From Chloroflexales bacterium ZM16-3 (GTDB taxonomy: Bacteria > Chloroflexota > Chloroflexia > Chloroflexales > Chloroflexaceae): DNA of 57,196 nt. The position numbers and the translations under genes were made by a program. Below, one piece after another: positions 1 to 57,196 of the stretch. The stretch is from contig RYFE02000036.1 in the NCBI GenBank assembly GCA_004138175.2, positions 1 through 57,196 of the forward strand, given 5' to 3'. Position 1 is the first letter of the stretch; each line of letters starts with the position of its first letter. Below the pieces are notes generated by a model. It was not told the DNA's origin, made no database searches, and saw only the letters and a list, made by a program, of their open reading frames with translations.

Positions 1-42
1 CGCACCGTCGGTGCCGGCGTCGTCACCAAGATCATCGAATAG
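1..42 (+). CDS. tuf: Elongation factor Tu, C-terminal end (partial)
   Basis: The first 13 codons read RTVGAGVVTKIIE followed by TAG, which is the conserved C-terminus of EF-Tu, the GTPase that delivers aminoacyl-tRNA to the ribosome. The rest of the gene lies upstream of the window. The position just before secE-nusG is the usual bacterial tuf context. The identification rests on 13 residues, but they are highly conserved and the neighbours agree. Confidence 0.9.
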   Translation, partial: RTVGAGVVTKIIE

Positions 43-51
43 GCTCTGTCC

Positions 52-104
52 ATAGGCGGCGGGCCGTACGAAATTGCGGCCCGCCACCACCCCAAACCGC
101 CTAT
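52..104 (+). terminator. Nested hairpin between tuf and secE
   Basis: An inner perfect 8-bp stem (GCGGGCCG at 59-66, CGGCCCGC at 77-84) lies inside an outer stem (ATAGGCG at 52-58 with CGCCTAT at 98-104). There is no T-run, so it may be a processing or attenuation structure and not a full terminator. rpmG and tRNA-Trp, which often lie between tuf and secE, are absent here. Confidence 0.5.
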
Positions 105-117
105 TTAAGGAAATATA

Positions 118-345
118 ATGGCCGTGGCCAAAGAAAAAGAGCGAGAGCAGCAGGAAAATGTCGTCGCACGCACGCTCCGAGAGACCAGGAGCGAGCTTCG
201 GAAAGTCGTGTGGCCAACCCGCGATGAGACGACCCGGCTAACGGTTGTTGTTATCGCCGTCTCTGTGACTATTGGGCTCATCCTGTTTGTTGGCGATTCA
301 ATATTCCTGTTCCTGTACACGCAGCTGGTTTCGCTCCTGAGTTAA
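118..345 (+). CDS. secE: Preprotein translocase subunit SecE
   Basis: A 75-residue single-span SecE, the clamp subunit of the SecYEG channel in the cytoplasmic membrane. A charged N-terminus is followed by the conserved RSELRKVVWPTRDE amphipathic segment (about residues 23-38) and one hydrophobic helix (about 43-70). The ATG is preceded by AAGGA. It lies upstream of nusG with an 11-23 base gap depending on the nusG start, the universal secE-nusG arrangement. Confidence 0.95.
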   Translation: MAVAKEKEREQQENVVARTLRETRSELRKVVWPTRDETTRLTVVVIAVSVTIGLILFVGDSIFLFLYTQLVSLLS

Positions 346-368
346 GAGCTAGTGATGTGAGGGCTGCT

Positions 369-938
369 GTGACAGAGGAAGAAAAAAAAGAGAGCAGCGA
401 GAGCGGTGAGGAGCGGCGCTGGTACGTGATTCATACGTACTCTGGCTACGAGAACAAGGTTAAGCAGAATCTGGAGCATCGCATCGAGTCGATGGAGATG
501 AGCAACCAGATCTTCCGTGTGATCGTGCCAACCGAAGAAGAGATCGAGATTAAGAACGGTCAGCGCCGCACCGTCAACAAGAAGATCTACCCCGGCTATG
601 TGCTGGTGCAGATGCATATGACGGATGACTCTTGGTATGTTGTTCGCAATACGCCTGGCGTGACAAGCTTCGTCGGTCACGGCAATCGCCCCACCGCCCT
701 TGAGGACGATGAGGTGAAGACGATCCTCAAGCAGATGGAGGGCGAGGCACCTAAGGTGCGCGTCAGCTACCAAAAGGGTCAGGCTGTCAAGATCACCGAT
801 GGCCCCTTCACCGACTTTGAGGGTATGGTCGATGCGATTGACCACGAGCGCGGTCGCGTCCGCGTCCTGGTCTCGTTCTTTGGCCGTGAGGCGCCGGTGG
901 AGCTCGACTTCCTCCAGGTCACGCGTCTGGTTGACTAG
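369..938 (+). CDS. nusG: Transcription termination/antitermination factor NusG
   Basis: NusG binds RNA polymerase and couples it to Rho or the ribosome. The NGN domain (WYVIHTYSGYENKV, then PGYVLVQM and VRNTPGVTSFVG) is followed by a C-terminal KOW domain (KGQAVKITDGPFTDFEG). The chosen start is GTG at 369, with GAGGG at 359-363 as ribosome site, giving 189 residues. An in-frame GTG at 357 would add four residues and cannot be excluded. The ATG at 355 is out of frame. Confidence 0.95.
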   Translation: MTEEEKKESSESGEERRWYVIHTYSGYENKVKQNLEHRIESMEMSNQIFRVIVPTEEEIEIKNGQRRTVNKKIYPGYVLVQMHMTDDSWYVVRNTPGVTSFVGHGNRPTALEDDEVKTILKQMEGEAPKVRVSYQKGQAVKITDGPFTDFEGMVDAIDHERGRVRVLVSFFGREAPVELDFLQVTRLVD

Positions 939-970
939 GGTTTACGCGCAAGCTTCGTTTGCGTCACATT

Positions 971-987
971 GGGGGCCTCTGGCCCCC
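971..987 (+). terminator. Hairpin in the nusG-rplK spacer
   Basis: A perfect 7-bp stem, GGGGGCC / GGCCCCC, with loop TCT lies 33 bases after nusG. It has no T-run, so it is at most a weak attenuator or processing site ahead of the ribosomal protein genes. The rest of the spacer to 1091 shows only the rplK ribosome site (GAGGAG near 1079). Confidence 0.4.
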
Positions 988-1091
988 ACACGTATGTCTG
1001 ACACCTCATCGCCTGGCAGACGAAGCCTGTCGGCCCGGTGAGGGAGGAGAGCGGCCAACGCGCCGGATCTCCATTACAGAGGAGCACTGTT

Positions 1092-1517
1092 GTGGCAAAG
1101 AAACTCGTCGGTATCGTCAAGCTACAGCTTCCCGCCGGGAAGGCGACCCCGGCCCCGCCCGTTGGCCCGGCCCTGGGCCAGTACGGCATCAACATCATGG
1201 GCTTCGTGAAGGAGTATAACGAGAAGACCTCGTCTCAGGCTGGCAGCATTGTGCCGGTTGAGATCACGATCTACTCCGACCGCTCCTTCCAGGTGAAGCT
1301 GCTCACCCCGCCCGCCGCCGACCTGCTGCGCAAGGCGGCCGGTGCGGCCAAGGGCTCGGGCACGCCGAACCGCGTCAGCGCCGGCCAGATCACCAGCGCC
1401 CAGCTGCACCAGATCGCGCAGCAGAAGCTGCCCGATATGAACGCGCTCGATATTGCGGCGGCCGAGAAAATCATCGCCGGCACTGCCCGCAGCATGGGCA
1501 TTAAGATTGTCGATTAA
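1092..1517 (+). CDS. rplK: 50S ribosomal protein L11
   Basis: L11 forms the base of the ribosomal stalk (GTPase-associated centre). The 141-residue product has the family's normal length and motifs: [21 protein letters not shown] at the start, GINIMGF, and a C-terminal RNA-binding domain ending in [12 protein letters not shown]. The GTG at 1092 is chosen because it gives the canonical N-terminus ([12 protein letters not shown]) and follows a GAGGAG site. A longer reading from 1038 has no family support. Confidence 0.95.
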
Positions 1518-1590
1518 TGTTGAATGCTGAATGCTGAATGTTGAATGCTCTGACAATTCAACATTCGACATTCGACATTCGACATTCTCA
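1518..1590 (+). repeat. Inverted heptamer array (TTGAATG type)
   Basis: Tandem 7-base units TGAATGC/TGAATGT run into a complementary arm of ATTCAAC/ATTCGAC units. The array begins at the base after the rplK stop codon and sits between rplK and rplA. It can fold into a long hairpin. Related arrays occur near 18971, 41459 and 42174. Confidence 0.85.
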
Positions 1591-1635
1591 ATGTGGGAGG
1601 GCCGTCGGCCCGTCTGACCACGAAAGGAATGAGCA

Positions 1636-2352
1636 ATGCCAAAGCATGGGAAGAAGTACACCGCAGCGGCCGCGAAGGTTGATCGAAACCAGCTCTATAC
1701 GCCTGAGGAGGCGATTGGCCTGGTGAAGGAGACGTCCTTCGTCGCCTTCGATTCGTCGATCGAGATTCATCTGCGCCTCGGGATCGACCCGCGCCACGCC
1801 GACCAGAATATTCGCACCACGGTTGCCCTGCCCCACGGCACCGGCAAGTCGGTGCGCGTCCTGGTCTTCGCCCAGGGTGATGCGATCCAGGCATGTCTTG
1901 ACGCTGGGGCCGACTTCGCTGGCGGCGATGATCTGATCGCCCGCGTCGATAAAGAGAACTTCTTCGACTTCGATGTGGCGATCGCCACCCCCGATATGAT
2001 GGGCAAGGTTGGCCGCATCGGTCGTAAGCTCGGCCCCCGCGGCCTGATGCCGAACCCGAAGAGCGGCACGATCGTCCCCGCCGAGGATCTGCCCCGCACG
2101 ATCCGCGAGGTGCGCGGCGGCCGCGTCGAGTTCCGTAACGATAAGACCGGCATCCTGCATGTGGCGATCGGCAAGGTAAGCTTCACGCCCCAGCAGATCA
2201 CCGAGAACCTGATCTCGCTGATGGAGGCGGTGAAGGCGGCCAAGCCCAGCGGCGCCAAGGGTGTCTATATCCGTAGCGTGACGATGACCAGCACGATGGG
2301 CCCCGGCATCCCGGTGAACCCGAGCCTGGTGCAGACGATGAACCAGGCGTAG
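1636..2352 (+). CDS. rplA: 50S ribosomal protein L1
   Basis: L1 forms the mobile L1 stalk near the ribosomal E site and in many bacteria represses its own operon. The 238-residue product has the family's length, the basic start MPKHGKKY and the signature KLGPRGLMPNPKSGT (about residues 130-144). An AAGGA site lies 7 bases before the ATG. It follows rplK after the heptamer array, the standard L11-L1 pair. Confidence 0.96.
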   Translation: MPKHGKKYTAAAAKVDRNQLYTPEEAIGLVKETSFVAFDSSIEIHLRLGIDPRHADQNIRTTVALPHGTGKSVRVLVFAQGDAIQACLDAGADFAGGDDLIARVDKENFFDFDVAIATPDMMGKVGRIGRKLGPRGLMPNPKSGTIVPAEDLPRTIREVRGGRVEFRNDKTGILHVAIGKVSFTPQQITENLISLMEAVKAAKPSGAKGVYIRSVTMTSTMGPGIPVNPSLVQTMNQA

Positions 2353-2368
2353 GATGAAGTGAAGTGCG

Positions 2369-2399
2369 CGGTTGAGCGGCAACGCCGCTCAACCGCACA
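2369..2399 (+). terminator. Perfect 13-bp hairpin after rplA
   Basis: GCGGTTGAGCGGC, loop AAC, then the exact complement, just past the rplA stop. There is no T-run. Together with a fresh promoter downstream (TATAAT at 2449) this suggests a break between the L11-L1 and L10-L7/L12 units. Confidence 0.6.
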
Positions 2400-2445
2400 C
2401 TTCATCATGCGTGCGGCGGCATCCCGCAGCCGGATGGCAAAAGCG

Positions 2446-2454
2446 TGGTATAAT
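2446..2454 (+). promoter_or_regulatory. Extended -10 promoter for rplJL
   Basis: TGGTATAAT is a TGn-extended consensus -10 (TATAAT at 2449-2454). No good -35 element is seen about 17 bases upstream. Transcription would begin near 2461 and make a leader of about 215 bases ahead of rplJ. Confidence 0.6.
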
Positions 2455-2460
2455 CCGCGC

Positions 2461-2675
2461 GGCCCTACAACTACATAGCCACCCTAGACAGCTTGGTGGG
2501 TCGCACGGGCGCCCCTTAATGGTCAGCAGGCCGCCAGCCGAGGTCGTACGGATGTGATAGTAGCGGGCTTACCGCCCTGTCATGGATGTGCGCAGAAGCT
2601 CTGGCTTCACACTCGGTCGCTGTGTCAAGGATACAGCGGCTTTTATTATGTCTGCGTGTGAGAGGGGGTGAACGA
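2461..2675 (+). ncRNA. Probable L10 leader (rplJL autoregulatory leader RNA)
   Basis: This long untranslated stretch directly precedes rplJ-rplL, where many bacteria carry the L10 leader, an RNA bound by the L10-(L7/L12) complex to repress translation. Hairpin-forming segments are visible, including GCTGT...ACAGC (about 2620-2638) followed by a T-rich stretch (TTTTATT) that could act as an attenuator. The assignment is by position and structure, not by a covariance match. No gene is seen in this gap. Confidence 0.55.
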
Positions 2676-3224
2676 ATGCCAACACAGCGCAAAGTCGAAA
2701 TCGTTGATGAACTGAGCGATAAGATGTCTCGCATGCAGCTGGCCGTGGTGGCCGACTATCGCGGCTTCACGGTTGCCGAGCTGACGGCCCTGCGGGCGAA
2801 GCTGCGCGAGAACGGCGCCGAGATGATCGTCGCTAAGAACACGCTGCTCCGCCTGGCCGCCCGCAACGCCGGGCGCGAGGCGATCGAGCCGCTGCTCGAA
2901 GGGCCGACGGCGGTAGCCTTCGCCTACGACGATGTGGCCAAGGTTGCAAAGGTGCTGCTGGACGCGTCGAAGGCTGGCCCGAAGCCGCTTACCGTCCGTG
3001 GCGGCCTGCTGGGCACCAGCCCGATCGGGGCCGATGGCCTTGAGAATGTGACGAGGCTGCCCAGCCGCGAGCAGGCTCTGGCCCAGGTGCTCGGCGCAGT
3101 CTCCGCGCCCGTGTCCGGGGTGGTCGGCGTGCTGAATGCCGCCGTCTCGAATGTTATGTACGTGCTGCAGGCCCGCATCGATCAGCTGCAGCCGTCCGCT
3201 GAGTCTGCCGGTGATGCCGCCTAG
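2676..3224 (+). CDS. rplJ: 50S ribosomal protein L10
   Basis: L10 anchors L7/L12 dimers to the ribosomal stalk. From ATG 2676 the product is 182 residues, with the family N-terminus MPTQRKVEIVDELSDKM, the RNA-binding core (VADYRGFTVAELTALRAKLR, then VAKNTLLRLAAR) and a C-terminal helix that binds L7/L12. A GAGGGGG site precedes the ATG. A longer reading from 2586 would run into the leader RNA and is rejected. Confidence 0.95.
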   Translation: MPTQRKVEIVDELSDKMSRMQLAVVADYRGFTVAELTALRAKLRENGAEMIVAKNTLLRLAARNAGREAIEPLLEGPTAVAFAYDDVAKVAKVLLDASKAGPKPLTVRGGLLGTSPIGADGLENVTRLPSREQALAQVLGAVSAPVSGVVGVLNAAVSNVMYVLQARIDQLQPSAESAGDAA

Positions 3225-3320
3225 TATCAGTGCAACATGCAAGAGTTGTACTAGGCGGATCTCCACGCTGTTGTGGCTTAGGTCGATCTTTAGTTAGCAT
3301 ACTTTAAGGAGCGTATCGCG

Positions 3321-3716
3321 ATGGCGAGCGAGAAGATTGATTCGATTGTTGCTTCGATCGAGACCCTGAACGTGCTCGAGCTGGTCGAGCTGAAGAAGAC
3401 GATGGAAGATAAGTGGGGCGTCACCGCCGCCGCGCCGATGATGATGGGCGGGTTCGCCGCCCCGGCCGCCGGTGAGGCCGCCGCCGCCGCCCCGGTCGAG
3501 GAGCAGAGTGAGTTTGACGTGATCCTCAAGGAGATCGGCGCCAACAAGATCCAGGTGATCAAGGCGGTGCGCGAGCTCACCAGCCTCGGCCTGAAGGAGG
3601 CCAAGGATCTGGTCGAGGCCGCCCCCAAGGCGGTCAAGGAGGGTGTCAGCAAGGAGGATGCCGAGGCCGCTAAGGCGAAGCTCTCCGAGGCCGGTGCCAC
3701 CGCCGAGATCAAGTAG
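3321..3716 (+). CDS. rplL: 50S ribosomal protein L7/L12
   Basis: The stalk protein that recruits translational GTPases. The 131 residues comprise an N-terminal dimerisation helix region ([19 protein letters not shown]), an Ala/Pro-rich hinge (about 42-62) and the C-terminal factor-binding domain ([21 protein letters not shown], then [19 protein letters not shown]). AAGGAG precedes the ATG. It is the last gene of the ribosomal cluster and is followed by a strong terminator. Confidence 0.97.
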
Positions 3717-3730
3717 GTATCACACAGAGA

Positions 3731-3770
3731 GGCGCGGGGGCGGCACTGCCGCCCCCGCGCCCCTTTTTTT
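3731..3770 (+). terminator. Rho-independent terminator after rplL
   Basis: A perfect 14-bp GC stem (3731-3744 / 3748-3761) with loop ACT is followed by CC and seven Ts (3764-3770). This is the strongest terminator in the window and closes the secE-to-rplL cluster. Confidence 0.92.
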
Positions 3771-3786
3771 GTTGATGGGGCTGGCG

Positions 3787-3795
3787 TGGTATGAT
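3787..3795 (+). promoter_or_regulatory. Extended -10 element upstream of the NTPase gene
   Basis: TGGTATGAT is a TGn-extended -10 (TATGAT at 3790-3795), 37 bases before the ATG at 3832. No strong -35 is seen. It would give this gene its own transcript after the rplL terminator. Confidence 0.45.
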
Positions 3796-3831
3796 GGGGT
3801 GATCACACTCGCGCCAGGAACTACCTCGCCC

Positions 3832-4824
3832 ATGAGCACTCTGATACCCAGCCGGAATCTGCCGCGCGCCTACGCTGCCTTGGAGGCGCTCCCCGCCCTG
3901 CACGCCGAGGTCTCGGCGAGCCTGCAGCGCCAGGCCGCCCGCGCCTTCGTCTGCCTGAGCCGAGCCGTCGAGCGCCCGCACATCCTCGCCACGATTGAGG
4001 AGGCCGCCGCAGACCCGCGCGGCGGGCTGATTGTGATCGAGGGGCCGCCCGGCAGCGGCGTCACCACCATCCTCGCCGCGCTCGCCGCGCGCCACCCGAT
4101 GCCCCTCTGGCTCGCCGATGATGACCCCGCTGGCCTGCCCGCGCTCTACGCTCAGATCATCGCCCTGCGCCGCCCCGGTGTCCCGCTGATCGACCCCGCC
4201 TCGCTCACTGACCCTACGGCGCTCGACCGGCTGCTGGCCGAGGTGGCTGGCCACTCCGATGGGCCGCTCACCTTGCTGATTGATCTGCCACCGCCCAAAT
4301 CGCCGCCACGGAAGCCTGACCCGGCGATCATCCCCGGCGATATCCCGCCTGGGGTCACGGTGATTGTCGGCTGCGCCCCTGGCGCTGTGCTGCCCGTTAC
4401 TCCCCGCCTGCGCCTGCGCCTGCCCGACGATGACCGGGATTACGCCAAGGTGGCGGCCCAGGCTCTGGCGGCCTCTGGGTATGGCGGGGCGAATGCGGCG
4501 CGGTGGTGCGCTGCCTCTGGCGGCAACCTGCTCTACCTGCGGCTCGTGGCGGCGTGGCTGCATGAGGGCATATCGCTATCGATGCCCCGCCCAACGGGCT
4601 GGCCGCGCTGCTGGATGTCTGGTGGCAGGGGCTCGACGCTGTGGGGCAGCGGCTGGCCCTGCTGCTGGCCGCCGCCAGCGACCCGCTGCCCCTGCCCATC
4701 GCGGCCGACCTGCTCGGCGTTGATCCTGAGCCGCTTCTGCTGCGCTGGGAGGCGCTGGAGCTCCTTGACTTTGTCATGCAGGCGACGCCGCATGAGCCCG
4801 ATATGCCGCCCGGCCCGCCCCTGA
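3832..4824 (+). CDS. P-loop NTPase, N-terminal part of a frameshifted gene
   Basis: From ATG 3832 the frame encodes a P-loop ATPase with Walker A GPPGSGVTT (about residues 72-80) and a Walker B-like LTLLIDLPPP (about 147-156), followed by helical sequence. This resembles STAND-type signalling ATPases. At about 4565-4568 the sensible protein leaves this frame and continues in the frame of the next entry (HIAIDAPPNGLAALLDVWW). Adding one G to the GGG at 4566-4568 would restore one continuous protein of about 1000 residues. Everything after residue 246 here is out-of-frame nonsense. The exact NTPase family is not certain. Confidence 0.65.
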   Translation: MSTLIPSRNLPRAYAALEALPALHAEVSASLQRQAARAFVCLSRAVERPHILATIEEAAADPRGGLIVIEGPPGSGVTTILAALAARHPMPLWLADDDPAGLPALYAQIIALRRPGVPLIDPASLTDPTALDRLLAEVAGHSDGPLTLLIDLPPPKSPPRKPDPAIIPGDIPPGVTVIVGCAPGAVLPVTPRLRLRLPDDDRDYAKVAAQALAASGYGGANAARWCAASGGNLLYLRLVAAWLHEGISLSMPRPTGWPRCWMSGGRGSTLWGSGWPCCWPPPATRCPCPSRPTCSALILSRFCCAGRRWSSLTLSCRRRRMSPICRPARP

Positions 4825-6845
4825 TGCTGGCGACGTTTACCCATACCGCCCTGAGCGACTTCCTTGCCGTTCGTGCGCCCGCTGGCCTGGAGCAGGCCCA
4901 CGGCGATCTGGCTGACCTGGCGATGGGCAGCATTGCCGATGGCGCAATCGGCCGCTATCTCTCACGGCAGCTGGCCCGCCACGCCGCGCTCGGCCCCCGC
5001 GCGGAGCGTGCCGCGCGGCTGGCTCGGGCCACCTCGCGCGAGTGGGTTCGCGCCCATGAGCGGCAGGCGTCGCTGGCAGATGCCCACAGCGATGCGGCAT
5101 GGGAGATGCGCGCCGCCGTCGATGGCCCGCCGCTGCGCGCGGTGCGCGCCGCCGCGCTGGCCGGGACGCTGGCCACTCGCGCCCGCACGCTCAATGATGA
5201 CAGCGCTGTCGAGGCACTGGTGGCCGGGATTGCGGGGGGCGGGCGCGAGGCTGCCCTCAAGCGCGTGATCGAGCTGGTTGATCATCTGCCCGATGGCGCA
5301 GATAAGGCCCAGACCCTGCGCCGCCTGGGCGAGGCGTGCTACGGCGCACGCATGCGCTCCTCGGCGATGCGCATGCTCTCGCGCGCCCTTGACCTGGAGG
5401 CGAACCCGACCTCGCGCGGCTGGCGCGAGCAGCGCGAGCAGCTCTTTGTGGCCCTGGCGTCCGCTGCGATTGGCCTGGGTGAGACGACCGTCGCGCTGGC
5501 GATTGGCGAGCGGATCGAGCATCTGGAGCGCCGCGCTGTGGTTGAGACGCAGGTGGTGCGGCACCTGATCGCTGCCGGCGATCTGGACAGGGCGCGGCGG
5601 GTCGCCCGGGGGATTCTGCACGAGAGCATGGGGGCGTGGGCGCGGGCCGAGGTGGCGGTGGCGCTCACGCGGGCTGGCGACCCGCGCGGCGCCATGATCC
5701 TGGAGGAGATCACTTTGGAGACGGTGGCGGCCTGGGCGCAGATTGAGCTGGCCTGTGACATGGCTGGCTCCGATGACCGGGCCGCGCGCGCGCGCATTGA
5801 CGCCTTGCCTAGCCTTGGCCAGCGCGACCGTGGCCTGGCCCGGCTGGCTCATGCCCTGGCCCTCGCCGAGAAGGATGGCGACGCGCTGTCCGCCGCCGAG
5901 CAGATTGGCACGGTGGAGGTACGGGTCGCCGCCCTGCTGGATCTGCGGCTGAACCTGGATGGGCTGGTGGCGATGCTGGCTATCGAGCGCGCCACCAGCG
6001 ATATTGGCGCGCTGACCGGCGACGACCGCGCGCCGCTGCTGGCGGCCCTTGCCGCCGCCCATGCCGCGATCGGTCGCCGCGAGGGCGCGCTCCAGATTAC
6101 GGCACAGCTGCCCGAGGGGGAGGAGCGCGACCGCGCCCTGACGAAGGTTGCTGTGGCGATCGCGCAGAGCGGGGACTACCCGGCGGCGCTGAGCACGCTG
6201 GAGCAGATCGATGACGATGACGAGCGCGACTGGGCGAAGGACGAGATCGCCCGCCTGCTCGCCGCCGACGGGCGCTGGGATGCGTGTCTGGCCCTGGTGG
6301 CGAGCATTGTCGCCGACGACCAGCGGGCGCGCGCGGCGGCCGACCTGGCGATCGAGCGGGCGAGGGCGGGCGACCCGCTGGCCGCCCTGTGGCAGGCCGC
6401 CGCTATTGATGTGCCCGCCGACCGGGCGCGCGCGCTGACGCTGATTGCGCCGCTGCTGGTTGCGGCGGGGCGCGATGGCGACGCCCTGGCGGATGGCAGC
6501 ATCAGGCTGCTGGCCACAGCCGAGGCGCGCGGGCGCTACTTCGCCGCCGTGGCCACGGCGCTGGCCGATGCTGGCCGGTACGATGACGCGGGCGCTGTGA
6601 TCTTGCGGATCGTGCGGCCTGCTGACCGCTCGCGGGCCGGGGTGGCCCTGGCCCACGCCCTTGCAATTGCTGGGCAGCCGGGGGCCGAGGCGGCGCTGGG
6701 GGCGGCGCTCAGGGCGGCGACGATCGGGCGCGAGGAGGCGCTGCGCGCCCTGGAGCTGGCGGCCCCGTCGCTGGCTGTCCTTGGGGGCGGGGAGCTTCTG
6801 GCCGCTGCGGCCGCCGCTGTGGATGAGGTGGACGGCTGGCTGTAG
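4641..6845 (+). CDS. Helical-repeat C-terminal part of the frameshifted NTPase
   Basis: The open frame (readable from 4566, first start GTG 4641) encodes about 734 residues of alanine- and leucine-rich helical repeats, with recurrent A..LA..GD...A motifs of about 30-35 residues, as in TPR-like solenoids. It has no Walker motif of its own and continues the frame lost in the N-terminal fragment. STAND ATPases typically place such repeats after the NTPase module as a sensor. Whether it is translated separately, joined by frameshifting, or split only by a sequencing error cannot be told here. Confidence 0.65.
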   Translation: MGQRLALLLAAASDPLPLPIAADLLGVDPEPLLLRWEALELLDFVMQATPHEPDMPPGPPLMLATFTHTALSDFLAVRAPAGLEQAHGDLADLAMGSIADGAIGRYLSRQLARHAALGPRAERAARLARATSREWVRAHERQASLADAHSDAAWEMRAAVDGPPLRAVRAAALAGTLATRARTLNDDSAVEALVAGIAGGGREAALKRVIELVDHLPDGADKAQTLRRLGEACYGARMRSSAMRMLSRALDLEANPTSRGWREQREQLFVALASAAIGLGETTVALAIGERIEHLERRAVVETQVVRHLIAAGDLDRARRVARGILHESMGAWARAEVAVALTRAGDPRGAMILEEITLETVAAWAQIELACDMAGSDDRAARARIDALPSLGQRDRGLARLAHALALAEKDGDALSAAEQIGTVEVRVAALLDLRLNLDGLVAMLAIERATSDIGALTGDDRAPLLAALAAAHAAIGRREGALQITAQLPEGEERDRALTKVAVAIAQSGDYPAALSTLEQIDDDDERDWAKDEIARLLAADGRWDACLALVASIVADDQRARAAADLAIERARAGDPLAALWQAAAIDVPADRARALTLIAPLLVAAGRDGDALADGSIRLLATAEARGRYFAAVATALADAGRYDDAGAVILRIVRPADRSRAGVALAHALAIAGQPGAEAALGAALRAATIGREEALRALELAAPSLAVLGGGELLAAAAAAVDEVDGWL

Positions 6846-6946
6846 AGCACTGAGCAGGATAATTGAGCCACTGAGGCACTGAGCCGGGCGGATCGCGCCG
6901 CTCGCGACCTCCTGATGTAGGCTCAATCGAGTTGCCCACGGCTATA

Positions 6947-6970
6947 GGGGCGCGTCGCGACGCACCCCCT
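6947..6970. repeat. Palindrome between convergent genes
   Basis: GGGGCGCGTC and GACGCACCCC form a hairpin at the 3' end of the minus-strand regulator remnant. The rest of 6846-6968 holds short CACTGAG-type repeats resembling those near 52165 and 57090. No gene is seen there. Confidence 0.5.
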
Positions 6971-7495
6971 ACACGTCGTGGGCCGCCCCCAGCCCGTGCT
7001 GGATGGCTGTCACGGCGGCCTGGGTGCGATCCGCGACCCCTAGCTTGGCCAGGATGGCGCTGACATGGTTGCGCACGGTTCCCTCTGAAAGGTGCAGTCG
7101 GGCGGCGATGTCGGCGTTGCTGAAGCCCCGCGCCACGAGGTGCAGCACATCCACCTCGCGGACAGTCAGCATGTCGGTTAGGTGCGTGCTCGGCTGGGTC
7201 TGCTGGCTGGCGACCTGGCCCAGCAGCTTGCCCGCAACCGCCGGATCGATAAATGCCTTGCCCGCGACCGTGCCGCGCACTGCTGTGATCACCTCGGCGC
7301 GGGGGTGTCTTTGAGCAGGTAGCCCGCCGCCCCGGCACGGATGGCGTCGAAGACCCAGACATCGTCGTCGTAGGTGGTGAGCACGAGGGCCATAAAGAGC
7401 AGCGGCATGGTACGCAGCAGTATGCCCTCGGGGCTGTTGGCCGGTCCAGTCGGCATGTGCATCGTCGTCATCTGGGCGCTGTTGCGCCCTGTCAC
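6969..7495 (-). pseudogene. Decayed NarL/LuxR-type response regulator
   Basis: The C-terminal LuxR helix-turn-helix is intact (LTVREVDVLHLVARGFSNAD, then IAARLHLSEGTVRNHVSAIL). The upstream receiver sequence (ALVLTTYDDDVWVFDAIRAG, AAGYLLKDTP) lies in another frame. The break is near 7300-7305, where CCCCC (minus strand) is one base short of the six needed to read DTPRAEVITAVRG. The first half of the receiver, including the phosphorylated Asp, is missing or unrecognisable. No partner kinase is adjacent. It is best read as a truncated, frameshifted remnant. Confidence 0.75.
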
Positions 7496-7550
7496 GATCC
7501 TGGATCTTTAGACCGTGACAATTGTCATGGTCGTCGGTGAGGAAAATCAC

Positions 7551-7866
7551 GCGCGGCGCTGCGAAATGATGAGCCGGTGTACTGTTGGGCTGTGGCGGGG
7601 TTGGGTAGACTGGATGTCAGCTCCCTGCTCCCGGCGGCTGAAGCCGCGGGCTACGATCTGCGAAGGCCGCCTACGCGGCCTCAGCTAGGCCGCGTAGGCG
7701 GCCTTCGCAAAAAAAGAGCCGAGGGCTTCAGCCCCACGGCGGCGCTGGACGACAATGGCGTAGCCCTGGCTACGTTCGCCCGGCGGCCTTCGTAGACCTG
7801 CACGCCCATTCTATTGCGTTCCTTATCTTTCCCTATGTCGGCTCTTCATTTCTACAGAGGTACACC
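7551..7866. other. Intergenic region with palindromic repeats, no gene
   Basis: About 316 bases without a credible gene. It holds the GCGGCTGAAGCCGCGGGCTA-type repeat (from about 7631) and a perfect 21-bp inverted repeat (7660-7680 / 7688-7708) built on AAGGCCGCCTACGCGGCC, followed by an A-run. A second GGCTTCAGCCCC-type half-copy follows. AGAGG before 7867 is the ribosome site of the next gene. Confidence 0.7.
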
Positions 7867-9225
7867 ATGCAACGATCTCAACATCACCCCCGCCGCTTCA
7901 GTCTCTTCTTGATCCTCGCCACCTGTACGATGCTTGCCCTGGTGATCGGATGTGCGGCGCAGCCGCAGACCGGTCAGGCCCAGACGAGCGCCTATCCGAT
8001 CGTTGACACCGGGCAAGCCACGTGCTACGACGCGAGCACCGAGATCGCGTGCCCATCGACGGACGCGGCCTTCTACGGTCAGGACGCGCAGCTCGCTGGC
8101 AACACGCCCAGCTACACCAACAACGGCAACGGCACGATTACCGATAATGTCACCGGGCTGATCTGGCAGCGCAGCCCCGACACCAATGGCAACGGCACGA
8201 TTAACGCGACCGATAAGCTGAGCTACGCCGATGCCGGGAGCTACTGCCAGAACCTGACCATGGGCGGTCAGAGCGACTGGCAGCTGCCCGATATCAAGCA
8301 GCTCTACTCGCTGATCGACTTTAGCGGCATCGACCCCAGCGGCTACAGCGGCACGGACACGTCCGGCCTGATCCCGTTCATCGACACCGACTACTTCGAC
8401 TTCGCCTACGGCGACACCGCCGCCGGTGAGCGGATCATCGACTCGCAGTACGCTAGCAGCACGCTCTATGTCGCGAACACCGGCAACGATGGCGGCAGCA
8501 CCCTGTTCGGCGTCAACTTCGCCGACGGGCGGATCAAAGGCTATGGGCTGAGCCTGTTCGGCAAGGACAAAACCTTCTTCGTCCAGTGCGTGCGCGGCAA
8601 CACCAGCTACGGCCAGAATAGCTTCGCCGACAATGGCGACAGTACGATCACCGATGCCGCCAGTGGCCTGATGTGGGCGCAGGACGATAGCGGGGCGGGG
8701 ATGAACTGGGAGCAGGCGCTGGCCTGGGTGCAGACGCAGAACGCTGCTAATTACCTCGGCCACAATGACTGGCGGCTGCCCAATGTCAAGGAGCTGCAGA
8801 GCCTGGTTGACTACAGCCGCTCGCCCGATACCACGAGTTCGGCGGCGATCAACGTGCTGTTCAAGACGACGGGCATCACCAACGAGGCTGGACAGGCCGA
8901 CTTCCCCTTCTACTGGAGCGGCACCACTCACTCGAACTGGACAAGCGTGTCGGGCGGGTTCGGCGCGTATGTGGCCTTTGGCCGGGCGCTGGGCTATATG
9001 AACAATAGCTGGGTCGATGTCCACGGCGCGGGGGCGCAGCGCAGCGACCCCAAGCAGGGCGATCCGGCTGACTACCCGACCGGGCACGGGCCGCAGGGCG
9101 ACGCCATCCGCATCTACAACTATGTGCGCCTGGTGCGCGATGCGGGGACGACCGGCGGGGGCGGTTCGACGGGCCAGTATCACGTCTACGTCCCGGCGAT
9201 TATGAGCAGTGGCGCGTCGGTGTGA
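7867..9225 (+). CDS. DUF1566 (Lcl C-terminal domain) lipoprotein
   Basis: A 452-residue exported protein. An N-terminal signal ends in a lipobox-like LVIGC (Cys near residue 29), so it is probably a lipid-anchored surface protein. Two related DUF1566/Lcl_C modules follow, each with an NGNGTITDN.TGLIWQ or NGDSTITDAASGLMWAQ motif, then an A...C or A..W element and a DWQLPDIKQLYSLIDFS or DWRLPNVKELQSLVDYS motif. The domain occurs in secreted or adhesive proteins; its biochemical role here is unknown. The C-terminus (YHVYVPAIMSSGASV) resembles the (Y/F)LPxVxR tail seen elsewhere in this window. Confidence 0.8.
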   Translation: MQRSQHHPRRFSLFLILATCTMLALVIGCAAQPQTGQAQTSAYPIVDTGQATCYDASTEIACPSTDAAFYGQDAQLAGNTPSYTNNGNGTITDNVTGLIWQRSPDTNGNGTINATDKLSYADAGSYCQNLTMGGQSDWQLPDIKQLYSLIDFSGIDPSGYSGTDTSGLIPFIDTDYFDFAYGDTAAGERIIDSQYASSTLYVANTGNDGGSTLFGVNFADGRIKGYGLSLFGKDKTFFVQCVRGNTSYGQNSFADNGDSTITDAASGLMWAQDDSGAGMNWEQALAWVQTQNAANYLGHNDWRLPNVKELQSLVDYSRSPDTTSSAAINVLFKTTGITNEAGQADFPFYWSGTTHSNWTSVSGGFGAYVAFGRALGYMNNSWVDVHGAGAQRSDPKQGDPADYPTGHGPQGDAIRIYNYVRLVRDAGTTGGGGSTGQYHVYVPAIMSSGASV

Positions 9226-9249
9226 GGAATGTTGTTGTGCATTCCAATG

Positions 9250-9303
9250 TCGGAGGGGCGGCTCGCGAGCCGCTGCCGGAAGGGCGGCTCGCGAGCCGCC
9301 CCT
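9250..9303. repeat. GGGGCGGCTCGCGAGCCGCCCC palindromes, two copies
   Basis: Two adjacent near-perfect palindromes centred on GGCTCGCGAGCC lie between the convergent DUF1566 and DUF255 genes. Single copies occur at 13698, 23056 and 46529. A bidirectional terminator role is plausible. Confidence 0.85.
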
Positions 9304-11437
9304 ACCCGGCGAGCTGGGCGGATAGGTCTTCAGGCGTGTGTACCGGCAGCTTGCAGGCGAAGCCCTGGCAGAGGTAGGCCGTCGCCCGCCCATTGATCGC
9401 CTCGCGGCCCTGGAGCAGCGGGGTGAGCGCGGGCGTCTCTTCGTCGCCGGGGCTGAGGCGGGCGATGACGGTGTGGGGCCGGTAGCTGCCCAGGGCCACG
9501 TCCAGCAGGGCGCGGGTGTCGGCGGCCTGGGGGTCGCCGACGATGACCAGCTCGCTGATGGTTGAGGCGGCCAGGTCGGCGGCGCAGAGCATGCGTCCGA
9601 AGCCGGTGGGGAAGCGCTGCATCATTGCTGCCGCGCCCGCCAGCACGCGCTCGGCCCGCTGGCGGTAGCCCTCGTCGCCGGTGAGGGCGGCCAGGTGCAG
9701 CAGCAGCTCGGCGGCCACGGAGTTGCCCGATGGGGTGGCGTTGTCGCCGATGTCGTGCGGGCGAGTGAAGAGCGCCGCGTGGTCGGCGGCGGTGTCGTAG
9801 AAGCCGCCCAGATCCTCGTCCCAGAACAGGTCGATCATCGCGTCGGCCAGCCCGAGGCACTCGCGCAGCCAGCGCGGGTCGCCGTCGGCGACGTGCAGGG
9901 CCAGCAGGCCGTCGGCCATGAGCGCGTAGTCCTCTAGGAAGCCGAGCGGGCCGGGGCGGCCGTCCTTCCAGCTGCGCAGCAGGCGGCCGTCGGGGCGGCG
10001 CAGGTGGGTGAGGATGAAGTCGGCGCAGCGGCGGGCGGTTTCTATGTAGAGACGCCCCGCCGGGGCGTCTGTACCGAAGGCGTTTGAGGCCACGGCGAGG
10101 GCGCGCAGGGCCATGCCGTTCCAGGCGGCGATGATCTTCTCGTCGCGGAAGGGCTTCGGGCGGCGCGCGCGGGCGGCGAGCAGCTTGGCCTTGCCAGATG
10201 TGATCACCTGCGCGATGCGCTCGGCGGGAGCGCCAGTGACGCGGGCCACCTCGGCGAGCTCGCGGGGCAGGTTGAGGATGTTGCTGGCCTCGAAGTTGCC
10301 TGTGCTTGTCACGTCGAAGATCTGGCAGAAGAGCGCGGCGTCGGCCCCGAGGATCTCGCGCACCTCGTCGGGCGTCCAGACGAAGAAGGCGCCCTCCTCG
10401 GCGTGGTCGGCCTGGGGGTGCGGCAGGCTGTCGGCGTCCTGGGTGCTGTAGAAGCCACCCTCGGGGTGGAGCATCTCGCGGCTGAGGTAGGCCAGGGTCT
10501 CCTGGGCGATGGTGCGGTAGAAGGAGGTCTGCGTCACCTGGTATGCCTCGGCGTAGAGGCGGGCGAGCAGGGCGTTGTCGTAGAGCATCTTCTCGAAGTG
10601 GGGCACCAGCCAGTGGGCATCCACGCTGTAGCGGTGGAACCCGCCGCCGAGCTGGTCGTACATGCCGCCACGGGCCATCTTGCGCAGAGTGAGCTCCAGC
10701 ATGGGCAGGGCGTCAGCCTGGCCGCGCAGATGGGCGCGCAGCAGGAACTCCAGGGTCATGGGCTGGGGGAACTTGGGGGCGGAGCCGAAGCCGCCTTCGA
10801 CGGGATCAAACCCCCGGTTCAGCGTATCCACTGCGGCATGCACGAGGCTGGACAGGGGGGGCGCGGCGGTGGCGGTGGCGCTGGCAGCATCAAATTGAGC
10901 CAGATGATCGATCAGCTCGCGCCCGTTGGCCGCAATCTCATCGCGGCGGTTGCGGTAGGCGTCGGCGACGCTGCGCAGCACCTGATTCCAGCTGGGCATG
11001 CGGTAGCGGGCGGCCTTCGCGTCGGGCGGGAAGTAAGTGCCGCCGTAGAAGGGCGTGCCGTCGGGGGTGCAGAAGACGTTGAGCGGCCAGCCGCCCTGGC
11101 CGGTCATGGCCTGGACGGCGGCCATATAGACGCTGTCGATGTCGGGGCGCTCCTCGCGGTCCACCTTGATGTTGATGAAGAGCTGGTTCTGGAGGGCTGC
11201 GGTGGGCTCGTCGTCGAAGCTTTCATTTGACATAACGTGACACCAGTGACACGCCGCATAACCTATACTTACAAGAATTGGCTTATCTTCAGATCTAGAT
11301 TTCGATAGAGCCGCCTCGCCCCACTCGTGCCAATCGACCGGGTTATGGGCGTGCTGAACGAGGTAGGGGCTGGCAGAGTCGATCAGGTGGTTGGTATATA
11401 TTGGGTTGCCGTGCTCATCACGGTGGCTTATGTGCAT
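9302..11437 (-). CDS. DUF255 thioredoxin-fold protein (YyaL / SSP411 family)
   Basis: A 711-residue member of the widespread DUF255 family. The N-terminal thioredoxin-like domain starts with [22 protein letters not shown] and carries a CHWCHVM motif (Cys-X-X-Cys, about residues 61-67) plus [14 protein letters not shown] and [13 protein letters not shown]. The rest is an (alpha/alpha)6 barrel like those of N-acylglucosamine epimerases or glycosidases ([33 protein letters not shown]). The cellular function of the family is not settled. GAGGAGG lies just ahead of the ATG. It is transcribed alone. Confidence 0.9.
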
Positions 11438-11458
11438 CTTGGGGCCTCCTCATAGAGA

Positions 11459-11530
11459 GACCTGTCAGCTGCGCGCCAGAAGCAGCAGAGTGAGCAGAGA
11501 GCAACTGCCGGGCGCGCAGCTGACAGGTCT
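11459..11530. repeat. REP palindrome 1 of the RAYT module
   Basis: GACCTGTCAGCTGCGCGCC and its inverted partner GGCGCGCAGCTGACAGGTC are separated by 33 bases. This is one of four such units flanking the RAYT gene. Confidence 0.85.
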
Positions 11531-11573
11531 TAGCCATAGGTTCAGATTACCATCGCTTATCCCAGGGAGCAAG

Positions 11574-11612
11574 GAGACCTGACAGCTGCGCAGCGCGCAG
11601 CTGTCAGGTCTC
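11574..11612. repeat. REP palindrome 2, perfect 18-bp hairpin
   Basis: Stem 11574-11591 pairs exactly with 11595-11612 around loop AGC. It is built on GACCTGACAGCTGCGC. A half-unit (CACCTGACAGGTG) follows at about 11619-11631. Confidence 0.88.
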
Positions 11613-11666
11613 GGGCGCACCTGACAGGTGTCTCAGACGGTATACGATCATTAGGTGTTTTACAGA

Positions 11667-11740
11667 AACCTGTCAGCTGCGCGCCCAACGCTGCGGCCTA
11701 TTCTCCGACACGAGCTTCCAGCGCGCAGCTGACAGGCCTA
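11667..11740. repeat. REP palindrome 3, directly upstream of the RAYT gene
   Basis: ACCTGTCAGCTGCGCGCC (about 11669) and the inverted GCGCGCAGCTGACAGG (to about 11737) enclose 38 bases. It ends about 18 bases before the transposase start codon. Confidence 0.85.
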
Positions 11741-11757
11741 GCCCGAGGTGAATACAC

Positions 11758-12446
11758 ATGACACGCACGACTCCCCTTTTGCCTGGGCGGTATTACCATA
11801 TCTTCAACCGGGGCAATAACCGTGAAAACCTCTTCCACGAGGAGCGCAACTATGTGTACTTTTTGCGGCTTTACAAAAGCCATATTGAGCCTGTTGCCGA
11901 GACTTTTGCCTACTGTCTGCTGCCCAACCACTTTCACTTGCTAATGCGCGTGCGCCCTGATCTCTCACCGAGCATACAGCCGAGCCGGGCGTTCGCTAAT
12001 CTCTTCAATGGCAGTAGAGCAGAAGTAGCGCTGTCATACATGTCACGCTGAGCGAAGCGAAGCGTCCCGGCCGGGATTCTTCGCTTCGCTCAGAATGACA
12101 GGATTCCTCACAGCGTTACTTCTGCGGTATTGCCTTCAATGCCTACGCTCGCTCATTCAACCGAGCGTATGGGAGGGTGGGTGCGCTTTTCCAGCGGCCG
12201 TTCCAGCGCCGTACCGTAACAGAGGCGGCGTACTTTGTACGGCTGGTCGTCTATATTCACCAGAATCCGCAGCGGCACGGACTTATCGATGATTTCCGGG
12301 AGTGGCCCTACTCGTCTCACCCAACGTTGATGTCTATGAAGGCGACGTGCCTGATGCGCGAAGAAGTTTTGGGTCGATTCTGCGACGCGGCTCATTTCAC
12401 AGGTGCTCACAGCGAGCCCATAGCCCTTGATCTTGAGGATCTCTAA
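11758..12446 (+). pseudogene. REP-associated tyrosine transposase (RAYT), interrupted by a MITE
   Basis: A Y1/HUH transposase of the IS200-like RAYT type, which nicks and moves REP palindromes. Residues include LPGRYYHIFNRGNNRENLF, the HUH-type CLLPNHFHLLMRV and, downstream, GRVGALFQRPF and VVYIHQNPQRHGLIDD. The frame breaks after FANLFN, where a 123-bp element (12011-12133) plus one copy of an 8-bp target duplication is inserted. Removing these 131 bases restores one open frame of 558 bases (185 residues) reading FANLFNAYARSFNRAYGRVG. The gene was therefore intact before the insertion. REP palindromes lie on both sides. Confidence 0.92.
12011..12133. mobile_element. Palindromic MITE, copy 1 (inside RAYT)
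   Basis: A 123-bp non-coding element flanked by the 8-bp direct repeat CTTCAATG (12003-12010 and 12134-12141). Ends form imperfect inverted repeats of about 23 bp (GCAGTAGAGCAGAAGTAGCG against the complement of CGTTACTTCTGCGGTATTGC). The core is a long hairpin, GAGCGAAGCGAAGCGTCCC then GGGATTCTTCGCTTCGCTC. It encodes no transposase and would need one supplied in trans. Confidence 0.92.
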
Positions 12447-12449
12447 GTA

Positions 12450-12502
12450 GACCTGTAAGCTACGTGTATTGGTGGCTACCTGGGCGCGCAGCTGACAGGT
12501 CT
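12450..12502. repeat. REP palindrome 4, downstream of the RAYT gene
   Basis: A degenerate left arm (GACCTGTAAGCTACG) and an intact right arm (GGCGCGCAGCTGACAGGTC) start four bases after the RAYT stop. Copies on both sides of the gene are typical of RAYT-REP modules. Confidence 0.8.
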
Positions 12503-12506
12503 TTGG

Positions 12507-12522
12507 CAGTATACTAGAGCCA
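12507..12522 (+). promoter_or_regulatory. -10 element positioned for a leaderless tsaD mRNA
   Basis: TATACT at 12510-12515 ends seven bases before the A of the tsaD ATG, so a normal +1 would coincide with the start codon. There is no clear ribosome site and no convincing -35. Confidence 0.4.
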
Positions 12523-13700
12523 TGACGAACCTACCAGATGACTTCACGATCCTGGCGCTGGAGACCTCGTGCGACGAGACGGCGGCGGCGGTGGTGCGCG
12601 GCGGGCGAACGGTGCTCTCCAACGTGGTGGCCTCGCAGATGGATATGCACAGCCGCTACGGCGGGGTGGTGCCCGAGGTGGCCTCGCGCCAGCATATGCT
12701 GAGCCTGGCCCCGGTGGTGCGCGAGGCGCTGGCCGCGCTGCCGGGGGGCTGGGCTGATGTAGACGCGGTGGCCGCCACGTATGGCCCCGGCCTGAGCGGC
12801 GCGCTGCTGACCGGGCTGAACGCGGCGAAGGCGATGGCCTGGCAGCGCGGCCTGCCCTTTGTGGGCGTGAACCATCTGGAGGCGCATATCTACGCGAGCT
12901 GGCTGGATGTGGGGGCTGGGGGTTGGGGGTTGGGGATTGGGATTCCGGAATCCCAACCCCCAACCCCCCCCAACCCCCAACCCCCAGCCCCCGAGTTCCC
13001 GCTCGTCGCCCTGGTGGTCTCTGGCGGGCACACGCTGCTTGCGCTGCTGCGCGGCCACGGGGACTATGAGATCCTGGGGCAGACGCGGGACGATGCGGTG
13101 GGCGAGGCGTTCGATAAGGTGGCGCGCATCCTGGGGCTGGGCTACCCTGGCGGGCCGGCTATCCAGAAGGCCGCCGAGGGTGCCCAGGGCTCCCCGACGC
13201 TGCCCAGGGCATGGCTGCGCGGCAGCCTTGACTTCTCGTTCAGCGGGCTGAAGACGGCGGTGCTGCATAAGGTGCAGGAGCGCCAGGAGCAGAACTCGCG
13301 ACTGACCAAGCCTGGCCCGAAGGGAAAGGGTGGCCACCCAACCCCCAACCCCCAACCCCCAATCCCCAATCCTCAGCCCCCATTGGACCCGCACTGGGTG
13401 GCCCAGATGGCCCATGCCTTTCAGGAGTCGGTGGTGGATGTGCTGACGGCGAAGGCGGCGGACGCGGCGCGGCAGCACGGGGCGACGGAGATCATCCTGG
13501 CCGGCGGGGTGGCGGCGAACACGCGCCTGCGCGCCGAGCTTGCGCGCCGCGCCGACGTGCCGGTGCGCTTCCCGCCGATCGCTCTCTGCACGGATAATGC
13601 GGCGATGGTGGCTGCGGCCGCGTTCCACCGCTTCGAGGCCGGGGCGCAGAGCGGCTGGGATCTGGATGTGACGCCGAATTTAAAATTGGGCGCGGCGTAG
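12522..13700 (+). CDS. tsaD: tRNA N6-adenosine threonylcarbamoyltransferase TsaD, with repeat-derived insertions
   Basis: TsaD (YgjD/Kae1) transfers threonylcarbamoyl to A37 of ANN-decoding tRNAs together with TsaB/TsaE. Family motifs are present: ILALETSCDETAAAVV at the start, the iron-binding HLEAH (about residues 117-121), VVSGGHTLL, GEAFDKVARILGLGYPGGP and ILAGGVAANTRLR. The product is 392 residues against a usual 330-360. The excess comes from two Gly/Pro/Gln-rich segments (about 130-157 and 272-288) encoded by GGGGGTT-type heptamer repeats. Both sit where loops are expected and keep the frame. Start MTNLPDDF is the only good one. Confidence 0.93.
   Translation: MTNLPDDFTILALETSCDETAAAVVRGGRTVLSNVVASQMDMHSRYGGVVPEVASRQHMLSLAPVVREALAALPGGWADVDAVAATYGPGLSGALLTGLNAAKAMAWQRGLPFVGVNHLEAHIYASWLDVGAGGWGLGIGIPESQPPTPPNPQPPAPEFPLVALVVSGGHTLLALLRGHGDYEILGQTRDDAVGEAFDKVARILGLGYPGGPAIQKAAEGAQGSPTLPRAWLRGSLDFSFSGLKTAVLHKVQERQEQNSRLTKPGPKGKGGHPTPNPQPPIPNPQPPLDPHWVAQMAHAFQESVVDVLTAKAADAARQHGATEIILAGGVAANTRLRAELARRADVPVRFPPIALCTDNAAMVAAAAFHRFEAGAQSGWDLDVTPNLKLGAA
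12911..12992 (+). repeat. Inverted heptamer array (GGGGGTT type) inside tsaD
   Basis: The left arm of GGGGGTT/GGGGATT units (12911-12946) meets the right arm of complementary AACCCCC units (12947-12992) at the centre GGGATTCCGGAATCCC. It lies wholly within coding sequence and translates to GAGGWGLGIGIPESQPPTPP and onward. A right-arm-like fragment recurs at 13336-13385 in the same gene. Confidence 0.9.
13336..13385 (+). repeat. AACCCCC heptamer fragment inside tsaD
   Basis: Tandem AACCCCC/AATCCCC units encode a PTPNPQPPIPNPQPP segment. This looks like one arm of the GGGGGTT array without its partner. Confidence 0.82.
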
Positions 13701-13723
13701 GGGCGGCTCGCGAGCCGCCCCTA
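13698..13723. repeat. GGGGCGGCTCGCGAGCCGCCCC palindrome at the tsaD stop
   Basis: A perfect palindrome whose first bases overlap the tsaD TAG. It lies between convergent genes, as a bidirectional terminator would. Confidence 0.85.
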
Positions 13724-13732
13724 CAACTGCCC

Positions 13733-14509
13733 CTACGCCCCGCGAATGAGCGCCAGCACCTCGTCGAGCACCAGCCCGTTGCTGCCGAGTCCCTCGTCGT
13801 TCTCGATGGTGGGCGTGCCCTTCCAGTCGGTGTAGCTGCCGCCCGCCTCCTGGAGGATGGGCGCGAGGGCAGCGGCATCCCAGATGTTCATCGCCGGGTC
13901 GAGGGCCAGCTCGGCCCGCCCGGTGGCCACCAGCAGGTAGCCGTAGCAGTCGGCCCAGGTGCGGAACATGCCGGCGGTCGCCAGGATGTGCCCGAATGCC
14001 TCGCCCTTGCCGTGCTGCTCGTAGCCGGTGGCCACTGTGGCTACGGCGAGGCTCTCGCGTAGCGTGCTTACCTGCGAGACCCGACACTGTCGGCCGTTCC
14101 ACCAGCAGCCCAGCCCCTTGCCCGCGTAGACCACCTCGCCCAGGGCGGGCATATTCACCGCGCCGACAAGCGGCTCGCCGCCGCGCAGCAGGCCGACCAT
14201 CACCCCGTAGAGCGGGACCCCGCGCACGAAGGATTTGGTGCCGTCGATCGGGTCGAGCACCCAGCGGTACTCGGCGTCGGCCCCGCCGCTGAGCCCCTCC
14301 TCCTCGCCGAGGATGGCGTGGCCGGGGTAGCGGGCGGCGATCTGGGCGCGCAGGTACGCCTCCGACTCGCGGTCGGCCACCGTCACCGGCGACTCGTCGG
14401 CCTTATAGCTCACGGCGACCCCGCTCTGGAAGTGGCGCAGGGTGATCTTGCCGGCCTGCCATGCGATGGTGTGGGCGAAGTCGAGCAGCTCGCGGATGTT
14501 CTCTGCCAT
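13733..14509 (-). CDS. Inositol monophosphatase-family phosphatase, probably histidinol-phosphatase
   Basis: A 258-residue magnesium-dependent sugar/inositol-phosphatase fold. Metal-site motifs are GEEEG (about residues 68-72), DPIDGTKSFVRG (about 86-97) and WDAAAL (about 205-210). DGTKSF is more typical of HisN-type histidinol-phosphatases than of inositol phosphatases (DGTTNF). hisC lies just beyond the next gene on the same strand, which supports a histidine role. The ATG overlaps the kinase stop as TAATG, with AAGGAG upstream, so translation is probably coupled. The substrate is inferred. Confidence 0.85.
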   Translation of the reverse strand: MAENIRELLDFAHTIAWQAGKITLRHFQSGVAVSYKADESPVTVADRESEAYLRAQIAARYPGHAILGEEEGLSGGADAEYRWVLDPIDGTKSFVRGVPLYGVMVGLLRGGEPLVGAVNMPALGEVVYAGKGLGCWWNGRQCRVSQVSTLRESLAVATVATGYEQHGKGEAFGHILATAGMFRTWADCYGYLLVATGRAELALDPAMNIWDAAALAPILQEAGGSYTDWKGTPTIENDEGLGSNGLVLDEVLALIRGA

Positions 14510-17500
14510 TAGGTTGTTCTCCTTACTATGCGCTCAATCAGCTCGGCGAGCTCGTGCAGGCTGACCGGCTTGCTGAGGTAGGCGTCGGCGCCGGCCTCCA
14601 TGCAGCGCTCGCGGTCGCCGGGCATGGCCAGGGCGGTGAGGGCGATGATTGGCGTTGCCGCGAGATCCGGCGTGGCTCGCAGATGCCTGGTGGCGGCCAG
14701 CCCGTCCATCACCGGCATCTGGATGTCCATCAGGATGATATCGGGGCGTTCCTCGGCGGCGCGCGCAATCGCCTCCTTGCCGTTGCGTGCCAGCGTCACG
14801 CGGTGGCCGTGGGCCTGCAGGTACTCGCTCAGCGCCTGGATCGTGATCTCGTTATCCTCGGCGAGCAGGATCGTCGCGCCCTGCTGCCCGTGTGGCTCGC
14901 TAGGCGCCGCGCTCGCAGCAGGCACGGCAGCTTCGTCCGTCGGCTGTCGTATACGCTGCGGCAACCAGGGCAGGGCCACCGTGAAGCGGCTGCCCCGCCC
15001 GAACCCCTCGCTTGTGACCTGTACGCTGCCGCCGAGGATGTGTGTCAGGCGCTGCACCAGCACCAGCCCAAGCCCGGTGCCCTCGTGCTGGCGGGCCAGG
15101 CCGGAGTCGAGCTGGGTGAATGGCTGGAAGAGCCTGTCCATGTCCTCCGCAGCGATGCCGATGCCGGTGTCCTCCACCGCGAAGGCGATCTGGCCGCGCC
15201 CGGCGTCGGCCACGACATCAAGCCGTATCTCTCCGCCCTCAGGCGTGAACTTGATCGCGTTGCCGAGCAGGTTCACAAGTATCTGCTTGAGGCGCTTGGC
15301 GTCGACAAGCATCAGGGCTGATGTGTCGTTACAGCTGAAGGCGACCTGGATACGCTTCCTGGCGGCGATCTCGCGCACGAAGATCAGGCTGGACTCACAG
15401 ACCTCGGCGACGTGGTAGATGTCCAGCCGGACCTCCATCTGGTCGGCCTCGATCTTCGAGAGGTCGAGGATGTCGTTGATCAGGGTGAGCAGATGACGCC
15501 CGCTGGCCTCGACCTGCTGCACCGAGCGCAGCTGGTGCTCGTTCAGCGGGCCAGCGATCTGCTCGGCCAGCATCTCAGAGAAGGCCAGGATTCCGTTCAG
15601 CGGGGTGCGCAGCTCGTGGCTCATGATGGCCAGGAACTCGTCCTTCGTGCGCAGCGCCCTGGTGAGCTCCGCGTTCATCTGGCTCAGGTCGGCGGTGCGC
15701 GCCGCCACGCGCTGCTCAAGCTCGCTGTTCAGCTGGCGGATCTCGTCCTCGCGGCGCTTGCGATCAGTGATGTCGCGCATATTGACCACCAGCGCGCCCA
15801 CCGCCGGGTCGGCCAGCAGATTGGTTCCGGTGCTCTCCATCCAGCGCCACGAGCCGTCCTTGTGGCGGGCGCGGTACTCGACGGTGCGGGAGGCACCTTG
15901 GTTTGCGATCACCTCGCCGAAGAGCGCTATGATCTGCGGCATGTCGTCCGGGTGGACAAGACCGAAGGCGTCGCCACCAACCCGCTCCCCCGGCTGGTAG
16001 CCCAGGCCGATCTCGTAGTTGGGGCTGTTGTAGAGCACTTTGCCATCGGCGCTCACCAGCGAGAAGGTGATCGCGCTCTTCTCGATCAGGGCGCGGAAGC
16101 GCTCCTCGCTGCGCTGGAGTGTCTCGGCGACCTGCTGCCGCTGCGCGAGCGAGTAGGCCATCCAGGATGTGATCGCCGCGCCGATCAGCAGCGCTGCCAG
16201 GGGGGTGAGCGTGCGGCGCGCGGCGGCATAGGCGGGCGCAGGCGTGACGATCACGCGCCATCTGCGACCGGCTACGTCCATCGGCATTGTGTAGGTGATG
16301 CCCGTCTGGAGCATATCGGGACTAACTGGCTCATCGCTGTCGAGCGGCCTGATGCGCGAGGGTGCGGAGCGAATCGCAAGGATCTGGGTGTGACCGGGCG
16401 GGGGCTGCTCATCGAAGATGTAGATGTCGAGGTCTCGGCTCCTGGGCGTCTGGAGCGCTGCGCTGGTCTGCTCCTGGATATCAATGGTGCCCATGACGAA
16501 GCCCACGATATTCGCCTGTCGCGCCTCCAGCGTGTCGGTCGGCGCGCCCTGGGCATAGATAGGTCGAACAATCAGCACACCCCTCGCCTGGTCGTAGGCG
16601 AGCGTGATGGGCGCGGTGGCGGCGGGCTCGCCGCTGTCGCGGGCGCGCACAAGGGCCGCCTGTCGGATCGGCTCTGCGCTGAGGTCAAGCCCGAGAATGA
16701 ATCCATTCTCCTCGAAGGGCTCGATATAGTCGATGGTCACATAGGATGCGCGGCTGCCAGCGCGGACGAACTGGCCGCTGGGGGTGAGGTCGGTGATGGT
16801 GAAGTTTGGGAACCCCTCGTCTCGCATGGCGCGCTCATAGGCGGGTCGCCCCTCCGCCGTCACAACCGGAGCCCATGCCAGGGCGCGCAGCCCAGGGGAT
16901 CGGCTGGCGCTGACAATATGGCCCTGCACAAACGCGTGGAACTCGGCGCGGGTCACGCCCTGATCCGAGGCCGAGTACAGCGCGTCGAGCACCTCTACGT
17001 GGTGGAGATCTTCGTTGATCTGCGTCGTGATCGTGATCGCGGCGGTAGCGGCGTCGCCCTCAAAATCCACCGCGATCCGGTCGCTCTCCATCCTCCAGAG
17101 CAGCAGGAAGAGGACGAGGGAGAGCATCATGCCGATGTCTATCGCGGTCATGGCGATCTGTCGCGATGTCGGCCACGTGTTGATCCATGCGCCGAGCCGG
17201 ATCAGCGGCGGAGCGAGGAGGATGATCCCCAGGAAGTCGCTCAGCCACCACATGCCCCAGATGTTTATGCCTGCGCCCGACGGCACGACACCATCCAGCC
17301 AGCCGAGGCCCATGCTCACCGTCGCAGAGATGATGCATGCTACCGCTATGATCGCGACGGCTCTGATGATCTGGCCTGGGTTTGGCTTGCCCCTGTAGCC
17401 TGTGGCCACGCCGAAGGACGTGTAGCGGCGCAGGATGTAGACGATTACGACAGATTGCGCGGTTGCCCCGCTGGCGATGACGGCGGCCGCCGCCAGACTA

Positions 17501-17757
17501 CTCAGCCGCAGGTCGAGCGCCATGACAAGCGAGAGGCTCGTCACAAATGCGCCGAGCCAGATGCCGAGGATCGCCCTGCGCTGGCCCAGCACGATTAGGG
17601 CGGCCACGGAGAGCCCCGACGGTATCCAGATGATCGGCGCGCCCCACGGCGGGAAGACGATCCGCATACTGATCTGGTTCACGAGCGTATATGTCGCCGC
17701 CAGCATGCCGGTGAGGATCAAAAAGGAGAGGATGCCTGTTGTTTGTCGGGTGTTCAT
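14509..17757 (-). CDS. Hybrid sensor histidine kinase (MASE1-CHASE-PAS-HisKA-HATPase-REC)
   Basis: A 1082-residue membrane sensor. About residues 1-215 form a MASE1-like multi-helix membrane domain. About 220-510 look like an extracytoplasmic CHASE domain, closed by another membrane helix (about 520-540). A PAS domain (SEERFRALIEKSAITFSLVS; HPDDM; DITDRKR) is followed by a coiled linker. HisKA has the phospho-His in IMSHELRTPLNGIL, the ATPase has DTGIGIAAEDMDRLFQPF and GTGLGLVLVQRL, and the C-terminal receiver has its Asp in IILMDIQMPVMDG. The ligand is unknown. The ATG follows GGGGATAT, a ribosome-site-like stretch supplied by the adjacent CCCCTGT repeat. Confidence 0.92.
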   Translation of the reverse strand: MNTRQTTGILSFLILTGMLAATYTLVNQISMRIVFPPWGAPIIWIPSGLSVAALIVLGQRRAILGIWLGAFVTSLSLVMALDLRLSSLAAAAVIASGATAQSVVIVYILRRYTSFGVATGYRGKPNPGQIIRAVAIIAVACIISATVSMGLGWLDGVVPSGAGINIWGMWWLSDFLGIILLAPPLIRLGAWINTWPTSRQIAMTAIDIGMMLSLVLFLLLWRMESDRIAVDFEGDAATAAITITTQINEDLHHVEVLDALYSASDQGVTRAEFHAFVQGHIVSASRSPGLRALAWAPVVTAEGRPAYERAMRDEGFPNFTITDLTPSGQFVRAGSRASYVTIDYIEPFEENGFILGLDLSAEPIRQAALVRARDSGEPAATAPITLAYDQARGVLIVRPIYAQGAPTDTLEARQANIVGFVMGTIDIQEQTSAALQTPRSRDLDIYIFDEQPPPGHTQILAIRSAPSRIRPLDSDEPVSPDMLQTGITYTMPMDVAGRRWRVIVTPAPAYAAARRTLTPLAALLIGAAITSWMAYSLAQRQQVAETLQRSEERFRALIEKSAITFSLVSADGKVLYNSPNYEIGLGYQPGERVGGDAFGLVHPDDMPQIIALFGEVIANQGASRTVEYRARHKDGSWRWMESTGTNLLADPAVGALVVNMRDITDRKRREDEIRQLNSELEQRVAARTADLSQMNAELTRALRTKDEFLAIMSHELRTPLNGILAFSEMLAEQIAGPLNEHQLRSVQQVEASGRHLLTLINDILDLSKIEADQMEVRLDIYHVAEVCESSLIFVREIAARKRIQVAFSCNDTSALMLVDAKRLKQILVNLLGNAIKFTPEGGEIRLDVVADAGRGQIAFAVEDTGIGIAAEDMDRLFQPFTQLDSGLARQHEGTGLGLVLVQRLTHILGGSVQVTSEGFGRGSRFTVALPWLPQRIRQPTDEAAVPAASAAPSEPHGQQGATILLAEDNEITIQALSEYLQAHGHRVTLARNGKEAIARAAEERPDIILMDIQMPVMDGLAATRHLRATPDLAATPIIALTALAMPGDRERCMEAGADAYLSKPVSLHELAELIERIVRRTT

Positions 17758-17823
17758 ATATCCCCTGTCCCCTGTCCCCTGTCCCCTGTCCCCTATCCCC
17801 TATCCCCTATCCCCTGTCCCCTG
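17758..17823. repeat. Heptamer array (CCCCTGT / CCCCTAT type)
   Basis: Eight or more tandem 7-base units CCCCTGT or CCCCTAT lie between hisC and the kinase gene. The hisC stop codon and its last codons (QGTGDRG) are inside the array. A partial relative in the opposite sense lies near 23026-23055. Confidence 0.88.
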
Positions 17824-18927
17824 GAGGGCCGCGATGACGGCGTCGGTCTGCGCGGGGGTGCCGACGCTGATGCGGATGTAGTCGCGCAGCAGCGGGGTGT
17901 TGTAGTAGCGCACCAGCACGCCCACCCGCTCCAGGGCCAGCTTCAGCTCGCGCGCGTCGCGTCCGACCACGCGGCAGAGGATGAAGTTGGACTGGCTGGG
18001 GTGGGGGGTGAGGAAGGCGATCTCGCCGAGACGCTCCAGCAGCCGGGCGCGCTCGGCCACGATGCGGGCGACATTGGCCCGCAGGTAGGCGAGGTCGTCC
18101 AGGGCGGCGATGGCGACTGTCTCGGCGCCAAGGCTGAGGTTGTAGGGCTGCTTGATCTTCCAGAGCTGGGCGATCATCCAGTCGGGGAAGACCCCGTAGC
18201 CGAGGCGCATACCGGCCAGCCCGGCCCACTTGCTGAAGGTGCGCAGCACGGCCAGGTTCTCGTGGCGCTCGACCCAGCCGCTCACGCTGGCGCTCGGATC
18301 GGTGAACTCAATGTATGCCTCGTCCACCACCACCAGCAGAGGCAGGCGCAGCAGGCGGGCGATCTCGTTGGGCGGGGTAAGGTTGCCGGTGGGGTTGTTG
18401 GGCGAGGTGAGGAAAAGCACCTTGGCCTGGCTGGCCTCGGCGGCGGCCTCAATCGCCGGGATGTCTAGGCTAAAGTCAGCGTGGCGCGGCACGGAGATCA
18501 GCCTGCCGCCGTTGACCCCAGTGTCGAAGCTGTACATGCCGAAGGTGGGCGGGCAGTCGATCACGGCGTCGCCGGGGGAGATGAAGAGCCGCAGCACAAG
18601 GTCGATCAGCTCATCGGCGCCGGCCCCGCAGAGGATGCGCTCGGCGTGCTGGCCAACGTAGCCGCTCAGAGCCTCGCGCAGCCGGGACTGGTTCGGGTCG
18701 GGGTAGATGGCCATAGAGAGACGGCCCAGGGGGCCGTCGATAGTGGCTAGGTTAGCGAGAGCCTGCGTGGTCTTTGGTGAAGGCCCGTAGGGGTTCTCGT
18801 TTGCGTCGAGCTTCACCAGCTGCCCGATGGGGATTCCCAGGCGGGCGGCCAGCACGTCGAGCGGCAGGATGGGCGTGTATGGCTCCAGATCGGCTATCTC
18901 AGGCCGGATACGGTCGGCGATTGGCAT
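17800..18927 (-). CDS. hisC: Histidinol-phosphate aminotransferase
   Basis: HisC is a PLP enzyme converting imidazole-acetol phosphate to histidinol phosphate in histidine synthesis. The 375 residues carry LDANENPYGPSP (about 39-50), GAGADELIDLVLR, SPNNPTGNL, VVDEAYIEF and the PLP-lysine motif TFSKWAGLAGMRLGYG (Lys near residue 233), ending in DYIRISVGTPAQTDAVIAAL. The last seven residues (QGTGDRG) and stop come from the heptamer array. GGAG lies seven bases before the ATG. The IMPase-like phosphatase two genes downstream could catalyse the next step. Confidence 0.93.
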   Translation of the reverse strand: MPIADRIRPEIADLEPYTPILPLDVLAARLGIPIGQLVKLDANENPYGPSPKTTQALANLATIDGPLGRLSMAIYPDPNQSRLREALSGYVGQHAERILCGAGADELIDLVLRLFISPGDAVIDCPPTFGMYSFDTGVNGGRLISVPRHADFSLDIPAIEAAAEASQAKVLFLTSPNNPTGNLTPPNEIARLLRLPLLVVVDEAYIEFTDPSASVSGWVERHENLAVLRTFSKWAGLAGMRLGYGVFPDWMIAQLWKIKQPYNLSLGAETVAIAALDDLAYLRANVARIVAERARLLERLGEIAFLTPHPSQSNFILCRVVGRDARELKLALERVGVLVRYYNTPLLRDYIRISVGTPAQTDAVIAALQGTGDRG

Positions 18928-18970
18928 TGGGGCGCTCCTCTGGTTTGGCTGAGCGCCCCATCATACCACT

Positions 18971-19027
18971 TTGAATGTTGCATGTTGAATGTTGCATGCT
19001 GAATGGTGGCATTCAACATGCAACATT
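18971..19027. repeat. Inverted heptamer array (TTGAATG / TTGCATG type)
   Basis: Units TGAATGT, TGCATGT and TGCATGC run into ATTCAACATGCAACATT as the complementary arm, between hisC (upstream side) and the GH5 gene 3' end. Confidence 0.85.
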
Positions 19028-19031
19028 ATTT

Positions 19032-20363
19032 CTACCGCACCACCAGCGGCAAGTAGGCGCGCGGGGTGAGATCAAGCGCGGGCTGGGTGGGCTGGGTGGG
19101 CTGGGTGGGCTGGGTGGGCGCATCCTGAATGCTCACCTCGGCGGCTTTGGCCGTGTTGAAGGTCTTCATCGCCGAGGCGATATCGCTCCATTTCCCCGCG
19201 CCGTCCACCCCGGCGTAGCTCCATGCCCAGGCCCCGCCGTAGCAGTTGCTGTACAACTTGTTCAGCAGCCCCGCCGGGGTGTAGCCCGTGCCCGCCGCGT
19301 TGGCCGGCAGTTCGCCGATCACCACCGGCTTGTCGAAGCCCCCCGCCGCCCAGTCAATGATGGTCGGCGCGTAGCTCCAGTACACCCCGTCGCCATTCAT
19401 CCAGCTGTAGTAGTGGATCTGGTAGAAGTCCAGAAAGCCCTGAGCATCATAGCGCGTCAGCGCCGAGTCCTTCCAGACATTCCCCGTCGCCCCGAGCGAC
19501 ACATCGCTGTTCCACTTCATCGCCGCGCTGCCCACCGTGGCCAGCTGGTTCGAGTTGCGATGGATGGCTCCAGCGATCTCGGCCACGAAGCGCTGCATCT
19601 GGGCCAAGCTGACCGGCTGGCTGATCTGACCATCCACCGCGCCCAGGTCGCTGATGCCGAACTCCGGCTCGTTGAAGATGTCCCAGCCTAGCACGTTTGG
19701 GTGGCTGCCGATGGTGTAGCTGGTGCCGGGAACCGGATAGGCCAGCATCGGCAGCATGGCCTTATTGATGAAGGAGCTGCGCTTGGTCGCGTCGGTGATC
19801 AGGTCGGTGTGACCACCGGCGTGCTCGCCCTTCGCATAGGCCGAGGAGTCGGCCATAAGCATGTCGAAGCTCCAGAGATTGAAGACGATGCGGATGTCGT
19901 GCTGGGCGGCCAGGCCAATCGCGTCGGCCATGGAGGGGAGGGTCGTGCTGTCGAGGCCAGTGACCGCCCCGCCAGAGCTGGCGGCGAACTCAGGCGCGCC
20001 ACGGCCATCGGCGAAGACCCACCAGCGCACGGTGTTGACCCCGCTGGCCTGGAGGGCGGCGAACATCGCGTCGGTATTGGCGTGAGAGTAGGTGTGCTGG
20101 CCCCACTCCTCGATGGTGGCGAAGTCGGCACCATAGCCGCCGTTCTGCCAGGGCACATTGACGCCGGAGAGGAAGTAGCGCCCGCCATAGGCGGCCACCA
20201 GGTGGCTATTGTCGGCGGTGCAGGCAGCGGTGGCCGAGGTCGATGCGGCCGAGGCCGAGGTGGCCGCATTAAAGGTTGTCGCAAGCCCAAAGATCAGGCC
20301 GAGGGCCAGGGCCAATATGGTCAACAGCTGGAGCGGGTGTGTCGGGTGGGCGGAGCGGTGCAT
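19032..20363 (-). CDS. Secreted glycoside hydrolase family 5-like enzyme
   Basis: A 443-residue exported glycosidase. An N-terminal signal (about residues 1-40, LTILALALGLIFGLATTFNA) precedes a (beta/alpha)8-type domain with SGVNTVRWWVF, the acid/base motif WDIFNEPEF and a candidate nucleophile in VVIGELPAN, matching GH5 (cellulase/mannanase clan A). A PTQ-repeat linker and the tail RAYLPLVVR end the protein. Start 20363 is preferred over the ATG six bases earlier because AGGAG is then at normal spacing. The substrate is unknown; a beta-mannan or cellulose-like glycan is plausible. It is transcribed alone. Confidence 0.85.
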   Translation of the reverse strand: MHRSAHPTHPLQLLTILALALGLIFGLATTFNAATSASAASTSATAACTADNSHLVAAYGGRYFLSGVNVPWQNGGYGADFATIEEWGQHTYSHANTDAMFAALQASGVNTVRWWVFADGRGAPEFAASSGGAVTGLDSTTLPSMADAIGLAAQHDIRIVFNLWSFDMLMADSSAYAKGEHAGGHTDLITDATKRSSFINKAMLPMLAYPVPGTSYTIGSHPNVLGWDIFNEPEFGISDLGAVDGQISQPVSLAQMQRFVAEIAGAIHRNSNQLATVGSAAMKWNSDVSLGATGNVWKDSALTRYDAQGFLDFYQIHYYSWMNGDGVYWSYAPTIIDWAAGGFDKPVVIGELPANAAGTGYTPAGLLNKLYSNCYGGAWAWSYAGVDGAGKWSDIASAMKTFNTAKAAEVSIQDAPTQPTQPTQPTQPALDLTPRAYLPLVVR

Positions 20364-20619
20364 AGTCATCTCCTGCTAGAGCACTGAGCGACAAGAAGCT
20401 TGTTTGGGGAGGGGGGCGTGTCTTGTTGTGTTTTAACCTTTTATTAACTTTTGTCCCCAGAGATGTTATACACCCCCACGCAGCCAGCATCTATAGCCCA
20501 GTAGTCCTCTTATCGGGATCGCATGGTCATAGGACGTACTACGACCATGCGTGTTCGCGCCGCTTTGGCTCGTTCGTGATCCAACGCCCTTCACTGTGGC
20601 TGTGGCGAGGCTCAACCGG

Positions 20620-20755
20620 CTGGCGACTGGAAGTCGCGCCGATGGGGCGCGGTGCGCCGGGCGTCGGCGCAGGCCGACGCCGGAACCGCCCGCGTAGGCG
20701 GGCGGCTGGCCGCAGGCCCTCGTGGCGCGGCTTCAGCCGCCAGCGACGGTGCAGC
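20620..20755 (+). repeat. Multi-hairpin repeat of about 130 bp, copy 1
   Basis: A series of adjacent short palindromes: GGCGACTGGAAGTCGC, GGCGCGGTGCGCC, GGCGTCGGCGCAGGCCGACGCC-like, CCGCCCGCGTAGGCGGGCGG, GGCCGCAGGCC and GCGGCTTCAGCCGC. The same order recurs at 44305-44430 (+) and 49720-49855 (-). Confidence 0.85.
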
Positions 20756-20801
20756 AGCCCTGGCGTCCGCGCCCATACCCCTCTCATGCCGCCAACATCT
20801 G

Positions 20802-20810
20802 TGCTATAAT
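20802..20810 (+). promoter_or_regulatory. Extended -10 promoter of the methyltransferase gene
   Basis: TGCTATAAT carries a consensus TATAAT at 20805-20810 with a TGn extension, 67 bases before the GTG start. No clear -35 was found. Confidence 0.55.
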
Positions 20811-20877
20811 CCGGATTCAGTACCTCGCGGGGCGGTGTGCGACGCGTCAGCTGAGCCAGCCCATACTGGAGCCACTG

Positions 20878-21786
20878 GTGCCTGCACGTCCTTTCCTCAA
20901 GTGGGCCGGTGGCAAGGGGCAGCTGCTGTCCGAGCTGACGCGCCGCCTGCCTGCGCACTTCGCCCGCTACCACGAGCCATTTGTGGGCGGCGGCGCATTC
21001 TTCTTTAGCCTCTGGAACAGCGGCCGCCTCGCCCGGGGCGGCGTCCTCAGCGACTATAACAGCGACCTGATCGCCTGCTACCAGACGGTGCGCGACCACG
21101 CCGGGGAGCTGATCACGCGGCTGCTTGAGCATAAGGCTCACGCCCACGACCGCGCCTACTTCTATGAGATCCGTGGCTGGGATCGCCTGCCCAACTTTGA
21201 GCAGCGCAGCCAGATCGAGAAGGCTGCGCGCATGATCTTCATCAACCGCACCTGCTACAACGGGCTCTACCGGCTTAACAATAAGGGCAAGTTTAACGCG
21301 CCCTTCGGCTACTACAAGAACCCGCTGATCGTCGATGTTGATAACATGCACGAGGTCAGCCGGGCGCTCCATAATGTTGAGCTGAGGGTCGGCGACTTCG
21401 CCGATGTGCTTGATCGCGCCGAAGAGGGCGACTTCGTCTACTTCGACCCGCCCTACGCGCCGCTGAGCCCGACGGCCTCGTTCACCCACTACACGGGCCG
21501 CGGCTTCGGCGAGGACCAACAGCGCCGCCTGGCCGGTGTCTTCCGCCAGCTCGCCGAGCGCGGCTGCTATGTGATGCTCAGCAATTCCTACACCGAGCTG
21601 ACCCGCGAGATCTACAGCAAGGCGCTGCACCACGATGTCGTCGCTGAGACGGTGCGGGCCAGCCGTAAGATTAACTGCGACGGGGCGAAGCGCGGCTTTA
21701 TCGACGAGCTGATTGCCTGTAGCTATGATCCGGGAGTCGGGAGTCGGGAGCCGGGGATCGGAGAGCAGAGCATCGCGGTGAGGTAG
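20878..21786 (+). CDS. D12-class DNA adenine N6-methyltransferase (Dam-like), orphan
   Basis: This enzyme methylates adenine in DNA using S-adenosylmethionine. Motifs: FLKWAGGKGQL (AdoMet site, residues 6-16), EPFVGGGAFFFSL, NRTCYNGLYRLNNKGKFNAP and the catalytic DPPY (about residue 187). GTG 20878 is chosen because it immediately precedes the conserved N-terminus and has GGAG upstream; the frame is open back to 20722 but through a repeat. About 18 C-terminal residues (DPGVGSREPGIG...) are encoded by a GGGAGTC repeat. No restriction gene is adjacent. The recognition site cannot be read from sequence; GATC is possible. Confidence 0.9.
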   Translation: MPARPFLKWAGGKGQLLSELTRRLPAHFARYHEPFVGGGAFFFSLWNSGRLARGGVLSDYNSDLIACYQTVRDHAGELITRLLEHKAHAHDRAYFYEIRGWDRLPNFEQRSQIEKAARMIFINRTCYNGLYRLNNKGKFNAPFGYYKNPLIVDVDNMHEVSRALHNVELRVGDFADVLDRAEEGDFVYFDPPYAPLSPTASFTHYTGRGFGEDQQRRLAGVFRQLAERGCYVMLSNSYTELTREIYSKALHHDVVAETVRASRKINCDGAKRGFIDELIACSYDPGVGSREPGIGEQSIAVR

Positions 21787-21933
21787 GGGCGATACTAACT
21801 CGCCCTATGCGGCGTCGCCCGGCGGCTGAAGCCGCGGGCTATGGTCTGCGAAGGCCGCCTGCGCGGCCTACTGCATGCAAGCCCTGTACCTGATGTGATC
21901 TCCGACTCCCAACTCCCGACTCCCGACTCCCGC
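21727..21933. repeat. Split GGGAGTC heptamer arms around a second repeat family
   Basis: A left arm of GGGAGTC units (21730-21756, inside the methyltransferase C-terminus) and a right arm of ACTCCCG units (21903-21932) are separated by about 145 bases. Between them lies a GCGGCTGAAGCCGCGGGCTA / AAGGCCGCCTGCGCGGCC repeat (about 21818-21870). The arrangement looks like one repeat inserted into another. 21787-22008 contains no gene. Confidence 0.7.
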
Positions 21934-22008
21934 GAGATCGCTGCCCTTGACACGTTTATGCCGGCATGATATTCATACTGCTATGACCTTCTCTCATTCC
22001 AGAAACTG

Positions 22009-23019
22009 ATGGATAGTACCAGCTTCCCTATCTCGTCCACCCAGATCTACGCGCTCGCCACGAATGATCTGCCTACCTACCGGCAGATCCGCTACGATGG
22101 CGACGGTATCGCCCTGGATATTGGTAGCCTGACAGCTGATGACCGACAGATTATTGAAGAGCTGTACCTTCGCCTGAGCGACCTGCTGGCCGTGCTGCGT
22201 GGCCACCGCGAGAGCCCCGAGGAGACGCTGCGGCAGCTGAGCGCCTATGGCGTTGGGGTGGACTGGGGCGAGCTGATCAACCGGGTGCGCGGCCTCAGCG
22301 CCGCCGATGGCGATCCTGTGCGCGCGAAGGTCTTTCACGACCTGCGCGGCGGCGGGTTTCTGGGCCTGTCCATGTTCCTCCAGATGATCGGGCTGGGCCT
22401 AGTGCATGCGGAGGAAACTCACCGCATGTTTAACCTTGCCCGCGACCAGCTGAAGATCATGCGGAACAGCGTGCGCGGGATCGACCCGCAGGGCTTTGGG
22501 CACGACTGCGACCTCCGCCTGCACTCTATCGACCTGCTGCTGGAGAAGTGGGGCGGCGGCCAGAAGCATCGACTCCAGGAGCGTAGCGCTGAGGTTCTGG
22601 TGGAGTGCCAGTTCCACGGGGCGGTCTCGGAGCGCTGTCTGGAGTTCTCGGCCCTGGACAGAGTTCTCTACAACCTGATCAATAACGCCACCGCCCACAG
22701 CGCCGATGGTGTGGTCTACCTGAGTATTTTGCCTCTGGGCGATCACCCCGAGCACCTGCGCTTCACGGTCTTCAACCGGACGACCGAGCAGCAGCAGGTG
22801 AAGATTACGCAGCACTTCCCGGACGGGCCGGGGCAGCTCTTTCAGGGCGGGTTTACCACCGGCGGCAGCGGCCTGGGCATGCGTATCTGTGCCGACTTTG
22901 TGTGTAACGCCTATGGGCTGCCCACGGTTTCGCAGGCGCTGGCCGAGGGGTACCTGGGCGCGCGCTTCCTTGATGGGTTCTTTGTGGCCTGGTTCCACTG
23001 GCCTGTGGCGGCGGAGTAG
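22009..23019 (+). CDS. Compact histidine-kinase-like protein
   Basis: A 336-residue soluble protein with no membrane segment. The central AKVFHDLRGGGFLGLSMFLQ resembles a kinase H-box (His near residue 107). The end has an N-box (RVLYNLINNATAHSADG, about 223-239) and a glycine box (GGFTTGGSGLGMRICADFV, about 284-302) of the HATPase_c fold. No classic sensor domain is recognised in the first 100 residues. No response regulator is adjacent, so the partner is unknown. It follows the orphan methyltransferase after a repeat-filled gap. Confidence 0.7.
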   Translation: MDSTSFPISSTQIYALATNDLPTYRQIRYDGDGIALDIGSLTADDRQIIEELYLRLSDLLAVLRGHRESPEETLRQLSAYGVGVDWGELINRVRGLSAADGDPVRAKVFHDLRGGGFLGLSMFLQMIGLGLVHAEETHRMFNLARDQLKIMRNSVRGIDPQGFGHDCDLRLHSIDLLLEKWGGGQKHRLQERSAEVLVECQFHGAVSERCLEFSALDRVLYNLINNATAHSADGVVYLSILPLGDHPEHLRFTVFNRTTEQQQVKITQHFPDGPGQLFQGGFTTGGSGLGMRICADFVCNAYGLPTVSQALAEGYLGARFLDGFFVAWFHWPVAAE

Positions 23020-23025
23020 TGATCA

Positions 23026-23082
23026 GGGTACAGGGGATAGGAGATAGGCGACAGGAGGGGCGGCTCGCGAGCCGCCCCTTTC
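23026..23082. repeat. CAGGGGATAGGAGATAGG run plus CGCGAG palindrome
   Basis: Degenerate ACAGGGG/ATAGGAG heptamer-like units are followed by the GGGGCGGCTCGCGAGCCGCCCC palindrome (23058-23079). They lie between convergent genes. Confidence 0.75.
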
Positions 23083-23094
23083 TCTATTCGCCAC

Positions 23095-23703
23095 TCATAG
23101 TTTGGGCACCTCGTTGACCATGCGGATGATCGTTGCGCTTGGGTAGACATCTAGGCAGGTGAGGCTGCCGAGATCGACGCGCCAGCGCCAGTGCTCTTGC
23201 GGGGGCGTGCCGAGGCTGGCGCAGAGGATGAGCTGGATGGGTGTGGCGTGGGTGGCGATCAGGATGCGCCCGCCGGGGTGCTCGCGCAGCATGCTTTGCC
23301 ACGCGGCCACGATCCGGGCGTTGGCCTCGGCGAGGCTCTCGCCGCCCTCGGCCTTGCCGTCGATGCCGCCGAGCCAGCGGGCGCGGGCCTCGGCGGGGTA
23401 GCGGGCCAGCACCTGCTTGTAGGTGAGCCCCTCCCAGCGGCCGTGGTTGGCCTCGGCCCAGGCCGGGTCCTCGCGCAGCGCGGCGCCCTTGTGGTCGGCG
23501 GCGATGGCCTCGGCGGCCAGGCGGGTGCGCTCGCGCGGGCTGGTGATGATCAGGTTGAAGGGGATGCGGCGCAGCCGCTTGGCGAGGGCGGCCACCTGGC
23601 GCTGGCCGTAGCTGGTGAGCGGGCTGTCGCTGTGGCTCTGGTAGCGCCGCTCGCGGTTGGCTTCGGTCTGCCCGTGGCGGATGAGCCAGACGCTGGTACG
23701 CAT
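23095..23703 (-). CDS. Histidine phosphatase superfamily (phosphoglycerate mutase-like) protein
   Basis: A 202-residue phosphatase with the phospho-histidine motif LIRHGQTEAN (residues 7-16), RERTRLAAEAIA and the distal ILIATHATPIQLIL (His, about 155-168). The catalytic core is complete. Close relatives act as broad-specificity phosphatases or cobalamin/alpha-ribazole phosphatases. The transcobalamin-like pair upstream on the same strand makes a cobalamin link tempting but unproven. Start 23703 is chosen because it gives MRTSVWLIRHG and has AGAGG upstream. Confidence 0.88.
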   Translation of the reverse strand: MRTSVWLIRHGQTEANRERRYQSHSDSPLTSYGQRQVAALAKRLRRIPFNLIITSPRERTRLAAEAIAADHKGAALREDPAWAEANHGRWEGLTYKQVLARYPAEARARWLGGIDGKAEGGESLAEANARIVAAWQSMLREHPGGRILIATHATPIQLILCASLGTPPQEHWRWRVDLGSLTCLDVYPSATIIRMVNEVPKL

Positions 23704-23722
23704 AGGTGCCTCTTTCGTGGGG

Positions 23723-23830
23723 TGTGGGTGCAGCTGCGCCGCCCCCACGGTGATTTTTTTGTTGGGGTTGGGCGGCGAAGCCGCCCAACCCCAACAAAAG
23801 TCAGGTCTGGGGCTTTGCCCCAGGGGTGCG
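23723..23830. repeat. GGGCGGCGAAGCCGCCC hairpin repeat with T-run
   Basis: Contains a T-run (23755-23761), a stem of GTTGGGGTTGGGCGGC with GCCGCCCAACCCCAAC (about 23761-23797), then an A-run and a CTGGGGCTTTGCCCCAG hairpin. It lies between two minus-strand genes. Related elements are at 40407, 45242 and 54564. Confidence 0.8.
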
Positions 23831-23832
23831 AT

Positions 23833-24486
23833 TTATCGGCGGCTGCGGGCGGAGATGATGATGCCGACGATGAGTATGGCGACGATGGCGGCGAAGATGA
23901 GGTAGCTGGGCTCGGATCGGGCAGGAGTCGAGTCAATCCCTGCCGCCAGAGGTGCCGGGCTGGCCGAGGGAACCGCCTCCGGTGTCCGCCGCCCCGAGTC
24001 GTCCGGCGCGACGGGCTGGGCGCTGGGGCTGGCTGGCGGCGCGCAGATCGCGTCGATGCCCAGCACGGGCGGCTGGGCACCCTGGCTGGAGTCGCCCGCG
24101 CCCCAGGCCCAGCCGTTTACGTCGCCGTCGCGGACGCGGACGCTGGCTGCGCCGAGGGCGGCGTAGGTCCAGACGTCGTCCGTGAGCACCTGGTAGGCCC
24201 AGTAGATCGCGCGCGGGCCGTCGCGCTGGCAGAAGCAGCCCTCGGCGGGGTAGTCGCAGCCCTCGGGGCCGATCTTGCAGACGGCCGCGCCCATCCCGCT
24301 GTCCTGGGTGATGGCGGGGATTCCCGAGCGTTCGAGCAGCTCGATGCCGCTGATCTCGTCCTCGGCGAAGGCCACGCATGCCGTCTGGACGCTGCCGTCG
24401 CCGTACTGCACCACGATGCCGGCGCGGTGGGGCGCGGGCTGGGCGGCGATCACGAGGAGGCCGATGATTAGGGCGAGGTTGCGCAT
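23833..24486 (-). CDS. Exported DUF4430/transcobalamin C-terminal-like membrane-anchored protein
   Basis: A 217-residue protein with an N-terminal signal (MRNLALIIGLLVIAAQPA) and a C-terminal membrane helix (about 190-213, YLIFAAIVAILIVGIIISA) ending in RSRR. The middle has a DUF4430-like core: IELLERSGI, a Cys-rich CDYPAEGCFCQ, YWAYQVLTDDVWTYAALGA and VRDGDVNGWAWG. In other bacteria such domains occur with transcobalamin-like repeats near ECF-type cobalamin transporters. Its ATG lies one base after the TAG of the upstream gene, so the two are probably translated together. The ligand is inferred only. Confidence 0.7.
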   Translation of the reverse strand: MRNLALIIGLLVIAAQPAPHRAGIVVQYGDGSVQTACVAFAEDEISGIELLERSGIPAITQDSGMGAAVCKIGPEGCDYPAEGCFCQRDGPRAIYWAYQVLTDDVWTYAALGAASVRVRDGDVNGWAWGAGDSSQGAQPPVLGIDAICAPPASPSAQPVAPDDSGRRTPEAVPSASPAPLAAGIDSTPARSEPSYLIFAAIVAILIVGIIISARSRR

Positions 24487-24487
24487 T

Positions 24488-25567
24488 CTAAGCTTTCCAG
24501 AAGCTTAGGATGCCGGCGGCGACGAGGGCGAGGCCCACGAGTGCGAGGGCGGCGGCGGGCAGTTGGGCGGGTGCGCCGGTGGCGGGCAGGCTGGTGGCCG
24601 GGGCGACGAGGGCCTGGGCTCCGGCGAGCTGCGTCACCTTGAGCGGGAATGTCTTGCCGAGCAGCGCGGTGATAGACTGGTAGGTGGCGAGGGCGTTGTC
24701 GTCGGGCAGGGCGCTCTGGTAGCGCATGGCGCCGCTGGGGTTCTGCATGGCGACGAGTGCGGCCAGCGGCCCCTTGTCGCCGTTGGTGAAGGCGGCCGGG
24801 TCCTGGCCGAGGGCGATGAGGGCCTGGATGACATTGGCGGTGGAGTTGGCGTCGCTGTCGTGGCCGTAGGGCGAGGTCTGCGAGTAGGGGAATCCGCCGT
24901 CGCTGTTCTGCTGGCTGCGCAGGTATGCCAGGGCCTTTGTCCTGACGGCGCTGGACTGGGTCTGTCCGGCGAGGGCCTGGAGTGCCAGGCTGGTGGTGTT
25001 GGTGTCGCTGCCGGTGGCGGCGGTGCCGTCGAAGCTCCAGCCGCCGTCGTCGAGCTGGAGGCCGGCGAGGCGGTCGAGGGCGAGGGTGGGCGGGGTTGCG
25101 CCAGCGGAGCGGATGGCGAGCAGGGCCAGGGCGTGGCCGAAGACATCGGGGCCGTACTGGCCGCTGGCCGGGTCGTAGCTCTTGCCGATGGCGGCCAGCA
25201 GGTTGACCCCGCCGAAGCTGGTGGGGTCGCCGCCGGCGGCGAGGGCGGCGAGGGCGAGCTTGGCGGCGGCGCTGACGCCGCTGGCGGCGTAGGTGCTGGC
25301 CTGGGCCTCAAGGTAGTCGAGCGGGCTCTTGCCGCCCTTCGTCACGCTGGCGGGGCTCTGGCCGGCGGCGACGAGGGCGAAGACAACATCGGCGGTGTCG
25401 CCGGGGCCGAAGCCGGGGAATCCGCCGTCGGCCTGCTGCTGGGCGCGGGCCCATGCCAGGGCGGAGGCGGCGGCCTTGGCGGGGTCGGACTGGGCGCGGG
25501 CGGCCTGTGGGGCGAGGCCGATGAGCAGGGCGGCGGCGATTGCGATGGCGGCGAGCAGGTGGCGCAT
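24488..25567 (-). CDS. Exported terpene-cyclase/transcobalamin-like repeat protein with LPATG-type tail
   Basis: A 359-residue protein: signal peptide (about 1-25), then prenyltransferase/squalene-cyclase-like alpha-alpha repeats with QQADGGFPGFG, LQLDDGGWSFDG and QQNSDGGFPYSQ (repeated DGG[FW] motifs). The C-terminus has SLPATGAPAQ, a hydrophobic helix and FWKA, resembling a sortase-sorting signal. The repeats match the fold of transcobalamin/intrinsic factor as well as cyclases. Exported location and the DUF4430 partner favour a binding protein over an enzyme. It overlaps functionally with, and is coupled to, the following gene. AGGAAGG precedes the ATG. Confidence 0.75.
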   Translation of the reverse strand: MRHLLAAIAIAAALLIGLAPQAARAQSDPAKAAASALAWARAQQQADGGFPGFGPGDTADVVFALVAAGQSPASVTKGGKSPLDYLEAQASTYAASGVSAAAKLALAALAAGGDPTSFGGVNLLAAIGKSYDPASGQYGPDVFGHALALLAIRSAGATPPTLALDRLAGLQLDDGGWSFDGTAATGSDTNTTSLALQALAGQTQSSAVRTKALAYLRSQQNSDGGFPYSQTSPYGHDSDANSTANVIQALIALGQDPAAFTNGDKGPLAALVAMQNPSGAMRYQSALPDDNALATYQSITALLGKTFPLKVTQLAGAQALVAPATSLPATGAPAQLPAAALALVGLALVAAGILSFWKA

Positions 25568-25679
25568 GGGTAGACCTTCCTGGAAGCTTCAAAAGCAGGG
25601 CGGGGAATGGCTGGCCCGGCCCGCGTTCATGGTAGCACCCATAGTGGGCGGTAACACATAGGCTCGGGGGCGCACGACC

Positions 25680-26864
25680 ATGATGGAATCATTTTACGAC
25701 AAGCTGCCGGCGCTTGAGCGGTTCAGCGATATCGTTGATGCGAAGAACTTTGTGCCGGCGCCGGGCGACTGGCAGGTGGCGATCAGCGATGTGCGCGGAT
25801 CGACCAAGGCCATCGCCGCCGGGCGCTACAAAGAGGTGAACATGGCCGGGGCGGCCTCGATCGTCGCCCTGCTGAATGTCGCCGGGGGCCGCGAGATCCC
25901 CTTCGTCTTCGGCGGCGACGGGGCCACGCTGCTGATCCCGCCCGAGCTGCTGGGGCAGGCGCGGGCGGCCCTGGCCGGGGTGCGGGCGATGGCCCGGCGC
26001 GAGTTCGGCCTGGAGCTGCGGGTCGGCTTTGTGCCGGTGGCCGAGGTCTGCGCCTCGGGCGCCGAGGTGCTGGTGGCCCGCATGCGCGTCTCCGAGCACT
26101 ACGACCAGGCGGTCTTCAGCGGCGGCGGCCTGGCCTTCGCCGAGCATCTGATCAAGGACCCCGAGCTTGGCCCGCGCTACGCCCTAGCCGAGGCCGACTC
26201 CGCCGAGGAGGCCGACCTCTCGGGCCTGGAGTGTCGCTGGCAGGATGTGCCCAGCCGCCACGGCGAGACGCTGAGCCTGCTGGTGATGGCCGCGCCGGGC
26301 AGCTCGCCGCTGGCGGCCAGCGCCGTCTACCGCGAGGCGATAGCCCAGATCGAGGCGGCCTACGGCAGCGAGCGCGACTACCACCCGCTCTCGGTGTCGC
26401 GGCTGCGGGCGAACTTCAACCCCCTCCAGCTGCTCGCCGAGACAAAGCTGCGCACGCCGCCCGGCCCGCCCACCCGCCTGCGCTACCTGCTGGAGATCTG
26501 GGGCACGAACATCGGCGTCTCGCTCTACCGGATCTACCAGGCGGCGCGCGGCCAGACCCCGTGGTGGGACGCCTACCGCGAGGTGGTCTTCCGCACGGCG
26601 GACTATAAGAAGTACGACGACACCCTGCGCATGATCATCGCCGGGAACGCAGCCCAGCGCGAGCGGCTGACGGCCTACCTGGAGGATGGCTACCGGCGCG
26701 GGCAGCTCGTCTACGGCATCCACGTCACCGACCGCGCGCTGATGACATGCCTGGTCTTCGAGCGCATGGGCCGCCAGGTTCACTTTGTGGACGGGGCCGA
26801 CGGGGGGTACGCGCTGGCGGCGAAGGCGATGAAGGAGCAGTTGAGGGGCATCATGCAGAGCTGA
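25680..26864 (+). CDS. DUF3095 family protein (nucleotide-cyclase-like)
   Basis: A 394-residue soluble protein of the DUF3095 family. The N-terminal half (about 30-180) resembles a class III cyclase fold: AISDVRGSTKAIAAGRYK, then PFVFGGDGATLLIP and VARMRVSEHYDQAVFSGGGL. The C-terminal half carries RLRYLLEIWGTNIG and TDRALMTCLVFER. Family members are uncharacterised, so catalytic activity is not claimed. A second in-frame ATG follows the first at once. It is monocistronic, between divergent and convergent neighbours. Confidence 0.85.
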   Translation: MMESFYDKLPALERFSDIVDAKNFVPAPGDWQVAISDVRGSTKAIAAGRYKEVNMAGAASIVALLNVAGGREIPFVFGGDGATLLIPPELLGQARAALAGVRAMARREFGLELRVGFVPVAEVCASGAEVLVARMRVSEHYDQAVFSGGGLAFAEHLIKDPELGPRYALAEADSAEEADLSGLECRWQDVPSRHGETLSLLVMAAPGSSPLAASAVYREAIAQIEAAYGSERDYHPLSVSRLRANFNPLQLLAETKLRTPPGPPTRLRYLLEIWGTNIGVSLYRIYQAARGQTPWWDAYREVVFRTADYKKYDDTLRMIIAGNAAQRERLTAYLEDGYRRGQLVYGIHVTDRALMTCLVFERMGRQVHFVDGADGGYALAAKAMKEQLRGIMQS

Positions 26865-26884
26865 TGCCCTACATGTCCATTATT

Positions 26885-26962
26885 TTGTGCCAGGCAGGCA
26901 CATAGCGCACTGATGGTGCTGCGGCGCGGCGTAGCCGCGCCGCAGCACCATCAGTTTTTTTT
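26885..26962. terminator. Repeat-borne bidirectional terminator, 21-bp perfect stem
   Basis: A 21-bp perfect stem (26910-26930 / 26934-26954, loop GTA) is followed by eight Ts. A small GTGCC..GGCAC hairpin precedes it. It lies between the convergent DUF3095 and GH13 genes. A second family copy is at 32755-32841. Confidence 0.88.
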
Positions 26963-26989
26963 GTGGGAGAGCGAAGCTCTCCCACACCC

Positions 26990-28864
26990 TCACCGTGCGC
27001 AGGGTCTGCGACCCTCAAGCTCCTGCTGCCAGATCTGCGCGCCGAGGGCGGGCAGCCCGGCCAGGGGCAGCACCCCGCCCGCAACGGTGGCCGTGGCCCC
27101 AGAGAGCAGATCGCGCAGCTGCGCGCCGTCGGGCAGGCCGGCCTGGCGCACCGGCAGGGCCGCCAGGCCATCGTCGGCGCGGCGGGCCACGATGATCAGT
27201 CGCTCCTCGGGGGCCTCGCGCTGGAATGCCAGGGTGTCGCCTGCGGCATAGAGTTGCTGGAAGCCGCCCCAGCGCAGGGCCGGCGCGCTGCGGCGCAGGC
27301 GGGCCAGCTGCTGGAAGAGGCCGCGCAGATCATGATCCCAGGTCGACTCGTCCCAGGGCATACAGCGCCGACAGTCGGGGTCGCCCGCGCCCTCCATGCC
27401 CAGCTCATCGCCGTAGTAGACGCAGGGCACGCCGGGGTAGGTGAAGAGCAGGGCGGCGGCCACCCGCACGCGGGCCAGGTCGCCGCCGAGGATGCTGCGG
27501 AGGCGCGGGGTGTCGTGGCTGCCCAGCAGGTTGAGCTGCTGGGTGGCGATCTGCCAGGGGATGGCGGCCCGGAAGGCGGTGAGCTGGGCGGCGGCGGCCT
27601 CGCTGGGCATCGGCCACTGGTCGGCGTCGGGGCTCCAGCGGCCCGTCGCAGCCTCGGGCGCGGCCAGCCAGCGCCAGACCGGGAAGGTGAAGCCCTGGTA
27701 GTTCATCGTCGCGTCGAGCTCATCGCCCTGGAGGTGGGGCGTCCCATCGAAGAAGTGCTCGCCGAGGATGTAGGAGTCGGGCCGCTCGGCCTTCACGGCG
27801 CGGCGGATGCCCCGCCCGATCTTGTGGCCGAGGTTCGACGGCCCCTGGCGGCCGAGCATGTTGGCCACGTCGATCCGCCAGGCGTCGATACGGTAGGGCG
27901 GGCGCAGCCAGCGGCGCATGATCGACTCGGGGCCAGCGTACATCAGCTCGCGCAGGCGTTGGCTGCGATAGTCGAGCTTGGGCAGGGTGGCGATGCCCAG
28001 CCATGCCTCGTACTCGTCGGGGTGCCTGCGGAAGCTGAAGAACTCAGCCTCGGGCGCGCTAGGGTCGGCCTGGGCGGCACGGAACCAGGGGTGGGTCGCC
28101 CCGCAGTGGTTCGGCACAATGTCGAGCATCAGGCGCATGGCGCGCTCGTCGAGGGCCGCGCGCAGATCGGCCAGGGCCGCATCGCCGCCAAGGTGCGGGT
28201 CAACGCTGGCGTAGTCCGCCACATCGTACTTGTGGTTGCTGGGCGCGGTGAAGATCGGGTTGAGGTAGATCGCCGAGACGCCCAGATCCTCCAGGTAGCC
28301 GAGCTTCTGGGCCACGCCCTGGAGATCCCCGCCGAAGAACTCAGCCGCGCCGTTCTCCCTGTGCGGCAGCTCGCCCCAGGGGCGGGATAGCACCGGGCGG
28401 CCCCGGTAGATGTACTCGCCGTCGCGCACATTGTTCGACGGGTCGCCATCGGCGAAGCGGTCGGGGAAGATCTGGTAGAAGACCGCGTCGCGCAGCCATG
28501 GCGGGGCGTGGTAGTCGGCCAGGAGCTTAAAGTCGTTGGCGTCGGTGGGGTAGTGGCCCCAGACGCCGGCGGCGTTATACCAGCGCACGCCGGCCTCGGT
28601 GCGCAGCAGGAAGCGGTAGCCGATGCGCAGCATACGCACCGGCAGCTCAATCTCCCACCAGCGGCAGACCGCGTCGGACTCGGCGGGGCTCATAGGCGTG
28701 AGCGACTGCTCGCCGTCGGGGCAGGTGCGCAGGAAGACCGTATCGATAGGCGCATCGACATCGGCGCGGATGCGGATGACGGCGCTGTCGCCCAGGCGCG
28801 GCCCTGTGGCGCGGACGTAGGTCGGCGAGCCGTCGTGGTGGATGGAGGCGAGCCAGGTGTTCAT
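26990..28864 (-). CDS. GH13 glycosidase (maltodextrin glucosidase / neopullulanase-like)
   Basis: A 624-residue cytoplasmic alpha-glucan hydrolase. An N-terminal beta domain (about 1-130) precedes the catalytic barrel: FYQIFPDRFADGDPSNN, DIVPNHCG, nucleophile in YRIDAWRIDVANM, acid/base in YILGEHFFDG and LLGSHDTPRL. The FPDRF motif and N-terminal domain resemble MalZ and neopullulanases acting on maltodextrins. ATG 28864 is chosen; the frame continues upstream only into the TGCAAAA repeat, whose translation (LHFAFCILHF) is spurious. No maltose transporter lies nearby. Confidence 0.9.
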   Translation of the reverse strand: MNTWLASIHHDGSPTYVRATGPRLGDSAVIRIRADVDAPIDTVFLRTCPDGEQSLTPMSPAESDAVCRWWEIELPVRMLRIGYRFLLRTEAGVRWYNAAGVWGHYPTDANDFKLLADYHAPPWLRDAVFYQIFPDRFADGDPSNNVRDGEYIYRGRPVLSRPWGELPHRENGAAEFFGGDLQGVAQKLGYLEDLGVSAIYLNPIFTAPSNHKYDVADYASVDPHLGGDAALADLRAALDERAMRLMLDIVPNHCGATHPWFRAAQADPSAPEAEFFSFRRHPDEYEAWLGIATLPKLDYRSQRLRELMYAGPESIMRRWLRPPYRIDAWRIDVANMLGRQGPSNLGHKIGRGIRRAVKAERPDSYILGEHFFDGTPHLQGDELDATMNYQGFTFPVWRWLAAPEAATGRWSPDADQWPMPSEAAAAQLTAFRAAIPWQIATQQLNLLGSHDTPRLRSILGGDLARVRVAAALLFTYPGVPCVYYGDELGMEGAGDPDCRRCMPWDESTWDHDLRGLFQQLARLRRSAPALRWGGFQQLYAAGDTLAFQREAPEERLIIVARRADDGLAALPVRQAGLPDGAQLRDLLSGATATVAGGVLPLAGLPALGAQIWQQELEGRRPCAR

Positions 28865-29060
28865 AAAATGCAAAATGCAAAATGCAAAATGCAAAGTTGG
28901 AAGCAAATTCCAACTTTGCATTTTGGCAGTACCGCAAAAGGAACGCTGTGGTATTTACTTGTCATTCTGAGCGAAGCGAAGAATCCCGGCCGGGACCCTT
29001 CGCTTCGCTCAGGGTGACAGCGTTCCTTTTGCTCTACTGCGCATTTTGCATTTTGCATTG
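28865..29060. repeat. Inverted heptamer array (AAAATGC type), split by MITE copy 2
   Basis: The left arm of AAAATGC units (28865-28894) and AAGTTGG lead through AAGCAAATT to CCAACTTT and the right arm GCATTTT units. The right arm is cut by a 115-bp insertion (28926-29040) and resumes at 29041-29059. Deleting the insertion and one target copy restores a continuous palindromic array. Confidence 0.88.
28926..29040. mobile_element. Palindromic MITE, copy 2
   Basis: 115 bp flanked by the 8-bp direct repeat GCATTTTG (28918-28925 and 29041-29048). Terminal inverted repeats are GCAGTACCGCAAAAGGAACG and the complement of CGTTCCTTTTGCTCTACTGC. The core hairpin GAGCGAAGCGAAGAATCCC / GGGACCCTTCGCTTCGCTC matches copy 1 (12011-12133). 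It has no coding capacity; peptides such as SERSEESRPG read from it are artefacts. Confidence 0.92.
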
Positions 29061-29061
29061 G

Positions 29062-30561
29062 TTACTCCAGCGCGGCGGCCGCCGCCGCGATTCGGGCCAG
29101 CGAGCGCTCGCGGCCGAGGGCGGCCAGGGTGTCGAAGAGCGGCGGGGCCACGCTGCGCCCGGTGACGGCCACGCGGATGGAGCCGAAGAGCTGCCCCACC
29201 TTCACCCCCAGGCTCTCGGCCAGGGCGCGCAGCTGCCCCTCAAGCTCGCCGGTCTCCCATACCTGGACGGTGTTCAGGGTGGCGTGGGCGGCCCGCAGCA
29301 TATCGATGGTGCGCCCGGCGTCCATCTGCTTCTGGATGAGCAGCTTCGGCTCGTAGCCCTCCACATCCTGGAAGAAGAAGGACAGCATCTCGGGCGCCTG
29401 CTGCAGCTCCTCCAGCCGCTCGTGGACCAGCGGAGTCAGCCGGGTCAGGTAGCTGTAGTCCTCGGGGCGGGGCGGGTCGGCCACCATGCCAGCCTTCATC
29501 ATATAGGGCATGAGCAGGTCGGCCACATCGGCGGCGGGCAGGCTGCGGATATAGATGCCGTTCATATCCTTCAGCTTGTCGGGGTTCCAGCGGGCGGGCG
29601 ATGCCTGCACCCGCTCGATCGTGAAGCGCTCGACGATCTCATCGCGGCTCATGATCTCGGTCTTATCGTCGAAGCTCCAGCCCTGGAGCGCCAGATAGTT
29701 GAACATGGCCTCGGGCAGGTAGCCGCGCTCCCAGAAGCGGTTGGTCGAGACATCGTCCTTCCGCTTCGAGAGCTTGCCCTTGCCGTCCTGGCGCAGGATG
29801 TTGGGCACGTGGGCGAAGACAGGCAGCTCCCATCCGAGCGCGTTGTAGAGCATAATATGGTAGGGCGCGCTGGGCACCCACTCCTCGCCACGGATCACGT
29901 GGGTGACCCCCATCAGGTGATCGTCCACCAGGTGGGCCAGGTGGTAGGTGGGCATGCCGCTCGTCTTCAGCAGCACCAGGTCGTAGAGGTCGCCATTATT
30001 GATCGTGATCTGGTCGCCGCCGCGAACCAGGTCGCTGAAGCTAGTCGCGCCGTCCATCGGCACCCTGAGGCGGATGGTGAAGGGCTGGCCGCTGGCCTCG
30101 GCCTCGGCAGTCTGCGCGGGCGTCCAGTCGCGCTCGGGGCCACGGAAGCGGTAGCGCTCGGGGCGCGCGCCGCTGGCGGCCCAGGCGGCGCGCATGGCCT
30201 CGTCCTGCTCGGGGGTGACGAAGCACTTGTAGGCGTGGCCAGATGCGAGCAGCTGGTCGGCGTAGCGCTGGTAGATGCCCAGCTCCTTGCGCTCGGACTG
30301 GACGTAGGGCGCGTGGGGGCCGCCGATATCTGGCCCCTCGTCCCAGTCGATACCGACCCAGCGCATAGAGGCCGCAATATCATCGGCTGCGCCCTGGACG
30401 AAGCGCTTCTCGTCGGTGTCCTCTAGGCGCAGGATGAACTGCCCGCCGTAGTGGCGGGCGAAGAGCCAGTTGAACAGGGCCGTGCGCACGCCGCCGATAT
30501 GTAGGTAGCCAGTGGGGCTCGGCGCGAAGCGCACTCGCACAGGCCCGGTGATCTCTGCCAT
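29062..30561 (-). CDS. gltX: Glutamyl-tRNA synthetase
   Basis: GltX charges tRNA-Glu (and in some bacteria tRNA-Gln). The 499 residues carry the class I motifs RFAPSPTGYLHIGGVRTAL (HIGH-type, residues 10-28) and KGKLSKRKD (KMSKS-type, about residues 255-263), RLEDTD, RGEEW and a C-terminal anticodon-binding helical domain. ATG 30561 gives the canonical start MAEITGPVRVRFAPSP with GGGAG upstream. A -10 TATAAT on the minus strand (30604 to 30599) lies just upstream. The 3' end abuts the AAAATGC repeat. Confidence 0.96.
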   Translation of the reverse strand: MAEITGPVRVRFAPSPTGYLHIGGVRTALFNWLFARHYGGQFILRLEDTDEKRFVQGAADDIAASMRWVGIDWDEGPDIGGPHAPYVQSERKELGIYQRYADQLLASGHAYKCFVTPEQDEAMRAAWAASGARPERYRFRGPERDWTPAQTAEAEASGQPFTIRLRVPMDGATSFSDLVRGGDQITINNGDLYDLVLLKTSGMPTYHLAHLVDDHLMGVTHVIRGEEWVPSAPYHIMLYNALGWELPVFAHVPNILRQDGKGKLSKRKDDVSTNRFWERGYLPEAMFNYLALQGWSFDDKTEIMSRDEIVERFTIERVQASPARWNPDKLKDMNGIYIRSLPAADVADLLMPYMMKAGMVADPPRPEDYSYLTRLTPLVHERLEELQQAPEMLSFFFQDVEGYEPKLLIQKQMDAGRTIDMLRAAHATLNTVQVWETGELEGQLRALAESLGVKVGQLFGSIRVAVTGRSVAPPLFDTLAALGRERSLARIAAAAAALE

Positions 30562-30598
30562 TGATACTCTTCTCCCATCGATCACGACACACTGGGGT

Positions 30599-30604
30599 AT
30601 TATA
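30599..30604 (-). promoter_or_regulatory. -10 box upstream of gltX
   Basis: TATAAT on the minus strand predicts transcription starting near 30592, about 30 bases before the gltX ATG. The -35 region is not consensus. Confidence 0.5.
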
Positions 30605-30646
30605 TGCGAGATCGGACGGCTCTCCATTGCGCTTAGGATGGCGGCC

Positions 30647-30919
30647 CTAGCCCTTCCAGAGGCTGTTCCAGATATCCTGCATGGTCGTCTGGACACCGGC
30701 GATCGTCTGGCGCACCGGGTCGGGGGAGAGACGGGCGTCGAGGCGGGTGCGGGCGTCCTCGATCACCTCGGTGAGCATCTGGTGGGAGTGGTGGGCGTAG
30801 AGCTGCGTGAGCAGGTCGGCGTAGGCGTCGAGGAGCTGCTCGCGGTCGGCCTTAGGCGTCTCGTTGAGCAGGTTGTCCAGGATGCGCCTGGCGTTATCGC
30901 GGTAGTCTTCAACAGACAT
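30647..30919 (-). CDS. Small conserved-looking hypothetical protein, 90 residues
   Basis: Starts MSVEDYRDNARRILDNLLNE with AGGAG at good spacing and ends in QDIWNSLWKG. It is hydrophilic and predicted all-helical, with no signal or membrane segment. It lies upstream of gltX on the same strand, separated by 85 bases that contain a gltX promoter candidate. I do not recognise the family. GC-rich third positions and the strong ribosome site argue it is real. Confidence 0.7.
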   Translation of the reverse strand: MSVEDYRDNARRILDNLLNETPKADREQLLDAYADLLTQLYAHHSHQMLTEVIEDARTRLDARLSPDPVRQTIAGVQTTMQDIWNSLWKG

Positions 30920-31138
30920 AGTGGTACTCCTGTACGTTATGCCCATTATACGACCGGCGCATCGCCTTTGTTGAGCGACATCATACAACGTCACCTCCCG
31001 ACGGAGGCATGGATAGGCTTGGTGTCAGGTTTTGCGACGGTGGTACTATAGGCCGGGGTGGCCGCGCTCGCGCATCGTACCACTGCGGCCTACGGTAGAC
31101 TGCGGGCTAGTTCCCACCTCGGAAGATGTAGAAGACCA

Positions 31139-32662
31139 ATGGCTATCAGAAAACGAATCGCTGACGTGCACCTGCACAATAAGATTATGTCGGCGGAGGA
31201 TGCCGCCGATCTCATCCCGCCCGGCGGTACGGTTGGTATGAGCGGGTTTACCGGCGCCGGCTACCCGAAGGATGTCCCGCTGGCCCTGGCCGCACGCATG
31301 GAGCGGGCCTACCAGCACGAGCACCCCTTTAAGGTGCGCGTCTGGACAGGCGCATCTACCGCGCCAGAGCTCGACGGCGCCCTCGCCAAGGCTAACGGCA
31401 TCGAGCTGCGGCTGCCCTATCAGTCTGACCCGACATGCAGGACGCGGATCAATGACGGGCGCATGGAGTACCTCGACATGCACCTGAGCCATGTGGCCCA
31501 GGCGGTCTGGGAGGGCTTTCTGGGCCATCTTGATGTCGCCATCGTCGAGGTGACAGCCATCCGCGAGGATGGCCAGCTTGTGCCCTCGTCTTCGGTGGGC
31601 AATAACAAAACCTGGCTGGACTGCGCGGACAAGGTGATCCTGGAGGTGAACCGCTGGCAGCCCGAGCAGCTAGAGGGCATGCACGACATCTACTACGGCA
31701 CGCGGCTGCCGCCGGAGCGGCGGCCGATCCCGATCATTGCCCCCAGCGACCGGATCGGGGCGCCCTACTTCAACTGCAACCCCGACAAGATCGTCGCTGT
31801 GGTGGAGACGAACACGCCCGACCGGAACAGCGCATTTAGCCCGCTCGACGACACCTCCCGGCGGATCGCCGGCCACATCCTAGAGTTCCTGGAGCACGAG
31901 ATCCGCAGGGGCCGGCTGACGCCCGGCCTGCTGCCGCTCCAGTCGGGCGTGGGCAACATCGCCAACGCGGTGATGGCGGGCCTTGCCGAGAGCCGATTCG
32001 AGGGGCTGAGCGCCTACACCGAGGTGATACAGGACGGCATGCTTCACCTGCTCGACACCGGCAAGCTGACCAGCGCATCGGCCACGGCCTTCTCGCTAAG
32101 CCCGGACGCCACCAAGCATCTCTATGCCAACCTGGACGACTATCGCGGCCGGATCATCCTGCGGCCCCAGGAGATCAGCAACCACCCCGAGGTCATCCGC
32201 CGCCTGGGCTGCCTGGCCATGAACGGCATGATCGAGGCCGACATCTATGGCAATGTTAACTCGACCCACCTGATGGGCACGCGCATCCAGAACGGCATCG
32301 GCGGCTCGGGCGACTTCGCCCGCAACGCCTACATCTCGTTCTTCATGACCCCGTCCACCGCCAAGGGCGGGGCGATCTCGTGCATTGTGCCGATGGTCTC
32401 CCATGTGGATCACACCGAGCACGATGTCCACGTGATCGTGACTGAGCAGGGGCTTGCCGACCTGCGCGGGCTCTCGCCGAAGCAGCGCGCCGAGCAGATC
32501 ATCGAGCACTGCGCCCACCCCGACCTGCGCCCGGCCCTGCGCGACTACTACCGCCGCGCGATGGATGGCGCGTCGGGCAGACACACGCCGCACCTGCTCG
32601 ACGAGGCGCTGAGCTGGCACCTGGGCTTTGTGCGCGAGGGGAAGATGCCGCCGGTGCGCTAG
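31139..32662 (+). CDS. Acetyl-CoA hydrolase/transferase family (succinyl-CoA:acetate CoA-transferase-like)
   Basis: A 507-residue family I CoA-transferase. GMSGFTGAGYPKDVP (N-terminal CoA-fold motif), LPYQSDP, SSSVGNNKTWLD, LPLQSGVGNIANAVMAGL, the catalytic Glu likely in SAYTEVIQDGML, and GIGGSGDFARNAYISFFMTP and VTEQGLADLRGLSPKQRA near the end. Length and motifs match AarC/Cat1/Ach1 enzymes that move CoA between acetate and succinate. ATG 31139 gives the family N-terminus. It is monocistronic. Substrate choice cannot be decided from motifs alone. Confidence 0.9.
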   Translation: MAIRKRIADVHLHNKIMSAEDAADLIPPGGTVGMSGFTGAGYPKDVPLALAARMERAYQHEHPFKVRVWTGASTAPELDGALAKANGIELRLPYQSDPTCRTRINDGRMEYLDMHLSHVAQAVWEGFLGHLDVAIVEVTAIREDGQLVPSSSVGNNKTWLDCADKVILEVNRWQPEQLEGMHDIYYGTRLPPERRPIPIIAPSDRIGAPYFNCNPDKIVAVVETNTPDRNSAFSPLDDTSRRIAGHILEFLEHEIRRGRLTPGLLPLQSGVGNIANAVMAGLAESRFEGLSAYTEVIQDGMLHLLDTGKLTSASATAFSLSPDATKHLYANLDDYRGRIILRPQEISNHPEVIRRLGCLAMNGMIEADIYGNVNSTHLMGTRIQNGIGGSGDFARNAYISFFMTPSTAKGGAISCIVPMVSHVDHTEHDVHVIVTEQGLADLRGLSPKQRAEQIIEHCAHPDLRPALRDYYRRAMDGASGRHTPHLLDEALSWHLGFVREGKMPPVR

Positions 32663-32754
32663 GTAAGGGAAGGCGATCACCCAGGAGCCTGGATCTTCAA
32701 GCAGTTCTGCTTCCCCGCAGAGCGGCGTGGGAACTGCCAGCGAAGCTGGCAATA

Positions 32755-32841
32755 TGTTCAATTCTGTGCCCAGCAGACACATGCTGCACTGATTGTGGTG
32801 CGGCGCGGCATAGCCGCGCCGCACCACAATCAGTTTTTTTA
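32755..32841. terminator. Repeat-borne bidirectional terminator (second copy)
   Basis: CTGATTGTGGTGCGGCGCGG and its complement form a long stem around loop ATA, followed by seven Ts (32834-32840). It is preceded by a GTGCCCAGCAGACAC segment as in the 26885 copy, and lies between the convergent CoA-transferase and M20 genes. Confidence 0.87.
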
Positions 32842-34173
32842 CCCCTTGGCGAAGGCGGCGAGGATCTCGCCGAGCAGCAGCCCGTGGCGGGCCAGGTCGT
32901 CGACGAGGACGTGCTCATCGGGGCCGTGGATTGCGCTGTCGGAGCGGTTGAGGCCGACCGTGGCGTAGGGCACGCCGAGGTGCGCGCCGAGGATGGCGAG
33001 CGGCAGGGTGAGCGGCCCGGCGGGCACGGTGCTGAGGTGCGCGCCATAGATGGCCGCGCCTGCCTCCGACACCTGCTGGACAAAGGGCGTGTCGGGGGGG
33101 GTGTAGGCGGGCGGGTAGCCGCCGGGCATGCGCTCAAGGGCGACATCGGAGAAGCCGCTCTCGGCCAGGTGGGCCTTGAGCATGCCAAGGATCTCCTCGG
33201 GCTGCTGGTTCGGCACCAGCTGAAAGTCGAGGATGGCCGTGGCCGAGGCCGGCACCAGCGCCACGTCGCCGGATGGGTCGCAGGTGATCGCGCTCAGGTT
33301 GCAGGTGGGCAGCGTCGACTCGGCGCGCACCAGGGCCGCGCCGCTCATGCCGAAGAGAAACTCTTTGCTCTGCCAGGCCCGCAGGCGCCCCGGCTCATCA
33401 ATAGTGATCTGGCGCAGCTGGGCGTTCTCGGCGCGGGTCGGCCCCTCGACGTTGTCGTAGAACCCGGCGATCCGAATGTCCTCATCGTCGCCTTTGATGC
33501 AGCCCAGCGCCCAGGCGATCCGCCAGAGCGGGTTGCGCAGGATCGAGGCCATGCCAGAGGGCAGCGGGTAGGAACCGCCCCGGGCGTGCAGGCGCACCTG
33601 GAGGAAGCCCTTGACCCCGCTGTAGCAGAGCGGCGCGCCCTGCCCGTCGCGCTCGCCCTGGCTAGCCAGGCACGCGTCGGCGCGGACAAGGTCGGCGTGA
33701 GAGATCAGCGTCTCGGCCAGATGCTGGCTGCCGCTCATCCCGTGGCCCTCGGCGATGATGCTCACGCCGCAGGGCAGATCGCCCTCGGCGACCAGGATGG
33801 CCTGGATGGCCTGGATATGGGCCGCCAGAGGGCCTTTCCCCGCCACAACGCCGCGCGCGTAGAGCGCCCCATTCCGCTCGGCGAGCTGAAACGGCTCGTG
33901 TGACCACTCGCGCCAGGGGCCGGGCGGCGCGGTGTCGTAGTGGTGGTAGAGCAGCAGGGTGCGATCAGATCGCCCGACGAGGTGGGCGACCACTACCGGC
34001 GCGCCGAGCGTGGGCACGACCCGCACAGACATCCCGATGCTGCGCAGTTGTCCGGCGACCACCTCGGCACCCGCTCGCAGGTCGGCAATCTGGCCGGTGC
34101 CAGTGGGCTGGGCGCAGAGGGCGCTCAGGCACTGGGCCAGCTTCTCGGTCATCGGCAGAGATGGAGCAGACAC
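32839..34173 (-). CDS. M20 metallopeptidase-family protein with lost active site
   Basis: A 444-residue M20 dipeptidase-like protein (dimerisation domain included). The first ligand pair is kept (LLLYHHYDTAPP, His78/Asp80) and so is the last His (IHGPDEHV). The bridging Asp motif GVSDDKG is replaced by GVVAGKG (residues 108-114). The catalytic/ligand Glu pair of EGEEEVGS is replaced by EGHGMSGS (142-149), and the following acidic ligand by Ser (ACLASQG). It is therefore probably catalytically dead towards peptides, perhaps a binding protein. Placement next to a peptide importer, divergently, may reflect a peptide-related role. Confidence 0.85.
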   Translation of the reverse strand: MSAPSLPMTEKLAQCLSALCAQPTGTGQIADLRAGAEVVAGQLRSIGMSVRVVPTLGAPVVVAHLVGRSDRTLLLYHHYDTAPPGPWREWSHEPFQLAERNGALYARGVVAGKGPLAAHIQAIQAILVAEGDLPCGVSIIAEGHGMSGSQHLAETLISHADLVRADACLASQGERDGQGAPLCYSGVKGFLQVRLHARGGSYPLPSGMASILRNPLWRIAWALGCIKGDDEDIRIAGFYDNVEGPTRAENAQLRQITIDEPGRLRAWQSKEFLFGMSGAALVRAESTLPTCNLSAITCDPSGDVALVPASATAILDFQLVPNQQPEEILGMLKAHLAESGFSDVALERMPGGYPPAYTPPDTPFVQQVSEAGAAIYGAHLSTVPAGPLTLPLAILGAHLGVPYATVGLNRSDSAIHGPDEHVLVDDLARHGLLLGEILAAFAKG

Positions 34174-34703
34174 AGTGGCGCTCCTGGCGGAAACGTGTTC
34201 TCGATCAGACGATTCGGGGATGTGGTGTGGGTAGACCTAAACAGATTCATAAATATTATAGCATCTCTTGGCTATGATGCTCTGTCGTAGAATCGCCCGC
34301 GCCGCTGGGGCAAGGTGGGCGACAGGATGAGCATGTCGTTTCCTCTTCCTAATGCCCTAAAACCCTCTGCATAGAAGTGGTGTAACATTTGACACTAGGA
34401 ATGTTACACCGTATACTCAAAATACATCTTCTCGGTAATATACACGTACAGGGATCTTCCCGATCTTCACCGCTGCGACACACCTCGGGAGGCAGCGCCC
34501 CCATCGGGTCGCGCCAGATCTATCGCCAGGCGGCAACACTGGCATCGCCCGGCGCGCTTTGCTGTGCTGTACTGTGTACCCATCTCCGCCCTGCGAGAAG
34601 GGAGGTGATACGCTCACTTATCGCCTTACACGCCGGTGCCCCCACGCCGGCTGCTCAACCGCTGTGTCACCGACAGATTCCCGCCTTTTCTAAGGAGGAT
34701 TGA
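34174..34703. other. Divergent regulatory region and long 5' leader
   Basis: 530 bases without a gene. It holds a minus-strand extended -10 (TGC-TATAAT, 34263 to 34255) for the M20 gene, the strong plus-strand promoter with overlapping palindrome described separately, and then a leader of about 280 bases with several weak hairpins but no riboswitch I can name. AAGGAGG before 34704 is the ribosome site of the lipoprotein gene. Confidence 0.6.
34379..34417 (+). promoter_or_regulatory. Consensus promoter with overlapping operator-like palindrome
   Basis: TTGACA (34389-34394), 17 bases, TATACT (34412-34417) is near-perfect sigma-70/SigA spacing. A perfect 11-bp inverted repeat GGTGTAACATT (34379-34389) / AATGTTACACC (34400-34410) straddles the -35 and fills the spacer. 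A repressor bound there would block polymerase. It drives the peptide transporter operon. Confidence 0.8.
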
Positions 34704-36680
34704 ATGACGATGAGTACGTTCTCCAAGCGCTCGATCGCCGGGCTCATGCTACTGGGCATGATCATCCCCGCCCTGGCCGCCTGCGGCGGCGCGCCCGCCG
34801 CCGCCCCGATTAAAGAGACCGTGGTTGTGGTGCAGACTGCCCCGCCAGAGGTGCAGACCGTTGTGGTCGCCCCAACGGCTGATGCGAATGCAACCGCCGC
34901 CCCCGAGGCGACGGCTGAGCCGACTGTCAGCGAGGCATTCTCCACGCCGCACCCCATCCTGGGCGACGTGAAGGTGCGCCAGGCGATCGCCTACTGCTCC
35001 AACCGCCCCGAGATGATCGCCTCGGTCTACCCCTTCCTCAGCACCGAGGAGCAGGCGAGCCTGCTGATGGACACCAATGTGCCGAAGGGCCACTGGGCTG
35101 AGGCCACCGATGGTATCACCACCTACCCCTTCGACGCCGAGAAGGGCATGGCCCTCTTGGATGAGGCCGGATGGAAGGATGATGGCAGCGGCGTGCGGGC
35201 CAACGAGGCCGGCGACCCGCTCTCGCTGAGCTTCACCACCACCAACGCCCAGTTCCGCCAGACATGGTCGGCTGTCTTCATCCAGCAGATGGCCGCCTGC
35301 GGCATCCAGATCATCCCCACCTACGCCCCCGCCTCCTGGTGGTTCGGCAACAGCACTGGCCTGCGCCACCGTGACTTCGAGCTTGGCGCCTACGCCTGGG
35401 TGGGCGAGCCTGACCCCAAGGGGCAGACGCTCTACGCCTGCAACCAGATCCCGCTGCCCTCGAACGGCTGGGAGGGCCAGAACTACATGGGCTGGTGCAA
35501 TGAGAAGGCCAGCCAGGCCATTCTCGCCGCCAATAACACCCTCGACCGTGCGGAGCGGATCAAGCAGTACGCGATCTTCGAGCAGGAGTTCACCAAGGAT
35601 ATGGTGAGCCTGCCGCTCTTCAACCGCACCGAGGCTGCGGCTGCCAGCAATAACGTCGAGGGCTTCAAGCCGAACGCCACCGAGTACTACACCGCCAATA
35701 TCGGCGAGTGGAAGCTTAAGAGCGGCGACACGGTGGTGCTGGGCTTCACCCAGGAGCCGTCCAGCCTCTGGGGGACGATCGAGAGCTCGGCCTCGCAGCG
35801 CATCCCGGCGTTCCTGATCAGCAGCGTGTCGTTCACCAAGTACGACTACGACTACCAGGCCGTCGATCTTAAGCAGCTGCCCAAACTGGACAACGGCGGC
35901 GCCACCAACACCGACATTGAGGTGAAGGCCGGCGACAAGGTCTGGAACACCGACGGTGAGCCTGTTGATCTGGCCCCCGGCGTCAAGGTTGTCAACGCCG
36001 CAGGCGAGACCGTGACCTACGAGAGCGGCACCGTGACGATGAAGCAGCTTGCAGTGACCTTCGAGTACAACGAGGGCATCAAGTGGGAGGACGGACAGCC
36101 GCTGGTGAAGGCCGACTTCGAGCTTGCCAACAAGATCGACTGCGACCCCGAGTCGGGCGCCCAGGACTACACCATCTGCAAGTCGACAGCTAAGGTCGAC
36201 TTCCTGAGCGACACGAGCTACACCGTCACCTATCTGCCGGGCGTGCAGTGGCCCGAGTACTTCATCTACGCGATCGGTGCCTACCCCGCGCACCAGGTGT
36301 TGAGCGACGGGCGCAAGCTGGCCGACGTGCCGGCCAAGGAGTGGCAGACCCTGACCGAGATCACCGAGAAGCCCCTGAGCACCGGCCCCTACGTCATCGA
36401 TAGCTGGGTCAAGGGCCAGAGCATGACCTTCTCGGCCAACCCGAACTACTACAAGGGCGCGCCGGCGATCAGTAAGGTCGTCATCAAGTTCATCGCCGAC
36501 ACCAACCAGGCCGTGGCCCAGCTGCTCACCGGCGAGGTGGACGTGCTCGGCAACGAGACCCTGGGCGGCGGGGCTGAGGTGCAGCAGGTGCTTGAGGCTG
36601 CCAAGAAGGGCGACTTGCAGGCGTTCACTATCGCCAGCCCGACCTGGGAGCACATCGACATGAACATGTTCGTGAAGTAA
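34704..36680 (+). CDS. Peptide/oligopeptide ABC transporter lipoprotein, circularly permuted SBP
   Basis: A 658-residue substrate-binding lipoprotein (lipobox LAAC, Cys27) with a Pro/Ala/Thr linker (28-80). The DppA/OppA-type (SBP_bac_5) domain has its halves in swapped order. Residues 86-335 carry the normally C-terminal motifs (LGDVKVRQAIAYCSNRPEMI, FDAEKGMALLDEAGW, the final lobe). Residues 340-658 carry the normally N-terminal ones (GDTVVLGFTQEPSSL, IKWEDGQPLVKADFELA near 459, STGPYVIDSWVKGQ near 559). The protein stops at HIDMNMFVK, which ordinarily precedes the DVKVRQA block. Only one domain's worth of sequence is present, so this is permutation and not duplication. Permeases and ATPases follow. 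Confidence 0.92.
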   Translation: MTMSTFSKRSIAGLMLLGMIIPALAACGGAPAAAPIKETVVVVQTAPPEVQTVVVAPTADANATAAPEATAEPTVSEAFSTPHPILGDVKVRQAIAYCSNRPEMIASVYPFLSTEEQASLLMDTNVPKGHWAEATDGITTYPFDAEKGMALLDEAGWKDDGSGVRANEAGDPLSLSFTTTNAQFRQTWSAVFIQQMAACGIQIIPTYAPASWWFGNSTGLRHRDFELGAYAWVGEPDPKGQTLYACNQIPLPSNGWEGQNYMGWCNEKASQAILAANNTLDRAERIKQYAIFEQEFTKDMVSLPLFNRTEAAAASNNVEGFKPNATEYYTANIGEWKLKSGDTVVLGFTQEPSSLWGTIESSASQRIPAFLISSVSFTKYDYDYQAVDLKQLPKLDNGGATNTDIEVKAGDKVWNTDGEPVDLAPGVKVVNAAGETVTYESGTVTMKQLAVTFEYNEGIKWEDGQPLVKADFELANKIDCDPESGAQDYTICKSTAKVDFLSDTSYTVTYLPGVQWPEYFIYAIGAYPAHQVLSDGRKLADVPAKEWQTLTEITEKPLSTGPYVIDSWVKGQSMTFSANPNYYKGAPAISKVVIKFIADTNQAVAQLLTGEVDVLGNETLGGGAEVQQVLEAAKKGDLQAFTIASPTWEHIDMNMFVK

Positions 36681-36683
36681 GAT

Positions 36684-36786
36684 TCTGGGAGTCGGGAGTC
36701 GGGAGTCGGGAGTCAGTGATCTGACTCCCGACTCCCGACTCCCGACTCCCGACTCCTGACTCCCGACTCCCGACTCCCGACTCCCA
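36684..36786. repeat. Inverted heptamer array (GGGAGTC type)
   Basis: Four GGGAGTC units, a short centre (AGTGATCT), then nine ACTCCCG-type units. The array starts about four bases after the lipoprotein stop and fills the gap to the permease gene. The long hairpin could tune expression between the abundant lipoprotein and the permeases. Confidence 0.9.
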
Positions 36787-36805
36787 AAACCAAAGCGAGA
36801 AGCCT

Positions 36806-37999
36806 ATGGCTGCATTTTTAGTTCGTAGATTACTCCAGATGTTTCTCGTGACGATCGTGGCCGCGATCTGCTCCTACAGCCTGCTCTATATCTCCCCAGG
36901 CGGGCCAATTGAAACGCTGCTCGCCGAGAAACAGAACGGCGGCGCAAACCGCATCGATCAGTCAGATATTCAGCGCGTGATCGAGCGCTTTGAGCTTGAT
37001 ATTAACCTGCCGATCCGCTTCTCACGCTGGCTGATCGGCTGGCCAAATGGCCCGATCTTCGGCAGCTTCGGCGCCGACTGGGTGGTTGGCTGCACAACCC
37101 CTGGCAAGGTGCGGCTGCGCTACCCCGACGGTCGCACCGAGATCGTCGAGGAGGGCTGCGAGAACACCCTCACGCTGGCCGAGCTTGAGGGCCGCAAGGC
37201 CAGCCGAGGCGTGGCCTTCGGCGACTTTGGCGAGAGCCAGGTGATCCTACGCGGGCGGCCTGTCACCGACCTGATCGGCTCGCGCCTGTTCTACACGCTC
37301 TACCTGATGGGCGGCGCGGTCGGGCTGGCCCTGCTGATCGGCGTGCCGATCGGGGTCTACTCGGCGGTTAAGCAGTACTCGCGCTTCGACTACACCATGA
37401 CGTCGATCGCCTTCGTGGGCTCGTCGCTGCCCAGCTTTGTCTTCGGCATCTTCGCCATTCTGATCTTATCGGTTCTGGCCAAGCAGGCTGGCCTGCCCTA
37501 CCTGCCCTCGGGCGACGCGGTGGGCGTCCGCGACTATGTCATCCCGCTGCTCGGCACGATCACGGCTGGATCGTTCTTCGACCGCTTCCTGCGCTTTCTA
37601 ATGCCCTGCGGCGTGCTGACCTTTATCAACATCGCTGGCTGGAGCCGCTTTGTGCGCACGAGCATGCTTGAGGTGCTCAGCCAAGACTATGTGCGCACCG
37701 CGCGGGCCAAGGGCGTCAAGGAGAGCGCCGTGGTGCTCAAGCACGCCCTGCGCAACTCGCTTATCCCCTTCGTTACCCTACTGGCCGGCGTGCTGGCCAC
37801 CCTCTTCGGCGGCGCCCTGATCACCGAGACGGTCTTCAACTGGCCGGGCCTTGGTCGGCTCTATATCGACGCGCTCAGCCGCAGTGACTACAATGTCGCT
37901 AACGCTCTGCTCCTGATCAATGTGGTGCTGCTGCTGATCGGCATCCTGATCACTGATATCCTGTATACGGTTGTCGATCCGCGCATCCGGCTGGGCTAG
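36806..37999 (+). CDS. Peptide ABC transporter permease, DppB/OppB type, with enlarged external loop
   Basis: A 397-residue inner permease: TM1 (about 10-32), a long extracytoplasmic region, then five further helices. The EAA loop that touches the ATPase is TARAKGVKESAVVLKHALRN (about 291-310), and the end is the family-typical LYTVVDPRIRLG. DppB proteins are usually about 310-340 residues. The extra segment is about residues 85-140 (GADWVVGCTTPGKV ... EEGCENTLTLAELEGRKASR), with two Cys that could form a disulphide. It is second in the transporter operon. Confidence 0.93.
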   Translation: MAAFLVRRLLQMFLVTIVAAICSYSLLYISPGGPIETLLAEKQNGGANRIDQSDIQRVIERFELDINLPIRFSRWLIGWPNGPIFGSFGADWVVGCTTPGKVRLRYPDGRTEIVEEGCENTLTLAELEGRKASRGVAFGDFGESQVILRGRPVTDLIGSRLFYTLYLMGGAVGLALLIGVPIGVYSAVKQYSRFDYTMTSIAFVGSSLPSFVFGIFAILILSVLAKQAGLPYLPSGDAVGVRDYVIPLLGTITAGSFFDRFLRFLMPCGVLTFINIAGWSRFVRTSMLEVLSQDYVRTARAKGVKESAVVLKHALRNSLIPFVTLLAGVLATLFGGALITETVFNWPGLGRLYIDALSRSDYNVANALLLINVVLLLIGILITDILYTVVDPRIRLG

Positions 38000-38068
38000 G
38001 TGGGCACCCACAAGGGGGCGCCCCTACGGTACGGGCGCCCCTTGTGGGCGCCCCTTGTGGGTACGGAG
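38000..38068. repeat. GGGGCGCCC palindromic repeat between permease genes
   Basis: GTGGGCACCCACAAGGGGGCGCCCC and CGGGCGCCCCTTGTGGGCGCC-type segments form interleaved hairpins between the two permease genes. The sequence is complex and partly repeated; no gene is present. Confidence 0.7.
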
Positions 38069-38076
38069 AAATACTG

Positions 38077-39069
38077 ATGGCGACCACCACCACAGCTGTC
38101 CCGGCCGACGAGCCGAAGACGACCGCACCGGAGAGCCAGTTGTCGATTGTGCTGCGGCGCTTCCGCAAGCACCACCTGGCGATGTTCTGCCTCGGCCTGC
38201 TCACGGTTATGCTGCTGCTATCGGCCCTGGCTCCAGTGATCGCGCCCTTCCCGCGCGATCAGCTTGACTCGGCCGCCAAGTTTCTCACACCACTCAGCGT
38301 CGATCATGCGGGCAAGCTGCGCATCTTTGGCACCGACCACCTCGGGCGCGACTACACAACCCGCCTGCTCTTCGCCTCGCGCGTCTCGCTGGGCACCGCC
38401 GTCTTCGCAACGCTGATCGCCTCAACCATCGGCATCGTGCTCGGCCTACTGGCAGGCTTCTTCGGCGGCTGGATCGACACGATCATCAGCCGCACCCTGG
38501 AGGTGGTGGCCACCTTCCCCACCCTCTCGCTGCTGCTGATCGTGGTTTCGATCTTCGTCGGCAACGAGAAGAACATCCCCTTCCCCGCCTTCGTCACCAA
38601 AACAATCTCCTTCCTCTTCGCGGTGAGCGAGCGCGAGGCCAAGCTGGTGCTGATGGTCAACCTCATCCTGGCCCTCTTCGGCTGGACGACCACCTGCCGG
38701 CTGATGCGCGGGATGGTGCTCTCGGTGCGCGAGAACGTCTATATCGACTCGGCGCGGGCGCTGGGCGCCTCCAACCTGCGCCTGCTGGCCCGCCACGTCT
38801 TCCCCAACTCGCTGCCGCCGATGATCGTTGACTTCACCCTGGCCGTGAACGGCACCCTGGTGGCCGAGTCGGCCCTCAGCTTCCTCGGCTTCGGCATCAC
38901 CGACCCGACGCCGACCTGGGGCAATATGCTCAACTCCGCCCAGAGCTATATGTTCCAGTACCCCTGGATGCCGCTCATCCCGAGCCTGCCCATCCTGCTG
39001 GCATCTGTGGCGATCAACTATATCGGCGACGGCCTGCGCGACGCCCTCGACCCCCGGCAGAAGATCTAG
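38077..39069 (+). CDS. Peptide ABC transporter permease, DppC/OppC type
   Basis: A 330-residue permease with an N-terminal TM helix (about 40-60), LRIFGTDHLGRDYTTRLLFA (family motif after TM1), an EAA loop SARALGASNLRLLARHVFPN and the C-terminal INYIGDGLRDALDPRQK signature. It pairs with the DppB-type subunit to form the channel. ATG 38077 has GGAGA upstream; an earlier in-frame GTG at 38044 lies in the repeat and is rejected. Confidence 0.94.
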   Translation: MATTTTAVPADEPKTTAPESQLSIVLRRFRKHHLAMFCLGLLTVMLLLSALAPVIAPFPRDQLDSAAKFLTPLSVDHAGKLRIFGTDHLGRDYTTRLLFASRVSLGTAVFATLIASTIGIVLGLLAGFFGGWIDTIISRTLEVVATFPTLSLLLIVVSIFVGNEKNIPFPAFVTKTISFLFAVSEREAKLVLMVNLILALFGWTTTCRLMRGMVLSVRENVYIDSARALGASNLRLLARHVFPNSLPPMIVDFTLAVNGTLVAESALSFLGFGITDPTPTWGNMLNSAQSYMFQYPWMPLIPSLPILLASVAINYIGDGLRDALDPRQKI

Positions 39070-39350
39070 GGGACAGGAGTCGGGGGTTAGGAGTCGGGAG
39101 TCGGGGCGTAGAGTTCTTTGAAGATTTAGGAGTTGGGAGTCGAGAGTCGGGAATCGGGGTTCTTTCATTGCCATAAGTTAGCGAGTACTACTGCCCGGCC
39201 CCGACTCCCGACTCCTGAACCCCGAAGATTTAGGAGTCGGGAATTGGGAGTCGAGAGTCGGGAGGCAGCGTGCAGCACCTCTCATCGCTGTAGGCTACAA
39301 AGCCAGATGTCCGGCCCCGACTCCCGAATCCTGACTCCTGACTCCCATAT
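39068..39350. repeat. Tangle of GGGAGTC heptamer arms
   Basis: At least four arms of GGAGTCG or CGACTCC units (about 39074-39105, 39127-39160, 39200-39265, 39315-39348) in alternating orientation, with unique spacers. It fills the 292-base gap between dppC- and oppD-type genes. It appears to be two nested or tandem inverted arrays. No gene is present. Confidence 0.82.
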
Positions 39351-39361
39351 GGAGCCACTTC

Positions 39362-40384
<1,023 letters not shown>

Positions 40385-40406
40385 ACTTCTACCCCGATAG
40401 AAGAAA

Positions 40407-40448
40407 TTTCTGGGGGCGGCGCAGCCGCCCCCAAACCCCCACCGGAGG
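40407..40448. repeat. GGGGGCGGCGCAGCCGCCCCC hairpin repeat
   Basis: A short stem TGGGGGCGGC / GCCGCCCCCA plus ACCCCCACC in the spacer between the two ATPase genes. It resembles part of the elements at 45242 and 54564. The oppF ribosome site GGAGGTGAGG immediately follows. Confidence 0.75.
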
Positions 40449-40457
40449 TGAGGACGA

Positions 40458-41456
40458 ATGGCTGCGCCAAAGCTCGACACTGCGGGCGAGAGCCTGCTTG
40501 AGGTGAGCAACCTCAAAAAATATTTCCCGATCAAGGGCGGCATCATGCGCCGCACCGTGGCCACGGTGAAGGCTGTGGACGGCGTTAGCTTTAAGGTGCG
40601 CCGGGGCGAGACGCTGGGCCTGGTGGGCGAGAGCGGCTGCGGCAAGACCACCACCGGCCGCACGATTCTGCGCCTGGAGCAGGCCACCGCCGGCGAGGTA
40701 CTCTTCGAGGGCAAGGACGTGCTCAAGGCTGGCGGCCGCCAGATGAAGGCGCTGCGCCGCGATATGCAGATTGTCTTCCAGGACCCCTACGCCTCGCTGG
40801 ACCCGCGCATCACCGTGGGAGAGAGCGTGGCCGAGGGCCTGGTCATCCACGGCATCGGCACGCCCAAGGATCGCCAGGAGCGCGTGCGCGAGGTGCTGGC
40901 CAAGGTGGGCATGCACGCCAGCCAGGTCAACCGCTTCCCCCACGAGTTCTCCGGCGGCCAGCGCCAGCGCATCGGCATCGCCCGCGCCCTGATCATGGAG
41001 CCGAAGCTGATCGTCTGCGACGAGCCGGTCAGCGCCCTGGATGTGTCCATCCAGTCGCAGGTGCTCAACCTGCTCAAGAACCTCCAGCGCGAGTTTGGCC
41101 TGACCTACCTGTTCATCGCCCACAACCTCAGCGTGGTCGAGCATATCTCCGACCGGGTGGGCGTGATGTACCTGGGCAAGATGGTCGAGCTGGCGAGCCG
41201 CGAGGATCTGTTCCGCGAGCCGCTGCACCCGTATACCAAGGCGCTGATCTCGGCCATCCCCAACCCCGACCCGACGGCGCGGCGCGAGCGGATCGTGCTC
41301 CAGGGCGATGTGCCCAGCCCGATCAACCCGCCCAGCGGCTGCCGCTTTCACCCGCGCTGCTGGATCGCCCGCGCGGTGTGCAAGGAGGAGGAGCCGCCCT
41401 TCGAGGAGAAGCGCAAGGGCCACTGGGCGGCCTGCCACTTCGCCGGTCAGTTTTGA
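40458..41456 (+). CDS. Peptide ABC transporter ATPase, OppF/DppF type
   Basis: A 332-residue ATPase with [13 protein letters not shown] start motif typical of OppF, Walker [63 protein letters not shown] and the C-terminal [15 protein letters not shown] cluster. It closes the five-gene peptide importer operon (lipoprotein, B, C, D, F order). GGAGG lies upstream of the ATG. Confidence 0.95.
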
Positions 41457-41458
41457 GT

Positions 41459-41520
41459 GTTGAATGTTGAATGTTGAATGCTGAATGCTGAATGTCGGGC
41501 ATTCAGCATTCAACATTCAA
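41459..41520. repeat. Inverted heptamer array (TTGAATG type)
   Basis: Five TGAATGT/TGAATGC units, centre CGGGC, then ATTCAGC/ATTCAAC units. It begins about three bases after the OppF-type stop, between convergent genes, where it could terminate both. Confidence 0.88.
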
Positions 41521-41522
41521 CC

Positions 41523-42170
41523 CTACGCGCCAATATCGTGAATCACCGCCCGCCAGGCGGCGTCCACCTGCTCGCGGGTGTGGGCCTGGCTGCCGCTGTT
41601 ATCGATCACCACCGTGGCGCGCTCGATCCGGCTGCTCTGCGCGGGCTGGATAGCCACCCGCCGACGAGCCTCGTACTCCATCATCCCCCGCGTCGTCATC
41701 AGCCGCTCGATCTGCTGGGACTCCTCGCAGGTGATCACCCAGATCTGATGGCACTCATCGGCCCAGCCCGACTCGACCAGCTTGATCGCGTCGATGACCA
41801 CCACCGGGCGGGGCAGGGGCTGCGTGCGCGTGCCGTATCCTCCCACGATCTCGGCCTCGGCGATGAAGGCCCGGATCTCGGCGCGCACCGCCGGGTGGAC
41901 GATATGCTCTAGCCGCTCTAGGGACGCCGGGTTGCTAAAGACGATGTTGCCCAGCAGGCGCCGGTCGATCATGCCGCCTTGCCTGGTGAGCACCTGCGGG
42001 CCGAAGGCGGCGACGATCTGCTGGTAGACGGGCGTGCCGGGCCGCTGGACGCGGTGCGTCACCCGGTCGGCGTCGATGGTGCGGGCGCCGAGGGCAGCCA
42101 GCATGGCCACCACGGTGCTCTTTCCGCAGGCGATACCGCCGGTGAGGCCGATGAGGTAGGGCTTTGTCAT
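41523..42170 (-). CDS. coaE: Dephospho-CoA kinase
   Basis: CoaE phosphorylates dephospho-CoA, the last step of coenzyme A synthesis. The 215 residues begin MTKPYLIGLTGGIACGKSTV (Walker A, residues 9-18) and include ARTIDADRVTHRV, RRLLGNIVF, LEHIVHPAVRAEI and VVIDAIKLVESGW. ATG 42170 is fixed by the family N-terminus. The bases upstream are the heptamer array and offer no clear ribosome site. It is flanked on both sides by TTGAATG arrays. Confidence 0.94.
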   Translation of the reverse strand: MTKPYLIGLTGGIACGKSTVVAMLAALGARTIDADRVTHRVQRPGTPVYQQIVAAFGPQVLTRQGGMIDRRLLGNIVFSNPASLERLEHIVHPAVRAEIRAFIAEAEIVGGYGTRTQPLPRPVVVIDAIKLVESGWADECHQIWVITCEESQQIERLMTTRGMMEYEARRRVAIQPAQSSRIERATVVIDNSGSQAHTREQVDAAWRAVIHDIGA

Positions 42171-42173
42171 GGT

Positions 42174-42219
42174 GTTGAATATTGAATGTTGAATGCCTGG
42201 CATTCAACATTCAATATTT
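42174..42219. repeat. Inverted heptamer array (TTGAATG type)
   Basis: TTGAATATTGAATGTTGAAT and its complement meet at GCCTGGC. It lies between coaE and the deaminase gene on the same strand. Confidence 0.88.
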
Positions 42220-42220
42220 A

Positions 42221-44191
42221 TCATTCGAGATTGACGTACTCTTGCTTAACCAAAGCATCCTCAGAGACACCGGCGATGGTGAGGAGCTCGCCGATCAGGG
42301 CGGCACGCCGCTCAGCGTCGCGGCTGCTCCAGGTGCGGCTTTTGATCTCCATGTAGAGGTCGGGCTGCACCCCACGTCCGAGGGTGTCGAAGTTCACCGC
42401 GAAGTCGTGGTCCTTGTAGATGATCCGCCAGCGGCGGCGGCGCTTCTCGCGCTCCACCACCTGGTCGGGCTGGAAGTACTCGCGGTAGAAGCGCACAGTG
42501 TGGTCTGCCGGGGCGGTGTAGCGCGCCCGCGAGAGCACAATCGCCGAGGGCAAGTCGCCGCGCACTCCCTCGGCGATCAGGGTGATCGTGTACTTGGGCT
42601 GCGGGCGGGCGCCGGGGTCGGTGCGATGATCCTCGCGGATGCGGATGCGCTCGCCGTTGGCGAAGAGGAAGTAGGTGTCGTACTGGGTGCGCTCGCTGGC
42701 CTTGGTGATCCGCACGTCGGGGGAGCCGAGCAGGCGGGCGATGGCCGATTCGGCGCCGGAGTCCATGCGGCCCTTAGCTTGGATCTCGAAGATCTCGTCC
42801 TGCTGCACGCCGCCGATGGCCAGGATCTTGGCGAGCAGGTTGCGCTCGCGCCCGGCCAGGAAGGCGTTGATCCGCTCCGCGATGCCCTGCGAGCGCTGCA
42901 GGATATCGGCCTCGTCCAGGCTCAGCAGGCACCGGTCGCGCACCAGGAGTCGCCCGTCCACCAGCACATCGCGCACATCGGCGGCGCGCGCGCCGTAGAC
43001 TAGGTGCGAGTAGATCGCGTCGGGGCTGTAGGTGTAGCGCGGCGCGCTGTGGGGCAGGCCCAGCGTCACCACGGCGATGTCGGCGCGCTTGCCTGGCACT
43101 AGCGAGCCCACCAGGTGGTCCATGTGAATGGCGCGGGCGCCCCAGCATGTGGCCAGGGCGAACGCCTCGCGGGCCGGCACCGCCGTCGGGTCGCCCGAGA
43201 CGCCCTTGGGCAGCAGGGCGGCCAGCTGGATCTCGGTGAACATGTCCTGGTCGTCGTTCGAGGCCGGGCCATCGGTGCCGAGTCCGACCTTCACCCCCGA
43301 GTCGATCAGGCGCTTGTAGGGGGCCACGCCGCTGGCCAGCTTGAGGTTGCTGGTGGGGCAGGGCACCGCGCCCGCGCCGGCCTCGCGCAGCAGGCGCATG
43401 TCGTCCTCAGTGGCGTGGACGCAGTGGGCGGCGATACAGGGCACGTCGAAGGCGCCCACGCGCTTGGCGTAGCGGATGGGCGTCACCTCACGCTCGGCGA
43501 TGCTCTCGTCCACCTCGCGGCCCGTCTCCGAGAGGTGCGTCACCAGGGGCACGCCATACTCGGCGCAGAGGGCCGACGCCTCGCGGTAGATCTGGTCGGT
43601 GCATGTGTAGGGCGCGTGCGGGGCCACGGTGGGCACGATCCGCTCGTGGCCGCGCCACTGCTCCAGAAAGCGCCGCGAGCGATCCAGCCCCTCATCGAAC
43701 GAGGGGGCGTCAGGGGTGGGCAGGCGCATCACCGTCTGCCCGCAGATCGCGCGCATGCCAGCCTGGTCGGCCGCGCGGGCCACCTGCTCCTCGAAGTAGT
43801 ACATGTCCACAAAGGTCGTCGTTCCGCCGCGCAGCATCTCGGCGCACGAGAGCAGCGTGCCCACATACACAAACTCCGCGTCCACAAACTGGCTCTCCAC
43901 GGGGAACATATAGCCAAAGAGCCAGACATCAAGCTGCTGGTCGGCGACCATGCCGCGCAGCAGGCTCATGGGCACGTGGGCATGGCCATTGATCAGGCCG
44001 GGGATGACTGCGCACCCGGCGCAGTCGATCACCTCAGCGGCGACATAGCGCTCGGCCAGGTCGGCGCTCGGCCCCACGGCGACGATCTCGCGGCCGCGCA
44101 CGGCCACCGCCCCGCCGACAATAATCGTCCAGGCGGCGTCCATCGTCACCACGGTGCCGCCTGTCAGCAGCAGGTCGATGTTCTCGGGCAT
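42221..44191 (-). CDS. MTA/SAH deaminase-like amidohydrolase fused to a CYTH domain
   Basis: A 656-residue two-domain protein. Residues about 1-440 are a TIM-barrel amidohydrolase of the 5'-methylthioadenosine/S-adenosylhomocysteine deaminase group: GLINGHAHVPMSLLRG, THLSETGREVDES, AAHCVHATEDDM and GLGTDGPASNDDQDMF hold the metal ligands. About 460-656 look like a CYTH (class IV cyclase/thiamine-triphosphatase) barrel: FEIQAKGRM (EXEXK-like), RIRIREDH, KYTITLIAEG, DLYMEIKSRT and KQEYVNL. ATG 44191 has GGAGG just upstream. The deaminase part probably converts MTA or SAH. The CYTH substrate is unknown. Confidence 0.85.
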   Translation of the reverse strand: MPENIDLLLTGGTVVTMDAAWTIIVGGAVAVRGREIVAVGPSADLAERYVAAEVIDCAGCAVIPGLINGHAHVPMSLLRGMVADQQLDVWLFGYMFPVESQFVDAEFVYVGTLLSCAEMLRGGTTTFVDMYYFEEQVARAADQAGMRAICGQTVMRLPTPDAPSFDEGLDRSRRFLEQWRGHERIVPTVAPHAPYTCTDQIYREASALCAEYGVPLVTHLSETGREVDESIAEREVTPIRYAKRVGAFDVPCIAAHCVHATEDDMRLLREAGAGAVPCPTSNLKLASGVAPYKRLIDSGVKVGLGTDGPASNDDQDMFTEIQLAALLPKGVSGDPTAVPAREAFALATCWGARAIHMDHLVGSLVPGKRADIAVVTLGLPHSAPRYTYSPDAIYSHLVYGARAADVRDVLVDGRLLVRDRCLLSLDEADILQRSQGIAERINAFLAGRERNLLAKILAIGGVQQDEIFEIQAKGRMDSGAESAIARLLGSPDVRITKASERTQYDTYFLFANGERIRIREDHRTDPGARPQPKYTITLIAEGVRGDLPSAIVLSRARYTAPADHTVRFYREYFQPDQVVEREKRRRRWRIIYKDHDFAVNFDTLGRGVQPDLYMEIKSRTWSSRDAERRAALIGELLTIAGVSEDALVKQEYVNLE

Positions 44192-44455
44192 AGCCACCTC
44201 CATCTCTCTGTGTGTGGCCCACATTGTACCAGAGCCGGAGGGAGAAGATCAGGGGTGGCTTGTTGCCATCACCAGCACAAAGTCCTGATCGCCTCACACC
44301 AAGCGTTAAAGTCGCGCCGGAGGGGCGCTCCGCGCCGGTCGTCGGCCTGCGCCGATGCCGGACCCACCCGCGCAGACGGGCGGCTGGCCGCAGGCTCCCG
44401 TGACGCGGCTTCAGCCGCCAGCGACAATGCAACAGAAATGCGTTCGTTCGTACGA
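44192..44455. other. Intergenic region with multi-hairpin repeat copy 2
   Basis: The 5' flank of the deaminase gene, then at 44305-44430 the 130-bp multi-hairpin repeat (plus orientation) seen at 20620. Nothing else recognisable before the promoter at 44456. Confidence 0.75.
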
Positions 44456-44485
44456 TTGACACGGCGCACATGGGCAGGCTATTAT
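44456..44485 (+). promoter_or_regulatory. Strong promoter of the small Arg-rich gene
   Basis: TTGACA (44456-44461), 18 bases, TATTAT (44480-44485). A start near 44492 would give a transcript of about 270 bases ending at the terminator at 44720-44764. Confidence 0.7.
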
Positions 44486-44504
44486 GCTTGTGGCAAAGAT
44501 AACA

Positions 44505-44708
44505 GTGAGGCACACGTTGATTCTTTACTTCCCCGGAGCCGAGCGGCCCGCGCGTAGCCAGCACTCGCGTCGTCGCGCCCACTGTCGGCCCTCGCTGCAC
44601 ACCTACCGCCGCGCCCTCGCCCGGCGCTTCGGCCTGTGCGGTGCCAGCAGGCCGGCTAGGGTGCTCGACACCATCGCCCGTGAGCTGCTCGCCGCCCGCG
44701 TCGCCTAG
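44505..44708 (+). CDS. Small arginine-rich hypothetical protein
   Basis: The frame is open from ATG 44484, but that lies at the -10 box. With transcription starting near 44492, GTG 44505 (MRHTLILYFPGAERPARSQH, 67 residues) is the more likely start. The product is very basic (about one residue in five is Arg), without signal or membrane segment. The second half (HTYRRALARRFGLCG, VLDTIARELLAARVA) has strong GC3 bias, as real genes here do. I do not recognise it. The transcript might act instead as a small RNA. Confidence 0.45.
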   Translation: MRHTLILYFPGAERPARSQHSRRRAHCRPSLHTYRRALARRFGLCGASRPARVLDTIARELLAARVA

Positions 44709-44719
44709 AACGCAACAAC

Positions 44720-44764
44720 AAAGACGCCAGGGGCCGCGCTATGGCGCGAGCCCTGGCGTCTTTT
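44720..44764. terminator. Bidirectional terminator after the small gene
   Basis: AAAGACGCCAGGG (44720-44732) pairs with CCCTGGCGTCTTT (44751-44763) around an internally paired loop, with Ts on both sides. It serves the plus-strand small gene and the convergent sufE. Confidence 0.88.
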
Positions 44765-44777
44765 GACTCTCAGGCTC

Positions 44778-45206
44778 TTAGGGCAGGCGCAGGGCCTGGC
44801 GCTTCATATAGGCCAGGATGGCGCTGATCCCGTTGAGCCGCTGCGGGCTAAGCACCCGGTGCAGCCCCATCTCCTGGATGAAGTCTGCCGTTACGGCGGC
44901 CACCTGCTCGGGCGTGCAGCCACGCAGCCCCTCGGAGAGCAGCGAGGCGTAGCCCCTGGTGGTTGGTGCCTCTGCGGGCACATCGATGTAGAAGCGCACC
45001 CCCGCGCCCTCGCGCTCGGCGTAGACGAAGACCGGGCTCATGCACTCGTGAACCTGCTCCATGTTCTGGTGGCCCTGGAGCGCCTCGGGCAGTGGCGGCA
45101 GGCGGTCGGCGTACTCCAGCAGCAGCTCCAGCTTCTCATCGCGGTCGCTCGCGCTAAACTCCTCGACGATCTCGCGCAGGCGCGGCGGCAGATCTATCTC
45201 TGACAT
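44778..45206 (-). CDS. sufE: SufE-type cysteine desulfuration protein
   Basis: SufE accepts sulphur from the cysteine desulphurase SufS for iron-sulphur cluster building. The 142 residues include RLREIVEEFSASDRDEKLEL and the active Cys in VHECMSPVFVYAE (about residue 55). Then come GYASLLSEGLRGCTPEQVAA and a C-terminal LSPQRLNGISAILAYMK helix. The ATG at 45206 follows GGAGGAGGAG; upstream reading enters a repeat. No other suf gene is in the window. Confidence 0.92.
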   Translation of the reverse strand: MSEIDLPPRLREIVEEFSASDRDEKLELLLEYADRLPPLPEALQGHQNMEQVHECMSPVFVYAEREGAGVRFYIDVPAEAPTTRGYASLLSEGLRGCTPEQVAAVTADFIQEMGLHRVLSPQRLNGISAILAYMKRQALRLP

Positions 45207-45241
45207 CTCTACTCCTCCTCCGTAAGGGCGCAGCAGCCCTG

Positions 45242-45386
45242 GCTGCCGCAACGTCCTGGGGCGAAGCCCCAGACCCGGTTTTTTTGTTAGGTTTGGGCGG
45301 CGAAGCCGCCCAAACCTAACAAAAAAATTCTGTGGGGGCGGCGAAGCCGCCCCCACACCCCCACCGGGAGGTGACGTTGCAACAGC
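45242..45386. mobile_element. 145-bp hairpin element with GCTGTTGCAACGTC ends, copy 1
   Basis: Left end GCTGCCGCAACGTC (45242-45255) is the degenerate inverse of right end GACGTTGCAACAGC (45373-45386). Inside: GGGGCGAAGCCCC, a T-run followed by TTAGGTTTGGGCGGC / GCCGCCCAAACCTAA and an A-run, then GTGGGGGCGGC / GCCGCCCCCAC. No coding sequence. Nearly the same element is at 54564-54706. Confidence 0.82.
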
Positions 45387-45396
45387 CCCTACGCGA

Positions 45397-45735
45397 TCAC
45401 CGCCCGCCGCGCTGCTGGAGCAGCCCGATCAGCGCGTTCAGCACGCGGGCGCGGTACTCCGTGGCGGTGGCCACATTCCGCTCGTGAATCTCGAAGAGCG
45501 TGCCATCAAGCTCCAGGCCGCCATCGCGCGCCTCGCGCATCGGCACCACCGTCTTGCTGTCGCCGTCGAGCTTAACCATAGAGTAGGCTCCAGGGCGCTC
45601 AGTGTCCATGTCGGGCAGGGCCGTGGCGCTGGTGAGCACGTAGAAGGTCTTCACCTCCATCACCGCCGCATCCTGAATATAGGTGGCGACCTTCTCGGCG
45701 GCGGCGCGGATCGAGTTCTCAAGCTCAGTGGGCAT
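45397..45735 (-). CDS. Small protein homologous to the C-terminal domain of the caspase-like protease
   Basis: 112 residues, soluble. It aligns with the last 110 residues of the 685-residue protease in the same operon. Shared elements are IQDAAVMEVKTFYV against FEDAAHLEVETYVA, KLDGDSKTVVPMRE against ALDGDTQVLVPRRD, and LFEIHERNV against LWAIHLSMV. I do not recognise the domain otherwise. It lies 23 bases after the 248-residue gene, with AAGGAG ahead of its ATG. A paralogous domain encoded beside its host protein suggests hetero-oligomer formation or regulation; that is inference. Confidence 0.8.
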   Translation of the reverse strand: MPTELENSIRAAAEKVATYIQDAAVMEVKTFYVLTSATALPDMDTERPGAYSMVKLDGDSKTVVPMREARDGGLELDGTLFEIHERNVATATEYRARVLNALIGLLQQRGGR

Positions 45736-45758
45736 GGTCGTCTTGCTCCTTGGTGCAA

Positions 45759-46505
45759 TTAGGTGCGCATATCGGCGAGCAGCTGATCGACAAACTTCCA
45801 GGCGGCGGGCAGCGCGGTGACGGCTCCCACCGGCGAGCTGATCATGGTGGCAACAATGGTCGCGCCGCGCAGCACCGTGGTGAAGGTGCGCAGCAGCGCC
45901 GCCCGCGACTCCAGGGCCAGGGCAAGCGTGCGGCGGTGGAGGTCGGCCTGCTCGGCGCTCAGCCAGGCGGCCATAAGCGAGCGCACATCGCCCGTCCAGC
46001 CCACGCTGGTGCGCCCGATCAGCACCCGGTCAAGCTCGGTCTCCACCACCGCGTAGCTGGTTAGGGTCTCGTACACCTGGGCGGAGAAGGCGCGGAACTT
46101 CTCCTCGGCCTCGCCCCAGCCGGCGCTGACGGACTCGCGCAGGCCGAAGCTGGCCGCCCCGCTCTCGGCGGCGCGCAGCTCGCCCACCAGGCCCATCAGC
46201 TCAAGCTCGGGGGCGGGGGTGCGCCCGGCGGAGAAGCTGGCCCCGCCATTGCCCCTGGCCACCTGCTGCATGCGAGCCGTCGCCGTCTCCAGCGCGGCCT
46301 GCTGGGCGCGCAGGCCGCGCCCAGCCTCGTCCAGGGCCAGCCGCGCCTCCTGCGGGTCTGCCGACAGGCTCACCCGCCAGATTGGCGCACCCGCCTCGGG
46401 GGCACCACCGGCGCTGAAGGAGACCGGCGGGGCCGGGCGGGTTGTCCACGGGCCGGGCGGCGCGGGTGCCCCCGCCACCGGCTCGATCACCTCGAAGATG
46501 GCCAT
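45759..46505 (-). CDS. Unknown helical protein with hydrophobic C-terminal segment, middle gene of the caspase-like cassette
   Basis: 248 residues, not recognised. An N-terminal Pro/Ala/Gly-rich stretch (about 1-45) and long Ala/Glu-rich helices (about 50-200) lead to a hydrophobic stretch near the C-terminus (about 210-240: RGATIVATMISSPVGAVTAL). That stretch could enter a membrane. There is no signal peptide. It lies between the protease gene and its small paralogue, all on the minus strand. No clear ribosome site precedes the ATG; a CGCGAG palindrome sits directly upstream. Confidence 0.7.
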   Translation of the reverse strand: MAIFEVIEPVAGAPAPPGPWTTRPAPPVSFSAGGAPEAGAPIWRVSLSADPQEARLALDEAGRGLRAQQAALETATARMQQVARGNGGASFSAGRTPAPELELMGLVGELRAAESGAASFGLRESVSAGWGEAEEKFRAFSAQVYETLTSYAVVETELDRVLIGRTSVGWTGDVRSLMAAWLSAEQADLHRRTLALALESRAALLRTFTTVLRGATIVATMISSPVGAVTALPAAWKFVDQLLADMRT

Positions 46506-46527
46506 ATGGTTTGTTGGAGCGCAGGAG

Positions 46528-46555
46528 TAGGGGCGGCTCGCGAGCCGCCCCTACG
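46528..46555. repeat. GGGGCGGCTCGCGAGCCGCCCC palindrome inside the protease operon
   Basis: A perfect palindrome in the 59-base gap between the protease gene and the 248-residue gene. It could attenuate read-through within the operon. Confidence 0.85.
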
Positions 46556-46564
46556 GCTGTGGCC

Positions 46565-48622
46565 CTACTTTAATGCCCCCAGCATACCGGTGGCGGCGGC
46601 GGCGATAGCGCGGATCATCTCGGCGCGGTTGGCCTGGGCCTGCTGCACCATGCTCAGGTGGATGGCCCACAGCTCCTCATCGAGCTGGCCGTCGCGCCGG
46701 GGCACGAGCACCTGGGTGTCGCCATCGAGGGCCATCCTCGTCACCGCGCGCAGCTGGGCGCCGTCAAAGTTGCCGCTGCGATAGTTCACGTTGGCCAGAT
46801 CGTCGGCCACGTAGGTCTCCACCTCCAGGTGGGCGGCGTCCTCAAACGCCTGCTTGAGGGTCTCGCTCAGGCGCTCGGCGAACTCCTGGAGCGAGTCGGC
46901 GAGCTTCTTGACCGCCTCGCCGCCCTTCTCGCCCCCGCCGAAGAATCCGCCGAAGCTGGCCCCCGCGTCGCCGACCTGGGCCTGCACCACCCAGCCCTGG
47001 GGGCTGGCCCCTGGCACGCTCGGGACGCCTGGCACGCTCGGGACAGTCGGTGTGGGCGCGGCGGGTGCGACAGGCGCGGCGGGCTCCGCCGGGGCAGGCG
47101 GCGGCGCGACGCTCGCTATCGGGGCGCTCACCGATGGGATCGTCGCCCGCTCGGCCGGGGCCTGCTCAGCCCCAAGGTCGGCCAGGGGCAGCCGCACCGC
47201 CGGGTCGCCGATTACCACATAGCTGCGCGCATCGTTATGCTCCGTCCACTTAGTCGACAGCTCGTACGGATCCACACTGCCGCCCCAGTGGGCATTCTCC
47301 AGATCCTCCGTCAGCACCGAGGCCAGCTCGGCGTAGCGGTTGTTAAAAAACTCCAGCGCCCAGCCGACCGGCGCGCCGTCGAGCATCATGCGGCGCATGG
47401 CGCTGCTGAAGGTCTCGATCTGCCGCCCGCCGCTCGCGTTGCTAAACGAGAAGGTCCACGCCCGCTCGACGTGGCCGATCACTGCCAGCGCGCCGCCGTT
47501 GGGGTGGCCGAGCATGCGCTGCGGCAGCCGCGAGATAAAGGCGTGGGGCGCGATCGCCGACTGGGCGCCCTTCTGGTGCGGGAAGTCATCGTTGCGCGGC
47601 GTGCCCGCGCCGAAGCAGGCGAAGCAGAAGGCCACCGTGCCAAGCAGTCGCGCCCGCGAGTCGAGGTCATCGCCGGACAGGTAGAATTCCTGCGGGATCG
47701 GCCCGCGCCAGAGCCGCGGCCCCGGCCAGTCCTGACAGAGGATGGAGCCCTGGTGGTCGATCTGCTGTGGGTCGCCGTTATCGAACTCCACCCCGTGGCT
47801 GGCGGTGAAGAGCAGGGCCGGCGTCTCATCGCCGCCGAGGAGCTGGCGCAGCCGAGCCTTCCCGGCCGCCTCGCCAACCACCGTCTCGACCGCCCAGTCG
47901 CTGGCGCGCGGGTTCGCCTTGATCACATTGGCCAGCGGCAGCACCAGATCATTGGCGGCGCGCGTGGTGGCCACATCATCGTTGTTACGGACGCCGAAGA
48001 AGACCGCCTTGCGCGCCAGCTTCACATCGCCCCGCTCGGAGGAGACCACGCTGCGGGCGTAGCGGGCATACTCATCAAGGGTATCGAAGTGAATCCGCCC
48101 GACAGCGTACTGCACATCGAGCTGGTACTGGAAGCGGTAGGGGATCTGCTCCGGGTCGCCGACGATCAGCAGGTAGTAGGGGAACAGGTCGGGATCGACA
48201 GGGCCAGAGGTGGCGGCACCCTGTCGGCGCAGGAAGTCGGCCTTGCTCTCGCCGGGCCGGTAGCCGAGCGGGCCGCTGCACTCGCGGTAGCGCGAGCCAG
48301 CCTGCGTGCTGCGCCAGGCCAGCAGCTCGCCCATGGCCTCACGGATGGCCGCCGACTCCTGGCCGGCGGGAAAGATCACCCCCCAGCCCGTCTGAGAGAG
48401 ATCCTTCTCATTCACGCCCTCCTTAACCCCAAAGTCGCCAGACTTGGCCTGGATGGCGCGCCGCTTCAGTTCGGCCAGCTGATCCTGATCCGAGTCGAGG
48501 TTTGTGGGGCTCGGGTCATCGCCGCGGATGAGGGCGGCGAGCTGATCGGCGGTAAGTGGCAAACGTCCATAGGTTCCACGGCTCGCATTCACACCGTTGA
48601 AGAAGAGCTGTTCGCTGGCCAT
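46565..48622 (-). CDS. Caspase/gingipain-like cysteine protease with C-terminal accessory domain
   Basis: 685 residues, no signal peptide. YYLLIVGDPEQIPYRFQYQL and AVGRIHFDTLDEYARYA resemble C25/gingipain-type and CHAT-like clan CD peptidases. The probable dyad is His in ALLFTASHGVEFDNG (about residue 278) and Cys in VAFCFACFGAGTPRNDDF (about 337-340). A Pro/Ala-rich linker (about 505-560) follows the protease domain, then a helical/beta domain (about 575-685) shared with the 112-residue neighbour. GAGGA precedes the ATG. Its targets are unknown. Clan CD proteases in such cassettes often act in stress or phage-defence signalling. Confidence 0.82.
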   Translation of the reverse strand: MASEQLFFNGVNASRGTYGRLPLTADQLAALIRGDDPSPTNLDSDQDQLAELKRRAIQAKSGDFGVKEGVNEKDLSQTGWGVIFPAGQESAAIREAMGELLAWRSTQAGSRYRECSGPLGYRPGESKADFLRRQGAATSGPVDPDLFPYYLLIVGDPEQIPYRFQYQLDVQYAVGRIHFDTLDEYARYARSVVSSERGDVKLARKAVFFGVRNNDDVATTRAANDLVLPLANVIKANPRASDWAVETVVGEAAGKARLRQLLGGDETPALLFTASHGVEFDNGDPQQIDHQGSILCQDWPGPRLWRGPIPQEFYLSGDDLDSRARLLGTVAFCFACFGAGTPRNDDFPHQKGAQSAIAPHAFISRLPQRMLGHPNGGALAVIGHVERAWTFSFSNASGGRQIETFSSAMRRMMLDGAPVGWALEFFNNRYAELASVLTEDLENAHWGGSVDPYELSTKWTEHNDARSYVVIGDPAVRLPLADLGAEQAPAERATIPSVSAPIASVAPPPAPAEPAAPVAPAAPTPTVPSVPGVPSVPGASPQGWVVQAQVGDAGASFGGFFGGGEKGGEAVKKLADSLQEFAERLSETLKQAFEDAAHLEVETYVADDLANVNYRSGNFDGAQLRAVTRMALDGDTQVLVPRRDGQLDEELWAIHLSMVQQAQANRAEMIRAIAAAATGMLGALK

Positions 48623-48790
48623 AGATCCTCATCGGCTAATTTGAGAAAGCGCCTGGGGTAGCGGCAAGCCCCCTGCGCCCCCTCCCCAACGTGGGGAGAT
48701 GATGAGCATAGAGGGCTTCTCCCTTCCTGAAACCATTCACACTTCGTCGTTCGTCGAATCCAACGGGCAATAAACTTCTAGAGTGCTGTC
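48623..48790. other. Intergenic region, no gene
   Basis: Only fragments resembling the TTCGTCG / AATCCAAC repeat of 52030-52130 (48735-48785) are seen. Confidence 0.5.
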
Positions 48791-49600
48791 CTAATCGATC
48801 TGAAGGATATACCCCTTGCCGCGCACATTCAGCAGATAGCGCGGGGCGCTCGGGTCGGGCTCGATCTTCTGGCGCAGGTGGTGGATATGCGGCTTGATCA
48901 GCTCACCGGCCTCAAGCTCGCTCGTCTCGTAGCCCTGGGCGCAGCGCACCAGTTGGGTGTACGAGAGCATCTGGCTAGAGTGCTCGGCGAGGCAGAGCAG
49001 CAGGCGGAACTCGGTGGGCGTCAGGTTCAGCGAGCGCTCGCTGAGGGTCGCCGTCTGGTGCCATGTGTCCATCTGGAGCTGGCCGATCGTTACCACGCGT
49101 TCGTGGCCGCCCGCGCCCGCGCTCGCGCCCGCCTGAGCGGCGTCCTGCTGATGGGAGCCGCTATTGCCGGCGAGCGCCTGAACCGCCTGGCCGATCGTGC
49201 TGATCAGCGATGCCTGGCGCTGACGACGGCTGCGCTCGGCCAGCGCCGAGCCGACCCGATCAATGATCTGGGCCGGGTCGCTCGTCTTCAGCATATAGTC
49301 GAAGATCCCCTGGTGGATGCCCTCGATCGCCGACTCCAGAGAGCCGTGGCCGGTGAGGACGATCACCTCAGTGTCAAGCTCGCGGGCGCGCAGCGCCTCG
49401 ACAACCTGAATGCCATTGATCCCCGGCATCTGAAGATCGACCAGCATAAGGTCAAACGACTCGGCGCTGAAGAGCGACACCGCCTCCTCGCCGCTCGATG
49501 CGACCGTGACAGTGTGGCCAGCGCGACGAAGGAGGGCACTAAGGGTAAGACGAATGTTCTGTTCGTCGTCAACCACAAGAATGTTTGCAGAGTCACTCAT
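48791..49600 (-). CDS. OmpR/PhoB-type response regulator
   Basis: 269 residues: receiver domain (ILVVDDEQNIRLTL, phospho-Asp in LMLVDLQMPG, switch TGHGS, Lys in YMLKTSD), a linker of about 50 residues rich in Ala/Gly/Gln, then a winged-helix DNA-binding domain (LNLTPTEFRLLLCLAEHSSQ; YETSELEAGELIKPHIHHLR; LLNVRGKGYILQID). It is divergent from the GAF-kinase gene at 49923, its likely partner. GGAG precedes the ATG. Confidence 0.93.
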   Translation of the reverse strand: MSDSANILVVDDEQNIRLTLSALLRRAGHTVTVASSGEEAVSLFSAESFDLMLVDLQMPGINGIQVVEALRARELDTEVIVLTGHGSLESAIEGIHQGIFDYMLKTSDPAQIIDRVGSALAERSRRQRQASLISTIGQAVQALAGNSGSHQQDAAQAGASAGAGGHERVVTIGQLQMDTWHQTATLSERSLNLTPTEFRLLLCLAEHSSQMLSYTQLVRCAQGYETSELEAGELIKPHIHHLRQKIEPDPSAPRYLLNVRGKGYILQID

Positions 49601-49922
49601 ACAGTTTGCGCTCCAAGAAAAAAACCTCTATAGTTGCGCTCAGGAAGTTACGCCATCATAGCATGTGCGGCTTTACGGTGTCAACGCACCGCGTCGCCGC
49701 GCACAGAGCCGCGTCATTGTCGTGGGCGGCTAAAGCCGCGTCACGGGGGCCTGCGGCCAGCCGCCCGCCTGCGCGGGCGGCTCCAGCGTCGGCGCAGGCC
49801 GACGCCCGGCGCAGCGCGCCCCGCCGGCGCGACTTCCAGTCGCCAGCCGGGGGCGCAACGCGCCAATAATAACTCAGACGGTGTATTAGCTTTAGCCTTG
49901 GGTATTTGACAGGTGACACACC
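49601..49922. other. Divergent intergenic region with multi-hairpin repeat copy 3
   Basis: 322 bases between regulator and kinase genes. 49720-49855 is the 130-bp multi-hairpin repeat in minus orientation (compare 20620 and 44305). Promoters were not assigned with confidence; TATTTGACA near 49905 may contribute a -35-like element. No gene was seen. Confidence 0.7.
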
Positions 49923-51341
49923 ATGGGCGAGGGAGAGCTAGAGCAGCTACAGCTACGTATCGCCGTCCTGGAACGCAATCTCACCGAGGCGAAGGCACAC
50001 GCCGAGATTGTCGAGCGCGAGGCGGCCCTCCAGGTGTCCCGCGCCGTTGAGCTCAACGCGCGGCTCAGCGCCATCCTCTCGATCTGCGCCGCCCTGCTGA
50101 TCAGCCGCGATGTGGACACCGTTGTGCGGCTGGTGGTGCACGAGGCGGCCCACCTCTTCCCTGGAACCAGCGCGGCCCACCTTTTCATGATCGACAGTGA
50201 GCAGAACGCCCTTGTGCTGCGCGCCCCCGGCGACCAGAGCATCGTGCTCAAACAGCCCGGCGAGGGGCTCGCAGGCAAGGCGTTCCTCTCGCCACGGGCG
50301 ATGCTCATGGTCGGCCCTCAGGTCGAGGAAGCCCTGGAAGATTTGAGCCGGGAGCAGATCGCATCGCTGAGCGCGAGCATGGATCACTGGCCGCCCTACA
50401 GCGCCCTGCTTGCGCCGCTGCGCGTCGAGGGCCAGCGCTTCGGCTCCCTCGTGCTCTACGGCGGGGTACACGCTCACCTCTACCACCCGCGCGACCTGCC
50501 CTTCATCCAGGCGCTCGCCGACCTTGCCGCCGTCGCGATCGATGAGCTGAACCAGCACACGCACGCCGCTGCCCTCCAGCGCGACCTCGCCCTCACGCAG
50601 ACGCTCCATGCCGAGGCCGAGGCTCGCCTTAACACCGCCCAGGCCCAGTTGCTCCAGAGCGCCAAGCTGGCTGCTGTCGGCGAGCTCTCCGCCTCGGTGG
50701 CCCACGAGATCAATAACCCGCTCTACGCCGCCCGCAACAGCCTCTACCTCGTCGAGCAGGATCTCGCTGAGGACGCGCCCCAGCGAGCCTTCCTCTCTAT
50801 TGCCCAGCAGGAGCTCGGCCGGATCGCGCGCATCATCACCCGCATGCGCGACTTCTACCGCCCCGCCAAGGCCGAGCTTGCGGCGACGAATATTAACTCG
50901 CTGCTGCGCGAAACGCTGGAGCTCGTGCAGACCCACCTGCGCCATAGTCGCATCAACGCCAACGCCGACCTCAGCGCCGAGATCCCGCTGATTGTCGCTC
51001 ACGCCGACCAGCTGCGCCAGGTGTTTCTCAATATTATCCTCAACGCCTGCGACGCCATGCCCGACGGCGGCGACCTTCGGCTGAAGACCCGGCTCCTCCA
51101 GGCCCGCAGCGAGTCCCCGACGACGATCGCGATCGATATCTGCGACACCGGCATGGGCATCCCCGCCGAGCACCGGCCACACCTCTTCGAGCCGTTCTAC
51201 ACCACCAAGGCCCACGGCACCGGGCTTGGCCTTGCCATCAGCGCCCATATTGTCACCCAGCACGGAGGGCGCATCCTGGTCGAGAGCGAGCGCAATCAGG
51301 GCACGACCTTCAGCATCCTCCTGCCGACGGCCAATGAGTAA
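49923..51341 (+). CDS. GAF-domain sensor histidine kinase, soluble
   Basis: 472 residues with no membrane segment. N-terminal coiled coil (about 1-45), a GAF domain (about 50-205: AHLFMIDSEQNALVLRAPGD ... APLRVEGQRFGSLVLYGGVH), a second short coil, then HisKA with the phospho-His in SASVAHEINNPLYAARN. The HATPase has VFLNIILNACDAMPDGG, DTGMGIPAEHRPHLFEPF and GTGLGLAISAHIV. It probably phosphorylates the divergent OmpR-type regulator. AGGTGA precedes the ATG. A lone receiver follows. Confidence 0.93.
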   Translation: MGEGELEQLQLRIAVLERNLTEAKAHAEIVEREAALQVSRAVELNARLSAILSICAALLISRDVDTVVRLVVHEAAHLFPGTSAAHLFMIDSEQNALVLRAPGDQSIVLKQPGEGLAGKAFLSPRAMLMVGPQVEEALEDLSREQIASLSASMDHWPPYSALLAPLRVEGQRFGSLVLYGGVHAHLYHPRDLPFIQALADLAAVAIDELNQHTHAAALQRDLALTQTLHAEAEARLNTAQAQLLQSAKLAAVGELSASVAHEINNPLYAARNSLYLVEQDLAEDAPQRAFLSIAQQELGRIARIITRMRDFYRPAKAELAATNINSLLRETLELVQTHLRHSRINANADLSAEIPLIVAHADQLRQVFLNIILNACDAMPDGGDLRLKTRLLQARSESPTTIAIDICDTGMGIPAEHRPHLFEPFYTTKAHGTGLGLAISAHIVTQHGGRILVESERNQGTTFSILLPTANE

Positions 51342-51493
51342 TGAATAATCAGGTAGTGTCATCGCTATAAGCGCTATTGCTTCTGGTTATCGCTTCACTA
51401 CAGAAAGTTGCAGCCTCCCACCTTCGTAGGTCTGTCATGGCTGGTACGATATGCCTGGACACCTTTTGTCCATCGGTATTCGAGGATATAGCC

Positions 51494-51919
51494 ATGCCAG
51501 CCAGGCAGATCCAGATATCTGACGACGACCCGGCAGCGGCTTTGATCACGCAGCGTGGACTCCAGTCGCTCCTGGGCAATGCCTATAACGTTATTGTTGC
51601 GCCCACCCCGAACGCGGCGTGGCTCGCCTGCGCCCACGGCAATGTTGACCTGCTGATCGTTGACCCCGGCGCGGGCAGCGGCTCGGCCAGCGCCCTCGTG
51701 CGCGCGATGCACGCCTTTCGCCCCACCACGCCGATCTTTGTCCTCACCGCCTACGATACCCCTGGCCTGCGTGCGAAGATGCGCGACCTCGGCGTCAAGT
51801 ACTACGCCGCCAAGCCAATCGACTTCAAAGATCTGCTGCCGCTCGTGACGACGGCGCTCCGCACCACGCCACTGCCAGAAGCCTTTCCCCTTAGGCTGAA
51901 CGCCCACTGCTCTCGCTAG
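51494..51919 (+). CDS. Stand-alone receiver-domain protein
   Basis: 141 residues. The receiver has an acidic DDD start (residues 9-11), phospho-Asp in DLLIVDPGAG (about 58), switch in IFVLTAYD and Lys in YYAAKPID. There is no output domain. ATG 51494 is chosen because GAGGA lies seven bases upstream and the receiver begins directly; longer starts at 51377 or 51437 are possible. It may be a phosphate sink or diffusible partner of the upstream kinase. Confidence 0.8.
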   Translation: MPARQIQISDDDPAAALITQRGLQSLLGNAYNVIVAPTPNAAWLACAHGNVDLLIVDPGAGSGSASALVRAMHAFRPTTPIFVLTAYDTPGLRAKMRDLGVKYYAAKPIDFKDLLPLVTTALRTTPLPEAFPLRLNAHCSR

Positions 51920-52255
51920 AGCACGGCGCGGAATGGTTGAGCCACTGGGTCGCTATGTGTGCGACTCAAGCTTAACCGTTTCGCTATGTGTATCTTGTAC
52001 AAGGTTTCAGACATCCCTTTCGGGTTCTGATGACGAACAACGAACGGCCAATGACCAATCACGCAGGTCGGGGCGTGATTGGTCATTGGTCGCTCGTCGT
52101 TGGTCGTTCGTCATTCGTTGAATCCAACTGGCAATGAATTCTAGAGCGCGGTACTATAGCACTGAGCAGAATGCTTGAACCACTGAGTCACTAAACTTTG
52201 TTATTGTCCTTGATCGTGGCACCACCCTCACGACAGACATAACCACGAGGACACG
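51920..52255. other. Intergenic region with a TTGGTCG-type heptamer array, no gene
   Basis: 336 bases. 52030-52115 is an inverted array of degenerate 7-base units (GACGAAC, AACGAAC, GACCAAT against ATTGGTC, CGTTGGT, CGTTCGT) around CAGGTCGGGG. CACTGAG-type short repeats follow (52160-52195), and GAGGA before 52256 is the ribosome site of the peptidase. Confidence 0.75.
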
Positions 52256-54544
52256 ATGAAACAAACACCTCCCTCGCTCGGGAACGCTGGCACGCCACAG
52301 CGTAGATCACCTCGGCTAAAGCTCATGCTGCTCGCCTGTCTCGCCCTCCTGCTCTTCGGCGGAGCCCTGCCGCGCTCCCGCAGCGTCGTCGCCAGCGCCC
52401 AAGGAGATCTCCCCGATAGCTACCAGGCAACCCTTACGCAGGTGCGTGCCCTCATAAGCGCCCCCGAAGCCCTCCAGGTGCAGCGCACCCCCGACGGCGG
52501 GTTCTTTGTTGATCTCCAGGGAAGCCGCCAGTTTCTCCTGCTAACCCGCACTGATGCGCAAGGCCGCCTGATCACCCGCTGCGTCGGCAGCGTCGAGGAG
52601 GCCGCCGCCTTCCTGAGCGGCGACACGCCCCTGCTGGCCGAGCCGCTCAGCGCTGCAGAGGCCGCAATCCACCAGATCATCGAGCGCACTCCCGTGCAGC
52701 GCCGGGCCGCCCTCGCCGCCAGCCAGACCCAGATCAGCATCAATGTGAAGGATCTGGCCGGCGAGGGCTTCAACGATCCGACTCCAGCCACGCCGGTGGG
52801 CGGCAACACCGGCACGACGATCGGCGAGCAGCGCCTGATCGCTTTTACATATGCGGCCAGCATCTGGGCCGACTACCTCCAGAGCACGGTGCCGATCATT
52901 ATCGACGCAGGCTTCGATCCGCTTGACTGCAATGTCCTTGGCGCGGCTGGCCCACAAGTGCTCTACTCCAACTTCACGCCGAGCGGGTATAACCCTGGCC
53001 CCGAGTACGCCAATACATTGTATGTCGAGGCGCTGGCCAACAAGCGGGCTGGCCACGACCTAGGCCCAAGCAGTAGCGATATCGGTGCCACATTCAACAG
53101 TGCATTCGGCACGTCCGGATGTGGCGGGGGCGGCTGGTACTACGGCCTGGATCACCAGGAATCGGATACTGAAGCCGATCTGGTGGCCGTGCTACTCCAC
53201 GAGATCGGCCATGGGCTGGGGTTTATCAGCCTGGTGAGCACAAGCGCCAACACCTACGGCATGAACTTCCCCTACTACACAAACCCCGCGAAGAACCAGG
53301 ATGACATCTGGAACTACTTCCTCTACGACAACAACATCGGCAAGCTCTTTAAGGATATGACCGTCGCCGAGCGCGCTAGGGCGATCACCGACACCAAAGC
53401 GCTCGTCTGGAGCGGCCCGGCTGTCACCGCGGCCGCCCGCAACTTTCTGCAGGCATCGCCTGTGCTCACGATCACCACGCCCCCAGCGGTGAGTGGGCGG
53501 TATGAACTGGGGCTCGCCTCGTTCGGCACGCCGGTGCAGAACCCGCCCCTCGTCGGCACGCTGGTGGCCGCCATCGACCCCGACACCGACGGTGCGGGCA
53601 CAGCCGACACGATCTTCGATGCCTGCTCACCGATCAGCAATGTCGCCGCCCTCACCGGCAAAATTGCCCTGATCGACCGGGGCACCTGCGCCTTCACTGA
53701 CAAGGTGCGGCACGCGCAGGAGGCAGGCGCAGTCGCAGCTATCATCGCCAATAACCAGTCGGGCGACCCGCCCCAGATGATCGGCAGCGACGCGACAATC
53801 AGCATTCCGGCTGTTTCGATAACCCAAGCCAATGGCGCGACTCTGCGTGCGGCGCTTATCCCTGGCCCAGTCAGCGCCCAGATCGGCCTGGATCCGAGCC
53901 AACTGGCTGGCACCGACAGCGCTGGCCGGGTATTGATGTATGCACCATCGGCGATCTCGCTCGGCTCCTCAGTGTCGCACTTCGATATAAGCACAGTTCC
54001 CAACCTGCTTATGGAGCCCGCCATTAACCCCGATATCGGCCAGAGTCCCGATCTGACCGACGAGCTGCTGCGCGACATCGGCTGGTACCCAGACGTCAAC
54101 TATAACGGGATACCTGATACCAGCGAGCTTGATCTTGGCCTGGCTCTGACTGCAACGCCCAGCCAACTCCTTAACGTGGGCAGTGCCGTGACGCTGACGC
54201 TGACGATCACCAGCAGCGGGCTGATTGCTGCTAGCGCGGCCCATATTGTCGATAGCTTCCCCAGCCAGCTCGGGGCGATCACCTGGGAGGCCAGCTACAG
54301 CGGCGGGGCCAGCGGGCCAGCGAGCGGCAGTGGCAATATCGACTTCACGCTGGCCATGCCTAGCGGGAGCCAGGCGACGTTTGTGATCCGTGCGACGGTG
54401 GTGGGCCAGGCGCTAATTATCACCAATACCGCCAGCGTCACCTCCAGCGGGGAGGAGATTGACGTGGCGACGGCTAATAACCAGGCCACCGTCCAACTCT
54501 CGCTCGTTGCCAGCACGACCTTTCTGCCAATGGTCATGCGATGA
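52256..54544 (+). CDS. Secreted zinc metallopeptidase with PA and DUF11-like domains
   Basis: 762 residues. Signal peptide (about residues 20-45, LMLLACLALLLFGGALP), then a zincin catalytic domain with HEIGHGLGF (about residues 320-328) as zinc motif. A protease-associated domain is recognisable (ALTGKIALIDRGTCAFTDKV, about 463-482, and AGAVAAIIANNQ), inserted before the end of the catalytic part (DLTDELLRDIGWYPD). A DUF11-like beta domain (about 625-750) and the tail FLPMVMR follow. Export is certain in type; anchoring through the C-tail is inferred. GAGGA precedes the ATG. Confidence 0.88.
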   Translation: MKQTPPSLGNAGTPQRRSPRLKLMLLACLALLLFGGALPRSRSVVASAQGDLPDSYQATLTQVRALISAPEALQVQRTPDGGFFVDLQGSRQFLLLTRTDAQGRLITRCVGSVEEAAAFLSGDTPLLAEPLSAAEAAIHQIIERTPVQRRAALAASQTQISINVKDLAGEGFNDPTPATPVGGNTGTTIGEQRLIAFTYAASIWADYLQSTVPIIIDAGFDPLDCNVLGAAGPQVLYSNFTPSGYNPGPEYANTLYVEALANKRAGHDLGPSSSDIGATFNSAFGTSGCGGGGWYYGLDHQESDTEADLVAVLLHEIGHGLGFISLVSTSANTYGMNFPYYTNPAKNQDDIWNYFLYDNNIGKLFKDMTVAERARAITDTKALVWSGPAVTAAARNFLQASPVLTITTPPAVSGRYELGLASFGTPVQNPPLVGTLVAAIDPDTDGAGTADTIFDACSPISNVAALTGKIALIDRGTCAFTDKVRHAQEAGAVAAIIANNQSGDPPQMIGSDATISIPAVSITQANGATLRAALIPGPVSAQIGLDPSQLAGTDSAGRVLMYAPSAISLGSSVSHFDISTVPNLLMEPAINPDIGQSPDLTDELLRDIGWYPDVNYNGIPDTSELDLGLALTATPSQLLNVGSAVTLTLTITSSGLIAASAAHIVDSFPSQLGAITWEASYSGGASGPASGSGNIDFTLAMPSGSQATFVIRATVVGQALIITNTASVTSSGEEIDVATANNQATVQLSLVASTTFLPMVMR

Positions 54545-54563
54545 GAGGTGCAGAAGAGGTTGG

Positions 54564-54706
54564 GCTGTTGCAACGTCTTGTGGCTGCGCCCCAGACCCTG
54601 CTTTTTGTTGGGTTTGGGCGACGAAGCCGCCCAAACCCAACAAAAAAATACTGCGGGGGCGGCGAAGCCGCCCCGCACCCCCACCGGGAGGTGACGTTGC
54701 AACAGC
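54564..54706. mobile_element. 143-bp hairpin element with GCTGTTGCAACGTC ends, copy 2
   Basis: Perfect 14-bp terminal inverted repeats (54564-54577 / 54693-54706) enclose the same internal hairpins as at 45242: GTTGGGTTTGGGCGAC-type stem with T- and A-runs, then GCGGGGGCGGC / GCCGCCCCGC. No coding sequence. It may terminate transcription from the peptidase gene. Confidence 0.86.
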
Positions 54707-54747
54707 CCTGGCTATAGAGCCAGGGCTGCGTCGAAGCAGAAGGCGTC

Positions 54748-54756
54748 TATGGTATG
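54748..54756 (+). promoter_or_regulatory. Extended -10 promoter of the small membrane protein gene
   Basis: TGGTATGAT (TATGAT at 54751-54756) lies 26 bases before the ATG, giving a very short leader. Confidence 0.5.
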
Positions 54757-54782
54757 ATAGTTGCAATCTCTGGGAGTTACCG

Positions 54783-55142
54783 ATGCGTGGGTTTCAGCTC
54801 GACTGGCGCTGGGTCGCCCTGATCATTTTTATTGCCCTGCTGGCTAACGGGCGCTCGCTGCCCTGGCCCGTAACGGCGCTGGCATTAGGCGGCGGCGGAG
54901 TCTACCTGCTCGTCATGAGCTGGCGATCTGCGGGCCTCGGCGGGCGGGGCGGCGGCGGCGGGCGCGGGCGCGTCACCTACTGGCGCGGCCAGCGCATTGA
55001 GATGCCGGGCACGCCCCGGCGGCGGCCTGCGGCGTGGAGCGAGCTTGCGCCCGCCGTCGTCTATGCACTGATCGGACTGGCCTTATTGTTTGGGGCCATC
55101 AGTATCGTTCTGAACCAGGTTCTGCTGCCTGGCGTCGTGTAG
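54783..55142 (+). CDS. Small membrane protein of unknown function
   Basis: 119 residues. Two N-terminal membrane helices (about 10-24 and 28-46), a Gly/Arg-rich cytoplasmic loop ([20 protein letters not shown], about 52-71) with a RGQRIEMPG motif, and a third helix at the C-terminus (about 88-112). I do not recognise the family. GGGAG lies ahead of the ATG. Confidence 0.75.
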   Translation: MRGFQLDWRWVALIIFIALLANGRSLPWPVTALALGGGGVYLLVMSWRSAGLGGRGGGGGRGRVTYWRGQRIEMPGTPRRRPAAWSELAPAVVYALIGLALLFGAISIVLNQVLLPGVV

Positions 55143-55171
55143 GTCAAATCCTAATTATCCAGGGCAGAATC

Positions 55172-55207
55172 CACAGGGGGTGGTACCTTGCGGCACCACC
55201 CCCTGTG
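55172..55207 (+). terminator. 13-bp hairpin after the small membrane protein gene
   Basis: CACAGGGGGTGGT (55172-55184) pairs perfectly with ACCACCCCCTGTG (55195-55207). No T-run follows. It probably marks the end of the upstream transcript. Confidence 0.6.
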
Positions 55208-55320
55208 AAGAGAGGAGAAGGAGATGTGCAGAGTATAGCATCTTCCTCTGGGCATGCATGTGTTCTAGATCACATATCTGATTAAATCGGCTTAATCTTT
55301 TTCTCCGAGGCTTAACACTC

Positions 55321-57081
55321 ATGATCGCAAGCGGCCTGTTCCAGCGAAAGCGGCTGATCACCGAGCGGCAGGACGAGCTGCTCACCGAGCTGCGGGCGCT
55401 CATCGAGCGGCTCCGCGCCGGGTTCGAGCGCTTCGGCGCAGACACCGACCCCAGCGACATCCGCACGCTCAACGATCTCCTGGAGCATCTCGAAGAGCTG
55501 TTCCTGATCGTCGTGGCTGGCGAGTTCAACGCGGGCAAGTCCAGCTTCCTGAACGCCCTGCTCGGCGATCATGTGCTCCCCGAGGGCGTCACGCCCACTA
55601 CCGACACGATCACCCTGCTCCAGTACGGCGAGCAGCCCAGCAGCGAGATGCGATCCAACGGCCTGCGCATCCACACCCACCCCGCCGAGGTGCTGCGCCA
55701 GCTGAGCATTGTGGACACGCCCGGCACCAACGCGGTGATCCGCCAGCACGAGAAGCTCACCCGCGACTTCATCCCGCGTGCCGACCTGGTGCTCTTCGCC
55801 ACCTCGGCAGACCGCCCCTTCACCGAGAGCGAGCGCGGCTTCCTTGCCCTGATCAAAGAGTGGGGCAAGAAGATCGTGATCATCCTCAACAAGATCGACA
55901 TCCTCACCCCCGACGAGCTCACTCAGGTGCTCGGATTCGTCCGCGAGAATGCCCGAGACCTGCTGGGCGTCACCCCGGACATCTTCCCGATCTCGGCGCG
56001 CGAGGCGGTGCGCGCCCGCAGCACCGGCGGGGTCGAGGGCGAGGAGCTCTGGGCCGGCAGCCGCTTCAGCGCCGTCGAGGAGTACATCATCGATCACCTG
56101 GACGAGGAGGCCCGCGTGCGGCTGAAGCTGCTCGCGCCGCTCGGGGTGGCCCAGCGCCTGGCCCGCAAGTACCTCCAGGTGACGGAGGTGCGCCTAGAGA
56201 CGCTGCGCGATGATCTGGCCACGATTGAGAATATTGAGCAGCAGATCGCGGTCTACCGCGAGGATCTGAAGAACGATGTGCAGTACTACCTCAACGAGGT
56301 CGATGCGATCATGCGCCAGCTCGTCGAGCGTGGCGACCAGTTCTTCGAGGAGCACATCCGGCTGACCCGTCTGCCCGACCTGATGAACGGCGACAAGCTG
56401 CGGGTGGCCTTCGAGCGCGAGGTGGTCGGCGAGGTCAGCCAGCAGATCGACCAGAAGATGCACACCATGATCGACTGGATGATCGAGAAGAACCTGCGGC
56501 TCCAGCAGAGCAACGACGAGTACATTAAGCGGCGGGCCTCGCAGCACAGCGAGAAGATCATCGGCGATGTGGGCGGCACCTTTGACTACAACCGCAAGAC
56601 CATGCTCGACACGGTCGGTCGGGCGGCCAGCGAGGTGGTGGCCACCTACGACAAAGAGACCGAGTCGCAGCTGCTGGTGGACGAGGTGCGGGCCTCGCTG
56701 GCGGCGACGGCGCTGGCCGAGGTTGGCGCGGTGGGGCTGGGCGCGCTGCTGGTGGCCCTGTTCCACACCGCGCTGCTGGATATGACCGGCATCCTGGCGG
56801 CGACGCTGGTGGCGGCGGGCGGGTTCGCGTTGCTGCCGGCGAAGCGGCGGCAGGCGAAGAAGGCCCTGCGCGAGCGGGTGGGCGAGCTGCGCGAGCAGCT
56901 ACGCAGCAGCGTAGAGCGCCAGTTCGAGCGCGAGGTTGAGCGCTCGCTCGGCCAGATCCACGAGCGCAACGCGCCCTTCACCCGCTTTGTGCGGTCGCAG
57001 CGCGGCCAGCTCAGCGAGCTCCAGCAGGTTTTCACCGACAACGACGTCGGCCTGGAGCAGCTGCGCAAAGAGATCGCGTAG
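55321..57081 (+). CDS. Dynamin-like GTPase
   Basis: 586 residues of the bacterial dynamin-like family, large GTPases that remodel membranes. G1 GEFNAGKSS (about residues 66-74), G2 region GVTPTTDTIT, G3 DTPGTN (about 134-139), G4 NKIDIL (about 191-196). A long helical stalk (about 290-470) follows. A hydrophobic paddle-like region (about 475-520: VGLGALLVALFHTALLDMTG, ILAATLVAAGGFALLP) suggests membrane insertion, and a final coiled coil closes the protein. It is encoded alone, without the usual paired second dynamin. GAGG lies ahead of the ATG. Confidence 0.92.
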   Translation: MIASGLFQRKRLITERQDELLTELRALIERLRAGFERFGADTDPSDIRTLNDLLEHLEELFLIVVAGEFNAGKSSFLNALLGDHVLPEGVTPTTDTITLLQYGEQPSSEMRSNGLRIHTHPAEVLRQLSIVDTPGTNAVIRQHEKLTRDFIPRADLVLFATSADRPFTESERGFLALIKEWGKKIVIILNKIDILTPDELTQVLGFVRENARDLLGVTPDIFPISAREAVRARSTGGVEGEELWAGSRFSAVEEYIIDHLDEEARVRLKLLAPLGVAQRLARKYLQVTEVRLETLRDDLATIENIEQQIAVYREDLKNDVQYYLNEVDAIMRQLVERGDQFFEEHIRLTRLPDLMNGDKLRVAFEREVVGEVSQQIDQKMHTMIDWMIEKNLRLQQSNDEYIKRRASQHSEKIIGDVGGTFDYNRKTMLDTVGRAASEVVATYDKETESQLLVDEVRASLAATALAEVGAVGLGALLVALFHTALLDMTGILAATLVAAGGFALLPAKRRQAKKALRERVGELREQLRSSVERQFEREVERSLGQIHERNAPFTRFVRSQRGQLSELQQVFTDNDVGLEQLRKEIA

Positions 57082-57083
57082 GA

Positions 57084-57160
57084 ATCACAGAGGCACTGAA
57101 TCACAGAGGCACTGAAGGTCTACCTTCAGTGCCTCTGTGATTCAGTGCCTCTGTGCTAGC
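57084..57160. terminator. Inverted AATCACAGAGGCACTG repeat after the dynamin gene
   Basis: Two tandem AATCACAGAGGCACTG units are followed, after AAGGTCTACCTT, by their inverted complements. The long hairpin begins right after the stop codon. Beyond 57160 nothing was recognised. Confidence 0.8.
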
Positions 57161-57196
57161 ATCTACCCAATCGAGTGTGGTTGTGTGTGGATCGTG

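Follow-up and report, generated by a model that had tools for sequence, protein, structure and literature searches.

The gene at positions 34704-36680 (+) of the window, by which we mean the whole 57,196-nucleotide stretch of DNA that was analysed, very probably encodes a natural, circularly permuted and lipid-anchored solute-binding protein (SBP) of family 5 (cluster C), which is predicted to serve the OppBCDF transporter encoded directly behind it. What is new here is an SBP_bac_5 homologue with a different chain order that is both conserved and recurrent; engineered permuted binding proteins were already known. Our literature search on permutation, with most subscription papers outside its coverage, found no natural circular permutation in the SBP_bac_5 family. 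Natural circular permutations reveal which chain breaks a fold tolerates. The lobes of family-5 SBPs move about a hinge; in the present protein the new chain ends lie immediately beyond one of the hinge strands, and the protein has persisted in part of the phylum Chloroflexota. Such permutations also allow one to ask whether the position of the lipid anchor affects docking, and whether permease and SBP co-adapt.

Architecture of the permuted binding protein

The open reading frame starts with ATG and encodes a lipoprotein of 658 amino acids. The order of the motifs and their approximate positions are as given in a preliminary description made from the sequence: a lipobox leading to C27 is followed by HPILGDVKVRQAIAY at residue 83, GDTVVLGFTQEPSSL at 341, WEDGQP at 461, STGPYVIDSW at about 559 and HIDMNMFVK at the C-terminal end. 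The Pfam profile SBP_bac_5 (PF00496) does not match the protein in a single collinear stretch. As the preliminary description had predicted, it matches as two blocks in reversed order, profile positions 199–358 lying at residues 72–244 and profile positions 8–208 at residues 440–655. Both blocks are above the cut-off, the total score is 152.7 bits against a curated cut-off of 32.4 and the E-value for the whole protein is 2e-44. Because of this E-value, and because the same order recurs in 43 of the 400 Chloroflexota genomes searched, the match is not a chance one; since the blocks are reversed, we file the protein as a permuted relative and not as a canonical member of the family. Sequence search of the PDB places residues 275–517 of Bacillus subtilis AppA (1xoc) at query residues 83–337 and residues 80–239 at query residues 449–614. 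The PF00496 and 1xoc blocks thus occur once each and are swapped, and the structure search described below agrees, which identifies a circular permutation and not a tandem duplication. The old termini are joined, the new termini fall inside the old chain and the relatives are built alike.

The signal peptide and lipobox (LAAC, Cys27) occupy residues 1–27 (34704..34784, +), as judged from the sequence and from conservation among homologues. A lipobox Cys is therefore present behind a signal peptide; across an alignment of 63 homologues A26 and C27 reach at least 90% conservation, and a lipobox-like motif is present in 94 of 101 distinct homologues (106 distinct homologues less five incomplete ones). 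The following Ala/Pro/Thr-rich stretch of residues 28–80 (34785..34943, +) is a flexible linker, recognised by low pLDDT and by its low identity to the nearest homologue, L044 (60%; the two halves reach 84% and 88%). The old C-terminal half, comprising domain III (the C-lobe) and the old C-terminus, spans residues 81–338 (34944..35717, +; PF00496 and VIA-align), and the old N-terminal half with domains I and II spans residues 339–658 (35718..36677, +; PF00496 and 1xoc 80–239). Between them the old C- and N-termini are joined in the NIGEWKLKSGDTVVL region, residues 331–345 (35694..35738, +). The ends of the PF00496 and 1xoc half matches put the joint itself at about residues 337–341, in accordance with the join proposed earlier, and its consensus in the 63 homologues is DPTEYYTAN..EW.L.DG.DT.V.GFTQEP.

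Predicted structure and position of the cut

The AlphaFold2 model of the permuted SBP, built from the alignment of 63 permuted homologues, has a mean pLDDT of 88.7 and a pTM of 0.82, and its segments with pLDDT below 50 are limited to the signal and the linker (residues 1–7 and 24–72). A Foldseek search with this model returns family-5 proteins with E-values down to 9.5e-13. Among the 50 matches listed, no TM-score by query length exceeds 0.31, as would be expected if an alignment in sequence order can reach one half only. VIA-align superposes permuted residues 81–340 on residues 273–520 of 1xoc (Z 24.5, 243 residues, 3.1 Å), and its matches cover about residues 80–340 with Z of 20.4–25.4 among the 50 matches listed; these are matches of the C-lobe half and, the N-lobe half being absent from them, they are uninformative about the N-lobe fold. 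As a control, the model of the canonical paralogue L010 from the same genome (pLDDT 86.3) aligns end to end, with residues 65–608 on 1–494 of 4oet as the best match (Z 35.7). In-order alignment thus reaches the C-lobe half of the permuted protein but the whole chain of the canonical one. Both lobes and both hinge strands of the cluster C fold are present, as seen in the predicted model and, for the N-lobe, by sequence.

Comparison of the two models locates the cut. In the canonical L010 model the helices of the DVKVRQA block (358–361 and 363–372) come only a few residues after the long hinge strand 339–353. In the permuted model hinge strand 1, residues 638–653 (36615..36662, +), is the last element of the chain and has become the C-terminal strand, and the DVKVRQA helix (89–98) is the first element past the linker. 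The alignment with E. coli DppA breaks between residues 301 and 302 (precursor numbering), which is the cut site, so that models and alignment together support the HLDFN/DVKVRQA junction named in the preliminary description as the place of the new termini. Hinge strand 2 was assigned to residues 302–315 (35607..35648, +) by DSSP on the model in comparison with the canonical strand E572-584. According to the model, neither hinge strand is lost: the break in the chain falls immediately behind hinge strand 1, on the C-lobe side, and hinge strand 2 is now the sole covalent crossing from the C-lobe to the N-lobe.

This single covalent crossing between the lobes would suit a working form that is a domain-swapped or head-to-tail oligomer, in which the cut lets the C-lobe pair with the N-lobe of another chain. 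Engineered permuted constructs of ribose-binding protein with swapped elements are described in PMC10601554, and in genome G191 one paralogue (L133) has kept just the C-lobe with the last hinge strand, to which an extension is added. However, the single-chain model is confident outside the signal and linker and contains both hinge strands, and nothing positive was found for an oligomer, which we consider quite improbable.

Because the chain is opened on the C-lobe side of hinge strand 1, the anchor linker would join the C-lobe. The preliminary description had proposed that the anchor moved to a different face of the binding protein and that docking on the permease should change. The model is consistent with the first part, but a changed docking is not implied, the linker being long and disordered. 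The distance from the Cys to the domain has a median of 45 residues (range 10–69, homologues with a lipobox-like motif), and the linker of the canonical paralogue is similar in length (pLDDT below 50 for residues 21–66, compared with 24–72 in the permuted SBP). With a disordered linker about as long as the canonical one, docking need not change.

Distribution, phylogeny and selection

The search for orthologues that had been advised earlier finds the permuted order well beyond the window's genome. The 43 carriers among 400 Chloroflexota genomes (three candidates scored per genome, rows shown) comprise 22 from the window's family, 8 from a second family of the same order and 13 from other families. 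Two of the carriers (G006 and G286) have the gene broken into two frames, and in another (G370) it contains one stop. Of the 41 genomes of the window's family, 39 have a match with E ≤1e-20. In 32 of the 41 a single place extends from residue 14 or earlier to residue 656 or later, which makes it a permuted, nearly full-length copy; among the rest, several genomes have pieces and some have canonical relatives only. Absence of the gene from the congener G035 was considered and rejected, the contig there ending 117 bases upstream of oppB. The genomes of 84,980 species were scanned by six short peptides and the best 80 of 118 relatives were retained. By the titles of their records, Chloroflexota account for 79 of these best 80. 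Half-profiles applied to the ORFs of 171 loci give the permuted order in 137 rows, the canonical order in 34 and a single half in 19, these row counts including duplicates.

In a tree of both halves, for which the halves of 33 permuted and 38 canonical proteins were rearranged to the canonical order, the permuted SBPs form one clade (100/100) with one change. Permuted rows also form one clade (100/100) in each of the separate half trees (14 permuted and 33 canonical). The sister of this clade is uncertain, being the L010 group at 97/92 with both halves and other groups in the half trees.

Two paralogues of genus g4, L136:5535-8000 (-) and L139:5603-8185 (+), carry 157 additional residues past the new C-terminus and are without a lipobox-like motif. 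In the G191 paralogue, L133:5431-6675 (-), only the C-lobe and the last hinge strand are left, together with an extension that looks similar. The extensions of all three end in YLP or FLP tails.

The distribution bears directly on whether the gene is an assembly artefact, produced by the mis-joining of two neighbouring canonical SBP genes. Tandem canonical SBPs do exist: a pair on a Phyllobacterium plasmid matches the permuted query in one piece, and a single ORF on a Rhizobium plasmid continues from one SBP into its neighbour. However, the permuted order occurs in these 43 genomes, in named, independent isolates and in complete chromosomes. Four congeners are 70–84% identical to the permuted SBP over nearly its full length, and dN/dS is below 1 in all five comparisons (about 0.16 for the nearest homologue, L044, with dN 0.097 and dS 0.59; then 0.17, 0.18, 0.39 and, for L016, 0.46), a range which shows constraint and not the strength of that constraint. 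A mis-join, which the preliminary description had itself named as the finding that would overturn the permutation, is thus already refuted by independent genomes and has practically no chance of being correct.

Origin of the permutation

The natural permuted gene may have originated from tandem SBP copies fused in frame. The first copy would then have lost its N-terminal half behind the linker, with the signal peptide and the linker staying in front, and the second copy would have lost its C-terminal half, ending at the hinge. The resulting protein would still operate as a Venus flytrap whose anchor linker joins the C-lobe in place of the N-lobe, and it would pass its ligand to OppBC.

Tandem SBP genes are present in several loci of the phylum and on one plasmid, and no in-frame tandem copies came up in Chloroflexota, in what was not a systematic search. 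The permuted gene is immediately preceded by a canonical SBP gene in L071, L073, L104, L106, L121 and L146, as well as in L132 and L141 of one genome; in L142, L143 and L145 such a gene stands behind oppF. These neighbouring canonical SBPs were rejected as the source, as those on the tree are not sisters of the permuted clade. Plasmid records matching the window protein number 611 (30 examined), and those matching the second permuted SBP described below (CP2) number 3969 (25 examined). Two of the 55 plasmid matches listed (H8 and H12) are one-piece matches across tandem SBP genes, and the other 53 are two-piece matches of less than 60% identity. The single ORF of the Rhizobium plasmid (L173:2404-4818, +) extends beyond one SBP to take in the N-terminal part of the following one; it may be a natural tandem fusion, or it may be an artefact of sequencing error or frameshift.

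The permutation could also have joined the halves of two different paralogues and not two copies of one gene. On the N-half profile the highest scores (up to 200.9 bits) belong to canonical SBPs other than the L010 group, which scores weakly there (77.7–104.8) but is among the best on the C-half (166.9–190.9). The half trees do place the permuted clade differently, but on weakly supported branches only, and we regard an origin from two paralogues as unlikely; fusion of two copies of one gene is the origin that we prefer.

Operon context and permease partners

The gene order in the window is a divergent M20-family peptidase (32839..34173, -; PF01546), the permuted SBP gene, oppB (36806..37999, +; PF00528 and the tree of OppB) and oppC (38044..39069, +; PF00528, PF12911 and homologues) for the two permease subunits, and oppD (39362..40384, +) and oppF (40458..41456, +) for the two ATPases (both PF00005 and PF08352). 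Most of the oppC homologues shown open with MAT, which makes the ATG at 38077 the more likely start of oppC, judging by this comparison. Further along, a gene at 42221-44224 (-) encodes an amidohydrolase with a weak C-terminal CYTH-domain match below the family cut-off, an unusual combination if real.

This arrangement was followed in 79 loci with a permuted ORF, taken from the best 80 of 118 relatives. In the 70 loci with at least 1.5 kb downstream of the permuted ORF, the first opp gene to follow is oppB in 65, and no OppB is recognised beside the permuted gene in the other five. The order B-C-D-F follows in 51 of the 57 loci with at least 5 kb downstream; the six exceptions are L045 and L102, with B, C and one ATPase, and L068, L069, L070 and L111, without a recognised opp gene. 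The divergent M20 peptidase (51–90% identity) is present in 9 of the loci examined. Adjoining permease and ATPase genes of the Opp/Dpp type are those of a peptide-type ABC importer.

One could suppose that the permuted protein is a sensor or scavenger which merely lies near opp genes and is not a component of transport. Such a role would be in keeping with L136 and L139, which are without a recognised opp gene in the stretch examined, carry no lipobox-like motif and bear an additional C-terminal domain. The constancy of the B-C-D-F order behind genes of the window's group, however, and the grouping of OppB and OppC by their permuted partner (see below) make this supposition very improbable, and a transport component remains our reading.

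Operons L176 (family f2) and L184 (family f4), from the same order and with no permuted gene detected, have a canonical SBP gene ahead of homologous oppBCDF genes; in both, canonical SBP genes stand on both sides of the operon. The OppB proteins of 42 permuted-SBP operons form one clade (100/100) apart from six canonical-linked rows, and the OppC proteins likewise form one clade (100/98) apart from six such rows. In the trees of OppD and OppF the permuted operons are not one clade (four label changes), and the f2 and f4 genes share a clade with Chloroflexales genes of permuted operons (100/98 and 100/97). Our reading of these trees is that permease and SBP were inherited together and the ATPases not; another is that the permeases were replaced.

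Aligned to E. coli DppB, OppB has about 50 additional residues, a Cys pair among them, in its extracellular segment between TM1 and TM2 (37049..37204, +, ends approximate). In the permuted operons this insertion is situated between the scoop region and TM2, directly behind the scoop motif. In PMC12136057 the scoop motif of E. coli DppB (residues 32–62) is reported to occupy the cleft between the DppA lobes. The stretch from PGGP to FG.S measures 99–113 residues in 41 of the 42 permuted operons and 207 in the remaining one, compared with 45–68 residues in five of the six canonical-linked OppBs; the sixth, L177, has a stretch of 105 residues whose sequence is unlike the insertion of the permuted operons. 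At least two Cys are found in this stretch in 91 of 92 distinct OppBs adjoining permuted SBPs, the 92nd being L072. In L072 (2245-3795, +) the extracellular stretch between TM1 and TM2, at 207 residues, is about twice as long as in other permuted operons.

When OppB was searched in 24 genomes without a detected permuted SBP, the insertion was matched only in G035, where the contig end hides the SBP. Among the matches listed, one other, in G391 (L177/L186), covers this part of OppB, and all further ones start at query residue 129 or later. OppB loops with Cys but a different sequence are seen in L186, L192 and L193, from three genomes. The insertion is compatible with a changed interface between SBP and permease, but it is a single evolutionary event, and the OppB beside CP2 has, by eye, none of this kind. 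Its place beside the scoop motif, together with the grouping of OppB and OppC by permuted partner, gives a hint of co-adaptation.

Possible ligand

Peptides appear to be the likeliest ligands of the permuted SBP, and the support for this is weak. The neighbouring M20 peptidase hints at a peptide ligand. R383 and D436, the Arg and Asp that hold the dipeptide in DppA, align with T179 and G234 of the permuted SBP; the pairing of D436 with G234 is uncertain by one or two residues because of a gap, and the adjoining E235 is not conserved. DP is found at positions 237–238 in the permuted rows shown, which have no DppA-type anchors. As R383 and D436 are not conserved, DppA-like dipeptide binding is not supported, and the permuted SBP was not filed as a DppA.

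Relation to known systems

The permuted SBP resembles the family-5 (cluster C) proteins AppA (1xoc), the Thermus thermophilus protein 2d5w, DppA (1dpe) and NikA/NikZ in sequence family and in its lipoprotein form. It shares their fold, for the C-lobe half by structure and for both halves by sequence, and the operon with two permeases and two oligo_HPY ATPases. In contrast to these proteins, its halves are swapped, its termini lie past hinge strand 1 and the old termini are joined by a few residues. The operon layout is that of E. coli DppABCDF (PMC12136057), and the alignment shows the scoop region in the window OppB too. Unlike E. coli DppA and DppB, the window SBP is without equivalents of R383 and D436, and the window OppB is longer by about 50 residues between the scoop region and TM2. 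The permuted ribose-binding protein of PMC10601554 is a laboratory-engineered one. Like it, the window SBP is a binding protein with moved termini, but it is natural, conserved and of another SBP type.

Two further permutations in Chloroflexota

Ten other family-5 genes are present in the window's genome. In nine of them a single stretch matches the profile in canonical order. The tenth encodes another circularly permuted SBP, named CP2 (L217:4292-6109, -, contig C73 of genome G000), in which profile positions 58–366 precede positions 2–53. CP2 is a single lipoprotein of 605 residues with its own oppB and oppC; its OppB shows, by eye, no TM1-TM2 insertion of the kind described above. In comparison with DppA (mature numbering), residues 119–502 lie at query residues 99–476 and residues 35–118 at 517–594. 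The CP2 joint is spanned by one place in 36 of 301 genomes of the phylum, and the swap occurs at about DppA precursor residue 146 in 30 of 30 loci (L225-L254).

Scans of 20 further genomes with the family profile yielded a third permutation, CP3, of 853 residues in genome G045 (L255:4198-6756, -), which is also found in L256, L257 and L258. Its cut lies at about profile positions 146–152 and it has an additional C-terminal domain. Residues 401–587 of PDB entry 7fi3 match CP3 at 130–305, and residues 99–289 at 518–716, the latter weakly (E 0.041). The CP3 joint is spanned in 28 of 301 genomes at 28–100% identity, and CP3 was not found in the window's genome at the threshold of that 301-genome search. 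In the CP3 genes of G359, G177 and G139 the profile finds a single block only, and their order was established from a collinear match to the G045 protein (G177 and G139) or from reading the sequence (G359).

CP2 and CP3 resemble the window SBP in belonging to the same Pfam family and phylum and in having a signal peptide and linker in front. They differ from it in their cuts (at about DppA precursor residue 146, and at about profile 146–152 with the extra C-terminal domain) and, by best matches, belong to other subfamilies. The different cut points and the best matches in different subfamilies suggest separate permutation events. Three differently cut permutations in one phylum raise the question why Chloroflexota tolerate or favour them. 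It is possible, and we put it forward tentatively, that Chloroflexota have permuted family-5 SBPs at least three separate times, at three cut points; that at least one of them, the window's, became tied to a permease pair of its own, in which OppB acquired an extracellular insertion adjacent to the SBP-contacting scoop; and that SBP and permease co-adapted after the anchor changed lobe.

Searches that keep only the best-scoring stretch would pass permuted SBPs off as ordinary ones, and more may therefore be hidden. Reading by eye gives 31 permuted genes in 18 of the 21 genomes that were profile-scanned, a count which is not a rate since several of these genomes were chosen for their hits. The OppC neighbour of CP3 (L255:1662-3005) has, by eye, a large inserted stretch.
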